In this document: positions 1 to 64,000 of the stretch, in pieces | Layout: the number at the start of each line of letters is the position of its first letter | Position numbering within the stretch: the stretch's first letter is position 1 | NCBI GenBank assembly: GCA_032718865.1 | Contig: JALUTQ010000033.1 | Span: 682,001-746,000 of the forward strand | Source of the DNA: Tilletia caries | Taxonomy: Eukaryota > Basidiomycota > Exobasidiomycetes > Tilletiales > Tilletiaceae | Direction: 5' to 3' | Length of the DNA: 64,000 bases | The notes under the pieces: model-generated | The model's input: only the letters and a program-made list of their open reading frames with translations | Told to the model about the DNA's origin: nothing | The model's database searches: none | Translations under genes and position numbers: made by a program

Positions 1-1932
1 ATCGCAACGTTTGGCAGGCCTTGAGATCCCTGTTGCCGCCGCCGAGCCCGTGATCGAGGCAGGAATCACCCGTCGATGGAACGAACTGGAACCGATGAGG
101 CTGGTGGAGGTGTTGTGCAAGCGGACCAAGTTGGGTCCTGCGGGTGCCAACAAGGTTGTCGGTCGGCTCGTCGCTGCGCTGTCCACGGCTCGTCTTCAAC
201 TGTTTGTGGACTCGGCACCGAGCGAGTTGGAGGAGACGTGGACTCGGACGGTCTGTGCTGCGGCGCGACAAGGCTCGGAACAGCTTTCTGCGTTGGGCCC
301 GGTGTTGGCGGCTCGGTATCGGGGCCGGTTGGACGAGGATGACATGTTGATTCTCAAGCTTCTTCAGGAGTGCGAGGTCAAGAGTGGACAGAGCATCCTG
401 GCGACCTTCTGGAGCATTATCTGCCAAGGCGACTCGGCGGCTTTCACCTCGGCTGCCAATCCTGGTCTGGACATGCTGTCCTCTTTCAGTGCAACCAACG
501 TCCTGAAGACGTGCACGTCGTTTCCGCGATGGCGCCGGTTACAGAGTTACCGCCGCCCTGACGAGGCGCAGCAGAGGACGGAACAGCCCGTCATCCCTCT
601 GGACCCGCTGTTTATCCTGTTCTTGACCAACGCGGCGGTGGCGGATCCGTCTTTTAAGGGTTTGGACATCCTGACTCTGCTTCGTACGAACGCCGTAGGC
701 GTCGCTGTCTGTTCGCTCTCGAGCCGCTGCCCTCAGCTCCGGTGGTATGCAGCCCATATCTTGGCGAAAATCCGAACTTTGGTAGACGTGAGTACTTTGG
801 ACGCACTCCAATTTTTCCTAGTGTGATGACAAGTGATACTCATCCTTTGCCTTGCTTTTTTCTACAGGCCACTACTTTCAACGAGAAAGGGCACCTGCTT
901 CTGATTCTTGATGCTGCCAAGAACGCCGAGATGTCCGAAGGCGAAGATACAGAACCTCTTCCGATGACGACCTCGCTGTTCCTCGCACACGCCCTTCACG
1001 CGGTGGCCAACCCCGCCCTGTTCACATACCCGCTGTTCGCGCACTTCCTTCTCCAACGTCCGATCGTTGACGAGTCCGACGTGCCCATGCTGTACAACAT
1101 GCTATCGTCCTCTTCCGACAGCTCGGCCCGAGAGCGCGAGTGGATCCTGCGTTTCCTCCGAGACTGCATTCGATCCGGAGGTCGGCTCGAATGGAGGATC
1201 TTCAAGCGACGGCACGTGTGGGAGCTCATCTGCAGCCTGTACACGTCGCAGAACAAGAGCGAGGCGCGGAATGGGACTGTGCGGGAGCTGATGCTTGCCG
1301 TGGCGCAGCTGCCGAGCGCTGCGCGGGAATTACTGGGCAAGAAGCAAGTCCTGTCATGGGTCAACCAGGCCATTGCGCTCGAACAGCGTCCGAAGAGCGT
1401 CGGTGCGCCGTTCTGGCTCCGCTTCACTGCGACTTTACTCGAGAACAAGACGACGGACGAGATCGAAAAGCTCACGCAGGGATTCTGGTCGGCCGCTGTC
1501 ATCTCGGTCCTGAACCAGTGCGTGCCGCGTGACCCGTCGGAGGGCGTTCTTGGTGTGAAGGCGCTGCAGGACGCCGCGACGCTGTGTGCACGCCTGGTCT
1601 CGTACCTCCAGGAGAGCAACACTAAAGCGATGTCCTTGCGCCATGCTCTCCTTCGCGTACTTCGCAGTTTGGTGGCGCATGCGGCCAAGTTCGCTGGCGA
1701 TGCCGCGAATGGAGACGGAGGCAAGACGACTACGACTGCATCGTCTCTCGATATCGTCCGGACGCTCTTCCAGACCATCCTCAGTCTGCAACACAACACC
1801 AAGGGCAGCAACAGCGCCACACTTATCCAAGACTCGGACTTCGTGCAGGTGTTTGCTGCTGTGCTCCGGATTGCGCTGGTGGCACAGCTGCCAGAGGCCC
1901 GAAGCCTTGCCATTCGTCACATGTCAACCTAG
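1..1932 (+). CDS. URB1: URB1/Npa1-like ribosome biogenesis protein, C-terminal part (5' end outside window)
   Basis: Two exons are visible, 1..787 and 868..1932, joined across an 80-nt intron (GTGAGT...CTACAG, phase 0). The frame is open from the window edge and the first apparent start near 11 is a TTG, so the true start lies upstream. The product is an all-helical repeat protein. Its C-terminal block has the URB1 pattern: PLDPLFIL, then a GLDILTLLR / SSRCPQLRWYAAHIL stretch, then a FAHFLLQRPIVD...DVPMLYNML segment and ERxWILRFLRD...RRHVWELICSLY. In yeast Urb1/Npa1 is a nucleolar scaffold of early pre-60S particles. It is convergent with the exchanger gene, 131 bp from that stop. Identification rests on motif pattern recognised by eye; function is known from the family, not shown here. 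Confidence 0.8.
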
Positions 1933-2063
1933 AATGATCAAATTTCCATAATAGCAGAGCAATCCAAAGTGTGTACAACAAGAGCCTGTGAAACGGAAGG
2001 GGGTTGACCTGATGCAGACAGTAGTTCCTCGTGTGCGTGTTTGTGTAGAGGGGAGCATGTCGT

Positions 2064-5000
2064 TCAGTCCTTGTCCACGAAGATCTCGGTGAGGATGTTG
2101 GTCGTCATTATCACTGGGGGGCGAGTAGCAGGAAAGGGTCCCGTATGTCAGCATCCTCAGAGTGACTGAGTAGTACACAAGGCCAGGAAGCAGCGGGAAC
2201 TCACCTCCGTACGTGATGATCAAGGTCATCCCCAGCTTGCGGTCCAAGTAAAACCCATTGAGCGGGACCGCTATGAGGATGCCGACGAGGATGACGAGCA
2301 AGCCGATGCAGCTGACCAGGAGCGTCGGGCTGAAGTCGAGGATGAGCGTCGGGCGCTCGACGCCCTCGGGCTGGTGCGCGGTCAGGATGTAGGTCCCTGA
2401 GAGGCCGATTCCGAGGAGGATGTTGAGCAGCGGACCTGCGAAGCATGCCGAGATCTGTGCAAGGAGATAACAGAATTGAGTAAGCATTAGGTCCACATAC
2501 GTCCTTCGACAATGATCAAAGCTATGCCGATAACTGTTGGGGACCTTTTTACTCACCGCCATGACCGGATGCCCCATCCTTGCAATCGTGATATTGGCCA
2601 CCAAATCCCCCAACGAGTTCCCCATCGCGAAGATGGTCAACCCCAAAATCGCATCACTCAAACCCAATATGATCCCCATCGCCTGCAGGATCGAGACCAC
2701 CTCATCCACAATGGTCATGATAAACAACACGCTGACCACAAAGCCGCCGAGACAGCGGATCAGGCTGATCGTGGACCGGATCGTGGGCCGGGAGGCCATG
2801 ATTCGCCGCATGCCCAGTGCTAGACTGATGTTGCACAGGATCACCAACGCCGTGCCTACGCCGAGCACCTTGAGCACAGTCTGGCATCCCGGGTCCGAGA
2901 ACGACGCGGACTCGGGCGAGAGGATGGCCCAGGTGCAAAAAGTGGGGCCGAGCGCGAGTTGGGCTAACGCAAGGAAACGAGAGGCTGTTCGGCGCCTTTT
3001 GCGTTCTTCGCGCTCGAGGAAGGCTAGCATGTCGGCGTTCGCCGCTTCGGCTTCGGCTTCGTCGCAGCTCTCGCAGCTGATACTGTCCCCATCATCATCA
3101 TCATCATCATCATCGTCCTCGTCGTTCTCGAATTCAAGCGTAGCATCATCCTCGTTGTTAACGTCGTCCCTGTATGCTTTGCCCTTGGAAGAGGACGAAG
3201 TGGACAGGACGCCCTCGTGTGTGCCAGAGTGCGAGGATCCGAAGATGGCTTCTGGATGGGCTTGTAAGCTCTTGAGGCCAGCAGCGACATGGGTATTCGG
3301 ATCTTCCGACGTAGGCGTGAGCTCTTCCGCCGAAAGCGGCGTCGGCGATGCAATCTGAACAAAGATTGGCAAGTGGGAAGCAAGGTTCTTCTTTTTCTGT
3401 CAGTGTCCTGGGCCATGTGGGCAGAGAGCACAGATCGCAGTTGCCTGGGAGGGGGAGACTCACAGCTTGTCGAGCGACGATCAGGTGTTCCTCGCCTTCC
3501 AACCGTACCGGCCCAGCCCGACGCGAACCCCGACTCGCGAACGAACCACTACCCCTCCCATATCCACTTCCACCTCCACTTCCATGCCTCCGCCTTCTTC
3601 TCTCCTTCTCCACAACACCCCCGTCCCCCTCCTCAACCTCTCCCTCCTCCTCCTCCTCGACAACAACAGGCAACGTCAACTTAAGCACCAACACCGCCGG
3701 CACCGACAAGAGCGACACCAAGATGCCCACGAGGGACTTACTCCACAGATGGCGGAGCGAGGGGAAGAGCGTGTGCAGGATCGGTTGGAGGGTGTCGTAG
3801 TGGAGGTGTGCGAGGGCGCGTCTCCAGGAGCGTCGAGCCTTTCGACGGGATGGGTCGGAGGCTGCGGGGGGGCAGACGCCGTTGGGGTAGTGCGCGTACG
3901 AAGTCCCGCTCGTCGTCCGCATCCTCAAGCCGCGTCCTTCCTCCTCCGCGTCAGCAGTGAGCGTCGTCGATGCACTACACGTACGAGATCGTGGCGACGT
4001 CGCACCATCCTCCTCCTCCTCCTCGTCGTCGTTGGGAGAAAGAAGCGTGCTCTTGTTCTTGCTCTTGCTACCCTGACGCGGAGTCCGATGCACATCCTCC
4101 CCATCCTCCAAAGCCCGATCATCGTCCACCAAAATACTAGGCACCCCCCGACTGGACCGACCATGACTATCATCATCCCCAGTAGCAGTACCACCAAGTC
4201 CGCCTCCCTCCGTCCGCTGCGCAGGAACGACGACCGGACTCGCACTCGCACTCCGCCCCATACCTCTAATACCCGGCAGGTTCTCCGCACCCAACAGGCC
4301 GGAGGTATCCGGGGAAGGGGGAAGGTGTAAGCTCGGCACTCCGAGCCCCGTACTGCTGCTGGTGCTCGTGCCAAGTAGCGCCGGCTGAACCGAATGAGCC
4401 CTCCGATGCCGATGCTCCGCCCCCGCCCCCGCCCCCGCCCCGGCCCCGGCACTCAGATTCCCATCCCTACCCACAGCAACAGACCGCACCTTAACGGACC
4501 GTCGTCGGGCATTCGCATTCGCATTCACATTCTGCGAGTTCGACCGATGATGATGATGATGACTCCCCTGCTCCTGGTGCTGTTGCTGGTGATAATGAGC
4601 AGCAAGCACATGCTGCCTCATTGCCTCCCGACTCCGTTCCGCATGCGTCCCCGCCCCCGCCCCCGCCCCTGAAGCAGCAGTAGCACCAGCAGTCCCGCCG
4701 GCTCCGCCGCCGCCGCCGGCAGGACTGGCCAACCGCTCCCAATCGCTCTCGAGCTCCAAGCCGCGCGAGTAGAAGAGCTCCCATCCGCGATCGCGCGCTG
4801 CGACCCCGCCGCCGGGTGTGATCACAGCTGCCGGTACGACATCTTCCGCAGGACCCCCAAGCGACGTCCGCCGGCCCGCGCCCGAGCCTGTGCGGGGTGC
4901 AGAAGGCGCGAGCAACCCACTCTCCACACTCGTACTCTGCGCGCGCGTATGGTGATGGTGATGATGATGATGCCGATGCCGCCTCCCTGCTCCTCCTCCT

Positions 5001-7184
5001 CCCGCTGAAGCAGGTGCGAGACCAGGGTCGACAAGACTCAGAGACGTGCCCCTCGCATGACGCGCGCGGTTCCCTCGCGAAGGAGTCTGCTGCTGAGCAC
5101 CGACCTCGTCCGACTCGCTCGTTCCGCGACTCCGACTCCGACTCCCACCACCGCCGAAGTTGAATCCAAGGGAGGCAAGTAGTCGACCGCCGGACTTCCT
5201 GGAGACGGAGGACGTAGCGCGCGACGAGAGTCCGGCTTCCGCGCTGCCATCGGAAGCAAGGGCTGCCCCACGATCTGAGGCGGAGCGATTCATACTGGCC
5301 GGGTTGAAAAGCGAGCTCGTCCGTCTGGCATGCTGAGCCCGATGGGCAACCGATCCCGAGCCTCTCCTTCCCAAGAACACCTCGTCCTCGTCCTCCTCCT
5401 CATCCGAACTGCCGCCCCCGTTATCCTCATCCGCATAATACTCCCCCGGCGTCCTCGCCCCCGCCCCCGCCGCCACCCCCGCCCCTACCGCTGGATGGGG
5501 CGATTGGGCATGAGCAGCAGCGACGGCGGCGCTCTCCGCCTGCAGACTTCTGACGACGTCCCTGAATTCGATGGCGCCGAGGAGGGAGTGGCGCGGGAGG
5601 TAGTATCCCGGCCGGACTGGTGTGGGGGGAGCGTTTGTTGTCGGGAGAGGGAGGGAGGGTGCGGTTGGGATCGGTGGGGCTGTCGCTGGTCCTGTTGTAG
5701 TCGTGGCGATGGCCAGCTGCTGATGTGGCGCATGAGGAGGAGGAGGAGGAGGAGGAGGAGGGACGAGCGCGAGGTTGGGCGAGGACGTAGATGCCATGGG
5801 CTGTTGTGCATTCGAAGCCGGCAGGACGGGGAAGGTATAGCTCGGTGCTACGAGATGCGTGCGCGCGCCGGAGCCCGAGGCTGAGGCTGAGGCTGAGGCT
5901 GAGGCCAGGGGCGAGATCGTTCCGTCGGTATGGGTATGAGCATGAGTACTACTTGCACGCGGGAAATGAGCCAAGCGATCAAAAGGGTCCATCTCGGTCG
6001 CATACCCAATCTCAGCCGTTCCCAGCGGCTCCCCCTCCCCATCCCCGTCGGCCTCCTCATCAGGCTCGTACTCGCTCCTGACCAACGCCGAGGGCGACTT
6101 CCCCTGGTGATGATAATACATCGACGAAGGGCGGAGCGCGGAGGGTGATCCTGTTGGTGTGGATGTGGTGGAGGGGACGGAGTGTATGCTTGCTGGGCCT
6201 GTGGTTGGTGGTGCGAGGAAGCGGTTTGTGTGTTGGAGGGGTGTTTGGGGGATTTGCAGTTTGAGGTTGGGTCCTTTGGAGGAGGAGGAGGCTGCGGATG
6301 TGGTGGTGGTGGTGGTGGGGATAGGTGGGAAGGAAGTCTGTACGGGAGTGGGAGTGTTGGTGTTGCTGTCGCTGTCGTCGATGTCGATGTCGATGTCGAT
6401 GTCGATGTCGATGAGAGTCGGGGTTGTTGTAGAGGGAGGAGTCGTGCGGTCTTCTTCAGGATGAAGGAAGCCAGCCTCGATGACACTGGGGCGTGTCTCC
6501 GCTGCGCCGAGTAAACCAGCGCGTTCTGCGGCTTTGCGTCGTCGTCGTCGTTCCTGTAGCCAGCTGCCGACGATGACGAGTGCGGCGTAGAGGATGTAGA
6601 GGGTGACGAGTGCGAGGGATTCCGTCAGATGGAGGGTGCCGTCGAGGAGGACGAAGAGGGCGAGTGCGATGGCGACGGTGAAGAAGCCGACGTCGCGCAG
6701 GAACGGGTACGGTTTTACTCTAAAAGGTTGGATGAGCATCATGGCCGCTGCGACGACTGCGGTGATGAAGGACGCGGCGCCGATGAGTTCACCAATGGCA
6801 AGTGAACCTGAGCCGGACTTCATGGCGGCGAAAGTGCTGAATACGTCCGGCGAACCATTTCCGAATGCGAGGAGGGAGACGCCTGCTGTTGATTCGGAGA
6901 GGTGGAGGCGTGCGGCGAGGGTGGATAGGTTAGGGGAGAAGAAGTCGGATGCGACGAGGCCGACGGAGGAGAAGAGGAAGAGGAGCCATGCGAGGATGGC
7001 GAGGAGGGTGGGTGGTGAGGGTGCTGGGCAGTAGTAGGCGGTGAGGTAGTTGATGTGTCCGTCGCCGTCGAGTGCGCAGTGGGTTGCGACGTGGTGGCAG
7101 AGCTGTGCTGGTGATTTGTGTGTGGGTAAGGGCTGGCATGCCTTGACCTTGACCTTGACCTTCTTGTTCTTCTGGAGGGAGATC

Positions 7185-7220
<36 letters not shown>

Positions 7221-7354
7221 GACGCTGAGGCTGAGGCTGAGGCTGAGGCTGAGAGCGTCAGATGGATGACCGCGAACAGGAGCACGATCACCGCCACGCT
7301 CTTCACCACTCCCGCCTTCGCCTTCTTCTTCGAACTGCTGACAGCCAGCAGCAT
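2064..7354 (-). CDS. CCX-type cation/calcium exchanger with very long disordered central loop
   Basis: Four exons on the minus strand: 7354..3464, 3354..2557, 2454..2205 and 2113..2064, all with GT-AG introns of about 90-110 nt, giving about 1,662 residues. A start at 7354 is chosen because the open frame further upstream has only a TTG. The N-terminus has a signal-anchor helix (VIVLLFAVIHL), then the first NCX half with the alpha-repeat GNGSPDVFS. The second NCX half carries GNSLGDLVAN and ends with several helices; the last small exon restores a normal C-terminus. Two such halves facing each other form a Na+/Ca2+ or H+/Ca2+ antiporter of internal membranes. The loop between them is roughly 900 residues of Ser/Gly/His/Asp-rich simple sequence, far longer than usual. 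It shares a 159-bp divergent promoter with KRE33. Confidence 0.85.
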
Positions 7355-7513
7355 GCTTGGGATGATGGGTGTAGCAGGCCAGGTCCAAGTTACCCCCTGC
7401 CATCTAATCTTATCACTTCTTTCTCGAATCAATGAATAGCCTCACTCACTTTTTTTGTCTTCGCTCTGCCGACTGCCCAGCATCTCTCGCTCCTCCTCAT
7501 ACTCGCAAGAACG

Positions 7514-10500
7514 ATGCCGCGACGGAAGCTAGACGAACGCATCCCAGCGCTCATCCAGCGCGGCGTCGCACGCGGCCACCGCTCCCTCTTCGTCCTCGTC
7601 GGCGACCGCGCAAACGACAGCATCCCCCTGCTCCACTACCTCCTCACACAATCCCGCGTCGCAGCACGCCCCAACGTACAGTGGTGCTACAAATCGGACC
7701 TCGGCTTCACCACACACCGCAAGAAACGCGCTGCCAAGATCAAGCGCGATATCGCCAGGGGGATCAGGGACAAAGACGGCGAGGGCGCCGGACAGACTCC
7801 CTTCGAGCTCTTTGTCGGCGTCACTGATATTCGATATACCTACTACAAGGACTCCCATACCATCCTCGGTCAGACAAACGGCATGCTCATCCTCCAAGAC
7901 TTCGAAGCGCTCACTCCCAACCTACTCGCCCGCACCATCGAGACCGTCGAAGGCGGCGGCATCATCGTCCTCGTACTCCGGACCATGTCCTCCCTTCGCC
8001 AGCTGTACTCCCTCTCCATGGACGCACACGCAAAGTACCGATCCAGCTTCACACGCACCGACGACGAACCCGTCGCCCGTTTTAACGAACGCTTCCTACT
8101 CTCCCTCGGCGCTTGTCACGACTGTCTCCTCCTCGACGACGAACTGAACGTGCTTCCCCTCAGTCGCGCAAAGGACATCGACTCCATCCAGAACGACGTC
8201 GGCGGTCACATCAACGGAGACGTGCTCGAGAAGGGGAAGGCACGCGTTACCCAGGATCAGGTTGAGCTGCAGACCCTCAAGCTCGAAGTTGGACAGACCA
8301 AGGTCGTCGGAGATGTCATCAAGCACGCCAAGACCCTCGATCAGGTCAGTCTCTTCTCCCCATTCCTTATTTATCCCTTCTTCTCCTTATACTAACCCCG
8401 AATCCATTCGAATACATCTAGGCACGCGCCGTCCTCGGCATCGTAGACATCCTCGGCGCAGCACCCTCCTCCTCCTCCTCCCTTCCAACCACATCAACCT
8501 CCGCCCAAACCATCTCCCTAACCGCAGCCCGCGGCCGCGGAAAATCAGCAACCCTCGGCCTAGCCCTCTCCGCAGCCATCGCACACGGCTACGCAAACAT
8601 CTACGTAACCTCGCCCTCCCCCTCCAACCTGATCACCCTCTTCGACTTCTTCCTCCGCGGCCTGAAGGAGTTGGGGTACGATGAGGTTGCGGATTTGGAG
8701 ATTTTTAGGGGATGGCCTGAGGGCGTCGTCGACGAGGGGCCGAGTAATGGAAGGAGGCAGGTCGTTTTGAGGGTTAGTGTCTTGAACAAGGCTGGTGGTC
8801 TAGCAGGCGGGCCGCATCGACAGGTGGTGCAGTATCTCGCTCCCAACGCTCCTGCTGCACGCGACATCCTCGCCAGCCAGGCCGAACTCCTCGTCATCGA
8901 CGAAGCAGCCGCCATCCCGCTCCCCATCCTCAACGACCTCCTCGGCTCTTCCTCCGCTGGATCTTCAAGAAGCGCAAATTACATGGTCTGGCTCAGCTCC
9001 ACCACAGACGGGTACGAAGGCACCGGCCGCGGCCTCTCCCTCAAGCTTCTCTCCAAGCTGCGCGAGTCCGGCGGGTCCGGGTTGGGCGGCGCCGATTCGG
9101 CCCTTTTGGGCTCCTTCAGCGCTCGCAACCGCGCGCTTCAGCGGTCTCAGAGTGGTGCTGAGGGAGGCGGGATGGCGCTCCGGCGGTTGCCGCGCAAGTT
9201 GAAGGAGATCACGCTTACCACCCCCATCCGGTATAACGCGAACGACCCGATCGAGTCCTGGCTCTACCAGCTTCTCTGTCTGCCCTCGACCGACCTCTGC
9301 CCGCAGTCCGAAGACACCACACCCAAAAAGAAGGTGGTAGTGGCACCGCCCCATCCGTCGGAGTGCGACCTCTTCCTCGTCAACAGGGACGCCCTGTTCT
9401 CCTTCCACCCGGCCTCCGAGGCATTCTTGCAGAACATGATGAACCTCTACACAGCCTCGCACTACAAGAACAGCCCGAACGACCTGCAGCTCATGGCCGA
9501 CGCCCCCGCCCAGCGGCTCTTCGTCCTCCTCCCCCGCAACGGCGGCGCAAATACTGGGGGAGTGCCCGAGCCACTGGCAGTGCTCCAAGTCGCACTCGAA
9601 GGCCACGTCTCCCGCTCCTCGGTCCTCAACGCGCTCGCGAGAGGGGAGCGAGGGGATGCGGGCGACCTCATCCCCTGGACGCTCTCTCAACAGTTCCAAG
9701 ACCCGGAATTCGCCTCGCAGTTGAGCGGCGCGCGGATTGTCCGGGTGGCTGTTAGGAGTGAGTGTGTGAGGATGGGGTATGGACGCAGGGCTGTTGGTGC
9801 GCTGAGGGAGTTTTATGCCGGGGCTTGGAAGGAGAGTCAGGGTGAAGAGGGAGGGGGGAAGGGAGGGACGAAGGCGAGTTCAGGGTCGAAGAAGGCGTTC
9901 GTCTCCCTCTCCTCCTCCTCCTCCTCCTCCACCAAAGAAGAACAAGACCTCCACTCCGAATCAATCACGATCCGATCCGGCCCCACCCTCCCCGCGCTCC
10001 TGCACCGTCTCTCGACCTTACCCAGCCCACCGGAGAAGTTGGACTGGTTGGGTGTGAGCTACGGGATGACGCCCTCGTTGTTGCGCTTCTGGAATCGGGC
10101 GGGGTATGTGCCGTTGTATGTCCGCCAGACGGCGAACGAGGTCACCGGCGAGTTTAGCGCTGTGCAGATTCGGAGTGTGTTGGATTCTCCTTCTGGGGAG
10201 AAGGGCGCGGGAGCGGGAGCGGGAGCGGGAGCGGGGCCACCGGGTTGGTTAGGCGCATTCGCACAGGATTTCCAACGGCGGTTCCTTTCCTTGCTCGGGT
10301 ATCGATTCCGGCAGTGGGACGCCGTCACCGCTTTGACCGTGCTCGAGAACGTGCTCCCTTCCTCTTCCTCCTCTACAGGCGTTGGACAAGAGCTCGACCA
10401 CCGCGAACTTCGCGCCCATTTGACGCCGTTCGACATGAAGCGTCTCGAAGGCTACGCGAACGGGAACGTAGATTACTCGATTATCCTCGACTTGATCCCC

Positions 10501-11328
10501 ACCCTGAGCACGCTGTACTTCTCCTCCCGCCTCTACGCGCTCGACGACCTTTCATCGGGAACGACGTCCACAGCGGAGATGCGGGCGAACAACAGGCTCA
10601 AGCTGAGCGCGGTGCAGAGTACGCTCCTCGTCGGGCTCGGGGCGCAGCGGAAGGACGTGGCTGAGTTGGGCGGGGAGTTGGATTTGGCGCCCGCGCAGGT
10701 GCTTGCGTTGTTTGGGAAGGCGGTCCGGAGGATCGTGGGCTGTTTGAGGGATGTAGAGCGTCGAGTTGTCGAAGGTGACCTCTTGCAATCTTCTTCCTCT
10801 AAAGTAGGGAAGATGAGAGTCCTCGAACCGGCTCTGAACGCCGGCGCAGAGCTCGTGATCGCAACCAACAGAGGCGGCCTGCAAGCCCTCGAACTCGAGG
10901 GCGAACTGGAACGTGCCGGGTTGGCCTCCTTGGAGTCGGACGAGGTTCGGCGGGGGGACAACGAGAAGGCGAATGCGGTGGCGCAGCGGACGTTGTTGGA
11001 TCAGATGGATCTGGGGCAGTATGCCATCATCGACGACGACGACGACGACGAAGTGGGAGAAGAAGAAGTGGGGGAGGAGGAGGGCAGGAAGAAGAAGAAG
11101 AAACGCGATTGGAGCGCAGCAGAGGCGCACGTCGCTGCCCTCGCCGCTGCCTCTGCCGCGGGGGACGGCCGGAAGCTTAGCAGCGTCGTCAGCGTTCCTG
11201 TCACTGGCGGGTCTGTTCCGGAGGAGAAGGAGAAGGGTAAAGGGAAGGGGAAGGAGAGGAAGGGTGGGGAGAAGCGGAAGGGTGGGGCTGGGGGTGGGGC
11301 TGGTGGGAAGAAGGCGCGGCGGTCGTGA
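7514..11328 (+). CDS. KRE33: RNA cytidine acetyltransferase (NAT10/Kre33 family)
   Basis: Exons 7514..8344 and 8422..11328 (77-nt intron, GTCAGT...ATCTAG, phase 0); about 1,245 residues. This family makes N4-acetylcytidine in 18S rRNA and tRNA and is needed for 40S assembly in the nucleolus. Visible in order: the N-terminal DUF1726-like region beginning KLDERIPALIQ; a helicase-like ATPase with a P-loop TAARGRGKSAT (about 311-321) and VIDEAAAIPLP (about 435-445); the GNAT core with VAVRSECVRMGYGRRA (about 720); and DWLGVSYGMTP followed by a C-terminal domain. It is longer than yeast Kre33 because of Ser- and Gly-rich inserts and a Lys-rich tail (KKKKKRDW..., then KGKGKGKERKGG) typical of nucleolar proteins. 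Poly-Asp precedes the tail. Confidence 0.93.
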
Positions 11329-11808
11329 GGACTTCCTTCCTCCCGCCCTCCTTCCCCCTTCTGTGGCAACTTCCGCTGTTCCTTCACCTCTCTCGCTTCC
11401 CTTGTGCAAAATTGGTAAAACACTCGTACCTTTCTCACATCCTCCGCGACTCTCATGCAAAAGGCACGAAAGAACTGTTAATACACGGGGGGAAGATGCT
11501 GGGTATGTGTTCATTCTGAGGGCTTGTCCTGCTTTGGAAGGTTGGAAAAGCCGATATGAAAAAAGCAGGAGAAAGGAAAGCAGCTCCCATGGTGTACTCG
11601 TACAAAGAGAGAGATGTGACAAGGGTGAGCACGAAGACAGAAAAGATGGAGAAGGGGAAAGGTATCCCAGAAAGAGTATAGGCAGGCCCCTGTTTTGTGT
11701 GTGCCGAGCGGAAGGTCAGGCGAGTTGGATGTATGTGGACAGAACGAAACCGGCGCCGCAAAGATCGCTCTTGCAGATCTGTCCCCCGGTGCCGTTCGTT
11801 CATCGCCC
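11329..11808. other. Convergent intergenic region, KRE33 / FCP1-like
   Basis: About 480 bp lying between two converging stop codons. I see only presumptive 3' UTR sequence; no conserved ORF, repeat or RNA motif is apparent. Confidence 0.5.
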
Positions 11809-13788
11809 TCAGAGCAAAAGAGGGATACCAAGCTGCTTAAGCACAGCCCGTCCGCGACGCGCCCACTCCTTCGCCGTGACAAACTTCATCGCCGTCGCCG
11901 TCGTGGCCGTCGGGGTGGGAACGGAATTCCCATCCGACGGCGCAGCGCCGGCCGCACCCGACTCCCGCCGTCGCCAGTTGGGCGAATTGGACGCCGAGGA
12001 CGACGAGGAAGGGGAGGAGGGCACAGTCGACTTGACTCCGGGCGAATTCCCTCTCCTCCCTCCCGCTCCCTCTCTGCCTATCGAACCCGCGCCCGCACCC
12101 GCGCCAGCTCCGCCTCCAAACCCGCCCAATCCCCCAGCCCGGATCCAAGCAGCCACGTTCACCTGATGTTTCGCGCGATCCAGCACGCCCACAAGCTGCA
12201 ACAGCACATCATCCACCTCCACCTCCCCCTCCCCCACCCCTCCCTCCCCCCTTAGAACAAGATCCACATCCTGCTCCCACAGATCCAAATCAGGATACAC
12301 CCCACTCAAGCGCTGTCGCAGCCCTTTGGCGCGTTTCGCGCCGACTTCGTCGAATTCGGGGACGCAGAGGTGGTTGTGCGGTTGGAGCGCCGCTTTGAGG
12401 GGCGAGTCGTCTAGGAGGAGCGTGTTTGATGGGGACCAGGGGCCGTGCAGGGTGGAGAGGTGGGCTGCTTCGGCGGCGAAGGAGCCGTGGCCGGGTGTGG
12501 AGCCCAATTGCGGGAACGATGTACCTGCGCCTGGGTCTTCTTGGGCGAACGCCGGCTCCCAATCACGCGCGTCATGGTCCGGCCTGCTGTTATCCTGCTT
12601 CTGCCTCTCCAAAGCCGACAACCGGCCGCTCACCTGCTGATCCCTCCCCTCAAGCGCATGATGACCCTTCAACTGCGCCTTGGATCCATCATCCACATTC
12701 AACGCGTACCAAACGATCTCGAGATCCTTGACGCACTGGACCTTATTGTTGTAATGCGGCGAGTTCAGGGGTACGAGCGTATCACGCGACCAGATATTCT
12801 GTATGCGTGAAAGAAGCGCAACGGAGGAGTGGGAGGTAGGCGGGATGCCTACATGCGCTGCCAACCGGGTGTTGAGCCTGTCCTCTTCCTGTTCCCCCTC
12901 TTGAGGAGCAGGGTGGGGCTCGTCCCAGGTGGGCAGGAAGATCGAGCGCGCCATTCGGTGCACGTTCTCTGGTTTGGCGGAGGACCAGATGATGAGGTTC
13001 AGTCGGGGCTTGTGCGCTTCTGCGTTTGCGAGCTTGGCGGAGGAGGATGGGGGCAGTGGGGTCCATGGTCCGTATTTCGCGTGGGTATCCTCAGACATGG
13101 CGGGTTGGGGCTGAGTCGCTGTTGTCTGGGTACCGCTCGTCTCTGATGGACTCCCTGCGTCGGTTGCAGCGCTGTGGTCGTGATGAGGTGCAACTTGGAG
13201 AGCGTCGAGCTGAAGAAGGGCATCCTCCGCAGCCAGCCTATTTCTTTCCTTCGCCTTCTTATTGGGGCGGACGTCACCGGACCAGTCCTTGACGGTGTGG
13301 AGAATGGAGTGTTCGAGCTTTGCAGTGCGTGCGAGATGTTCTTCGTGCTCGGTGGGTATTCCAAGCGCGTAGAGGAGGAAGGAGCGGAGGTAGGGCCTGT
13401 GGATTGGATTTGCGGATGCGGTTGAGGAGGAGGAGGCCCTGTTGGGCCGGTAGAGGAGCGTTCCGTTGAGGTCGAGCAGGACCAGCAGTGGGTTCTCGGC
13501 CTCTGTCTGTTGTGGTGGGAGCGAAGCGAGACGGGTGTAGGAGGGGCGGATGGTGTTGCGCATGCCTGGATTGATCATCTGTGGAGTCGGTGGGTTCGGC
13601 CTTCGCTTCTTCTTCTTGTGCTGATGGTCTTCTGTCGGTGTCTGTGTCGCTGTGAGGGGGACTGCGAACGAGCGTGCGGAGATAGCGTACGGTCTCGACA
13701 GGCCGGCGGACGGTCTGGGTGGTGATGGCGGTGTCATGGTGGCCATGCTGGGCAGAAGGACGCGGGCTCGGGCGAGATGAAATCCCAT
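11809..13788 (-). CDS. FCP1/NIF homology-domain HAD phosphatase-like protein
   Basis: Single exon of 659 codons; an alternative ATG is at 13746. The HAD/FCP1 domain begins near residue 103 with LLVLLDLNGTLLYR, where the nucleophile Asp is present but the usual second Asp of DxDx(T/V) is Asn. It continues with RPYLRSFL, LNLIIWSSAKPENVH (motif II-like, Ser/Thr after the hydrophobic strand), KDLEIVW and TLLLDDSPLKA (motif III/IV acidic pair). A Pro/Gly/Ala-rich tail follows. FCP1/NIF proteins dephosphorylate Ser in diverse substrates, including the RNA polymerase II tail; TIM50 is a catalytically altered relative. The basic, Ser-rich N-terminus could be a mitochondrial presequence, but there is no clear membrane helix. 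The exact substrate cannot be told from sequence, and the Asp-to-Asn change leaves catalysis open. Confidence 0.75.
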   Translation of the reverse strand: MGFHLARARVLLPSMATMTPPSPPRPSAGLSRPYAISARSFAVPLTATQTPTEDHQHKKKKRRPNPPTPQMINPGMRNTIRPSYTRLASLPPQQTEAENPLLVLLDLNGTLLYRPNRASSSSTASANPIHRPYLRSFLLYALGIPTEHEEHLARTAKLEHSILHTVKDWSGDVRPNKKAKERNRLAAEDALLQLDALQVAPHHDHSAATDAGSPSETSGTQTTATQPQPAMSEDTHAKYGPWTPLPPSSSAKLANAEAHKPRLNLIIWSSAKPENVHRMARSIFLPTWDEPHPAPQEGEQEEDRLNTRLAAHVGIPPTSHSSVALLSRIQNIWSRDTLVPLNSPHYNNKVQCVKDLEIVWYALNVDDGSKAQLKGHHALEGRDQQVSGRLSALERQKQDNSRPDHDARDWEPAFAQEDPGAGTSFPQLGSTPGHGSFAAEAAHLSTLHGPWSPSNTLLLDDSPLKAALQPHNHLCVPEFDEVGAKRAKGLRQRLSGVYPDLDLWEQDVDLVLRGEGGVGEGEVEVDDVLLQLVGVLDRAKHQVNVAAWIRAGGLGGFGGGAGAGAGAGSIGREGAGGRRGNSPGVKSTVPSSPSSSSSASNSPNWRRRESGAAGAAPSDGNSVPTPTATTATAMKFVTAKEWARRGRAVLKQLGIPLLL

Positions 13789-14168
13789 ATCAGAGCTGAG
13801 CGCTGCTTGCTTCTCCCTTGTTTCGGCGGCCGTCGGCAGTCGGCAGTCGGCTTGTGCCGTTGTGCGCGTGTGAGGAAGCGGTGGAAGCTGGAAGACGTGG
13901 AGGTCAAAATAAAAAGCTTGCGGCCGCCTCTCTGGTCTCTTCTCTCATTTGGAAGAGCCGAACTCGGATCCAGCAGCACGGAACGCGATACGCGACGCAG
14001 GAACGCCGAGGAGCGCGTCGCGTTGCGCCACGTGTCTTCCCACGTGCTCTCGTTTCTTCGTCTCCGCTCTCCGCTGCCCCGTGCAACATTTTTGTGGCTG
14101 CCAGGTACGAGTAGGACAAGGACAACCGCGACGAAGAAGAACCTCCTCGCGTCGCTTTGAGAGAACAG
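13789..14168. promoter_or_regulatory. Divergent promoter region, FCP1-like / NUC1
   Basis: About 380 bp between two divergently oriented starts. It must contain both promoters; no TATA box or recognised operator stands out. Confidence 0.5.
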
Positions 14169-15915
14169 ATGTCGGGATCACTGTTCCACGCTGGCCTCTT
14201 CGCTGGCGGCTTGCTCGTCGGAGCGGGCTCCACCATTGCTCTCCTCAAGAATCAGCAACAGCAGCAGCAGCAACCACTGAAGACACCGCCTCAACCAGTT
14301 CTTCTAGCCACAACAACAACAACACCGTCTCTCTCTCCCTCCTCAAGAGAGAGTACCAACAGCGGCGCGATCATCCCACCACCAGGCGCACTCGCATCCG
14401 TACTCCTCCAATCAGACATCCTCCGACCCTCAGGATACCCAGGCCCGATCTCAGACCTCCTCCCACAAACCGTCTTCCTCTCCTCCTACGACCGCAGACT
14501 CAGACACCCACACTGGACAGCAGAACACCTCACAGCAGCCTCCCTCGCCCGCGCACCCTCCGCACCGGGCTCATCAGCGCCCACAGACAAGCCCGATCGC
14601 TCCCGCTCCGTCTTCAAGGAGGATGAGCGGATCCCGGTGGCCTTCCGCGCTCGACTTGCGGACTACTTCCGGTCTGGGTACGATCGCGGCCATATGGTGC
14701 CCGCAGCTGATGCGAAGATTTCTCAGCAGGCCATGGACGAGACTTTCTTGCTGACCAACATGGCACCCCAGGTCGGCGCTGGCTTCAACCGCGACTACTG
14801 GGCCCATACCGAGGACTTCGTCAGGCGCTTGACTACTTCCTTCGCCGATGTGTACGTCTTCACATTGCCGCTGTACCTGCCCCGTCAGGCGGTGATCAGT
14901 TGCGGGCGCGCGCTCAAAAAGGGCGCTCAAACACAGAGCGCGAGGCCCCTCGCGCCGCGCTCTGAAAATCTGCTTCTCAGAGCGCGCGCCCACAACTGAA
15001 CAACGCTTGCGCCGGAAAGTGCGCTCTGCTTTCTCCGGCTCGGCCTCTGCTTTCTCATTTTGTGGTTTGTATTGATTTTTGTGATCAATACAAACGTCAC
15101 GTGATGCTTCTGTAATCGAGCGGGAGCCAGAGCGCGCGCTCGAAGAGGTGGGCCGATCGAAATAGGTCGGCCCAGCGCCGCGCTCAGAACTGAGTGAGGG
15201 CGCTCTGAAATTTTTGGGCCCCCGGCTCTGAAAACGCGGAACTGAACATGCGTGCGCTTTCATGTCGGCCCAAAAAAAAAACAGAGCGCGCGCTCATTTT
15301 TCAAGGTGAGCGCGCTCGCAACTGATCACCGCCTCAAGATCCGGACGGCAAGCATCGCGTCACATACGAGTGAGTTTCTGATTCCTTGTGCCAGCTGTCT
15401 GCGAGAAGTGTTTCACCCCTTTTCATCGATTGACCTTGACGTTGGTTTACAGAGTCATCGGAAACCCACCAAACGTAGCCGTGCCCACCCACTTCGCGAA
15501 AGTTATCCTCGCCAGCGGCAAGCCAAACTCCCGCCCTGCCCTCCCAGCACCACCACCACCACAGGCACAAGGCGCAGCAGGACGCACCCCAGCCCTAACC
15601 ACCACCACCTCCCCCTCCTCCCAAGTCACAGCCCTAGACCCATCCTACCTCGGCCTAGCAGCATTCGTGATCCCAAACGCAATCATCCCAAACAACACCC
15701 CACTCCAAGTCTTCGACGTGCCCCTCGATGCCGTCGAGCGTGCGTCAGGACTGAGTCTGTTCCCAGAGGCGATCAGGGGGAAGGCGAAGCATCTCTGTCA
15801 GTTGGTTAAGTGTGATTTGGTCGTTAGGGAGTTTGCCGATCGGGCGGCTGCGACGGCGAGGGGGAGCGCGCAGGGGGCGGTGCCTGGTGCGAGGCCGGGC
15901 AGTCCTGGGCGGTGA
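14169..15915 (+). CDS. NUC1: Mitochondrial endonuclease G (DNA/RNA non-specific nuclease), coding sequence interrupted by a TIR element
   Basis: The start is ATG at 14169; the frame upstream has only TTG. Residues 4-25 form a hydrophobic N-terminal anchor as in yeast Nuc1. The His-Me finger motif YDRGHM is at about 171-176, with LLTNMAPQ and FNRDYWAHTE (metal Asn and Glu) downstream. After PLYLPR, at 14888, a 446-bp TIR element intervenes. Coding resumes at about 15339 with PDGKHRVTYE, then a normal intron 15370..15452 (GTGAGT...TTACAG), then VIGNPPNVAVPTHF and the EndoG tail LQVFDVPLDAVERASG to a stop at 15913-15915. If the insert is not removed, translation stops at 14999 inside it. If 14884..15338 is spliced as a GT-AG intron the frame is restored with two residues fewer. 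Family role: mitochondrial nuclease in mtDNA turnover and cell death. Confidence 0.85.
14888..15333. mobile_element. 446-bp non-autonomous TIR element in NUC1 (introner-like candidate)
   Basis: The ends are perfect 17-bp inverted repeats, GGCGGTGATCAGTTGCG at 14888 and its complement ending at 15333. They are flanked by the 3-bp direct repeat TCA (14885-14887 and 15334-15336). The interior has no coding capacity and is full of GAGCGCGCGCTC-like palindromes. Removing the element and one TCA rebuilds an uninterrupted EndoG reading frame. The flanks also supply a GT (14884) and an AG (15337-15338), and the right TIR holds a CTGAT branch-site consensus 13 nt before that AG. TIR plus 3-bp target duplication suggests a DNA transposon derivative (PIF/Harbinger- or CACTA-like); the superfamily is not determined. 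Confidence 0.85.
15370..15452 (+). other. Ordinary spliceosomal intron of NUC1
   Basis: 83-nt intron, GTGAGT donor and GGTTTACAG acceptor, lying inside the conserved junction RVTYE / VIGNPP. It is an internal control for normal splice signals in this gene, for comparison with the element just upstream. Confidence 0.9.
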
Positions 15916-16791
15916 TCTGCGAGGGCTCGCTGGATGGAGAGAGGGGATGGGTGCAGTGTCCTATAGACACTCCGTCCTACCTCCCTTCGTTCGACGGCGC
16001 AAATGCACAACTCTTAAGCTTATCACTCTTCCTGTTCAAATCGCGGTGATACGAAGGCGACTTGGGATGCAGCTGTGCAGGACCATGCACACCGACCCTT
16101 CTGTCATTTGCCAAGGCAGCAATCAGCATCGTCTGCCTTTCTGAACCTCGAGATAAGAAGAGGTTCCTGCGTGCTGCGTTCAGGTCCGCTCTGCTTGGCG
16201 CCAGCAGATGGAAGGACAGCACCCGCGTCTTTGTTCTAGCCTCTCCCGACTTCCAGGCTTCCAGCGCGTGACTGGCCGGACGAGATCCATGCTGGCTGTG
16301 GATGCACACGACGGACGACGATCTTGACTCCAGACGCCCACGAGGTGGGCATGCCAGGCACGAGCCCAGGCACACGTGGCGCTGTCATGCGTCATGCACT
16401 GGGAGCCTAAATCTCGCGTGCTCACCTTCCATTTGTTTGTTAAAATCTCATCTGCTTCCACCGCTTACCGCTTCCCCTCCCACCCACCAATTTTAAGACT
16501 CACACCTTCGAACCTGTCCGCGTGTCCGCCCTTGTGCTGTTGCACATGCCTGAGCCATCCCCTTCTGATGCTCCATGCTGTTGAGGGCGCGACGAACGAT
16601 GGACGGCTCGCGATCCATTTGGGTTGCGACGCGTCCACGCCGCCTCTCCTCTGGAAACAGGAAAAGAACAGGATTCCGGGGCGCACAAAGCAGGGAACCG
16701 GTCCACGGGATCGGATCTCATTTGCGGCAACTTCTCAAATCCCACCGTCATGCTGGAAAAATAATGAAAGGCTCAATCTCGCGGCTCGCCT
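15916..16791. other. Intergenic DNA downstream of NUC1
   Basis: About 875 bp with no ORF that looks coding and no recognised RNA. It presumably holds the NUC1 3' UTR. The right end abuts the non-autonomous element. Confidence 0.5.
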
Positions 16792-17544
16792 CACTGCGAA
16801 AACGGGGTACCTATTTTGATGGTATTGTTCACAATACCTTCTTACGTATTGTGAGGGTATTGGGGGGGTTCCCCAACACCTACAACCTATTGTAGAGGTC
16901 TTGTCAAAATCAATCTATACCTCACTTTTGTGGATCTAAATCTCGCTTCATTCTGCCCGATCGAGCTATCATCACTACTAGCTCCGTTACCCAAAGACTG
17001 CTCAGTTTCCTCGATTGGGAATTCTGTATGACCCGGACGAGTGGTTTCTAGGGTTTCTACCTGATTCTGAAAGCATTCATACCTTTTTTCTGACCAGAGC
17101 GATGCTGCATTTTGAAGACACCAAACCTCGTTTTTAAGTAATGCTACACGTATGTACATGCTGTGAGGAAGCTGTGTGTCAGTACACCTGTGCAGGGGAG
17201 CTGGGACTAGGTGGAAAGGCATCCACACGAGCGTGGGCAGACTGGGTCACGATGACATCGGACCAACGCCATCTACGCTCTGTATCGCCTGGGGCCCTGG
17301 GCGCATGATACACCTCACTCTCCACCTTATTTTGGCAGGTGTGGCAAGTTTGTAACACCCCGTGAACTCCAGTGACTTTTAGTGTGTGCTGGGAAGGCTA
17401 CCATAGCGCTAATTTGGGCACTAAAGTAGGTGTTGAAAACTTGCAAATGGGTTCACTCATTGACATAGGGTATTGAGGGGGGTACAATACCTAGGTATTG
17501 TAGAGGTGTTGACACTAATGAATACCTATCCCGTTTTCGCAGTG
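16792..17544. mobile_element. 753-bp non-autonomous CACTA-like element
   Basis: Terminal inverted repeats start CACTGCGAAAACGGG (16792) and end with the complement (CCCGTTTTCGCAGTG, to 17544). They are flanked by the direct repeat CCT (16789-16791, 17545-17547). Beyond the ends are AT-rich subterminal motifs of the form CTATTGnnnAGGTnTTG (about 16887 and, as GTATTG, about 17495) that also occur in the adjacent 10.5-kb element. There is no coding capacity. The CAC start, 3-bp duplication and shared subterminal motif point to a deletion derivative or MITE mobilised by a CACTA transposase. Confidence 0.75.
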
Positions 17545-17564
17545 CCTGTCGTCAAGCACTACTT

Positions 17565-17589
17565 CACAGGAGAAACGGGGGTCGAATTG
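17565..17589 (+). repeat. Left TIR of the CACTA-like transposon
   Basis: 25 bp starting CACAGGAG and ending GTCGAATTG; an exact inverted match to 28091..28115. Preceded by target duplication CTT. Confidence 0.9.
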
Positions 17590-18026
17590 TAGTCCCAACA
17601 CTCCGGATAGCTGACGGCTATTGTCGCGGTGTTGCATTTTCTCAATAGCTTTGCGAATTGACATCACCTATTGGGAAGGTATTGTCAAAATTTCAATTTA
17701 TCTGCAGCTCGTCATCGCCCGAGCGACCGAGGAGCTGTTGTCGGAGGTAATGGGCGACGGCAACGCATCTCAACACCACCATTACTTCTCAAGAACTGCG
17801 AATTTTTCTCGATCATCCCCATTACCTCCCAACACCTGTTGCCCTTATCGATGGGTTGCAGTATATGCTGCTCTCGAGTCTCGACTACTTGGTGAGTCCT
17901 AGTAGTTAGTAGTAGGGAGCAGGAGCAGTCTCCTCGAGGATGCTGCTGCTGGCGCGTACACTCACTCACCCTTGCTTTCTTCTCCCTCCATTCACTTTCC
18001 TCCTCCCTACCCCTTCGCAAACTACA
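17590..18026. other. Left subterminal region of the CACTA-like element
   Basis: Non-coding; holds repeated motifs GGTGTTG and CTATTGGGAAGGTATTG, then a pyrimidine-rich leader before the first internal gene. Likely transposase-binding and promoter sequence; inference from position. Confidence 0.5.
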
Positions 18027-19201
18027 ATGTCGGTTCCAGTCGCGGTTGTCGAGACCGACCGACGTGTCCAAGGTTGGGCTGCCGAATTGGCCCTCTCCGC
18101 TGATTCAACACCTGCCGAACAACCTCCTTCGTCGCCCATCATCCCCGAATCGGCTGCCCCTATCGTCGATGTTGACGATCGCCCTGAGCGGGTTGCTGCT
18201 TTCGTTGCGCGGTACAACCACGTCAATGATTGGTCTCAAGCATACCATGGACGACCTCAGTCAAGCGATCCCCACGCCCATCCTTTGTGGAAGTGTCCCC
18301 TTGTCCAGATGAATGCGCGGCGCCGATACGAGGAATTCTTCCTTCACCTCGATCATCAAGTCAATTTTATCGACCAGACGTGGTCGCGATATGATCTCCT
18401 CAAGTTCATTCAAGACACGGTCATAGAAGGGCTTCTGATCCTTCCCGACGTTGACGTTGACATGCGGGAGAACTTGAGAGGAGGCAACTTTGGGTGAGTA
18501 CCTGTTCTGGATTGGTTAGATGGTCGACGCCGCTGTCTGATCTGACAAACCGAATAATGGTTGATTACAGGGGCGAACGGTGCTATAAACTCGGTCACTC
18601 CCCTTACCCCTTCTATGGCGATGGTAGGGAAGAGATTCCTGGTATAGCACCCTTTCCGTGTCGACGTTGCTGGAGCTGTGCGCGCATCGCTCGCCCTGAA
18701 CCGGAGCCTGCCGTGAGCGACACCGGCATCGGCGAAGAAGATGTCGACGAAGAGGTTGTGCCCTATCCCACCGTTGATGATATGGTTGCCCCCACCGCCC
18801 GGGTTATTTCCCCCCTCCCGTCTCCCTCTATCGAGCTCCGTGGTCTTGGGGTTTCTTCACCTGCAGCGTCGCCTGCAACTCTGGCGCTTGCTCTCGAGGT
18901 CGATGCTGCCAATCTTGCCGAGGACGAGCGGGAGGACGCCTTATTGGCGGAACAGTCTTCTTCCAACGCGGTCGCGGTCGCTGTCCTTTCGCAGTCTTCA
19001 TCTGCTTCTGGTAACAGTGCGTCTTCTTCTGGCAAGAGCTTCGAACGTGTGCGTGGTACGAAGCGGGGAATCGCGGAGGTTGCTGAGGCGGTTGACCAGG
19101 AGAATGCTTCGGGATCGGGATCGGGTTCTGGTTCGACTCCGGTGTTCGTCTCGCGGTCCACAGGCTACTACGGACGCGTGGGTTACATCTCTAGGCCATA
19201 G
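18027..19201 (+). CDS. Transposon-borne protein of unknown function with CxxC..C motif
   Basis: Exons 18027..18493 and 18571..19201 (77-nt intron, GTGAGT...GATTACAG, phase 2); 365 residues. I do not recognise the family. The N-terminal half is mixed charged sequence with aromatic residues (HVNDWSQAYHGRPQ; HPLWKCPLVQMNARRRYEEFF). Spanning the intron, RCYKLGHSPYPFYGDGREE is followed by PFPCRRCWSCARIA, a compact Cys cluster that could bind zinc. The rest is acidic and Ser-rich with a GSGSGSGS run and the basic stretch KSFERVRGTKRG. It is the first gene inside the left end of the element and reads rightward. Possible roles include an accessory DNA-binding protein (TNPA-like) or cargo; neither is shown. 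Confidence 0.7.
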
Positions 19202-19424
19202 TGTCCGTCTCGCGCTCTACAGGCCGAGTAGCTTACTGTCCATTGTCGCTTTCTATCTTACTTCCCCATGGTATTCGTTCCCCTCGCCATTCAAACTTCT
19301 TTCCCTCGGTACCCTGTCTGTTGGATATTTGCATTTGCTTGATTCGGTCAACGTTGAGTTATAAGTCGCGTTGAGTGTACATGTCGATGGAGAAATATGT
19401 ACTGGATCTCGTCGCTTCGACCAT

Positions 19425-20460
19425 CTAGTCGAACCTGCCCAATAACTTCTCGTCTGTCAAAAAAGGGCGTGTCCCTAACGGGCGTCCGCACTCGTATTTG
19501 GCCAACGACGAGTCTTGTACTTGGAGCTTCCCTTCGGCGATGTTGACCAGTTCTGCTCGCAACTCTTCAATGCGTACTTGTCTCTTGTCCAGCAAGTCCA
19601 GTGCACGTTGGCGGAATCGCTGACGCCGCTCCTCCTTCTCCCTGCCCTGTTCAACCCTCTTGTGGTCGTCCCTCTCCCTATCTGCTCGAATCGTGCGAAT
19701 GTCTTCTTGGAGGTCTTCGACTTCTTCCTTTAGTTTGAGGTTCTGGCGATCCCTTTTTGGCCAGGTCTGCGCGAATGTCCAGATATTCGCTTTCCCTCTT
19801 GCGCATTCTCTTCAGCTGCTCCTTCAAGAACTCCGTTCCGTCGTCCTTGCTCGCATTGACCGTGTTCTTGTGTTTCTCCTCGTAAGTCCCGGTCTTCTCC
19901 TTCGAGTATCTGGAGCTCCTCAGCACGTGAACTCGTTGTTTGAGCCGTTCAACGTCTTCCTCCAGTTCTTTGATGCGCTCTTGATCCTCTTCTCGCTTCT
20001 TCAGCGTATTCTTGTTGGACCATTTTTCCCGAAAGCTGTGCAACACGTTGTTGAGACAGCAGTTGTCCGCATACGCGACGAAGGGTTGTTTGGGGGCGTT
20101 TGGAGCAAAGACGCTAAGAAGCTCGAGCATCTTGGCCCTCGTGTACTCGTACAAATCGCCTTTCTTGCCTTCATCGGTTCCTATGTAGTTGAGGCTGAAG
20201 TCCCTGCTCTGGTGTTCGAGCTTGCGGTTGCAGCTTGGGTTTCGCCATGCGTTCACCTCGGGAGGGAGGTATGCGTCGTCGTCGGAATCCGAAGCAAATG
20301 ATATCGGACTACTGGGTGGGTCGGGTCTCGTACGCGTCCAGCGGTCGCTTGAGTGACCTTCATCTTCGTCCTCAGATGGAATCGTCATCTGCGATTCGCA
20401 GTATTCCAGGCAGCGACGGATTGACGAGAGTCTGCGATGATCGTCGATAGGATCTGGCAT
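19425..20460 (-). pseudogene. Transposon-borne coiled-coil protein, frame broken at an A5 run
   Basis: Reading starts at ATG 20460 (MPDPIDDHRRLSS), though the frame is open upstream to 20793. An acidic N-terminus is followed by a compact region (YTRAKMLELLSVFAPNAPKQ) and a long coiled coil rich in Glu/Lys/Arg. At a run of five A (minus strand; 19754-19758) the frame runs into an unlike tail and stops at 19678. Taking one A fewer, the heptad-rich sequence goes on with KLKEEVEDLQEDIRTIRAD and RQRALDLLDKRQVRIEELRAEL to a stop at 19425-19427, about 344 residues. So either the gene carries a 1-nt insertion or the assembly does. No enzymatic domain is seen; such coiled coils often mediate oligomerisation. 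It faces the first gene convergently. Confidence 0.7.
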
Positions 20461-21270
20461 GCTGAGGGGGATTGGACTCGCGTGGGCGGCTACCGATGTT
20501 GACTTGTATGGGTGATGACTGATGAGGGTACACCAAGTAGGATATGTGCTGGGGTGTGGTGGGAGGGTTGAAGATATGGCGGCATTCTTATGATCGCACG
20601 GTTGGGTACAAGGGAAAGAGGTCCGGTGTTGTGAGGCTGTTGTGTGGTGTTGGTCTGAAGGCAATCGGTGAGGTTGAAGTAGAATTGGCGAGGTAATGGC
20701 GGTGTTGATGTCCACGCGGTGTTGGCCAGTATTGGCAGAGGTGTTGTCGATCTTGCCAGCGGGTTTGCAGGGGTTCAGGCCGTCTCGTCTCATTTCTCAT
20801 GTTCCCTCCGCCCCCCTCTCGACGAACTCGACCTCCATGCCAGCACCAGCCTGATCCCTATCCTCCTTCTGATTCACCCATCCATCCACATTGTCACATT
20901 CTCAGCTTCTTTCTACATCAGGTATTCGTCCTCGCCCCCGACTTCCTCGAAAGTCGGAACCCGACAAGGCCTCTATCTGCCCGCCACACCTGCTACTTTG
21001 TCTTCACGCTCCTTCTTCGCATTGAACGGACCGCGTCTCTAGTGGCCTGTCTCCATCTCTTGCCGCGACACTCCCAGGTGTTTGGTTGTCTCTACTGCTG
21101 AAGACCTTCCCACCAACACCGGCTCTCCCCGGTCTCGTTGCGTTCTTCGTTGACAACCACACAAGTGACTACTACACAAGTGAGTACTCAATGAACTCAG
21201 CGAGATGGTTCACTAACTATCTATCATTCAAGCATGCTGACCGTGCTCTTCCGTTCGGTTCACACTAGAC
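20461..21270. other. Divergent leader between coiled-coil gene and transposase gene
   Basis: About 800 bp serving as 5' regions of two divergent internal genes of the element. The coiled-coil frame stays open to 20793, so part may be coding. No other feature recognised. Confidence 0.4.
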
Positions 21271-24250
21271 ATGGCCCCTCGGCGAGGCAATCTTGTTCTA
21301 TGCGGTTGCTCGCGATGTCTGCATTCCGATCCGACCGGTCGTCTGATTCGATCCTCAGACCGTCGACAACATCTCGATCGCGACCTCGAGCGAGAGCTAC
21401 GCCGCTCCGCCGGGCCCAGCCGCGCTCCACCACCTCCTCCACCAGTCTCACCTGCACGAGAACCGTCACTTCCATTCAGGACACCAAGTCCCATCCCGGC
21501 TGATCCGAACCGATCTCGCTCGGTGAGTATTCTATTTACCTGTTGATCTCTGCATCGTCTTTCAATGTGTTCTCATACTCCATTTTCCCTCCTCAGAATG
21601 AAGCAGATCCTAACCCGAACCCGGGCGGAGACGCGAACGAGGGCGAGAGACCCGATGACGGACCGGACGACGAGGTACCCGATGCTCCCATACACGGCGT
21701 CCGAACAGAGTCCGAGGAACTGCCATGGCTACGACTTTTTCTGCTGCTGCTGCTGTGGCTGTCGTGCGCTCGCGGATTGTCCAAAGCCTGTGCACACATC
21801 ATCCTATCATTCCTCAGCAATCTCGTCCTGCCGGTGTACAACATTTCGGCTCCTCGCCATTTTGCTACAGTCAGGAAGCACTTAGGACATCAGTCTTCTC
21901 TACGCAAGTTCGCCATCTGCCCCAACTTCGACTGCCAGACATGCTGGTCCATCGACTTGGCCCCATCGACGTGCCCTCTCTGCAACACTGCGGTATTCGC
22001 GCCCGACAGTACCAGCAAGCCGATGCAATACTTTCACTACGGGTCCGTGATCGGATTCCTGCAAGGATGCTTCGAGGACCCACAGTTCGAGACGATCATC
22101 AACCATTGGCGCACCCGGACAAACAGATCAACGTTATCCGATATATACGATGGGACGGCATGGGACACCAACGGCTTCATGGGCAACCGGCTTCATCTCT
22201 ACCTGTCCATCGGTGTCGACTGGTTTGTCCCCTATACCTTTGCGAACACCGCTTCCTACACCATCGGCGCCGTATCCGTCCGCATCGAGAACCTGCCCCA
22301 CTCGATGAGAAACCAGCCAGAGTTCATGCACGTCGCGGCCATTCTCCCAGGACCAAGACAGACGAGCGACGCGGGTTTGGTTGCTGCGTTGCGGCCATTG
22401 ATCGACGAGCTTCGACGGCTGAATGATGGAGTCGAGGTCGACATACCTGGCTTCCCGTTATCACGCACAGTGAAAGCCCGAGTCCTCCTCGCCCTTGGAG
22501 ACATGCCTGCCCGCGCGAAGCTTGCTGGCTTTCCCAGCCACACTCAGCATGGGCAGTGGTGCGGCTACTGCCACGCTGATTCCCATACATGGGTCGACTC
22601 CCTCATACGGCAAGAGACTCCAGACCCTCGGGATCCCGATACTCACCGGAACGCGGCTTTCGTCGTCAAGGCTAACCCAGCGGCTCGTGACGAGACTATC
22701 CGGACGAATGGTGCCACCTGGACGGCTCTCTACGACTTGCCGTACTGGAGGTCAGTCACTGACGTCCCAGTGGATGCGATGCACCTTCTTCACTTAGGTG
22801 CTTGCAAGCGATTTTTGGCACACGACTCTGGTTGATGGGGGGCTACTCCCTGCCAGTTTTTCCCATCATTTCCGAAGTGATCAAGTCGGCTACCTATCCA
22901 CGTAACCTCACAGCTATCCGACCGAACTTCGGAACGACTAGAGGTGGCTCTCCCACATCCGACCAATGGTCCACGTTCTCTCGCTTCCTCTTGCCTCTTG
23001 TCTTGGCATCACACTGGGCGGATCTGTTGGATGTCGATGGGCATCGCGAGTTCAGCGTGCGGCACAAAGCTTTTCGCCTACCCGGACAAGCTCAAGGAAC
23101 TCCTTCTCCTTTATTCATCAAGAACGTGCAAGTACGCCATCTCATTCGAATGAGCGCGGACTTGAGCATCATCACCCACCTCGTACAATGCAGAGAGCTA
23201 ACAGAAGATCGACTACAACTGTTGGAGCGGCTCATCCGCGATCACATTTCCGCCACTGCCACTCACATCGATCCGAGGTGGATGGTACCCAACCATCATG
23301 CAATGACCCATTTGCCCGAACACATACGACGCTTTGGTCCACCACGCGCGTTTTGGTTCTACTCGATGGAACGTCTGAACGGGTTTCTCAAGAAGGTGAG
23401 TCACATGCCATCTCTGCTCGTGGAGCATCACGATCGCGGCATGTAGTATGTACTCGCTCATGAATTCTATCCATCATCTGGCAGACCGTGCACAACGAGC
23501 ATCATGGCGGAGAGTTGGAACACTCGATGCAAGCGAATCACGCTCTTTTTCCGGTCGGTGCGAAGACAGATCAGGGCCCTGGGCGATTCCGACGAAGAAA
23601 AAATCTTTCGTCGCCTCTTAGTCGACGAAGATGCTCAACTCGATCCCTTCGAAGTCAGCCACGCAGACTCTCTCCAACCTCAGGTCATCGGCAAAGGAGA
23701 ATCGACCTTGCTGGAACCGACGGTGGTCAACGCTATCGTCCAAATGGTAAACAGTACAAGAGGGAGCGCTGACCCGCTCGCTGCACCGGAACTCATGTTC
23801 GAAGGACAAGATCGAGCGAATCATATCTTGATCACGTCGACGGCTACGCGATTCCCCCATATGCTGGTAAAAGCAGTGAAGGTATCACCAATGCGCTTCC
23901 GTTCCAACGTCGTCAAGGGAGCCCCCAACATCATAGTCAATTCTAACACTGGCCGCCGACCCGCTAGACTCGTATCGGTTTTCGAGCACACATATTCGAA
24001 CCCGCAAAGAGGACACTTGGTGAAGAGAATCTACGCAGAGGTTGAGATGTACACCGCCGTCGAGTGGCCCCGTAACCACGCGCTTGCATCCAGTGCCCCT
24101 CGCCTAGGTTACCATCTATTCTCAAGCCTTAACCCTCAACCCGGCGTAGTACCAATCGATAACATTATGGACACGTACGTGGGGGCTACAGCAGGGTACA
24201 TCACGCGCAACGAGACCGACATGTTCGCCGCGGAATTACACCCACTATGA
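21271..24250 (+). pseudogene. Tnp2-type (CACTA) transposase, several frame breaks
   Basis: Exon 1 is 21271..21522 with a short Cys motif (LCGCSRC) typical of fungal Tnp2 N-termini. After a 74-nt intron, exon 2 from 21597 has CPNFDCQTCW...CPLC zinc ligands and the Tnp2 core YDGTAWDTNGFM, SVRIENLP, GQWCGYCHADSH and DAMHLLHLG. At 22797-22857 the frame changes: either a 59-nt intron with a weak GTGCTT donor, or extra bases in two T5 runs. The middle part GGSPTSDQW...ERLNGFLKK ends at a good GTGAGT donor (23395/23396). The next exon starts at 23485 with HNEHHGGELEHS, but the long downstream frame (CKRITLFFRSVRRQ to 24250) is shifted by one. A 67-codon frame overlaps the final stop. Probably inactive as assembled. 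Tnp2 cuts and pastes CACTA elements. Confidence 0.8.
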
Positions 24251-24464
24251 CACGGCGGCCACGAGGGCGAAGGTTAAAGATCATGGCTGTGAATTGGAAC
24301 GACAGGGTTTGGACTCGTACCACGGCTCAACATCGAGGAGCGTGTATCAAGAGATGGGAGACGGCCAAACGAACAGGGCGGACAGAACGAGAAAAAGAGA
24401 CCGACTTAGAAGACCGAAGACGAGCACGGGATAGCCACAAGACCGAGTAGACGTAGGGGAAGGA

Positions 24465-26773
24465 CTACTCGGCGTAGTCCATGGGCTCCGCATTTCCACC
24501 AAGACCAGCACCACCGGCGTAGTCCATGGGCTCCGCATCTCCACCGAGACCAACAGCTCCGTCTACACCACCTTCCACAACAGCAAGAGGACCCTCCTCG
24601 TTGTCGAGGCCTCCAGGTGCACCGTTATAGTCATTCCCGAAGAGTTGCTGCAAAGCTGTCGATGGTCGACCGATCGCGAAGGCAAACGACGACGCTGACG
24701 ACGGAATAGAATCCGCCTTCGGAACGGGAGCCGACCCAAGCATCTCGGGGCTGGAAGCAACGCTGAACTCGCCAGTGAAGGGTCCTTCGTTGGCCTGGAG
24801 CAGACCAGCGTACTCGGGATGGTCCTCCCAGTAGTCGGACCGAACCATCCAGTTGCGGGACTTAAGCGGCAGTACCAACTCGGTTGACGCCGTATCGTCA
24901 CTGTCGACGATACGGACCTTTGGATTCGGAGGAGGGTCCAGTGATCGAAGAGTTTTGGTGGCCTGATCGGAACGGCCTTCCGGGCTCTTGCGGACGCGCT
25001 CTTTGATCTTGACCGGCGCACAATCGGCATCCTCGTCCTCTTCGTAAACCGTCTCTTCGCCACTCTGATAGTAGTCACAGAAAAGGACAGACTGTTGAAT
25101 GTCCCAATCCTTCGAGTCCTTCGACCCCGATGCCTTGATCTGCGCACAGAGAGCCTTATAACGACGGGACCCCTTCGCGGACAATCGTTTGGCGCGGCGA
25201 GCGTCGGTATTGACTTGCGTCCACGCCTGCTTGACCTCGGCTGTCGAGGGCCCAGATTGGAGCTGCCTGAAACGGTCTTTCCAGTAAACCCACGTGCGCT
25301 TCAAAGGATGGTCCATCAACCAGTCGATGGTCGTACCAGCAGGGAGACCGTACTTCTCGTAGTCACGGACCAATACGGTCAAGATAGGTGCAAGGATCTC
25401 CTTATTGGGTGTCTCGTTGTATCCGAGGTCGAGCTTGAGGCGAAGCTGTCGGTAGCGAGGACCGCCTTCGGCACCGGACGACTCGGGCGCAGGAGCCTCT
25501 GCGCAAGTAGGCACGTAGGCGACAGGGTGATACGTAATCTCTTGGGGAGACGCCGGATAAGGAAGCTCGTAGATCTTGGTCTCTGAGTCGGACGAACCCC
25601 TCCCTGGCGGAATTCCGGCCTGAGTGAAGATCATGGTCCTGAAAGGAGCCTGAACCTTCGTCCATCGGTGGTTCTTTGACTCTGCGACGGCAGCAGCACC
25701 AGCGGAGAAGGTGAAGGCCGGGATAGGAGCAGCAACGGGTTCCTGCATCTGCAACTTCAAGGCAGCCATCTCGTCGGCAAGTTGGTCGAGACGAGTGTTG
25801 ACCGCACTGTCCAGAGAGGCCAGAGCTCCGAACCACTTCACCAGCTCGGCGTGGTTGACGCGAAGGTAGATGTTGCCGTCGTCAGAGCGTTCCAAGTTCT
25901 CGGTACCATCGACACGAAGGACCTGGGCCTTGAATGCTTCGACCGCCATGGAGTACGTCTCCATACCTAGGTCAATCCGGTTGCGGACAAGAGCCGTAAG
26001 ATCATCTGCGACGGCGGACATGCTGGCGCCGACCCATTTTTTGACTTGGATTGCGACCTGGGTTGAACCTATTGGCAAGATCGAGAACACTGGGTAAGTA
26101 ACCAGAAGCACTGTCTTTTGATACAAATCAGACTTGTACTCACCTCACGTTCACTCAAGTACTTCTTGACAATAGTCTTGTCAGTGGGGACTGGGACGCG
26201 ACGGACGGCGGGAGTAGCGGGAGCGGAGGAACCCGACTTTGCGGTGGTTCGCGCGGCAGTTGGAACGAAAGTCGCGGAAGCTTCCGAACCGAGACCATAA
26301 CCAGGACTGGCCATGATAGGCGATGGAGGAGGAGGAGGGGCCATTTCTCGATGCTGAGCGGTGTGGTGAGTCGCCCCGTTGGGAATGTACCGACCGTCAA
26401 CGATCTGACCATAGTATTGGTACCCAGGAGCAGGTGAGGGGGTGTGACGACCAGGGCCACCAAGTGGAGGCGAGTTGGCCATGATTGGAGACTCGGGCTG
26501 ATACCGGTGAGCATGCGTCACCGGCGCCTGATGATGTTGCATTAAGGCTGACACAGACGTGTGCATCCGCGGCGAAGGCGACGGCGAGGGCGCAGGCGAA
26601 GGCGAGTATCGACGACCTTGCGCGTCCGCGAGCATAGCTTGCGCATGAGCCGTTCGCGTTGCCATCACGTTCTGAGGAAGGCGTTGATGGTAGTAGACGT
26701 CGAGAGCGCTGTCAGGATCACGAGGACCAGTGCCGGGACCAGTGCCGGTGGGATGGGTAGGTTGAGGGGACAT
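24465..26773 (-). CDS. Transposon-borne protein of unknown function, Pro-rich N-terminus
   Basis: Exons 26773..26144 and 26057..24465 (86-nt intron, GTGAGT...AACCCAG, phase 0); about 740 residues. The family is not recognised. The N-terminal 200 residues are Pro/Ser/His-rich with repeated SPSPAPSPSP and SPIMA segments. The second exon has a helical stretch (LVRNRIDLGMETYSMAVEAFKAQ), a probable coiled coil (LDSAVNTRLDQLADEMAALKLQMQ) and a folded-looking core with conserved-style Trp/Tyr: WLMDHPLKRTWVYWKDRFRQ and NWMVRSDYWEDHPEYAG. The C-terminus ends with two near-identical GLGGxAEPMDYA repeats (DNA repeat at about 24465-24550). It reads opposite to the transposase and its stop lies 214 bp from the transposase end. 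Being intact while the transposase is broken suggests cargo or a recently active accessory gene. Confidence 0.7.
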
Positions 26774-28090
26774 AGCACAGTTGAGGTAAGTGTGTGGAAG
26801 AAGGATGGGGTGTATACGGAAACTGACTGACGCCAAATTTGCAGGTCCAAGAAAGAGGAGGAGGAGGAGGAGGAGGGGAGGGAGGAGGGAGGAGAATGAA
26901 GAGAAGGTAAGGAGAACAAATTCCATTGTCCAAGTGCGAAACTGACCTCCTTATATACCTTTACAGCCGGGTCTGCTTCAGAGTTCAGCGACACTCATCA
27001 GCTGAAAGGTGAGTACGAATACAGTGGCCAGATGCCTTCAGCACCTAACGCTGACCCAGTGTCTATTCACGACCCCAGTCACGACGCGACAGGCCGCGGA
27101 TCCAGTCGTAACGTGAGTACAACACATTCCTAACCACGCAGCCTCCTTCGCAAACTTGATCGCAACTTACACGACTCCTTTCATGCCCCATCCTCACGCG
27201 TCGGAATCCGACGCGTCGCGTGCAGTCCTAACACTCGTAATGTAAGTACAACACGTCCTCAGCTGCTCGATCTCGCAAACGAACCCTCTGCTCACATGCC
27301 ACTCTTCTGCACCGCGACGCGTCGAAGTCAACACGCGTCGCGTCGAATACCCAGGCTGCTTGTTCCGCCACCATGCAACTAGTGAGTACATCTTCCCGTA
27401 ACGACTGTAATGTTGCACACTCTCACACGCTTTCCCCATGTCGCTATCGACTACAGCCAACCCGAGCGAGCCCGACGGGGATACACCTTCAGCGCCACTT
27501 CAGCACCAGATTAGCGACATCAGATTCAGGGCCCGCCACCTAGAGAAGGCTGGCAGCGGTCAGGCACGGTCTGGACAAGGCGTAGGAGCGCGTGGGGGCA
27601 AGGTAACGATCGAGCAAGCGGTGGTTATCAGTGCATCAATCAGTCATCCCTAAGAGCACACGGCAGGCTGACAAAGACGGCAGACGGACAAGGGTGGATC
27701 GCAGGCAAGCGGGGACGGCAGTGGGGTGCAGTGGCGCGCGCGGGCTGCCAGTGGTGCCGCTGCTCGCGATATCTGTCTGGCCCGTACACGTCGATGTACT
27801 GATAGCTCGCGTGGCACTAATCATTCCCTGTCCGCGGTATCCGGTCGAAAATACAATAGCTTTCAATTATCGCAATACCTGCAATTTCAAGCCTGACAAG
27901 CGATGGCTATTCGGAAAATACGAGACGGTGTTGGCGGTGTTGGTAACACACTAAAGTATGCACGGCTGCATGGCAATCATGCGCTAGGGACGAATTGAGT
28001 CACCCGCAACGGCATAACAATTCTGTCCCTCATTGGCAGGGCTGTTGCGAGGTCTCAATAGCCTAGCTATTGAGTAGGTGTTAGTCAATG
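26774..28090. other. Right subterminal region of the CACTA-like element
   Basis: No convincing gene. From 27000 to 27400 the sequence has four donor-like GT(G/A)AGTAC sites about 100-130 bp apart and four ACGCGT hexamers (27196, 27211, 27317, 27333). Small ORFs with ATG exist (for example at 27438, 71 codons) but lack supporting signals. The last 200 bp carry GGTGTTG and CTATTG motifs leading into the TIR. Confidence 0.45.
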
Positions 28091-28115
28091 CAATTCGACC
28101 CCCGTTTCTCCTGTG
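28091..28115 (-). repeat. Right TIR of the CACTA-like transposon
   Basis: Exact complement of 17565..17589, followed by target duplication CTT at 28116-28118. Confidence 0.9.
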
Positions 28116-28216
28116 CTTGCGTTCGCTTTTTCTCTCTCCCCGCATTGGCCCCCGAATTTTGAGGCGACCATATAATAATCTTCGATTCGCAGTCATTCTG
28201 CGGGCTTCTGGCTACG

Positions 28217-28224
28217 TATAAAAG
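28217..28224 (+). promoter_or_regulatory. Candidate TATA box upstream of glycosidase 1
   Basis: TATAAAAG about 100 bp to the right of the transposon end and 0.8 kb before the glycosidase start. It fits a long 5' UTR with an intron, but transcription from here is inferred. Confidence 0.35.
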
Positions 28225-28369
28225 GGCACCGACCACCGACCACATCCGCTTCATTTCCGTGGAAAGGTGAGTTGTTTACAGAGGTGCAAATTGTCCTGCG
28301 GTTCATCAACGCATCATCCGCTGTCACTTTTCTTTCGCCTTATAAAGTACGCCGTCCCAAGGTCACCCA

Positions 28370-28625
28370 CTGGGTGACTTCAAGAATTGCCATTAATCAT
28401 TAACATATTAACATTAACAGTGGCATAGATCATTAAATCAATGCCTCACATAGGAGATCAATCCAGGCCCCCCCCCCCCCCTGGATAGATTTTTTGCGCT
28501 GTCGAACCTGTCATTGACTTGGGTTCACAGCCAAAAGCTGAGCAATTCTTGAAGTACTCCGCCATTGATCCATTAATCATTAATCACGCCGGCATAAATC
28601 ATTGGGATTCTTGGAAGTCACCCAC
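28370..28625. repeat. Short AT-rich foldback sequence (MITE-like)
   Basis: The left end, GGGTGACTTCAAGAATTGCC then ATTAATCATTAA, matches in inverted form the right end around 28590-28625 (ATAAATCATTGGGATTCTTGGAAGTCACCC). The interior has ATTAA-rich sequence and a C13 run. No clear target duplication was found, so element status is uncertain. Confidence 0.4.
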
Positions 28626-28805
28626 TCACTCCCATCCTTCCTCTGTCCCACATTCCACTCCCTCCTTCCCTTCTTCCCTCCCACACACAGTGTTACGGCA
28701 GCCCCAGAAACGACACCTCCGACAGGACTTCACCTTCTCTGCCGTCTACCGAACGCTTCTATACCCACTCCCGATAACCTCTTGCAGTTCCGACCCTATA
28801 CCTAT

Positions 28806-28888
28806 GTAAGTCGGGTGGTGGGAGCAGCTATGTGCTATGGTTTCCCTGCTTAGAAGGCTCACTCAAATCCGATCTGCCTCTTCCTCAG
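28806..28888 (+). other. 5'UTR intron of glycosidase 1
   Basis: 83-nt GT-AG segment (GTAAGTCGGG...CTCAG) that has a direct counterpart at 43190..43273 before the paralog. Sequence on both sides is also conserved (CAGTTC-GACCCTA before, ACTACATAG after), which supports a real spliced leader in both genes. Confidence 0.65.
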
Positions 28889-29037
28889 ATCACTACATAG
28901 TGCCATCTTATACGGCACCCCTTTGCTCTCACTCCTGCGAATTTGGTCCCATCTTCTGGCCGTCTACACTCGTTTCAGCGTAAACCCCTTCCCGACGTAT
29001 CGACCCTTATCCTTCTACCCTCCTCTTCGATTCCGCC

Positions 29038-30675
29038 ATGGCTCGTCAAACACAGACACGCTCTCGGGGACGTATTGCCGTTACTGCCTTCGTCGCTGCG
29101 GCCGTAGCCATCGTCTGCCTCGGATCGACCTCCCAGGCCGTACCGCTCGGCAGCGGCTCGCTGCTCCCTGACGTGTCTGCTGGCTTGCACCTGGGTGGCT
29201 CAGCAGCACCTCCGGCCCAACTCAATGCCACCACACACGCCCAGACCGGCACCAACCCGGGCCAGGGCGGCACAAAACTCCCTGGCCCCATTACCACCAC
29301 GCAGGCCCAGACCGGCAGCAACCCAGGCCAGGGCGGTACAAAGGTCCCTGGCCCAATTACCACCTCGCACGCCCAGACCGGCAGCAACCCAGGCCAGGGC
29401 GGCACAAAGGTCCCTGGCCCAATTAAAGTCCTGCCGACTGCGAAACTGGTGAACAACCAGACGTACGTCAACCTCGCGATTGCGACCATCCATGCCTCCC
29501 AACGCGCTGCATGGGAACAGGGCGTCACCGTCCAGGCCTTGCTGGAGTGGCAGTACCCCGACTGGACAACGTACGACGCTCCCGGTCCCTCGAGCTTCCA
29601 AGCCGGTTCCGGCGGCGCGAGTTCGAACCGGCACGGACGGACCGACTTCCCTCAAGACGTCGTCCTCCAAGCGATGCGCTCCGTCGTCGCGCAAGATTCG
29701 AATGGCCGGTTGGGAGCGAAGGTGACGGGCGACGAAAATCCTGCGGGCGGAAGCTCCCTCGACGCATCCTCCAACTTGGAAAGCGTCCTCCTCGCCGCGT
29801 ACGCCTCGGGCCAGATCTCAGGCTCGGCCAATACGCTTGACACGAACGCCGTGTTTGGCAAAGCGGCCGAAACGCAGTACACGTTCATGACGCAGAACGT
29901 GATGCGGGGCGCGGGGGGGATCCTCTCGCAGCGTATGGACCAGCTGCAGTACTGGGCGGATACGTTCTACATGTCTCAACCGGCGCTCGCGGCCTTCGGT
30001 CTGTACACGCGTAACGCGGACGCGCTGGAGGAGGCGTACACCCAGGTCAAGCTCTACCTTGACAAGCTTCTTTACCCGGCGGAGAGTGGGTCCAAGACGG
30101 GGTTGGTCGGCCATATCCGGAATGAAGATGGCTCGTGGGCCGACCCGGCCGTGTGGGTTACGGGTCAAGGATGGGCTGCGCTCGGCATGCTCCGCGTCGT
30201 CGCTGCCCTCGCCCAATCAGGAACCCTGTCCGACTCGACGAAGAGCAACATCGTCGACCTTCTCCAGTGGACCTCCGCTTTACTCTCGTCCGTGCACGCG
30301 ACGTTTGACAGCTCCGCCTCCCTCTGGCACAACTACGTCGATGACGCGTCCACCTTCCACGACATCAGCGGCTCGCTCGCCCTTTCCGCCGCGACCTACC
30401 GTCTGGCGCTCCTCGCTCCCGGCCTCGTAAACGCGACCTCCCTCTCGAACGCGGAGGCCGTGTACAAGCGGGTGATCCCGCACCTGAACTCCTTTGGCCA
30501 ATTTGGGGATGGGCTGCAGTGCGTTGATGCGCTCGGGTTTGACAAGCCGGGTTTTACGAGCGTCGAGGCGCTCAGCTTTGGGATCCTGCTGGAAGCTGCC
30601 AGGAGGGATTATGGGAAGGCGGAGAGTGGGCAGAAGACGGCGCTTATGCGGACGATTGGTGGGCTTCTGGTTTGA
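29038..30675 (+). CDS. Secreted six-hairpin glycosidase (GH88/GH105-like), copy 1
   Basis: Single exon, 545 residues. The N-terminus is a signal peptide (RIAVTAFVAAAVAIVCLG, cleavage probably after STSQA near residue 34). Residues 64-129 are three tandem 22-residue repeats of the type HAQTGSNPGQGGTKVPGPI, absent from copy 2. The catalytic part looks like an (alpha/alpha)6 barrel of the unsaturated-uronyl hydrolase class: RAAWEQGVTVQALLEW, YWADTFYMSQPALAAFG, DPAVWVTGQGWAALGMLRV and a C-terminal SVEALSFGILLEAARRDYG. GH88/105 enzymes remove unsaturated uronic acids from pectin or glycosaminoglycan fragments; the substrate here is unknown. It shares high identity with 43401..44840, from which the 11-kb retroelement nest separates it. 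Confidence 0.72.
   Translation: MARQTQTRSRGRIAVTAFVAAAVAIVCLGSTSQAVPLGSGSLLPDVSAGLHLGGSAAPPAQLNATTHAQTGTNPGQGGTKLPGPITTTQAQTGSNPGQGGTKVPGPITTSHAQTGSNPGQGGTKVPGPIKVLPTAKLVNNQTYVNLAIATIHASQRAAWEQGVTVQALLEWQYPDWTTYDAPGPSSFQAGSGGASSNRHGRTDFPQDVVLQAMRSVVAQDSNGRLGAKVTGDENPAGGSSLDASSNLESVLLAAYASGQISGSANTLDTNAVFGKAAETQYTFMTQNVMRGAGGILSQRMDQLQYWADTFYMSQPALAAFGLYTRNADALEEAYTQVKLYLDKLLYPAESGSKTGLVGHIRNEDGSWADPAVWVTGQGWAALGMLRVVAALAQSGTLSDSTKSNIVDLLQWTSALLSSVHATFDSSASLWHNYVDDASTFHDISGSLALSAATYRLALLAPGLVNATSLSNAEAVYKRVIPHLNSFGQFGDGLQCVDALGFDKPGFTSVEALSFGILLEAARRDYGKAESGQKTALMRTIGGLLV
29227..29424 (+). repeat. Three tandem 66-bp in-frame repeats in glycosidase 1
   Basis: Each unit codes 22 residues ending KxPGPI; units 2 and 3 are nearly identical at DNA level. 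Copy 2 of the gene keeps only a TTHAQ remnant at the same place, so the array arose by expansion in copy 1 or was lost from copy 2. Confidence 0.85.
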
Positions 30676-31375
30676 GGATGTGAGGCGTCGGGCTTGAGGG
30701 GGTCCCAGCCTTGCGGGCCGGGAATTCTTTTTTTTTTTTTTTTTTTTTTACTCTCGCGTCACCTGGAGGAAAGGCGGGTCGAGGCATAGGAACACGGATG
30801 GACCAGGTAGCACCAGCAGTGCTTCTCGGTCCTCGTTACACGCGACACTCCTTTTCGGACTCCTACTCGGGGAAAGGCGGATTAAAAAAATATGAGGGCT
30901 TGACCTTTCTCGACCTACAGCGGCGTGCACCACTTCCAACATCGTCTCCACTCCTGCTTCTGGACCCCCGCTTCTCACTGCCTTAAGTATCCAACATCTG
31001 AAATTATATGCTTTCGCCATCAATTTATCACCCTACTGCCTCGCGCCGCTTGTTCCCTGGCCTCCCCATCCAGTGCCCTGATGAACAATATTTCTCTCGG
31101 CGTCTCGACTTCGGTTCTGGCCTGGTTCATCGTCCTGTCTGTTCTTAGTGCAGTCTGCAAACTTAGCATCGAGTGACGAGGTCGGTTTATACGGGATCGC
31201 CCAAGGCGCGAAAGACGCGGCGAGGGAGGGTCACTGTGCGGCGCTTAACAGGGCGGACGCGCCACGACGGCGAGGTTGGTCCTTCGGTACATAACGAATG
31301 CCCCACCCATCGTCGATTCATCGTCCTTGCGACCATGAACGGTGGTCGGTGAGCCTACCGCCTCACGTCGGTTTG
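30676..31375. other. 3' flank of glycosidase 1 up to the retroelement
   Basis: About 700 bp, presumptive 3' UTR. It contains a T run of about 20 at about 30727-30749 and a 31-codon ORF (31081..31176) with a hydrophobic stretch that I cannot support as a gene. GTTTG at 31371-31375 is the retroelement target duplication. Confidence 0.5.
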
Positions 31376-31616
31376 AGTTGAATATCGAGGCTCCGTAGCT
31401 GACAGGTAACTTGGTTAGCTGGTCAATCTCAGACGTACCTCAGTTCAAGTATGACTTGGAACAAGGTGATGTGTCTGTGTGATTAAGTGAGTAAGAGGTA
31501 GCTAGGAAGGAGTGTGTGTACATCTGCTGGCTTGATGCCTTTGCTGGTTCGGAGCCTCGGCCTTTCCTCCCCGTCGTCTCTGACTCCCGCTTAATCCCGA
31601 GCACGCTCATTCGACT
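31376..31616 (-). repeat. 3' LTR of copia element
   Basis: 241 bp, same sequence as 42175..42415. The pol stop (TGA, 31607-31609) lies within it. Confidence 0.92.
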
Positions 31617-31636
31617 CCCCCTCTCGTGCTCGGGAT
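31594..31636. repeat. 12-bp inverted repeat enclosing the polypurine tract / LTR junction
   Basis: ATCCCGAGCACG (31594-31605) pairs with CGTGCTCGGGAT (31625-31636) across a 19-nt loop that contains the end of pol, the LTR edge and most of the polypurine tract. The right half is internal to the element, so this hairpin exists only at the 3' LTR. Confidence 0.7.
31617..31625 (-). other. Polypurine tract of copia element
   Basis: GAGAGGGGG on the minus strand directly 5' of the 3' LTR, the expected position for plus-strand priming. Confidence 0.75.
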
Positions 31637-34600
31637 GAGTGCTGCCCAGAAACAGTCGAACTCCGCCACCAGTGCTGTCGATCCAAGCCCAAGCTGCTTC
31701 CTTCCCGAAGTCAGCCGTGCGAAGGTAACCGTCTTCGTAAGTAAGTCGGCCGAGTTGTCGTTCGTATGGACCCGCTGAACTTTGATGGTGCCATCGTTGT
31801 TGGCGTCTCGGACCAGGTGATGATGGATTCGAATGTGCTTGGTGCGTTGGTGTGATTGTGGGTTTCGAGCCAATGCCTCCGCGCCAGTGTTATCCGTGAA
31901 CATTCCAACCGGTCCCTTTACGCGCAGCTTGAGCTCTTGTAGCAATTGAACCGCCCAAATTGCCTCCCTCGTTGCGTCGGAGAGCGCGACGTACTCAGCC
32001 TCTGTGGACGACACCGAGACCGTGTCCTGAAGCTTTGACCTACACGTTACGGGGTTGCCGTAGAGATAAAAGACGTACCCCGTCACGCTTCTTCGTGTGG
32101 TTGGGTCAGCACCGTGATCTGAGTCTGAGTAGCCGACCAACTGCTCAAGCTCGCTGTGTCGGAATCGAAGGCCGAGCTCCCTCGTCCCTGCCAGGTACCG
32201 CAGTACCCTCTTGGCCGCCGCAGCGTGCTCGTCTGAAGGGTTGGCCATGAAGCGAGCAAGCTTCCCCACCTGGAAGGCAATGTCCATCCTGGTGCCCTGG
32301 GCCAACCAAAGGAGGCATCCGATGAGGCCTGCGTAGTAGTGTCGCTCCGTCGCCGTAGCCTCAGATCCCTCTCGTGGTCCGAGTGATTTGGAGGCCTCAG
32401 ACATTGGTGTGTCTGAAGGGCTGCAATTGGACATCCCGTATCGTTGGAGGATCTGGTCAATGTATCCTGTTTGACTCATTGTCGCGATACGACCACACTT
32501 CGACCTGTTGATCCGAATGCCAAGCATGGACGTCAAGGGGCCGTTGTCCGTCATCTTGAACCAGGATGTGAACTGCCGTTTGATCGCGTTCACGGCATCC
32601 TCGGTCGGTGCAGCTATGGCCACATCGTCGACGTAAACCAGTATTATCACTGGCCCTTGATTTGTCGATTGGTAAAATAGGCATGGCTCGCTCTTGAGTT
32701 GGATGAAGTTTGCCTCGATGAGCCTATCGCGCAGCTTGTGATACCAGTAGCGGCCAGACTGCTTCAGTCCGTATAAAGTCCGAAGGAGACGACAAACCCT
32801 GCCGGAACCGTCGTCGTATCCCGGTGGCTGCTTCATGTAGAGGTCCACATCGAGTTCACCGTTTAGGTAGGCGGTCTTGACGTCCATACCGTGCAGGCGA
32901 AGGCTGAGCTGTATGGCAAGGGTGACCATCATCCTGAGGGCACTCAACCTCGCCACAGGCGCAAACGTCTCGTCGTAGTCGATGCCCTCGACCTGTGTAT
33001 ACCCCTGAGCGACGAGGCGTGACTTCTTCCGGATGGCGCGTCCTTCTGGGTCGGTCTTCACCTTGTAAACCCACCGGCACCCAATGATCTTGCGTCCGGG
33101 TGGAGGCTGGCATAGCTCCCACGTCTTCATCTCGATCAGTGACCGGTGCTCGTCATCCATCGATGCCTTCCACTCCTCCTTGTCTTCTCGTGATAGGGCT
33201 TGAGCGAAGGTGGCTGGTTCGAGAAGTTGGCCGTCGAGAGTCCTTGCTTCTTGTCCCTTGTTGGCCAACAACGCCATGCCCTCCAGTTCCGAACACTCTG
33301 TAACGCCGACCAACTCAACCTGTGTCCAATTGTCGTCGATAGCCCGTGACTGGAGGGATGCTCCCAAGGCTTGCAGCTCATGCAACCTTGGGCTCTTCCG
33401 CATAGGTATGGCTCCTTTCCCCTTTCTCCCCCTGGTACCCTTCACGCCATCTCCCACATCCTCTCCCACATCCTGGTCCTGCCCAACTGTCAATCCCCCC
33501 TCTTGCCTCTGTTCCTCCGTCACAGCTTCTTCCTGCTCGCCTGTCTTCATCAACCCCTTCTGCTCCACAGCCCCCTCCTGCTCCACAACCCCCTTTTGCT
33601 CCACAAGCACAACCCCCTCCTGCTCACTACTCTTCATAACCACCTTCTTCTCCGCTACCCCCTCTTGCTCGTCAATCTCCTCTGCCTGTTCGTGTGTGTG
33701 CTCGTCGGGGGCGTCCAGCGTGACGGTGTTTGGCACTGGGATGGTTGAAATGGTAACATCCTCGTTCTTGGTAATACCGCCGAGTTCGTCGATGTCGACA
33801 ATGTCAGAAGGAATTGGAAGTTGCGTCTCCCCCTCCCTGACTTGACGACGGCGTTGTCGGCGCGGGTATGGGAGAACCATTTCGACTTGATCATCGGTCC
33901 GAGAGGCGTGATCCTGGAGCATCTCCAGAGAGCGACCCTCGTCGTACGTTCGGGTCTCGTCAAACAAGACAGAGCGACTGTATCGGAGAGGGTTGGTGGT
34001 GTCGGAAGGCACGTAGACGAGCCAGCCTTTCCGATCTTCAGATAGGCCTAGGAACGTCCCGCGTACCCCTCGTGCCGAAAGCTTGCCATCAGGGCGGTGC
34101 CTAGCATCCTGCATTGTCCAACATAAGCAACCAAAGGTCCGCAGCATTGAGAGATCCACGGGCTTCTTTGACCAAAGTTCTTGGGGGATCTGATACTGGA
34201 GGCTTCGATGGGGGTGCGGTTCACGAGGTATGCGGCGTACCGCCAAGCAAATGGCCAGAACCCGACCGGTAAGCGTGCAGCAGCCAGCATCGCGCGGCCT
34301 CGCTCTTGAACGACACCTTGGAAGCGTTCGACGCGACCGTTCTGCTCGCTCGACCCTGGAACCGTCCAACGCCAGTTGACACCTTCCTTCGCTGCCCACG
34401 TGTCCATGGCAGCGTTGTCGAATTCGGTGCCGTTGTCCGTATGAAGCGTGGTCACCTGCGTACCCGTGTACGTTTTTACTTGACGTGCCCACCGTTCCAA
34501 TCGGGACCGGCCTGGCCTTTTAGAGTCCAGAGGTATTCCCCAGACTCAAGGTTGTGGCCATCTCCCAAATCCATTTATTCGTGTTGTTAGAAACTTAGAA

Positions 34601-34679
34601 ATTGGAACAAAGCTTGGGCGATTTCTTTCGGCCGAGAAAAGGTTTCCAAATCCAAACCTCACGTATTCATCAGGGATTT

Positions 34680-35240
34680 GGGGGGTTCTCGTGCATGTGC
34701 TCGCCGGGTCTGCGAGACGCACCTTCGCCCAGGTCTCGCTCACTCAAGTCTGGGCGAGGGGGTCTCGCGCAAGTCACTCGCTCTGAGATCCAGCGCAACA
34801 TCACCTCGCACAGTACTCGCACTGGCCTCGGGCGAGCACCTTTCCAGATTCGATCCCCTGAACAGCTCACGCAGGCCTCGCGCAACCCTCGCGCTGGGCT
34901 CAACGCGCGCTGATGCACTCATTTTTTCAGAACGCTCGCACAGACCTCGCCCTACCACGGGCGGGCGAATCCCAACTCAGGCGAATTTCGAGATTTCAAA
35001 ACGCTCGCGCAGACCTCGCGCCGGGCTGGACGAGCGATCATCTACATGTGCTTTCTCGCAGGCTCGCACAGGGCTCGCGCTGCCATGGACGGGCAAATCG
35101 GTACTTAGGCGATCCATCGGCGAGCGGCCACCTTCACCCTCCAACCTTGCACCACCTTCCGCCCTCCAACCAGGCAAGCGCAGACACTCGGCATCCCTCA
35201 AGCGCATACAACCCTCTGACCTCGGTGAGTAGAGCGCGCT
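34680..35240. repeat. Degenerate CTCGC-rich subterminal repeats
   Basis: Units of roughly 90 bp share GCTCGC(A/G)CAGACCTCGC, followed by CGGGC and GGCGAAT/GGCAAAT, with a third copy reading GGCTCGCACAGGGCTCGCGC. They look like a left subterminal array; no coding potential beyond chance ORFs. Confidence 0.5.
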
Positions 35241-35337
35241 CATGTTCTGCTCTATGCTCTACGTCGCTACGCGTATCACCGATAACTGCTCGCTGACTCT
35301 TATCTTTCGCTGATGGTGACCCCTATCATATCTACTC

Positions 35338-35809
35338 ATGCAGATGCCTCCCACCCGCAATGGCAATGCTTCATCGCTGCTACTTAGCTCGATACGACCG
35401 CCGAAGCCCGGCAAAGACCCAGCGAAAGACGTATGGTGGTGCAACTGCACCGTTCGAAAAATGCGCTCAAGGTCCCGGCAAGATGAAGGCAGTTGCGAGA
35501 CGAACATGGCATTATCACCAGGAGGAGCAACGAGCAGCAGACGAGGAGCGCATCAAGAGACAGGAAAGGGATCGGCTTAACCTACAGAATCAGTCTCGGA
35601 GTGGGTTGGGATCAGAGTCAAGGAGGCGTTCTCGAAGCGCAGTTCTTCAACAGACACAGGTCCAGTCCTCATCGTCCTCACACGTCGCCGGGCCAAGCAA
35701 CAACAGCACCTCAGAATACACCTTCTCCAGCCACTATGAAGAGCAGGAAGGGAGTTCTGATTTCGGCATATTCGACGACTACGAGCCCCCGGCCCCAGCA
35801 TTTTTCTAA
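35338..35809 (+). pseudogene. Tnp2-like transposase 5' exon fragment
   Basis: Preceded by a donor/acceptor pair (CTCG|GTGAGT about 35224; CATGCAG before the ATG). The start frame gives PPKPGKDPAKDVWWCNC. After an A5 run (35457-35461) the coding-like frame is shifted by one, giving CAQGPGKMKAVARRTWHYH, a Cys-Cys-Cys-His pattern like that at the N-terminus of fungal Tnp2 proteins (compare LCGCSRC in the transposase at 21271). It ends at 35809 with an acidic tail; no transposase core follows. It is therefore a fragment, with one extra A or a real frameshift. Confidence 0.5.
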
Positions 35810-35957
35810 ATAAAAAAATGACATAGTTTCCCCCTGTGTCGGACATCATGGTCGTGGTCGGGCGGGGGAAGGGATTGGAGCTGTCCGAGGCTACTGAGTA
35901 AGGTAGAATGCATTTCTCACAGATGGTTGCTATTACAGAAAGATGCGTGAGAGTGTG
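35808..35957. repeat. Direct repeat, copy 1
   Basis: About 150 bp beginning AAATAAAAAAATGACATAG and including GGTCGTGGTCGGGCGG and CTATTACAGAAAGATGC. It matches 36152..36308 at roughly 80-85% by eye. Confidence 0.75.
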
Positions 35958-36151
35958 ATAGATTAGGGTGTGCAGTCTGAAGCTCGAGAACAGCGTCGTT
36001 GTTGAGATCTGACCGAATATGTGGCTCGCGCGCAGGGGTACTAAGTAGCCGCCGAGATCGCCCTTATGAATCTTGCTCAATTCTTGCTCAATCTCTCTCA
36101 AACCTTCACACCCGTGATCAGGAACACTGTAGCTACCATTTCCATGTATTG

Positions 36152-36308
36152 AAATAAAAAAATGACATAGTTTCCCCCTGTACCGGTAACCGGACAACAT
36201 GGTCGTGGTCGGGCGGAGGAAGTGATCGGACCTGTCCAAGTCTACTAAGTAAGGAAGATTGCATTTCTAAAACATGATTACTATTACAGAAAGATGCATG
36301 ATGGTGTG
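36152..36308. repeat. Direct repeat, copy 2
   Basis: Second copy of the repeat at 35808. It borders the truncated end of the acyl-CoA oxidase fragment, so it may mark a capture or duplication junction. Confidence 0.75.
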
Positions 36309-36410
36309 GTTGAGCTGTGAGTGAGTGATAATTTCAGGTGAAGAAGGAGGAAGGTTAGTTTTGGAGATGCAGGAGTAATCGGAAGGTTGGGAGCATAGCC
36401 AAAGACGTAC

Positions 36411-38035
36411 CCGCTGTACACGCTGAACCCGTGCCCTGCAAGGGACTGCCGACAAGCCTCGATCCCCTCCAGACTCCGATCAGTGCAGTACGCCTTCAAC
36501 GAAGAACTAGCCACATGCGTATTCGCCAACAGCGTCGTATCGCCCGACTCCAACTGCTCCGACAGCTGCTCGTACAGCACCTGCATCCAACGGCCCGCCA
36601 GGATGTACGCGTAGGACTGGGCGAGCATCGGGATGAGCATCCAGTTCAGGTACGGGTACGAGATCACCGCCCGTTCTTCGTCGGACTTGGTCGTTGAGTC
36701 GGGGCCGCGGAATTGACGACGGACGGAGGAGTACCGGATGGCGATGGTGATGCCACGAGAAAGCATCTATCTACAAGGGGAGAGAGAGAGGCGCGTGAGT
36801 ACATCATCGAGAGAGAGAACCAAGTGATGCCCATATGACAACATACCCGCAACGGTCGATCATCTGCGAGCGGATGAAGGTCAACCCCAAGTACGACATC
36901 TTCGACGACGGCGGCTTCACATACTGCCCCTCCTTCGTAACCTGCGAATGCTTCATGAACATGTTCTCGCGCGGGATCCGGTAGTTGTCGAAACGCGCCC
37001 ATCCGTTGTCCAGCCCGCCAAAGGCGCCGTAGGCTTTGGGACCGATGTCACCGGCGTGGACGCCCTCGAAGAGCTGGCCGGTCTCGAAGGAGCGGAGGGG
37101 GACGAAGAAGAGGTGCGGGCCAATGTCTTTGCCGTCAAGGATGAGCTGTGCTTGGACGACGGCGTGACTGGTGGGAAAAGAAACGGGTTAAAGGTGGGCG
37201 GTGGTGAGAAACCAGACGCGGGGTCTTCGAGTATCGTTGTGGAAGAGAGAGAACTCACGTCGCGGTGGTGCCGAGTGCCAAGACCGCCTGCCCACCACTT
37301 GGTGGAGGTCAAGGTGGGCGAGTGAATGATGAAAGGGTCCGAGGCCTTGTCGAAGGTGGCGGTAGTCTCAAGACCGGCGACGTTGCTTCCGTGTCCGAGC
37401 TCGGTCTGGAGGTATTGGCGAGGGAGGGGAGAAGACGCCAGAGAAGATCTGAGAGCTGCTTTACTAATCATACAAGCGGAAAGGTGGGGGAAGAGTGCGT
37501 ACCTCCCATAATCTCGTGGCGCATGGCGCTGCTGCCCCAACGATCGATCTGGTCTGGGGTGCCCTGGGACATGATGACAGGGACAAAGGCGATCCAGCTG
37601 TTGGAGACCAAGGACATAATTGTTAACACACAGCCAGAGAAAGATCATACGCGTCAGAGGAAACACTCACTGTATAGTGATAGGCGACTGGGGGTCGAGG
37701 GAGAGCATAGCCTCGACTATCTCAAGCGTGCTCCACCCATGCTCCTCCGCCAGATTCAAAATCCGCCGACAAGCGAAATGCGTAGCCTGCTGAATCTGCT
37801 CCCAGTTCATACGAGCAAGCCGTTTCGTCAAGTTCGAAACAACGGGATCGTTACGCATGACGTCAATCACCTCGTGCCGAGTCTCGTTGTCGATCCGCCC
37901 ATTGCGGATGACCTTCTCGATCTCGGCTGGGTCGAAGGTGGTTTTTGGTGCGGGCGTCGGCGGCGTCCTTTGCTGTTTGTTGGGCGACGGGGCCGATGGG
38001 AGTCTTGGTGAGGGCGAGGGGAGGGAGGGGCGAGT
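36411..38035 (-). pseudogene. Truncated acyl-CoA oxidase gene fragment captured in the TIR element
   Basis: Exon blocks on the minus strand: 38035..37671 (VIDVMRNDPVVSN...LTKRLARMNW), 37597..37503 ([20 protein letters not shown]), about 37450..37259 ([29 protein letters not shown]), 37167..36847 ([32 protein letters not shown]) and 36770..36411 (LSRGITIAIRYSSVRRQF to GHGFSVYSG). These are the N-terminal, middle and central ACOX regions; the C-terminal ACOX domain and its Glu base are absent. Damage: a 7-bp duplication (GGCACTC, about 37264-37283) shifts frame before a splice donor, and TAG at 36767-36769 replaces the Trp expected before MLSRG. Introns are retained, so the source was genomic DNA, not cDNA. 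Functional relatives do peroxisomal beta-oxidation. Confidence 0.82.
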
Positions 38036-38040
38036 CTGCA

Positions 38041-38990
38041 CAGTTCTTAGGGTGTGATGAGATGTCTGTCAGTCAGGATGAGATGTCAACGATTAGTGAT
38101 ACATCACAAGAGCCTCAACAAACGTACCAAACAGGGCCCATACGATGAAGAACGCGCGTCCAGAAGGCCGCGATTTGAGAAGCCACCGAGCTTGAGACCG
38201 CCCTGGAGGAAATAACCTGGAACAGGAACGTGCAGAAGGGCCCGAGAGTGGAGGAGGTCTGTCAATTGTGCCTCGTACACTTATGCGTTGGAAGCTCAAC
38301 GACTAGACTGCTCTCACCCATAATGTTGGAGCCGAGGCTGGCGAGGAGAGCACCAGACCGTCACAAAGGCCAGCAGCTAACCCTGTCGTGTCGAGATCAT
38401 AAAGAAAGAGAAGTGAGGTGAGCAAAACTGCGAGCGTGTTAGAAGCAGTGACTCGCCAACGCAACTTGTTGAAGCACCTTGGGTGACGATAAAGGAGATA
38501 CTGAGGCCTGAGACAGAGTGAAGCTGGAAACAAAGCGGAGACTGTGATCAAGGTGAGCGAGGAAAAGCAGAACAGCAGTGAGCAATCAGCAACGCAGTGG
38601 GCAGTGAGCAGTCAGAACCCAAGGGATTGAAATTGGTGATACATAAGATGTCGAGGACGGTGGTGACTACTGGTGGGTTAAGCGATGGAGCCTTGTCGGG
38701 CGTCGAGCGCGTCAAGAGTGCGCAGCTAGAATTTGTTCCATGCGTTCCATGATGTTCCACGGAAATGCTCCGAGGTGCGCACCATGGTATCTCCAGGCGC
38801 AACCACAACAATCTCCGCATCCTCACCAACTTCGACTCGAACGAGGTATCCATCGCCATGATCGGATAAGGGCCATTCCTGGGCGACGTAACAAAGGATT
38901 TGGATATCATCCTCGTGTGAAAAATTCAGGTGGTTTGAGGACGAAAATAAAAAGACTTTTCTAGTGATGTATGTTTTAGTGGTACGGCCG
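38041..38990. other. Unassigned DNA at the right end of the TIR element
   Basis: It may include the 5' leader of the captured oxidase (an acceptor-like GTGCAG precedes 38035). A minus-strand open stretch (38726 to about 38930) reads ILCYVAQEWPLSDHGDGYL but has no start of its own and no family I recognise. Confidence 0.35.
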
Positions 38991-40268
38991 TAATGCTGAC
39001 CGCCTCCAGAAACCCATACTCTAAAGAGTCTGGGGAATACCTTCGTTACCGTCCCGCTAGACTTGTCCGGGATGGGGAAGACGCGTCCTTTCCGAGAGTA
39101 GTCGTCCAAGGTGCTGACGGCATGAGTATATTCCTTGTTCCCGGTGTAAGGGCCGGACAGGTCGCAGTGTATTAACTCTCCTCGACGGCCGGCGCGAGAG
39201 GTCGAGGACCTGAAGGAAGCTTCCTTCAGATTGGAGATCGCGCAGGCATCGCAACGGTCTTCCCGATCCACGAGACGGAGTGCGGCGCTCTTGTTCAGGT
39301 GCCTCAGGCCTTCGACACCCATGCCGATAAGACGAGCGATGGATTGGAGGCTCATGTGTGCGAACCGCTGGTGCCACCGTATCACCATTCGCTCCTGGGT
39401 CATCGCTCGGTGCCCATCCGCATCTTCTCCTACCCCTTCCTTCTCCTCTCCTACCCCCTTCTTCTCCTCTCCTACCCCCTCCTTCTCCTCTCCTACCCCC
39501 TCCTTCTCCCCCACTCCCTTCTCCAAACCTCCTCCATTGTCTCCCTCGGCTGCCAACACCGCAGCCGACTGTTTTCTGCAACCGAGACAAACAGAGTCAT
39601 CTAACGTCCCAAAAACAGCAAGTGGTACGGCATCGAGCGACGTACCTGAGAGCTGTGCCCCTCCCCTGTGGAGCGCATACACCGAAGTTGAGGTGTAACA
39701 GGGGTTTAGGGCGGGACGTGTTGCAGAGCACCCCGGCAGTCCCAACGAACGCAGACGCGGAGGTGTTGCAGAGCACCTTAGGCCAGACTCATAATCCGCT
39801 ATCACCGCTCCGGTAGCACGATCTGGCCCGAATGGGTGTGATTGCACAACAGTGGCACCACTGTGTGCATCACGTATCAGCGTGTGATGGCAGCCGCTGC
39901 TCACTAGCATGGTACTCGATGCTGTGTGAGGGAAATTGACATCTACTCCTGCTTGATTCAATCGTTGGACGGACAGGAGGTTGTGAGGAAACGCTGGCAC
40001 AACATAAACATTGTGCAACGTGATGCTGAGAGGTGGGGGTGGCCTTGATTCGGATGGTGATGGTACCGCGATGTGTTGCCGGTATCTGTTTCCCATCGGC
40101 TATCCGAATCATCTTGCCGCTCTTGGTGACGGTGCCACTCTCCAGCAACGCTTCGTTGTTGATGAAGTGATGCGTGGCTCCTGAGTCGAGAATCCATAGG
40201 ACGGGCCATTCCTCTCCAGGCAAAGGTGGTGGTGGCGGAACAGGGGTTTCCCGAACCGCCACGACATC

Positions 40269-42119
40269 CTATGCCTCTGTCACCACGTTGAGAGCCGAAG
40301 GGAAGGCCTCCAACTCGTCTTCCCAGACCTGCGCCTCAAAGGCACCGATGGCTGGCACCCCGTGCGCATACGTTGCGCGTGCCTCATCCTTCCCACATGT
40401 ATGGACCAGGTCTTCGACGTGTTGAGCTGCCTCCCGCTGAGCAGCGAGGGCACGAGGTGGCGCAGGACTGTGTTCTGCTTGGCCCTGGGGGCATTCCGAC
40501 GCTCGGTGTCCGGTCTTCTTGCAAGTGAAGCATGCACCGAGAAAGGGCCTTCCGTATCCGGCCTTGCGTCTGGCCACGAACTGCTTCGCAAACTGGGCGG
40601 CAAAGGCCTGGATATTCTCCTCGTCAACATCTGAATCCAGACCTTCTTCGTCCATGCCCTGTTCTTCTGCGAAGTGAGCCGAGGGACGGGATAGCGGGGC
40701 GATAGACCGAGTTGCAGGTGCGTTACGGCGTCGGTCGTCAAACGCATCGAATGATTCCTCTGTCTCAGCCAGAAGCTGTAGCCCCTTCTCAAAGGTGAAG
40801 GCTTCGCCCGCGGCTTGTCGAGAGACAATGCTATCGCGAGCGGCCTGGAAGCGGTACCGCAGACCCGCGAGGAGGAAGCCGACTTGCTTCGTTTGATCGA
40901 GAGTTTCGCCCGCGGACTGAAGTTCGAGGTAGAACCGCCGAAGTCGTTCGCCGAACTGCTTCACGGACTCATCGTCACGTTGTCGATGGCGACCCATCTT
41001 GGCGATCAGTTTGAGTGCCGCGTACCCTTGGTTGGGGACCAACCAGACCCTCAAATCCCTGTAGAAAAAGCTGCCACGAAGTTCTTGCTCCGAGGTGGTC
41101 TTCAGGAGCAAAGATTTGGCCGATGGTTCGGTACAAGACTGGATGACCTGCCCAAGCTCGAGATTGAGCGCCTCATCGTAGTCGGGATGAGAGGAGTAGT
41201 CTGAGGGGTCGAGGTAGCGCGGTCCCCATATGGTTCCTTCGAGGATTCCGATGGCGCCGGGCACAGTTCCAAGCAGACTATACATGCTCGAGCGCCAGTC
41301 GGACCAATTTTCCATCCCCAGTTTGGTGATAATCTTCACCATGTCCCAGTTCACTCTTCGATAGGGGCGCCCATTGTCGGCTGCTGCTGTCTTGGCTGGA
41401 CCGGCGGTACCAGCGAGGGTGTCCTCGATAGCGCGCCTGCGCATGGCGAGGTAATCCTCAGCTGTCTTGCGCGTCGCCTCTCGGTCGACTTGCTCGTCCG
41501 ACCAGCTGGCATTCACCGAGCGGAAGTAGTCCTGGTGAATTGTGAAGAGGTCCTCCTTCACCCCTTTGAGCGTAGGGTCCGAGTCGCGAGGAGCCGATCG
41601 GTATGGAGTCGGAACCGTCTTTTTCTGCGTCTGGGGAAGGGCCTGTCCACGGTGAGGCGCAGGGCTTGCTTGAGGCGGAAGGGGGAAGCCAGACACACCC
41701 ATGCTGATCCTTCCGCTGGCGTATCGTCTCTCCTGATCTGGGACCACCGGGGTCAGGCCGAAAGGACCTCCAGCATGGCCGGGTTGCAGGACCGGAGGAG
41801 CAGCAAGGTTGAAGCCCACTGTGGGCTCATGGTCGGGAACACGAGTGGCGCCTTGACTTGCCATTCCTCCCGCAGTTTGATTGGGAGGAGTTCGGAGAGC
41901 GTTGTCCAGGTACTGAGGAGTGGACCCGGCGACAAGGTTGGCAAGGGCGGCTCTATGAGTCGCAAGGTCTTGCCGCTGCGCCGCGAGGTCTTTCTCGACC
42001 GTAGCTACACGGTCCCTGATGTCTGTGATGGCGTTGAAGATATCCGCCAGTGTAGGCTGGCGCTGCGAAACGCTGTCAGCGCCGGCAGAGCCCGGGGTCG
42101 TCTGGTCCTGGGCGGACAT
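40269..42119 (-). CDS. copia Gag
   Basis: Start ATG at 42119 (MSAQDQTTPG; the longer frame begins with TTG). About 616 residues. It has an N-terminal coiled-coil-like stretch (ITDIRDRVATVEKDLAAQ), a Gag central domain with NWSDWRSSMYSLLGTVPGA, GYAALKLIAKMGRHRQRDDESVK and GLRYRFQAARDSI (UBN2/gag-polypeptide type), and a CCHC knuckle CFTCKKTGHRASEC near the C-terminus. The ORF closes with TAG at 40269-40271, and the protease frame continues in register immediately after it. Gag forms the particle shell and binds RNA. Confidence 0.88.
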   Translation of the reverse strand: MSAQDQTTPGSAGADSVSQRQPTLADIFNAITDIRDRVATVEKDLAAQRQDLATHRAALANLVAGSTPQYLDNALRTPPNQTAGGMASQGATRVPDHEPTVGFNLAAPPVLQPGHAGGPFGLTPVVPDQERRYASGRISMGVSGFPLPPQASPAPHRGQALPQTQKKTVPTPYRSAPRDSDPTLKGVKEDLFTIHQDYFRSVNASWSDEQVDREATRKTAEDYLAMRRRAIEDTLAGTAGPAKTAAADNGRPYRRVNWDMVKIITKLGMENWSDWRSSMYSLLGTVPGAIGILEGTIWGPRYLDPSDYSSHPDYDEALNLELGQVIQSCTEPSAKSLLLKTTSEQELRGSFFYRDLRVWLVPNQGYAALKLIAKMGRHRQRDDESVKQFGERLRRFYLELQSAGETLDQTKQVGFLLAGLRYRFQAARDSIVSRQAAGEAFTFEKGLQLLAETEESFDAFDDRRRNAPATRSIAPLSRPSAHFAEEQGMDEEGLDSDVDEENIQAFAAQFAKQFVARRKAGYGRPFLGACFTCKKTGHRASECPQGQAEHSPAPPRALAAQREAAQHVEDLVHTCGKDEARATYAHGVPAIGAFEAQVWEDELEAFPSALNVVTEA

Positions 42120-42161
42120 GATGCTGTAGTCTGTGGATAGAGTCTGTAAAGGGGACAAGGA

Positions 42162-42174
42162 CGCGGAGCTACCA
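42162..42174 (-). other. Primer-binding site of copia element
   Basis: TGGTAGCTCCGCG on the minus strand, directly next to the 5' LTR. TGGTAGC is complementary to the CCA end of an initiator Met tRNA, as in Ty1. Confidence 0.75.
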
Positions 42175-42415
42175 AGTTGAATATCGAGGCTCCGTAGCTG
42201 ACAGGTAACTTGGTTAGCTGGTCAATCTCAGACGTACCTCAGTTCAAGTATGACTTGGAACAAGGTGATGTGTCTGTGTGATTAAGTGAGTAAGAGGTAG
42301 CTAGGAAGGAGTGTGTGTACATCTGCTGGCTTGATGCCTTTGCTGGTTCGGAGCCTCGGCCTTTCCTCCCCGTCGTCTCTGACTCCCGCTTAATCCCGAG
42401 CACGCTCATTCGACT
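42175..42415 (-). repeat. 5' LTR of copia element
   Basis: 241 bp, reads identical to 31376..31616. Ends AGTCGAAT...ATTCAACT (minus strand) form a 7-of-8 inverted repeat. Confidence 0.92.
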
Positions 42416-42420
42416 GTTTG

Positions 42421-43400
42421 TTTGTTACGTTTTTGCTTCCTCGACGGATGAACATTTCTTGGACTGAACGTCTACCTACAAGCTACAATCCTTTTCCTGG
42501 TCCTGATCCACTGCACTGCTTCCTTCGGAGGATCACCTTGGACCAAGCAAGCCTTCACGTTCACCTCCCCTCCCACCTCTGAGCCTCGTTTCTTCTCCCC
42601 GTTTCTCTCTGCCTTCTGGACAAAGGACAGGTTTCGGGCTTCACAGCTTCCACAGCAGCCAAACCAAGGCGCCGGTTCGCCTCCGCAACACCACTTCATT
42701 TCACTTCGTTCCTGGACGAACGACCGACAGCCGACACCTCACCTTATTTTGAGCAACCTCACACAAAACGCCAAGCGCCAAGTTCATTCGGGAGGCGTTC
42801 CTCCTTCCTTTGTTCGTCTGCCCCACAATTTCCCAGGCACAGCCAAGAGACGAATCCTGCCTGCGGCCTCCCGCCTCCCGTCTCAGCTGCGCGCTGCGTG
42901 TCAGAGCTCGTGCCTCGGGATCAAAAGGCTGCGAGCCGAAGGATTGACGCTCCGCCCTTCCAATTTCGATCCGCCGTTCGCCTCACCACGACACACACAT
43001 ATACACCCCTCCTCTCTCCTCCTCCTCCTCTTCCTCCCCTCTTTCCTCCCCCCTCTCTTCTTATACAGACAACGTACCGGCACCCCAGAGACATCGGCTG
43101 GACTCGATCTCACTGCGGTTCAACATATAGCGCTACCCATTCCCGACGTTCTCGAAGACCTTTTCCCGCGGATCAGTTCGACCCTACCTGTAAGTCGGGA
43201 GGAGTGGTACAGCCCCGCACTGTGGTTCCTGCTCAGAGGCTCACTTTAAAGGCCCCCTTCTTTTTCTCGTCAGGCTACTACATAGCGTACATCTACCCAC
43301 CTCTGCCAATTGTCCCCCTCCGGTCATCTGCCCTCGTCTCAGCGTAACCCCTTCCCATCGCATCGATCCTTATTTTCTTCCAACCCCTTCGAATTCCGCC
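42421..43400. promoter_or_regulatory. Upstream region and 5'UTR of glycosidase 2
   Basis: It begins just after the retroelement target site. From about 43170 it is homologous to the sequence before glycosidase 1, including the 5'UTR intron at 43190..43273. Before that I see only low-complexity CT-rich DNA (43015-43070). Confidence 0.55.
43190..43273 (+). other. 5'UTR intron of glycosidase 2
   Basis: GTAAGTCGGG...CGTCAG, 84 nt, the counterpart of 28806..28888. Confidence 0.65.
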
Positions 43401-44840
43401 ATGGCTCGTCACAAACGAACAAGCTCGCGGGGCCGCATCGCCGTTAGCGCCTGGGCCGCTGCGGCCGCGGTCATCGTCTGCTTCGGATCGGCTTCACAAG
43501 CCGCTCCTCTCATAGGCGGCCAGCACATCACCACGCACGCTCAGGTGAACACCGACGGCAAGGACGCCACTGCCTCGGTTCATGTCCTCGCCAGTCCAGA
43601 TCTCGGACACAACCAGACATTCATCGATGTGGCGATTGCGTCCATCCATGCCTCTCAACGCGCTTCGTGGGAACAGGGCGTCACCGTCCAGGCCTTGCTG
43701 GAGTGGCAGTATCCCGATTGGACAACGTACGACGCTCCCGGTCCCTCGAGCTTCCAGGCTGGTTCTGGCGGTGCAAGTTCGAACCGGCACGGACGGACCG
43801 ACTTCCCAGAGGACGTCGTCCTCCAAGCGATGCGCTCCATCGTCGCGCAAGATTCCAATGGCCGACTGGGCGTCAAGGTGACGGGCGATGAAAAACCCAC
43901 ATCGGGAAGCGCCCTTGACGCAGCGGCCAATCTCGAGAGTGTCCTGCTCGCCGCATACGCTTCGGGCGAGATCTCAGGCCCGGCCAACACCCTCGACACG
44001 AACGCTGTCTTTGGCAAGGCAGCCAATCTGCAGTACCTCTCCATGACCCAGAGGGTCAAGCGGGGCGCTGGGGGGATCATCTCGCAGCGTATGGACAGAC
44101 TTCAGTACTGGGCGGATACGTTCTACATGAGTCAGCCGGCGCTCGCGGCCTTCGGTCTGTACACGCGCAACGCGGACGTCCTTGATGAGTCGTACACCCA
44201 GGTCAAGCTCTACCTCAACAGGCTCCTTTACCCGGCCGGCAGTGGGTCCAAGACGGGTTTGCTCGGCCACATCCGGAACGACGACGGATCGTGGGTCGAC
44301 CCGGCTGTGTGGGTGACGGGCCAGGGGTGGGGTGCACTCGGCATGCTCCGCGTCGCCGCTGCTCTCGGGCAATCGTCATCGGCAGAGACCCTATCCGACT
44401 CAACGAAGAGCAAGATCGTCGACCTGCTCCGCTGGACGTCGAACTTGCTCACCGCTTCGCACGCAGAGTTCGACAGTGATGCATCCCTTTGGCACAACTA
44501 CGTAGACGTCGCCTCGACTTTCTACGACGTCAGCGGCTCGCTCGCCCTCGCAGCTGCCACCTATCGTCTCGCTACCTTGGCCCCCTCCCTCGTACCGGCC
44601 GCCTCGATTGCCAATGCAGAGGCAGTCTACAACCGGGTCATCCCGAACCTGGGACCCTATGGCCAGTTCGGAGACGGACTGAAGTGCGTCGATGCTCTCG
44701 CGTTCTCCAAGCCGGGTTACACGAGCGTCGAGGCGCTCAGCTTTGGGATCCTGCTGGAGGCTGCGAGGAGGGATTATGCGAAGGCCGGATCGGGGGAGAC
44801 CACCGCGCTCATTCAGACCATCGGTGGGCTTGAGCTGTGA
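43401..44840 (+). CDS. Secreted six-hairpin glycosidase (GH88/GH105-like), copy 2
   Basis: Single exon, 479 residues. Signal peptide with a hydrophobic core AWAAAAAVIVCFG and likely cleavage after ASQA. The mature part follows copy 1 almost colinearly: RASWEQGVTVQALLEWQYPD, SSFQAGSGGASSNRHGRTDF, QYLSMTQRVKRGAGGIISQRM, QYWADTFYMSQPALAAFG, DPAVWVTGQGWGALGML and SVEALSFGILLEAARRDY. It lacks the three 22-residue repeats and is thus 66 residues shorter. Both copies keep the same start context (ATTCCGCCATGGCTCGTC). The pair is a segmental duplication in direct orientation; retroelement insertion between them need not be linked to the duplication. Substrate unknown. Confidence 0.72.
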   Translation: MARHKRTSSRGRIAVSAWAAAAAVIVCFGSASQAAPLIGGQHITTHAQVNTDGKDATASVHVLASPDLGHNQTFIDVAIASIHASQRASWEQGVTVQALLEWQYPDWTTYDAPGPSSFQAGSGGASSNRHGRTDFPEDVVLQAMRSIVAQDSNGRLGVKVTGDEKPTSGSALDAAANLESVLLAAYASGEISGPANTLDTNAVFGKAANLQYLSMTQRVKRGAGGIISQRMDRLQYWADTFYMSQPALAAFGLYTRNADVLDESYTQVKLYLNRLLYPAGSGSKTGLLGHIRNDDGSWVDPAVWVTGQGWGALGMLRVAAALGQSSSAETLSDSTKSKIVDLLRWTSNLLTASHAEFDSDASLWHNYVDVASTFYDVSGSLALAAATYRLATLAPSLVPAASIANAEAVYNRVIPNLGPYGQFGDGLKCVDALAFSKPGYTSVEALSFGILLEAARRDYAKAGSGETTALIQTIGGLEL

Positions 44841-46440
44841 GAAGACAGCTTCACTAAGGGACTCGGGCACATACGAGGGTTCTTTGCAGGGTTGTTTTGG
44901 GGCCCAGGCGGTTCCAGTCACGCAGGCTGTGTTTTTGTATCTCGGAACACCTGGCGTGGGTCGGAGGCGGGATTCTCCACGAATCAGGAGCAGGAGCAGA
45001 GCATGAACGGGCAAGAGCAGCAGTGCTGCTTCTCTATGTACGACAATGATCCATCTCAGGCCGGTGGGTCACGTACACGTTCTTTTTCCTTACAACCTTG
45101 TCAACCTCGTTTTCACTGCCCTACCATTTGCAATATATACTTCTATCGATACCACCCTCGCTGCGCCGGCCTTCCTGCCCTTCTGACATCTGAGAGTGTT
45201 CAGCGCGTCGACGTGTTCGGGGTGGAATCCGACCACTCGCCCAATTGCTCTTCTCACGTTTTTCTCACGGTTCACCGTGCCCTGTGTCCTGTTCATCTCC
45301 CCAATTCCTCTGTTGACACAACAAGGACTGAATCCTCACACAGGACCTCGGAGATGTCTTCAGACGATTTTTGCCTTCCCTCCAAGCTCACTTTCAGTCC
45401 AGAGGAGGCTTGTGGTGTTGTCATGCTGTGTCTGACGGTCATACTTGCCTGGAGGCAACTGTGACCGGGCCGAGGACAGAAGTTCTTGCCTCCGTTCTGC
45501 TCATGAACCAAAACGTCCAATGCCGCCCAAGCGACTTCCCTTCGTACTGCTAGTGACGTGCTCAGGAAAATTGAGGAAGCTCCCGACCGGCCTCTGCTGC
45601 GGAGGGTCTTCAAGTAAAGCTGGCGCTGGTGAGCTGGACAGTGGTGGACTTGAGCGAGATCGGTGATCGTTTCCTCAAACTTTTCAAACTTTCACCGGAT
45701 TCTCCCGCTAGTCCATGCCTGTCTCCTTAACTACCACCCAGACGACACCTGCAACTCGCAGAATACAGGCTCATGGCGACGCACCATCCCCCCCCTGAAA
45801 GCTGATCGCTGATTGTCCTTCTCTCCCGTCTGCTGCTCTGATGCAGACATGTAGTCGAGTCCCAAGCTTGTGCATGAATAGACCCCGCCCCCGTCGGTTC
45901 AAGATGATCAACCCGAACGAACAAACATGGCAACAAGAAGATCCAAGGAGGCGCTGGGGGCTGCGCGTAACGCGTGACGACGGAACGGAGGCGAAGTGCT
46001 CTCTGGAGGTGACAGAACAGCGAGCGGGATGCCAGCTCGGCTCATCTCGCGACTTCCGAATGTTTTCATCTCCGATGTTGCGCTCCAGCAGGCCGAACAA
46101 AGGGAAGGAAGAATCGGAACAGGAGGCGCAAGAGGGAGCGAAACAGCCCTGTGTCAGGCGGGAAAACGATCACTGACGACTGTTCCTGGCCTGTCAGATG
46201 ACGGCGCCTACTCTGACCGTTTCATCTTCCGTGCAGATCCCTCATTCCGCCTGTCACAATAAAAGGCAGGGACCCTGCGCTTCTTTCCTTCTTGACATCC
46301 TTTCCCCCCATCACCCTTCCTTCACCCTCCCCTTCTCTTTCTCCCCCTCTCCCCCTCCCTCTCCCTCCCTCTCCTTCCCCTTCAGTTGAAGCGGTACAGC
46401 TTCCTTCCTTCCCAACGTCAGCGGACAAGCCTCTTGCAAG
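44841..46440. other. Long intergenic region before the CAP gene
   Basis: 1.6 kb. Several chance ORFs of 60-190 codons occur but none has recognisable motifs, a coherent start or intron signals. The last 150 bp are a CT-rich tract ending just before the CAP start, a common fungal core-promoter feature; AATAAAAG at about 46258 could act as a weak TATA. Confidence 0.5.
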
Positions 46441-47686
46441 ATGATGAGGGCTTTTAATGTCTTCCCTTCTCTCGGTCTCATCCCCTCCTTCCTTTGCTTC
46501 GTTCTCTTTCTATCTATTGAGGTCCTGGCGACCTCACCAGCCTCGAAGGACTCGGGTCACCAGCAGCAGGACCTCTTCGCACGCGGCGGAACATCTCAGC
46601 AGGCTCTGAGCGCTCAGTGAGTATATGGCAGTTCAGCTCCAACACCAGTCGTTATGGTGTTCGTTCTTACGAAATCTGTGCACGGACATCACACTCTCGA
46701 CCATCACAGCAATTCCGCTCGCGCAAAGCACGGTGCTTCCCCCTTGACGTGGGATTCTAAGCTGGCAAGGTGAGAGCAATAGTCGGGCATCGCTGGACCG
46801 ATGTGTTTCATGCTCAGCCTGTCACTTTCTTCTGGTACACAGCTACGCCGCCTCCAAGGCTTCTTCATGCAATTTCCAGCACAGTGGCGGCTCCTGTAAG
46901 TGTCACAGAGAGCACCAATCCTCGATCTAGCCCAGACACGGACCACTGACCACACAGCCTGTGCTCCCAGACGGCGAGAATCTCGCAGCGGGAACGTCGA
47001 TGTCTTATCAGTCTGCTGTTGACATGTGGATGGCCGAATCCAAGTCCTACCACTCTGGCGACGGCTTCTCGTCAAGCGCGGGACACTTCACGCAGGTTGT
47101 CTGGAAGGGTTCCAAGCGGCTCGGCTGCGCGCTTATCACCACGTGCTCTGACTCGCAACTCGGCTTTGGTCGTCGTCGAAGCCTTGACGACGGAGGCAAG
47201 ACGATCGATGGGTCTTTCCCAAAGGGCGCTACTGGAATTATCCTCCGCGATGAGCAGGACGACTCGTCTGACGAAGAAATCGATCAACGAGAGGCCGCAG
47301 AAAGTGGCAAGTTCATTCTTCGCAAGAGAAACGCCAAGCACGGTCACGCCCACTACCACCGCAAGCACAAGCACCACAAGAGCCACCACCCTCACAAGAA
47401 CATCGGCACTCACCACCATGCCGTGAAGCAGCATCACCAAGTCAAGAGCTCGCACCGATCCGGTAGCACCTGGCACGGCTTCGGTGGGTACTATTTCCCA
47501 CCTTGGGGAAGCAATGACGGAGGCCATGGAGGATCCGAACCTACTCCTGATGTAGGAGGCAATGGCGGTGGAAGTGGTGGCGGTAGTGGCAGTGGCGGTG
47601 GCGGAGGAGGATCTGGATATGTCATGTGCGAGTACGACCCGCCGGGCAATGTCGAGGGCGAGTTTGCTTCCAATGTGGAACTTTGA
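46441..47686 (+). CDS. Secreted CAP/PR-1 (SCP/TAPS) protein with His- and Gly-rich insert inside the CAP domain
   Basis: Exons 46441..46616, 46710..46769, 46843..46895 and 46971..47686; 334 residues. The second and third introns are 73-75 nt and every junction falls in frame. Signal peptide in residues 1-30 (IPSFLCFVLFLSIEVLA). CAP motifs: HNSARAKHGASPLTWDSKLA, the split GGS/YGENLAAGTS, and CAP1 GHFTQVVWKGSKRLGC (about 134-149). Then come about 155 residues that are not CAP-like: acidic, then HGHAHYHRKHKHHKSHHPH, then Gly/Ser repeats. The closing CAP2 motif YVMCEYDPPGNVEGEF follows (about 312-327). The metal/active-site His and Glu of CAP proteins (HN, GEN, GHF) are kept. Fungal CAP proteins bind sterols and lipids and are often secreted during host contact. 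Confidence 0.88.
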
Positions 47687-47954
47687 AACCCCTTGATCTC
47701 CCTCGTTTCGTCTCCCTCAGTCTTCTCCAGGTTCTGTTCGGTCTCAGCTTTCTTCATACCTCCGCCATCCGTCGTCCGCCGTCCCCCCCCCCCCCCCTTT
47801 TTCGTTCTCGTTCTCGTCTGTTTTTCTTCAGTCACAAAGAATTCAATGAACCCAGCGCAGCAGGTCTGCGCACTTTCCCGCCAAGCCACAGTTTGGTCTC
47901 AACTTATCAGATATCAGATGATTTGAAGGAGTCCTAACAGTCCCAGGTTTGATG

Positions 47955-49713
47955 TCATTGAAATGCGAGCACAATTTCTAGCACAACAGTTCCACCGAAC
48001 ACGGCCACCGCCGTCAGCCCAAACACGCCACGCAACCGCGTCCGGAGTGCTCTCAGCACCTTCGTCTCTTCTGGGCTGGCAAGGATGGAGTCGCTCCGTA
48101 TTTGAGGACCTTCCACACCGTTCAAGTTGGGCACAGTCGTCGGGCCAGCAGCTGACGAACCCGTCATCGAGAATCGCCCAATACTGCCGCTACTTTCGCC
48201 GCCACCACCTGATTCAAGATCAGCGTCGTCACCGCGTCCGCTGACCTGGAAGGTACGGCCGCGAACCGAAGGGCCTTCTTGTTCACTTTTGGTGAGGGCG
48301 ATCGAGGAGAGTGGCCAGAAGAACTGGAGGCCAGCGGTACCGTTGCCTGCGCCGCCATTTGACCTTTGAGGACTGCCGTTCTGTTGGTCCAACAAGCGTT
48401 TGCCCAGTCGACCCGTAGCACCGTGGCGTCCCATCTCGGCAGCGCTTGTCCCAACGTATCCGTTCCACGGCCCCACAGGTGCCGACGACGCTACACCACG
48501 TTGTTCGCCACTGCGGCGTCGCATTAGAAGCAATGCCAAGCGTTCGACAAAAGCTTCGCCGTCGAAGTCCCAGAGAGGTAGCATGTTGAGTACGGCGAGA
48601 GCGATGCTGATGGTATAGACATAGTCGAGTATTAATGCGAATGGTTCGAAAATGGAAGATTGAGCGACTGCATCCGATGCTGGGGCCCATCCGCTCATGA
48701 AGACCTTTGCGACAAGGAACACAAGGACCGATACGGCGTTGTGCCAAACCCCTGCTGTCACAATGCGCAACTGCTCGGCCAAGGGCAAGATTCGGCCACC
48801 GACCTCATCGCCCCCTCTCGATTCGCTGCGCTCTTCATCGTCCTTGCCGACTCCCGTTCCGTTCCCGCCGACATCGAGGTCGGAAGCGAAGATGGCCAGT
48901 GCAGACGACGGGAACGCAACAAATGCGCTGGGCATGCAAGGTAACATGATTGCGAGGCCGGAGCTGAGGGGTGGTATGTGCGAAAGGGCGGCGGCGAGGG
49001 CATGCCCACTTTCGTGGATGACTTGGCAGATCAGGAGTGCGATGAGCATCGGGACGATGTGCCACAGTGGAATGGTGATCCCTGGTATCTAGAGAATTGA
49101 GAGTCGGTACATTAGTCCTCTTCAGTCAGGATCTCTGGGCATTGTACACGTCGGGAGATGTACAGAACGATTCATACTCAACTAATGGGGTGAGAAGGGG
49201 GCCGGACGAGTCTTCTGCCTTGCCGGGAAAGACAGGTCCGCCTGAACGTGAGCTTGAATCGAGAGGTAGTGGCACATCCAGCATAGGACCTCCATCTCGT
49301 CTCTGCAACGCATTGGCCACAATCCCATCCTTCGGGATGCCATCTATGATAGCCCCACTCAAGGATCCACCATCATTGCCAGTCAAGAAGGCCCGTTCCA
49401 ACTCTCCCTCCAGTTCAAGCACACGCAAGATCAGCTGGAACCCAGCCAAAATGACGAGACTGATCGAGACCAAGGTGGCCAGGACGCCAAATACAATCCC
49501 GGCATCGTAGAACTTGCCCACCGCTCTCGCCCGTCTCTTCGTATTCTTCCTCTGCGAGCGGTCCGAGTCGTGAGGGATTGTGGAAGATGATGATGATGCT
49601 CCCGTTGAGGACGTCCGTGCACTGAGGATGCCGAGGTAGACCCAGAATTTGTGCGGGTACGAGTTGAAGCGATCGGTGGACAGGGTCACTGCATGCCTGC
49701 TCAGCTCTAGCAT
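47955..49713 (-). CDS. Site-2 protease (membrane metalloprotease, M50)
   Basis: Exons 49713..49183 and 49088..47955 (94-nt intron with donor GTTGAG); 554 residues. The N-terminal membrane segment is FGVLATLVSISLVILAGFQLIL. The zinc motif HESGH is at about 202-206 within CQVIHESGHALAAALSH, GVWHNAVSVLVF follows, and the third zinc ligand is in NMLPLWDFDGE (Asp about 351-353). A large Ser/Gly-rich cytosolic region precedes a final membrane helix. S2P cuts membrane-tethered SREBP-type transcription factors; in basidiomycete yeasts this controls sterol and hypoxia responses. It is convergent with the CAP gene (268 bp) and lies 158 bp downstream of the next minus-strand gene. Confidence 0.88.
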
Positions 49714-49871
49714 GACCGCTCCGCAACGCTCAGCGGCACTCGAGGCGTATTCTTAGACACGTCGATGGTAGTCGTCGAATTGACAAAGCAGCGAATGTTC
49801 GCAGTGTAAACAGTGTGCGAATGGTATAGGTACGGTAAATGCGCTTTGCGAACGGGTGAATATGGATGCGA

Positions 49872-52303
49872 TCAAGAAGAGCTGCCTTCCGAGTCCTCTT
49901 CATCCTCCTCTTCATCGTCATCACTGCTCTCCGACCAGCCCTCGGTCTGGAGCGAGAGATCGAGCGGTCGCGCCCAGTCCATATCGTTAATGCTACCCGG
50001 ACGCCGCCCGTCTCCACCGCGCGCTCCAGTGGCCGCAGGCTTACCTCGCTTCCGCCACCTCTCCGTCTCCTCTGCCCTCGTCCTCTTGCCGCCGCCGCTG
50101 CTGCTGCTGTGGCTACCCGAAGCAGCAGCGAACTTGCTGATTGAATACTTCGGCTTTCTCTTCTCCTCCCTCTCCGCCCTGGCCTTGTCCTTCTGCTCTC
50201 GCCCACGTTCTCGGTCAACGTCCGCTTCCCACCGTCCATCGTCGCGCATGGCTTGTTCGACAATCATGCGCTCCGGAGTCGAGCGGATGTAGATCTCGTT
50301 TGGATCCTCGTCCTCGTCGAAGAGGAGCTTGTCCATGTCGAACTCTGTGTCTTCTTCCTGGTCCAAGTTGTCGAGGTCGACGGGATCGGTGAGGAAGTAA
50401 GACTCCAGGCGGTGCTTGAATCTAGAGACCGCTTCGGAATCTGTAGGTGGCGGAGGAGCAGAATATGTAATGACGGCATCACTCGTACTCGTTCTAGAAG
50501 AGCCATTTTCCGTCTGTCGCGCCTGGTTTCCAGTCCGAGACTGTACGTCGGATGCAATGGGAGAGAGCGCGTCTTTCCCAATATCATGGGACTCCTTCCT
50601 CTTCGTCGCAGCATTCCGAAAGAGCAAGATGTCCGGCATCCAGCGAACGATATCCAACCGACTCATATCGAGCGTCGCCGCAGCCGCCGCCACTGGTGCG
50701 CCCTTCGCCTTTGGCGTCTTGACAGGTTGCTTTCGTCTTCGGCCGCTGGCTAGGATCGAGGCGGAGAGGACCCAGGGAATATGCTTTGCACTGTCGTTCA
50801 GGACTTTCCGAATCTCCGAGTAGCGCAGTTGGATAGTCGACCTTGAGTCTGTGATGCGTACATCATCATCAATTGCGTTGGTGTTGGCGTTGGCGTCGGC
50901 GTCCCCCTCGCCTTCGTCGTTCCCCTCTCCCTCCGCACCATCCGATATGTCATGGTCCGAACCGTCTCGTGGTGGTGGTGAAGATGCGGACGGTAAGGCA
51001 TTTCGTTTGATGAGCAAGTCGACCCCGTCTTTACCACGTAGCGAATACTCATGTAAGGCAATGAGCGCAAGCTGAGGCCCCGCAGTTCGACCGCTGGCCT
51101 CCATTGCCCAGAGCACGATCGCATACGCGGTGATGTGCACATGCATAGCCGACTCCCGCGCCGTTGGCTCGCCCACCCCGTCGCCGCCACCGCTCAGCGT
51201 CCGATTGGGACCCGGTACGTAGCCAACCTCTTCGAGGGCTCGGGCGAGTTGAAGGGCAAGCGTGCGTGCGCGGGGGATGCGGACGTGATCCAGGAATTCT
51301 CGCACTTCCTCTGAGATCGGGAGTACGATGTTGTTCTCCTCGCCATCGACGTCGGTGTCGCCGTAGTCCTGATCGCGTGCACGCTCCTTGCCTTTCCGTG
51401 TTGTAGGTGCGTCCGAGTCATCGGCCTGACCTCCCACCTCGCTGAGCGCCTCAAAGAAGTCAATCATGCTACTGAGGTAGAACCTCGGGCCGTCCTCACC
51501 GACGTTCGCATACGTCGGCCCCCCGAATTGGCGAACGAGGCGGAGACGCTTGACGACTTTGCGGAAAGAGAGCTCGTTCCTCTTCGTCTCGTCATCACTG
51601 ACCGTCTCTTCTCCGGCGGAGTGAATGACCTGTTGTAAGGAGACGGTCGTGTCCCGTTCGGAGGTGGCAATGGTGGCATATATGCACGCCAGCGCGAGAC
51701 CTTTCGCCTTCCAGCCCCAGTTGAAGAGCCTCGCAGGTTTCCTTCGCGTCGGCCGGACATCTGCTCCTTCTTCGTCGTCATCATTCATGCCTGCGTCCAG
51801 AGCTGCGACTTGGGCCTCGTGCGATTTCCAGAATTCCTGAATCTGTTTGGAGCGAGCGAGGGCGCCTCGGCGGACGACGTCGAAAAGACCAAAGGCCCGG
51901 TCGGCATACCGTTGACGGTCCAGGTGGGCCAGAGTTCCCTTGATGAACCTTTGCATGTCCCTCTGCAATCATAAAAACACTTGTCAGCCTGGCGTCAGAC
52001 CAGGAAGATTTGAAACGAGGGGGGACAACGTACCAACTGATTCTGTTCCCTCAACAACTTGTCATTCTCCCCATCCTGACCCTGAGCCAACCAGCCCGCG
52101 CCGGCACGGGTGCCCCTCGTGATCGGCTTGAGGACAGTGGCCATGCCGTCCTGCCAGAGGCTGAGTCCATGTCCGTCGGCGATGTCCTTGGAGCCATCGA
52201 GGAGGACGACATCGACGGTGTAGCCGCACTCGGTGCAGACATCGCCGGAGGCCTCGGGGATGAACTCGACGGCGAGACTGGAGCAGGCTGGACAGAGACG
52301 CAT
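49872..52303 (-). CDS. TFIIB/BRF-type zinc-ribbon, cyclin-fold transcription factor-like protein
   Basis: Exons 52303..52034 and 51962..49872 (71-nt intron, GTACGT...GCAG, phase 0); 786 residues. It opens with a zinc ribbon CPACSSLAVEF...VCTECGY (Cys-x2-Cys, 15 residues, Cys-x2-Cys). A first cyclin-like repeat follows (RYADRAFGLFDVVRR, KAKGLALACIYATIATSERDTTVSLQQV) and a possible second one (ARTLALQLARALEEVGYVP, HITAYAIVLWAMEASGR). The C-terminal half is acidic and basic low-complexity sequence. This layout is that of TFIIB, Brf1 or Rrn7. I cannot assign which; an obvious Brf homology-II TBP-binding block was not identified. Likely nuclear, RNA polymerase I or III initiation. Confidence 0.65.
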
Positions 52304-52685
52304 TCGTCGTTCTCTGGGGACCTTCTATGGGTTGATCTCTCTTTCAATTCTTGTCCAACATCGTCGAAGTCGTCCTCTTTCATACCTTCTTCTCATGGTG
52401 GGCACAAGCTCATCTGGGCACCTCATTCCAAGTGATTCAAATGGTTTGATTTACGCCTTGCAGAGGTTTGCAAAAGAGGAAGAAGGGAGAGAAGTGAAGG
52501 GAAAGGAGGGGGGGGGGGGAGGAAGGAGAAAGACCCAATCGATATACCTTGATGACTGCGAGGTGAGGAACGAAAGGGGGAAGAGGGCAAAGCGATACAA
52601 ACGGGGGGGAAGACAGGAGGGGGCAGGTACATTCAATGTATTTTGGGTGAGGGGATTTCGGGGAATATTGCATCGATGCGACTCC
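52304..52685. other. Intergenic region NOT2 / BRF-like
   Basis: About 380 bp between two minus-strand genes; holds the BRF-like promoter and the NOT2 3' end. A G-run (about 52507-52520) and purine-rich DNA are the only visible features. Confidence 0.5.
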
Positions 52686-54195
52686 TTATTGACTCTGCCC
52701 TGCACCCTGACTCTGCACCTGACCTTGTCCCTGCCCTTGTCCCTGTCCTTGTCCTTGCCCCTGCGCGCTGCCAGCTTGAGGCCCACCCGCTTGCTGCTGT
52801 TGAGCGTGTTGCTGACCCTGCTGAACCCCACCACCACCCTGCTGTCCATTCGCTATCCGGGACTGAGCCTGAGCCTGAGCTTGAGCCTGGGCCTGAGCCT
52901 GGGCATGTGCCTGCTGGGCAGCAGCCGCGGCCGCCGCTGCCATATGCGCGCTCTTCTCCTCGAGATGGTCGTACATGAGAACAAAGTTCTTGGTGACCTT
53001 TTCCCATGAGACGGGGTCGAAGAAGACGTATGTCCCTCGTTCGAAGGTGGGCGTCTTTTGCGATGGCTCTGGATGGGCGGCGTCTTTGGTCAGCCAGAGC
53101 TGAAGTGTCTTCTCATATCGCCAGTTGCGGTTGTATCTGCAGAAAGGGGAGAGAAACGCGCGTTTGATGAGGTTTGAGTGCCCAGCAGGACGCGTTCGCG
53201 GAGAGAGAGAACACATGACTCACAGCTCCTGGGCGGCCATTTCTTGCATGACATCTCTTGGGGCGGCATAGAAGATGAAGAAGAGGGTCTCGTCGGAGAA
53301 GCTGTTGATCTTGGTCTGGGCTGATGGTGGCGGCTGGACGTTGTAGCAGGACGGAAGGTGGTAGTCCATCTCGACCTGCATGGCGCCGAGCATATTGTTT
53401 TCCGACCATGGCGTGACCAGACTTGAGTACAGTGCGCTGTCGGGCAAAACGAAGAAAAATGCGCGTCAGTCTGCGTCTTTTCCTAAAGCGCGAAGATACA
53501 AATACGCACTCTTGAGAACCCATGTTGAGCCCGAGATTTTGGAGATCACTGCCGAGGGCGAGCATGCTGAGATCAGGGTCCTGCATGCGGATGACACTGA
53601 GCAAGCCCAGCAATCCGAATCGGTCGGCGGGGCTGGCGATGATCTGCTGAGCGGGTGTCTGAGTGACCAGCTCTGGCGCGGGCCCTGGGCCGAGGTTGGA
53701 CCGTGCGCCTGCTGCTGCATTTGCGAGATCCGCTGCGGCTGCTGCCGACCCTGCTCCGCCCAATTGCTGCTGTTGCTGCTGTTGTGATGATGATGGTGGT
53801 GGTGGTGGTAATTGGTGGAAAGGGCCTAGACTTCCTGAGGGCAAAGGCGCGGCTCCGAGGGCGGGGAAGTCGTCGAGATATCTGTGGGAGGATACGGCTC
53901 CGGCTTGGTTGCCTATCTGCTGCTGGGCGGCTTGCTGTGCGGCTGCCTGTGCTGCATGGGCTGCTGCTGCTACGGCCGCTGCTGATGAGCCGTTCCCTGG
54001 CGCTGCTAATGAGTTGGGCGGGGGTAAGCGGCCGTAGGGGCCCTGGGCTGCTGCTCCTGGTGATGCGCCTCCGATGTTCATGGGACCTGCTGCTGATGAG
54101 TTGGACTGGGAGGTCGATGCCGATGTCGGCGGTTGAGGCAGGTTGTTCGGTCGGTGGAGTGCTGGTGGAGGCTGCTGAGCGTGGGCAGTGAACAT
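52686..54195 (-). CDS. NOT2: CCR4-NOT complex subunit NOT2/CNOT2
   Basis: Exons 54195..53510, 53436..53224 and 53136..52686; 449 residues. Introns are 73 and 87 nt and junctions lie inside the NOT box. The N-terminal 190 residues are Ala/Gln/Pro-rich. The conserved part starts at DRFGLLGLLSVIRMQDPDLS and runs through ALGSDLQNLGLN, ALYSSLVTPWSE, DYHLPSCYNVQ, INSFSDETLFFIFYAAPRDV and YNRNWRYEKTLQLWL to FDPVSWEK (NOT2/3/5 domain). The C-terminus is a Gln/Ala/Gly repeat tail. NOT2 pairs with NOT3/5 and docks on NOT1 in the deadenylase complex that controls mRNA decay. Upstream frame is open but the ATG at 54195 is the first good start. Confidence 0.93.
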
Positions 54196-54747
54196 GGTCC
54201 CTTCTGCGCAAGCCTGGTGCCTGATGCCTCGGTCTATGGTGCCCGGTCTAGAATCGAGGCTGGTGCGAGTGAGTACGAGTGCAGAGCGGGAGCCTGTCGG
54301 AAATGTCAATGCTGTTGGCAGCGAGGACGAGCGGATGTCAAAGCGAGCCAGCTGCAGGTTCGTCTTCGTGTTCCCACTTCCCACTGACTGGGAGTGGCTG
54401 CCGGCTGGGGAGCACAAATCGCCGACCGGTGTTTGAGAGCGCTTCAGCCTTCAGAAGAACCTCCCTCACCTTATGTATTGACAGTTGGCCACCTTCCAGC
54501 TTCCAGCCTCGTCACACGATCTCACGAACTCACGAAGGCACGAAGCATTCAGGGGAGGAACATGCGCGTATATGCTCATGCTTGCCGGCCGTCGAGGCTC
54601 ATGCTGATGTTTACACTGCAGGGCCGCAGTGCACTTGCTCACTGACATCTCTCTATGAGAGGATTTCCGACCTCGTCACCTAACTCCTGCCTGTTGCCTG
54701 CTGACTGCTGACGCTTCCTTTCCTTTTCTGCCCTGCATGTACTCAAG
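54196..54747. promoter_or_regulatory. Divergent region NOT2 / Gly-Cys-rich gene
   Basis: Holds the NOT2 promoter and probably a first exon or leader of the gene to the right: a CTGAC branch-like site plus pyrimidine tract and AG end at 54747. No start codon for that gene could be fixed. Confidence 0.4.
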
Positions 54748-55676
54748 AATCTCTACTGGGAAACGCGCATTCTCAAGCGGCCCTACATCCGAGACTCTGT
54801 CGTGAACCTCGGTCGATTCATCAATCACGACGGCGAGATCGAAGACAACACCTTGTCCTCCGCTTTCGAACGAACAACAGTGTCTGTGGATGTGTTCACA
54901 ACAAGCCTTCGCCCGGCCAACGAATACTTCGATTGTTGAGCGGCAGTAGCCGTACCGAAGAACCGACTCCCCCACTCCAGCATCCTGCAGCGCTTCCGTG
55001 CCGCCAAGGAGAAACCTGGTGACATGGCCGAGGACGCCTTTGATAATGCGACCCACCCTTCCGCCCATCCGGTCGGCATCATCGGTGGCGAAAGGGGAAT
55101 CCACAAGATGGCACTCAAGTGCAGCGAAGCTCGTCTCGCCGCCGTCAAAGCAGACAAGCGAAAGGGACGACGCCGAGCTGCGCGCGGTGATGCTTTTGCA
55201 GAAGGCACAGGAGCAGACATCTCCTACATCTCCATGCCGTACTTCGGTCCCTACCCTTCCTGCTACAACCCGTCGGGCTCGTGTGGGGTCGTAGATGGCG
55301 CCGATCATGGCGGGGCCGGGGCGTGGCGCCAGGCGATCCGATGCTGGCAACGTGCCAGGGCGTCTGTGCTTCGGGCGGATGTGGTTCGGGTGCGGGTGCA
55401 GTTTGTACTGGCGGATCTTTGTTTGGCGGGTCTGTATGTAGGTCTGGTGAAGGCGGTGGCTATGATGGCGGCGGAGGTAGAGATGGCGGAGGTGGCGGAG
55501 GCGGAGGTTGCGGCGGCGGCGGAGGAGGAGGGTGGTATGGTGAGTTTCTGAAGCATCGTGCATACTGAGAAGCTCGAACGTACCCGTGCTGACAGTTTTT
55601 CTGCTTGCTTTGCGCTCACGTAGGCGGCGAAGGTAGAGATCTGCTCGCTCGCTCGAACCCGAGAATCATTTGCTGA
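54748..55676 (+). pseudogene. Gly/Cys-rich protein gene with in-frame TGA (gene or recent pseudogene)
   Basis: The frame from 54748 (NLYWETRILKRPYIRDS...) looks coding, with DNTLSSAFERTTVSVDVFTT. It meets TGA at 54937-54939 and goes on in register (PKNRLPHSSILQRFRAAKEK, GIIGGERGIHKMALKC, DISYISMPYFGPYPSCYNPS). Then a frame change near 55283-55332 (a possible 50-nt intron with weak donor GTGGGG) leads to LATCQGVCASGGCGSGAGAV and a glycine run. A clean intron 55540..55623 (GTGAGT...CACGTAG) joins WYG to GEGRDLLARSNPRIIC and a stop at 55674-55676. The intact last intron argues that this was a real gene. A CGA-to-TGA change could explain the internal stop. The 5' end is unresolved and the family is unknown. 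Confidence 0.45.
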
Positions 55677-56275
55677 TCATGTGGTTCTTCCCTTTTTGCG
55701 TTCTCCAGGCGTCGGCGGCGGTGGTTCCTGAAGGGAACGACTCGTCCGCTCGACCCGGGACACCTTCCTCTCGGTCGTACCATCACGCCCTGGCAACCTC
55801 CAGACAACCTCCAGACAACCTCAAGACAACCTCCAGACAACGTCAACCAGGATCGCGCTATTACAACTGCCTCAAAGAATCGGAACATTTTCTCCCTCTC
55901 AACAGCTTCACCTGAACACCCACTCATCCCACTCCCCACCCCACCCCGCCTCTCCTCCTCCTCCTCCTCCCTCCCTCCGTACCTCAATATTCGCATCGCA
56001 TGTACTGTATTATTTCACCGTTCCCGCAATTACTTTTCCGGTTTTCCCTCGTACTTTTGTGAACTCTTCCCCAAAAGGGTCCACGCATCGAGATCTGCCT
56101 TACATAAGCGGACATGGCGTCACTCCCCATGGGCCGCTTCAGAGACTGAACTGAGCAGCGCCTCAAGCTTGACGGCGAGCAGCAGAATCACAACGACGAG
56201 CACAACGACAACGACGACAGCGGCGAGCACGACAACGACGGCGAGCACGACAACGACGACGAGGACGAGAGCACC
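55677..56275. promoter_or_regulatory. Intergenic region upstream of BRO1
   Basis: 600 bp. It contains four copies of a CAGACAACCTC-like direct repeat (about 55798-55845), a CT-rich tract (55920-55980), and an ACGACGACAACGACG-type simple repeat (56190-56265) that is probably 5'UTR of BRO1. Confidence 0.5.
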
Positions 56276-59200
56276 ATGGCTGAGCAGCAGTGTCCACTCA
56301 TCGCAGTGCCCATCAAGCTCACCGAGCAGGTCGATCTTACCGGACCCGTCAAGGCCATCATCACCAACAGCTACGGCGAGGACCCAGCGAAGCATCAGGA
56401 CCACCTCAATGCACTCAACCGCAGCAGACAGGACGCCTGCAAGGAGGGCGGCGCAGGAAACCTCGCAACCCAGCGTGACCTTCTCCTCAAGTGGTTCCAC
56501 GTTCTGGAACTGCTCGAACTCCGCTTCCCCGAGCTGCGCATTCCCTTCCCATGGAAGGACGCCTTCACCAAGAAGCCCATCTCCCAGTTCAGCATCGCAT
56601 ACGAAAAAGCATCCGTCATCTTCAACATCGCCTCCACGCTCTCCTCCTATGCCGCGTCCCAGGGGAGACATGCGGGCAATCCCGACGGCCTCAAGCGTGC
56701 GTACACGTCCTTCCGCCAGGCAGCCGGCATGTTCGCGTACATCAACGAAAACTTCCTGCACGCCCCCAGTACGGACATGAGCAGGGACATTGTCAAGTGT
56801 CTGGTCGATCTCATGCTTGCTCAAGCTTCCGAAATTTTGCTCGAGAAGACAGTCGAAGATCGCAAATCGAACGCACTCGTTGCCAAGATTGCGTCCTACA
56901 CCGCAAGCATGTACACATCCCTCAGCGAGGATATGAAGGAGTGGGTCAACAAAAGCATCTTCGACAGACTTTGGCTTATGATGATACAGGTGAGCCTCTC
57001 AGCTTTACACTGGACGAAAATGGATGTTTGTTAACTGTCCCATCCCCTCTCTCAACAGGTCAAAGCGAAGTACTTTGCGTCCGTCACACAGTACTACCGA
57101 GCCCTCGCCGATGACGCCAAGGGAGACCACGGTGTCTGCCTCGTCCGCTTGACACTCGCCGAAACTCTCGCTCGTGAAGGCTCCCGGCTCATGGCCCCCT
57201 TCGCCGCATCTCTTCTCGCCGCGCCCGTACCACCATCGACACTCCCTTCCGATGCCACCACAGCGCTCACAGCCCTTGTCTCCACACAGCTCGCCCTCTG
57301 CGTCGGTCGTAAAGATGTCGCCATCAAGGACAATGACCTCATCTACCACGACATCCTCCCCTCCGAGTCCGCACTCGAACCGGTCGACAAGTTCGCCGCT
57401 GCCACGCCCATCTCCATTCAGGACATATACGCCACCCCGGAGGTACAGAAGGCAATCGGACAGGTCGACCTTTTCTCCAAGCTGGTTCCCCTCGGCGTGC
57501 ACGAGAGCGCAAGTATGTACTCTGAGGAAAAGGCAAAGCTGGCCCGCGCAGAATCAGAACGCAACGAAGTCGCAAACGGAGAACTCCAGGCTGCCCTCGA
57601 GTACATGGGTCTGCCCTCCGCCCTAGCTGTCTACAGGAACACCGACGCGGCTATATCGGACCTGACCGATCCAGGAACCGAGGTCATGAACTGGGCAGAG
57701 GAAGAAGCCCGTGGTGGTGGAGCTCGCGGAGCGGATGGTCTCGGCGACTCTCCCAGCGCCATCGACACCGCCTTGCACCAGATCGGTTCATACCGGCTCA
57801 AAGCGAGTCAAGAGCTTGACGGCAGCGCCACCCAATTGGAGGACGAGGCACGCGAATGTGAGAAGAGCCGCGTCAAGTACGACTATCGCTGGACACAGGA
57901 GCCAAGCGGACTGGAGAGCAAGGAATATCGACAGGAACTTAAGCTCCAGCGCGAAGCTCTAACGGTAGCCTGCGTCAACGACGAGAAGATCGAGGCTCTT
58001 TGGAAGCAGATAAAGGACGACGTGCAGCTTCTTGTCAGAGGTCGGGACGCTCTTGAGCAGGCCTTTGCCGAGGCCATCAGCGCGGTGCCTGCCAACGGCG
58101 ACCAGCCGCCATCCAACAACAAGCCACAAGCTAGTCTGCTGGATCTGGACGACCAAGAGGAGGACGCCAAGCGCGCAAGCGAGGCGCAGGGCGAGGATGA
58201 GATGCAGACCCAGATCAAGCACATCGAGACCGTCCTTGCGAAGCTGCCCAAGATCAAGAAGGAGCGCAACGAAGTTCTCTCCGACCTCAAGGAGCGCATC
58301 CAGACCGATGACATCTCCCATCTGCTCATACTCAACCGTCGCAACACGCCCAGCAGCTCGGGCCAGGAGACAAGCCTGTTCACAGCCGAGCTGGAGAAGT
58401 TCAAGCCGCACCAACAGCGCATCGCGCTCAGTATCAAGCAGCAGACGTCGATGGTCGCCGAGCTGACGGAAGCGTGGAAACAAGTGACCGAGTCTCCACA
58501 GGGTCGTCGCGCACGAGCGCTTTATGGTGCGCGTAAACGCGCGCGAACGGGCATGGTGGATCGCCTGCGCAAGGCGCGAGATGGGTACGCCGAGGTACGC
58601 GCTGCGGTGCACCGCGGACTGCAGTTCTACATGGAGCTCGACAGCGTGGCGACGAAGCTCCGGCAGGACGTGGTGGCCTTTGTCGGCCGACGTCGGGCGG
58701 ATGCTCAGAAGTTGAGGAATGAGCTGGAGTGGGATGCCAAGTTGAGAGACCCTGCTGGGATTGTTCCTGGCATGCAGCCGGCCGCTACGACGGGTGCGGT
58801 GGCGGCTGCGCAGACGGTGGCGGGGGTTCCGCCGCCGGCTTCGGAGCCGGTTGCGCCTGCGGTGCGGTATGCGCAGATCTACGACCCGCATGCGATCACG
58901 TCGCCGACGACGACCCATCCACCGCATTCGCCGGCCGCCGCCGGGGGCAACGCACACGGTCCTGCGCCACCTCCCATTCCGGCGGGCTCGGCGTTTGCGT
59001 CCCAGTACGGGACGGTGCCGTCTCCGCCGAGAGGGTTGGGCAGTGGGTACACGTTCCCGCCCCCGCCCCCGTTGCCGTTGTCGCAGATGCACACGGGCCA
59101 CGCTGCCCAGAGCCCGATGTCGTCGTCACAGTATGCATCTCCTCCTCCTTCTTTCGGTCAGGGCGGTGGTGGTGGTGCATTCTCGCCTGCGCCATCGACG

Positions 59201-59926
59201 CGGGCCACGCCGGGCGCATACTTCTCCTCTTCGTCTTCTCCACCCCCGCAGCAGCAGCAGCAAGGTACGAATGGTTCGTCGGCGTATCCGAGTGCGCACA
59301 GCCTCAGTCTGGCGGGTCTTTCGCTTGGTGGAGGCGGTGATGGAGCAGCGGGGTCGCCCTCGACTCCGACGTCCTCTGGTGCACTGCCGCCTCCGCCGCC
59401 CCAGCCTTTCGTGTCGCACTACAATCCGATCCCGCACACAGGCGCGGGTGCGGGTGCAGGTTATGGAGGTGGAGCGTACCCGCCGCCGCCGTCGCAGGGT
59501 CAACAGCAGCAGCAGCAGCAGTACCAGCCCCTGATACCGACATCGACGGGTGCCTCGCATTCGGCATATGGAGGCCCACCGCCGCCTGCTCAACATCAAT
59601 ACCAGCAGCAGCATCAACCGTCGTACGCAAGTCCGAGTTCAGCGTACGGGGCGCCCCCACCGGCGCCATCGCCGTATTCGGGAGGAGGAGGTGGAGGGGG
59701 GATGCATCCTGCGCATCAGCAGCAGCAGCAGCCGATGATGACGGGTCAGTACCACCAGGCTCCTCTACCGCCGCAGGGGCCGGGGGCGGGGTATGCCTAT
59801 CCGGGCGCTCCGCCGGAACAAGGGCAGCAGCAGCCGTATCAGCAGCAACAGCAGCCGTACCAGCAGCAACAGCCTTATCAGCAGCTACAGCAACAGTACG
59901 CCCCTCCGCCCGGCTGGCCAAGATAG
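56276..59926 (+). CDS. BRO1: BRO1/ALIX-family ESCRT-associated protein
   Basis: Exons 56276..56989 and 57059..59926 (69-nt intron, GTGAGC...CAACAG, phase 0); 1,193 residues. The Bro1 domain fills about 5-390: [90 protein letters not shown] and [17 protein letters not shown]-domain-like coiled-coil region follows ([40 protein letters not shown]). The C-terminal 400 residues are Pro/Gln/Gly-rich with many PPPP and QQQQ runs. Bro1 binds Snf7 on endosomes and recruits the ubiquitin hydrolase Doa4 in multivesicular-body sorting; Rim20 paralogs lack such a long tail. Confidence 0.92.
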
Positions 59927-59969
59927 CCAACTCTTTGCATTCGAAAAACCGGTTTCTCTGATTTGTCAA

Positions 59970-60663
59970 GTCACCGGTCACCCTAGTCTGATCACACCAG
60001 ACCGGCGGTGATCAAAGAGTCACCTCCACGCGCTTATCAGAACTGTCGCCGCGGTGGCGGTCTGGACGCACTCGACCCGATTTTGTTAGTAAGTACCCGC
60101 AAATTTTGCAGTCAACTTCGTTCGAAGCCCAACTTCGCACACCAACTGCATCTCGACACACAAACGTACGCACATAAAACTGCGCATGAGCATAGCCAGG
60201 CACAGTAAGAATCATCTCCAGGCTTCAGATCTCTGTTCGATAAGGAGCAGGGCTGGTGGTGCTGCTTTGCGTTCATGGCATGTCAGGGGAGGAAAAAAAA
60301 AGTCGATTTCTCACGTGGAACCCTCCTGGAGCGCTTTAACCAGGGATAAATACTGGACAGCGCAGGCGGCGGCGGGCAGCGTCGCGTCGCGTGGACCGTG
60401 TCAGCCGCCCATCTGCACAGAGATGAGGTGAAAAAATGGGTGTATCGTGGCCCGTGCACGCTGGATCCCAGTTTGTCAAGGTGCAAAAGGTGGCCCATGC
60501 ACGCTGGATGCCCGTTTGTCTCATTTCAAAGCTCACTTAGTAAAAACGCCTTCCACTTACTAAGTAAAACGGGTCGAGTGCGTCCAGACCGTCACCACGG
60601 GATCAGTCCTGTCATCACGTGCGTCGACGGTCTGGTGTGACCAGACTACCGGTCACCCGGTGA
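59970..60663. mobile_element. About 0.7-kb long-TIR element (MITE/MULE-like), imperfect
   Basis: The left arm starts GTCACCGGTCACC, then TAGTCTGATCACACCAGACC, and includes GGTCTGGACGCACTCGACCC (about 60057-60077). The right arm holds the same blocks inverted, with TTACTAAGTAAAACGGGTCG near 60560 and GTGACCAGACTACCGGTCAC near 60645. Arms are about 125 bp and roughly 80% alike by eye. The interior has no gene but carries a direct repeat TGCACGCTGGAT (about 60457, 60497). A target duplication was not resolved. Confidence 0.6.
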
Positions 60664-61008
60664 AATTTACAATGCGCGTGAACCGTGAACTGCCCTAATG
60701 AGTATGTGTGTCTATTATGGATGGGGACGAAGGAGGGGAAGAACGAGAGGCAATGTATGATGAGCGATGAGCAGTCAATTAAAAATGTGTGGGGTGTAAA
60801 GAGCAGGAAGCAGCAAAGCTGGATGCGAAGTCAAAGTCGAAAGATAGTGGCGAAGGTGCAGGAAGGTAGGCGGACCGGGTGGAGAGAGGGCGGGCACGGG
60901 AGTAGCGTGGGCCCTCGTTGGGAAAGGAAAGGTATCGATGCTGGATCGCTGATGTTCCTTGTTGGTACCGGGTACTGAACGAACTGGCAAGGAGGAAAAC
61001 CTCCCCCT
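60664..61008. other. 3' flank of the alpha/beta-hydrolase gene
   Basis: About 345 bp, presumptive 3' UTR; no feature recognised. Confidence 0.5.
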
Positions 61009-62523
61009 TCAACGCCGGTTCCTCTTCGCAAAGGAGACCGGCGTCCCTCCATACCCGCGCACCAAGAAGTTCAAATCCTCCTCTTCAAACCCAGAGTCCA
61101 TCAGCTGTGCATGCGTCGGACCACGCGAGAGCGGAGAATTCGAGCGGACGACGTGGATCGTGCAGCCTGAAGTAGGGGTCTTGAACTTGTTGATCGCGTC
61201 GCAGGTGGGACGGACTTGGGTGTTCAGGTTGGCGATGTCGTCGCCGTAGCTGCAGGGGTGGAAAGGTGGTGTGTGCGCTCAGACTAGACTGAAAAAGGGG
61301 AAGGGGTACTCATGCATGTGAAGACAACTCACCTCGAATAGATTTGGACGGGCGTGTTGGCGAACTTGTTCGCGAGGGGCATCGTCTCTGGAACTTTGTC
61401 GGTGCACTTCGTTCCACCGACGTTGGGGTTGCTAAGTGTCCAGCACCCTTCGCCCGAATCCCACCTGCAGTTTCCACAAACAAAGCGACACTGTCAGTTT
61501 CTACTGATGCGTGTCATGGGAGAAGGAGGGGCAGGATGATGTACTCACGGAACGTATGGCAGGGAGTTCATGTAGGCGTCCTTGTCCGTCTCCAGATGAG
61601 CACCAGTGACCGAAATCGCGCGCAACGTCCGCACCGTGCCCAGCCTGAAAATGCCCCTCCCACCCATGGACCCTCCCGACCCAACCACCTTGCCCTCATC
61701 AAACCCAAACTGTTGCTGCACGAGCTTCATGATGCCCAAGACGAGGTCGGGGCGGATATGTTTCAACGCATGCATGTCCTTCGCTGTGCCGCATTCGTTG
61801 CGGAGCGGGGAGAGCCTGCTGGTGTTGTAGCAGAGCGGGGAGACGATGGACAGCACGCCGAAGTTGGCGTGGTCGAGGATGGTGCGGGCGTATGAACTGT
61901 GGTTGGCGATGCGTTCGGGCCAACCGTGGTCGAGACCATTTTCTTTGACGCAGGCGGGGTTGGAGACGTCGTTGCTGTTGACCAGAAGAGTGGGGGGGTT
62001 GAGTCAGTTTCTGTGTTCGTTACAAGAGGGAAAGGGGAAGTAGACGTACCATCGAGTTTCAGACGAGCCGATGGAAAGCATGAGAGGTCGCGACCGGTCA
62101 TAAGCATCCCCGCGCCACTTCGCGCAGCAAGAGAACGAAAATAAGAGACGCGGAACCATCAGCAACAAGGGGATGCGGAGCGCGGCGAGAATGGGAAAGA
62201 GATGACCAACTCACGATAAAGTTCCACCCATAGATGCCTGCAGGAGACCCGCCCTTGATCGTCGAGGTGCTCAGATTGAATGGTAAAGCCTTGGCATCGT
62301 TGGTCCGGAGCGTCCTGTAGTTGATACCACCGCTGCTGTGGGAGTGGTGGTGGTGGTGGTGGTGTTGGTGCCGGCGGGGTGCAAGGGCGACTCTTTCTGT
62401 GTTGTCAGCGCTGTGAGAGGCGTGAATGGAGGAGACGAATATGAAGATGAGGGTGCTGAGTAGGGCGCCGATGATGGTTCCGCTTGGAGTCGACCGGCAT
62501 CGGGATGGTTTGTGGGTAGCCAT
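61009..62523 (-). CDS. Secreted or membrane-anchored alpha/beta hydrolase (PHB depolymerase/feruloyl esterase-like)
   Basis: Five exons on the minus strand: 62523..62215, 62117..62050, 61974..61549, 61464..61333 and 61249..61009; 391 residues, all junctions in frame. The ATG at 62523 is chosen over an open upstream frame because it is followed at once by a basic stretch and a signal-anchor helix (TIIGALLSTLIFIFVSSIHA). A poly-His segment follows. The hydrolase part has RPLMLSIGSS (first strand, oxyanion region), GLDHGWPERIANHSSYAR, MKLVQQQFGFDEGKVVGSGG with the nucleophile elbow GSGGSMGGRG, TDKVPETMPLANKFANTPVQ (acid region) and SRGPTHAQLMDSGF (His). Cys pairs suggest an extracellular fold. 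The class cleaves polyester or plant-wall ester bonds; the substrate is not predictable. Confidence 0.7.
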
Positions 62524-64000
62524 TTTGGGGAGGCGAGAAGGAGGGGGGAAAGCGCAGGAGCGGGAGAGGAGTAAGAGAGGAAAAGATGGGGAAGAAAGAA
62601 AGAGAGAGAGTGTGTGTGTAAAGAAGGAAGAGACGATGATTAGAGGAACGAGAGTGTATGTGAGGGAGAAAGCTGTGAGGAACATTAGCAGCCAGCGAGG
62701 TTTGGGGCGGTCAGATATAAATGCAGTGAAGCCGTCAAGGCTGATCATAGCTGCCGAACGAGGGTGGTCGGGCCTAGCCTGCTGGAGAAGATGAGACGAA
62801 CGGGAGGGTATCAAGAGACACGATTCGGCCATCGTACTGCTGGGAAGAAGGCAGGAGACCAGAGGACATCAGCAGGCTGGTTCACAGGAACAGAGCGAGA
62901 CGTTACCCGAGCGGCGAAACAGGTCCACTGAGGAAGAGGGTGAGATCCCGAATGAGAGCTGTTACAGTCTGGGCGCGGTTCTCTTCTGTGATCTACACCC
63001 GGGAACGAACTACGAGTAAGGGTGAGAGGCCTGTGCCGGTGTGAAGGGTCTGATAGGCCTGTAGCCATCGGCCGGACCGACCACTTGCTTTCCCAGTTGA
63101 CACCGATTCACGACGCGGCCATGCATTGCTGTGCGCTCCGAGCGTGGCTGCATGCGCTGCGTGCGTTGAGGACGACAGTCCGATGCTGAAGTGGCAGGCG
63201 CATGATCGTCGTGGTATGCAACTGACTTGTGATGGATGGAGTGAGACGGACAGGTGGACCGTGAGACTATTCTATTTACCGCGCCCCCGCGGTTCCCGGG
63301 ATTGACCGCACCCGCGGGTAACAAAGGGAACTTTCTGAAGACCGCGCCTCGCGCCTCGTGTCACAAAATAATCACGTGCACAAGCTTTGCGCTGGGACCT
63401 CTCAGGGCCGCACTTAGACCTCCCGCGGCCGCGCTTGGACCTCTGGATGCCAGATTTGGCGCAGATGAGGCATGGACACAACCTTACTTCCTTGTCCCTT
63501 CGCCATCGCCGAGGTGATGCCCGACCAAAGGCGATGGTGACCTATTGCCGGTTCAATGAGTGTTGATGACCCTTGAGACTCCATTTTACAGTCTTACGGC
63601 CTGAAATTTCAAAATTAAAATGAGATGCCACATATAGGCCATAGGCCTTATGAGGCAAGCACCGCAGCAATAAGGGGAAAAGCTGTCAATGTCAGACCTG
63701 GTGGCTGGGTGGCTACCTACGAGGTCTTGCTTGGGCAGACGCCTTTGAAAACACCAGAGGATGGCCTATTGTGCCTTTAGGTTGTCTGCGGGAAGCGCGC
63801 TGGGTCCCGAGTTGAACAAGAGAGTTTAAGGTTGGATGAGGGTCTGACAGAAATTTAGAGTTTCACGTGCGGTTCACAGAATTTTACCGCGCTTTTCGGT
63901 GAGGGCGCGGTTCTCATACACCAGCAGACCACGGGGACATGTCGTGGCGGTCCCGCGGGATCTCCCGGGGCGGTCCCAGATCTGTATGGGCCCAGCCAGC
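62524..64000. other. Upstream region of the hydrolase gene and right end of window
   Basis: About 1.5 kb with no supported gene. 62580-62640 is purine-rich (GA/GT simple repeats) and probably leader/promoter. The frame stays open up to 62832 but without signs of coding. 63280-63420 and 63880-63990 hold GC-rich CCGCGG/CGCGGT sequences that partly mirror each other (TTTACCGCGCCC... and GGGCGCGGTT...), possibly edge of another repeat that continues beyond the window. Confidence 0.4.

What the first reader, a model, noticed from the sequence alone, without database searches (positions are those of the whole stretch)
14884..15338. A TIR transposon insertion in NUC1 that comes with a ready-made intron (introner-like element)
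Seen: a 446-bp element with perfect 17-bp TIRs and TCA duplications sits inside the EndoG coding sequence. The target sequence supplied GT just left (14884) and AG just right (15337-15338), and the right TIR contains CTGAT, a branch-site consensus 13 nt before that AG. Splicing GT...AG removes the element plus 6 nt of gene and keeps frame exactly, joining PLYLP to PDGKHRVTYE. The donor GTCAGG resembles the GTCAGT used by KRE33 here. Established: introners in several eukaryotes are non-autonomous DNA transposons that co-opt flanking or TIR sequence as splice sites. Inference: this is intron birth caught early, or a fresh knock-out if splicing fails.
Basis: partly seen in the sequence, partly recalled or inferred. 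Interest (0 to 1): 0.88.

Follow-up and report, generated by a model that had tools for sequence, protein, structure and literature searches.

The report
Harbinger MITE inserted in fungal NUC1
A recently active miniature DNA transposon has landed inside the nuclease gene NUC1 of a wheat bunt fungus; flanking GT and AG letters could in principle let the cell splice it out, but the rest of the transposon family does not behave like an intron maker, so it is more likely a simple gene disruption.

Summary
A 446-bp element (14888-15333) with perfect 17-bp TIRs and TCA duplications interrupts NUC1/EndoG. The element is a Tourist-like PIF/Harbinger MITE: 29 near-full-length copies at 98% identity or more, 3-bp mostly TNA duplications, and 3.9-kb relatives with a DDE_Tnp_4 transposase. 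NUC1 exon 1 is single-copy. T. controversa and three other Tilletia species encode the uninterrupted protein, so the insertion is derived and recent.

The introner reading is not supported. At the stricter cut-off 2 of 42 insertion loci score as coding (NUC1 the only clear one), against 52% of TNA sites in the window and 40% in the same loci. Frame-keeping GT...AG geometry occurs at 6 of 84 copy-strands, against 4.8% of random TNA sites. The proposed donor ranks 9th of 33 local GTs; the best lies inside the element. The branch site sits in the TIR stem. The spliced protein would turn RQD into H, shortening a loop that is 9 residues in 117 of 120 homologues and never 7.

Exact splicing is not excluded (about 12%). 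TNA beside GG termini makes GTNAGG after any G, a real pre-adaptation. RNA reads would settle it.

The parts
14169..14887 (+). NUC1/EndoG coding sequence left of the insertion (ATG to the left TCA)
   Evidence: PF01223 E 2.5e-43 for the ORF 14169-14999; 239 residues identical to the start of P0001
14885..14887 (.). left target-site duplication TCA
14888..15333 (+). 446-bp Tourist-like PIF/Harbinger MITE
   Evidence: genome copies; ends shared with 3.9-kb DDE_Tnp_4 elements
14888..14904 (+). left TIR GGCGGTGATCAGTTGCG
15317..15333 (-). right TIR (perfect inverted copy), contains CTGAT
15334..15336 (.). right target-site duplication TCA
14884..14889 (+). proposed donor GTCAGG, 9th of 33 GTs in 14701-15460
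15337..15338 (+). proposed acceptor AG (CAAG), branch-like CTGAT 13 nt upstream
15306..15311 (+). strongest donor-like site of the interval, GTGAGC, inside the element
15337..15369 (+). NUC1 coding sequence right of the insertion, to the native intron
   Evidence: PDGKHRVTY matches P0001 from residue 242
15370..15452 (+). native 83-nt NUC1 intron (GTGAGT...TTTACAG)
   Evidence: inferred from the sequence and the match of both neighbouring exons to P0001
15453..15915 (+). last NUC1 exon, including stop TGA
   Evidence: one residue differs from P0001, V/A at 337
14169..14999 (+). open frame if the element is retained: 276 aa, against 404 aa uninterrupted

Best explanation
A non-autonomous Tourist-like PIF/Harbinger MITE, of a kind mobilised in trans by 3.9-kb relatives in the same genome, recently inserted at a TCA in the NUC1 coding sequence of this T. 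caries strain. Shown: element, duplications, family, transposase-bearing relatives, single-copy exon 1, uninterrupted protein in other Tilletia. Inferred: most NUC1 transcripts keep all or part of the element or are mis-spliced, giving a protein cut at about residue 240 plus some 36 foreign residues. The last third of the nuclease domain would be lost, so this is a loss-of-function or strongly reduced allele. The GT and AG at its edges arise because the TNA duplication next to GG termini makes a GTNAGG string wherever a G precedes it.
For: Family: 29 near-full-length copies at 98% identity or more among 71 listed matches, many of the 71 being TIR-only. TSDs: 38 of 43 copies have identical 3-bp duplications, 34 of 43 are TNA. 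Long relatives with the same TIRs share 204 and 136 bp with the MITE; two of them (L031, L032) carry DDE_Tnp_4 at E 7.6e-12, and L031 shows LDGTH, GDAGF and, downstream, SVIERIF. NUC1 exon 1 has one match in the assembly. P0001-P0005 of four Tilletia species read PLYLPRQDPDGKHRVTYE. Copies avoid coding-like sequence: 2 of 42 at cut-off 8 against 51.7% of 1500 window TNA sites and 40.5% of 526 TNA sites in the same loci. Splice geometry: 6 of 84 against 229 of 4812. Retained element stops the frame at 276 aa; that product covers profile positions 8-151 of 223.
Against: The one clear coding insertion is frame-keeping at a geometry that only 5.5% of coding TNA sites offer; this could be survival of the one tolerable insertion. 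The branch score for 15338 ties with the best near the element, and GTCAGG is within the range of predicted introns (30th percentile). The RNA ends pair, bringing GT and AG close. No transcript data were seen.
Confidence: 0.72

Rival explanations
1. The insertion is a new functional intron: the spliceosome uses GT at 14884, CTGAT in the right TIR and AG at 15338, leaving NUC1 active with RQD changed to H.
For: Frame is kept. GTCAGG scores at the 30th percentile of 37 predicted introns, and CTGAT scores near the native branch site (6.07 against 6.19). Ends are held together by TIR pairing; fold z -11.2. Only 5.5% of coding TNA sites would allow it this closely. Introners that take splice sites from flanking or duplicated target sequence, and that add or delete codons, are described (PMC9860276, section 7 read).
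Against: Donor is 9th of 33 nearby; GTGAGC at 15306 is far stronger (6.68 against 1.15) and GTGATC at 14892 is stronger too (2.56). The acceptor has A at -3. At 455 nt it is long against predicted introns, though that set was capped at 130 nt. The branch site is inside the TIR stem. The loop is 9 residues in 117 of the best 120 homologues, never 7. The family avoids coding-like sequence.
Confidence: 0.12
2. Partial or cryptic splicing: sites in the element (for example donor 15306, donor 14892, or an acceptor at 14980) are used, giving mixed transcripts and a reduced allele.
For: Stronger donors than 14884 lie inside the element and there is a TTCTCAG acceptor at 14980, 97 nt from 14884. My ab initio gene finder chose the AAG|GTGAGC donor with a 147-nt intron to the native acceptor.
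Against: Based on scores from ab initio introns; no transcripts seen.
Confidence: 0.15
3. Assembly or sequencing artefact.
For: Near-identical repeats can be misplaced in assemblies.
Against: Perfect duplications flank the copy, and the other copies have flanks of their own. The published assembly used Nanopore and Illumina reads (PMC10684912, abstract and passages seen).
Confidence: 0.01

Closest known systems
PIF/Harbinger superfamily, Tourist-like MITEs (such as mPing)
   Same: 3-bp duplications, short TIRs beginning GG, internal deletion of a longer relative, relatives with a DDE_Tnp_4 transposase
   Different: Duplication is TNA (TCA, TGA, TAA, TTA) rather than the TAA/TTA that I recall for plant Tourist elements; a second Harbinger protein was not identified by Pfam
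Introners of Gozashti et al. 2022 (PMC9860276; abstract, passages and section 7 seen)
   Same: Non-autonomous DNA transposon with TSD and TIR; could take both splice sites from flanking sequence; would delete codons
   Different: No shown splicing, no set of copies acting as introns, family depleted from coding-like sequence, no clear preference for splice-compatible sites
Fungal introner-like elements (PMC4457414; search listing with the start of the abstract only)
   Same: Fungal repeats connected with intron gain
   Different: Those are described as multiplying introns; this is an identified transposon found mostly outside coding-like sequence

Membership tests
PIF/Harbinger (Tourist-like MITE) | 3-bp target-site duplication | tested here: met
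   38 of 43 copies have identical 3-bp duplications, 34 of 43 are TNA; the five without a match are L010, L018, L029, L038 and the composite L040
PIF/Harbinger (Tourist-like MITE) | Terminal inverted repeats shared with a longer element | tested here: met
   Same 17-bp TIRs at 3.9-kb spacing, one mismatch in one TIR of L033; MITE shares 204 and 136 bp with their ends
PIF/Harbinger (Tourist-like MITE) | DDE_Tnp_4 transposase with D, D, E | tested here: met
   PF13359 E 7.6e-12 in L031 and L032; LDGTH and GDAGF, SVIERIF downstream in L031; whole protein and activity not verified
PIF/Harbinger (Tourist-like MITE) | Second element protein (Myb/SANT-like ORF1) | tested here: inconclusive
   The one candidate tested, a 144-aa ORF in L031, has no Pfam match
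Introner | Multiple copies are spliced introns in coding sequence | tested here: not met
   2 of 42 loci score as coding at cut-offs 8 and 10, 6 of 42 at cut-off 5; only NUC1 remains after the models; splicing itself not testable
Introner | Consistent recruitment of splice sites relative to element ends | tested here: not met
   Frame-keeping close GT...AG at 6 of 84 copy-strands against 4.8% of 4812 random TNA sites; any close GT...AG 13 of 84 against 13.5%; G before the duplication 13 of 84 against 25.6%
Introner | Removal shown by RNA | not testable with these tools
   No RNA reads available

The most novel reading that the evidence does not exclude
PIF/Harbinger elements are built to make introns. 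A TNA duplication beside GG termini yields GTNAGG after any G, the other end yields NAG before any G, and this family's TIR supplies a CTGAT branch site on both strands. The NUC1 copy would then be the first working intron of a young introner family, kept because it alone among coding insertions could be spliced.
Probability: 0.12. Interest if true: 0.65.

Novelty: new member of a known kind. Interest (0 to 1): 0.32.

Why it matters
It gives a recent, within-genus test case: a near-identical transposon copy in one gene, an uninterrupted protein in a sister species, and a definite predicted junction. If spliced, it would show intron birth before selection has tuned it. If not, it shows how GT-AG geometry misleads: it arises at about 5% of coding target sites by chance. 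Either way it documents a recently amplified Harbinger MITE family in a bunt fungus.

Tried and rejected
A first ab initio gene finder ran away into one 210-exon gene and was discarded; a second with higher intron cost was used only for a rough look. A third setting, run on each flank apart, gave a wrong two-exon model on the NUC1 left flank, so its other models are rough too. A strict intron motif search gave 6 introns, a looser one 23. The donor model used 37 ab initio introns of 45-130 nt, not validated by RNA and including doubtful ones, so its ranks are approximate.

Possible coding or intronic copies were checked. L029 had coding-like sequence on both sides in one strand, but its left ORF matches Tilletia proteins of 233-312 aa and a complete one-exon model of about 330 aa ending before the element, so the copy probably lies between genes. 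L005, flagged by the score, lies about 120 nt outside a predicted gene. L003, L042 and L048 lie upstream of predicted genes with Tom37 (below its cut-off), RRS1 and Gaa1 matches. Of 24 distinct flank ORFs sent to Pfam, 5 had any match at 0.01.

Rfam gave no match in 14000-16500. Paper searches on Harbinger/MITE with intron gain, Tilletia with MITE, Harbinger or introner and transposons as new introns listed nothing on this family in the 15 rows shown of each; PMC9860276 has no 'Tilletia' or 'Harbinger' in its main text. PMC10684912 counts 52 Tourist/Harbinger matches in this assembly, in the passages seen without describing a family.

Not done: structure prediction, the third protein search, and any survey of this site in other T. 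caries strains (no collection of fungal DNA is held).

Full report
What is there. The window lies in contig C28 of a 38,104,258-bp, 40-contig genome. Contig C7 is 2,689,501 bp and C36 is 1,798,756 bp; these equal the largest contig and the N50 reported for Tilletia caries TC1_MSG in PMC10684912 (abstract and passages seen). The paper gives 46 contigs and 38.18 Mb, slightly more than held here. I take it as that strain. The element at 14888-15333 is 446 bp, with perfect 17-bp TIRs and TCA on each side. It sits in a gene with an Endonuclease_NS domain (PF01223, E 2.5e-43) whose T. controversa form P0001 matches EndoG and EXOG of known structure.

The ancestral state. P0001 (404 aa) agrees with the window's exon pieces except at residue 337, V here and A there. 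P0001-P0005, from T. controversa, T. indica, T. horrida (two) and T. maclaganii, all carry PLYLPRQDPDGKHRVTYE across the site. No GT...AG intron can restore that exact sequence here, because the 449 inserted bases, in any register allowed by the TCA repeat, do not start with GT and end with AG (from the sequence). So P0001 most probably reflects an empty site, and the insertion is derived. NUC1 exon 1 has one match in the assembly. The copy is identical over 446 bp to two others of the 43 copies compared (L002, L006), so the event is recent.

The family. The genome search listed 71 matches, many of them TIR-only, with 40 of 90 first-look candidates scored, so counts are lower bounds; 29 near-full-length copies have 98% identity or more. 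The TIR pattern with up to 2 mismatches occurs 74 times forward and 75 reverse, against 0 and 0 for the reversed-pattern control. Of 43 copies with both ends, 38 have identical 3-bp duplications and 34 are TNA. Three 3.9-kb elements (L031-L033) share the TIRs; the MITE corresponds to about 204 bp of one end and 136 bp of the other. L031 and L032 carry DDE_Tnp_4. LDGTH and GDAGF are found in L031-L033, in one frame in L031 and L032; SVIERIF follows downstream in L031. A genome search with that protein gave 66 matches. This is a Tourist-like PIF/Harbinger MITE family. I did not identify the second Harbinger protein.

Do copies behave like introners? I examined 42 insertion loci. Left out were three duplicate views (L004, L014, L021) and five with one end or complex structure (L039, L043, L044, L045, L050). 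A rule asked for a stop-free stretch of at least 60 codons touching the insertion with coding-like codon use. At cut-off 5 it flags 6 of 42 loci, against 65.9% of 1500 random TNA sites in the window; at 8, 2 of 42 against 51.7%; at 10, 2 of 42 against 43.9%. TNA sites more than 500 bp away in the same loci were flagged at 50.8%, 40.5% and 34.4% of 526. At cut-off 5 the rule found 94% of 489 positions inside long window ORFs on at least one side, 67% on both. The codon model was trained on those same ORFs, so the window figures favour themselves; the same-locus control is fairer. TNA is also rarer in window ORFs (3.1%) than elsewhere (4.5%), which sampling at TNA sites allows for. The two loci at the stricter cuts are NUC1 and L005, and L005 lies outside its predicted gene. 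So NUC1 is the only clear coding insertion. This fits insertion between genes or removal of coding insertions by selection; it does not fit a family that is generally spliced out harmlessly.

Is the GT...AG geometry special? Within 5 nt on each side, 5.5% of 939 coding TNA sites offer a frame-keeping pair; in 3.6% the donor also has A, C or G at +3 and G at +5; with 30 nt allowed, 46%. Across the family, 6 of 84 copy-strands have the close frame-keeping geometry (four expected), against 229 of 4812 null sites; any close GT...AG is 13 of 84 against 13.5%; G before the duplication is 13 of 84 against 25.6%. Copies not flagged as coding (L008, L015, L024) have the same geometry with donors GTAAGG or GTGAGG. 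The reason is simple: TNA next to GG makes GTNAGG whenever G precedes it.

Would it splice? With a donor model from 37 ab initio introns, GTCAGG at 14884 scores 1.15 (30th percentile of those introns; 8.1% of plus-strand window GTs score as high) and ranks 9th of 33 GTs in 14701-15460. GTGAGC at 15306 scores 6.68, the native donor 3.49 and GTGATC at 14892 scores 2.56. For 15338 the branch score is 6.07, close to the native 6.19; some other AGs share the 6.07. Folded alone, the 455 nt give -239.2 kcal/mol, z -11.2; the TIRs pair, bringing the ends together but placing CUGAU in the stem. Splicing as proposed would replace RQD by H and shorten a loop that is 9 residues in 117 of the best 120 of 2428 homologues, with single cases of 8, 10 and 11.

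Verdict. Transposon insertion: practically certain. Loss or strong reduction of NUC1 in this strain: most likely, by inference. New intron: possible, about 12%. The effect on the fungus is unknown.

Noticed in passing
L031 5683-6645 (-): 320-aa ORF beside a 3.9-kb Harbinger element with Cas12f1-like_TNB (E 1.7e-12) and a weak OrfB_IS605 match: looks like a Fanzor/TnpB-like protein (the name Fanzor is recalled, from no call).
   Followed up: partly
L047 1829-2708 and L048 1789-3124: Near-identical MITE copies lie next to a 74%-identical relative; in L048 the relative is between two new copies, suggesting nested or neighbour insertion.
   Followed up: partly
L042 and L048: Copies lie roughly 140-160 nt upstream of predicted starts of genes with RRS1 and Gaa1 matches, so the family may affect promoters.
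   Followed up: partly
window 15306-15311: The element carries AAG|GTGAGC, the strongest donor-like string of the region, which could compete with the native NUC1 donor at 15370.
   Followed up: partly
L031 3-1499 (-): Open stretch with an NDC10_II domain (E 3.8e-45) reaching up to the Harbinger insertion.
   Followed up: no
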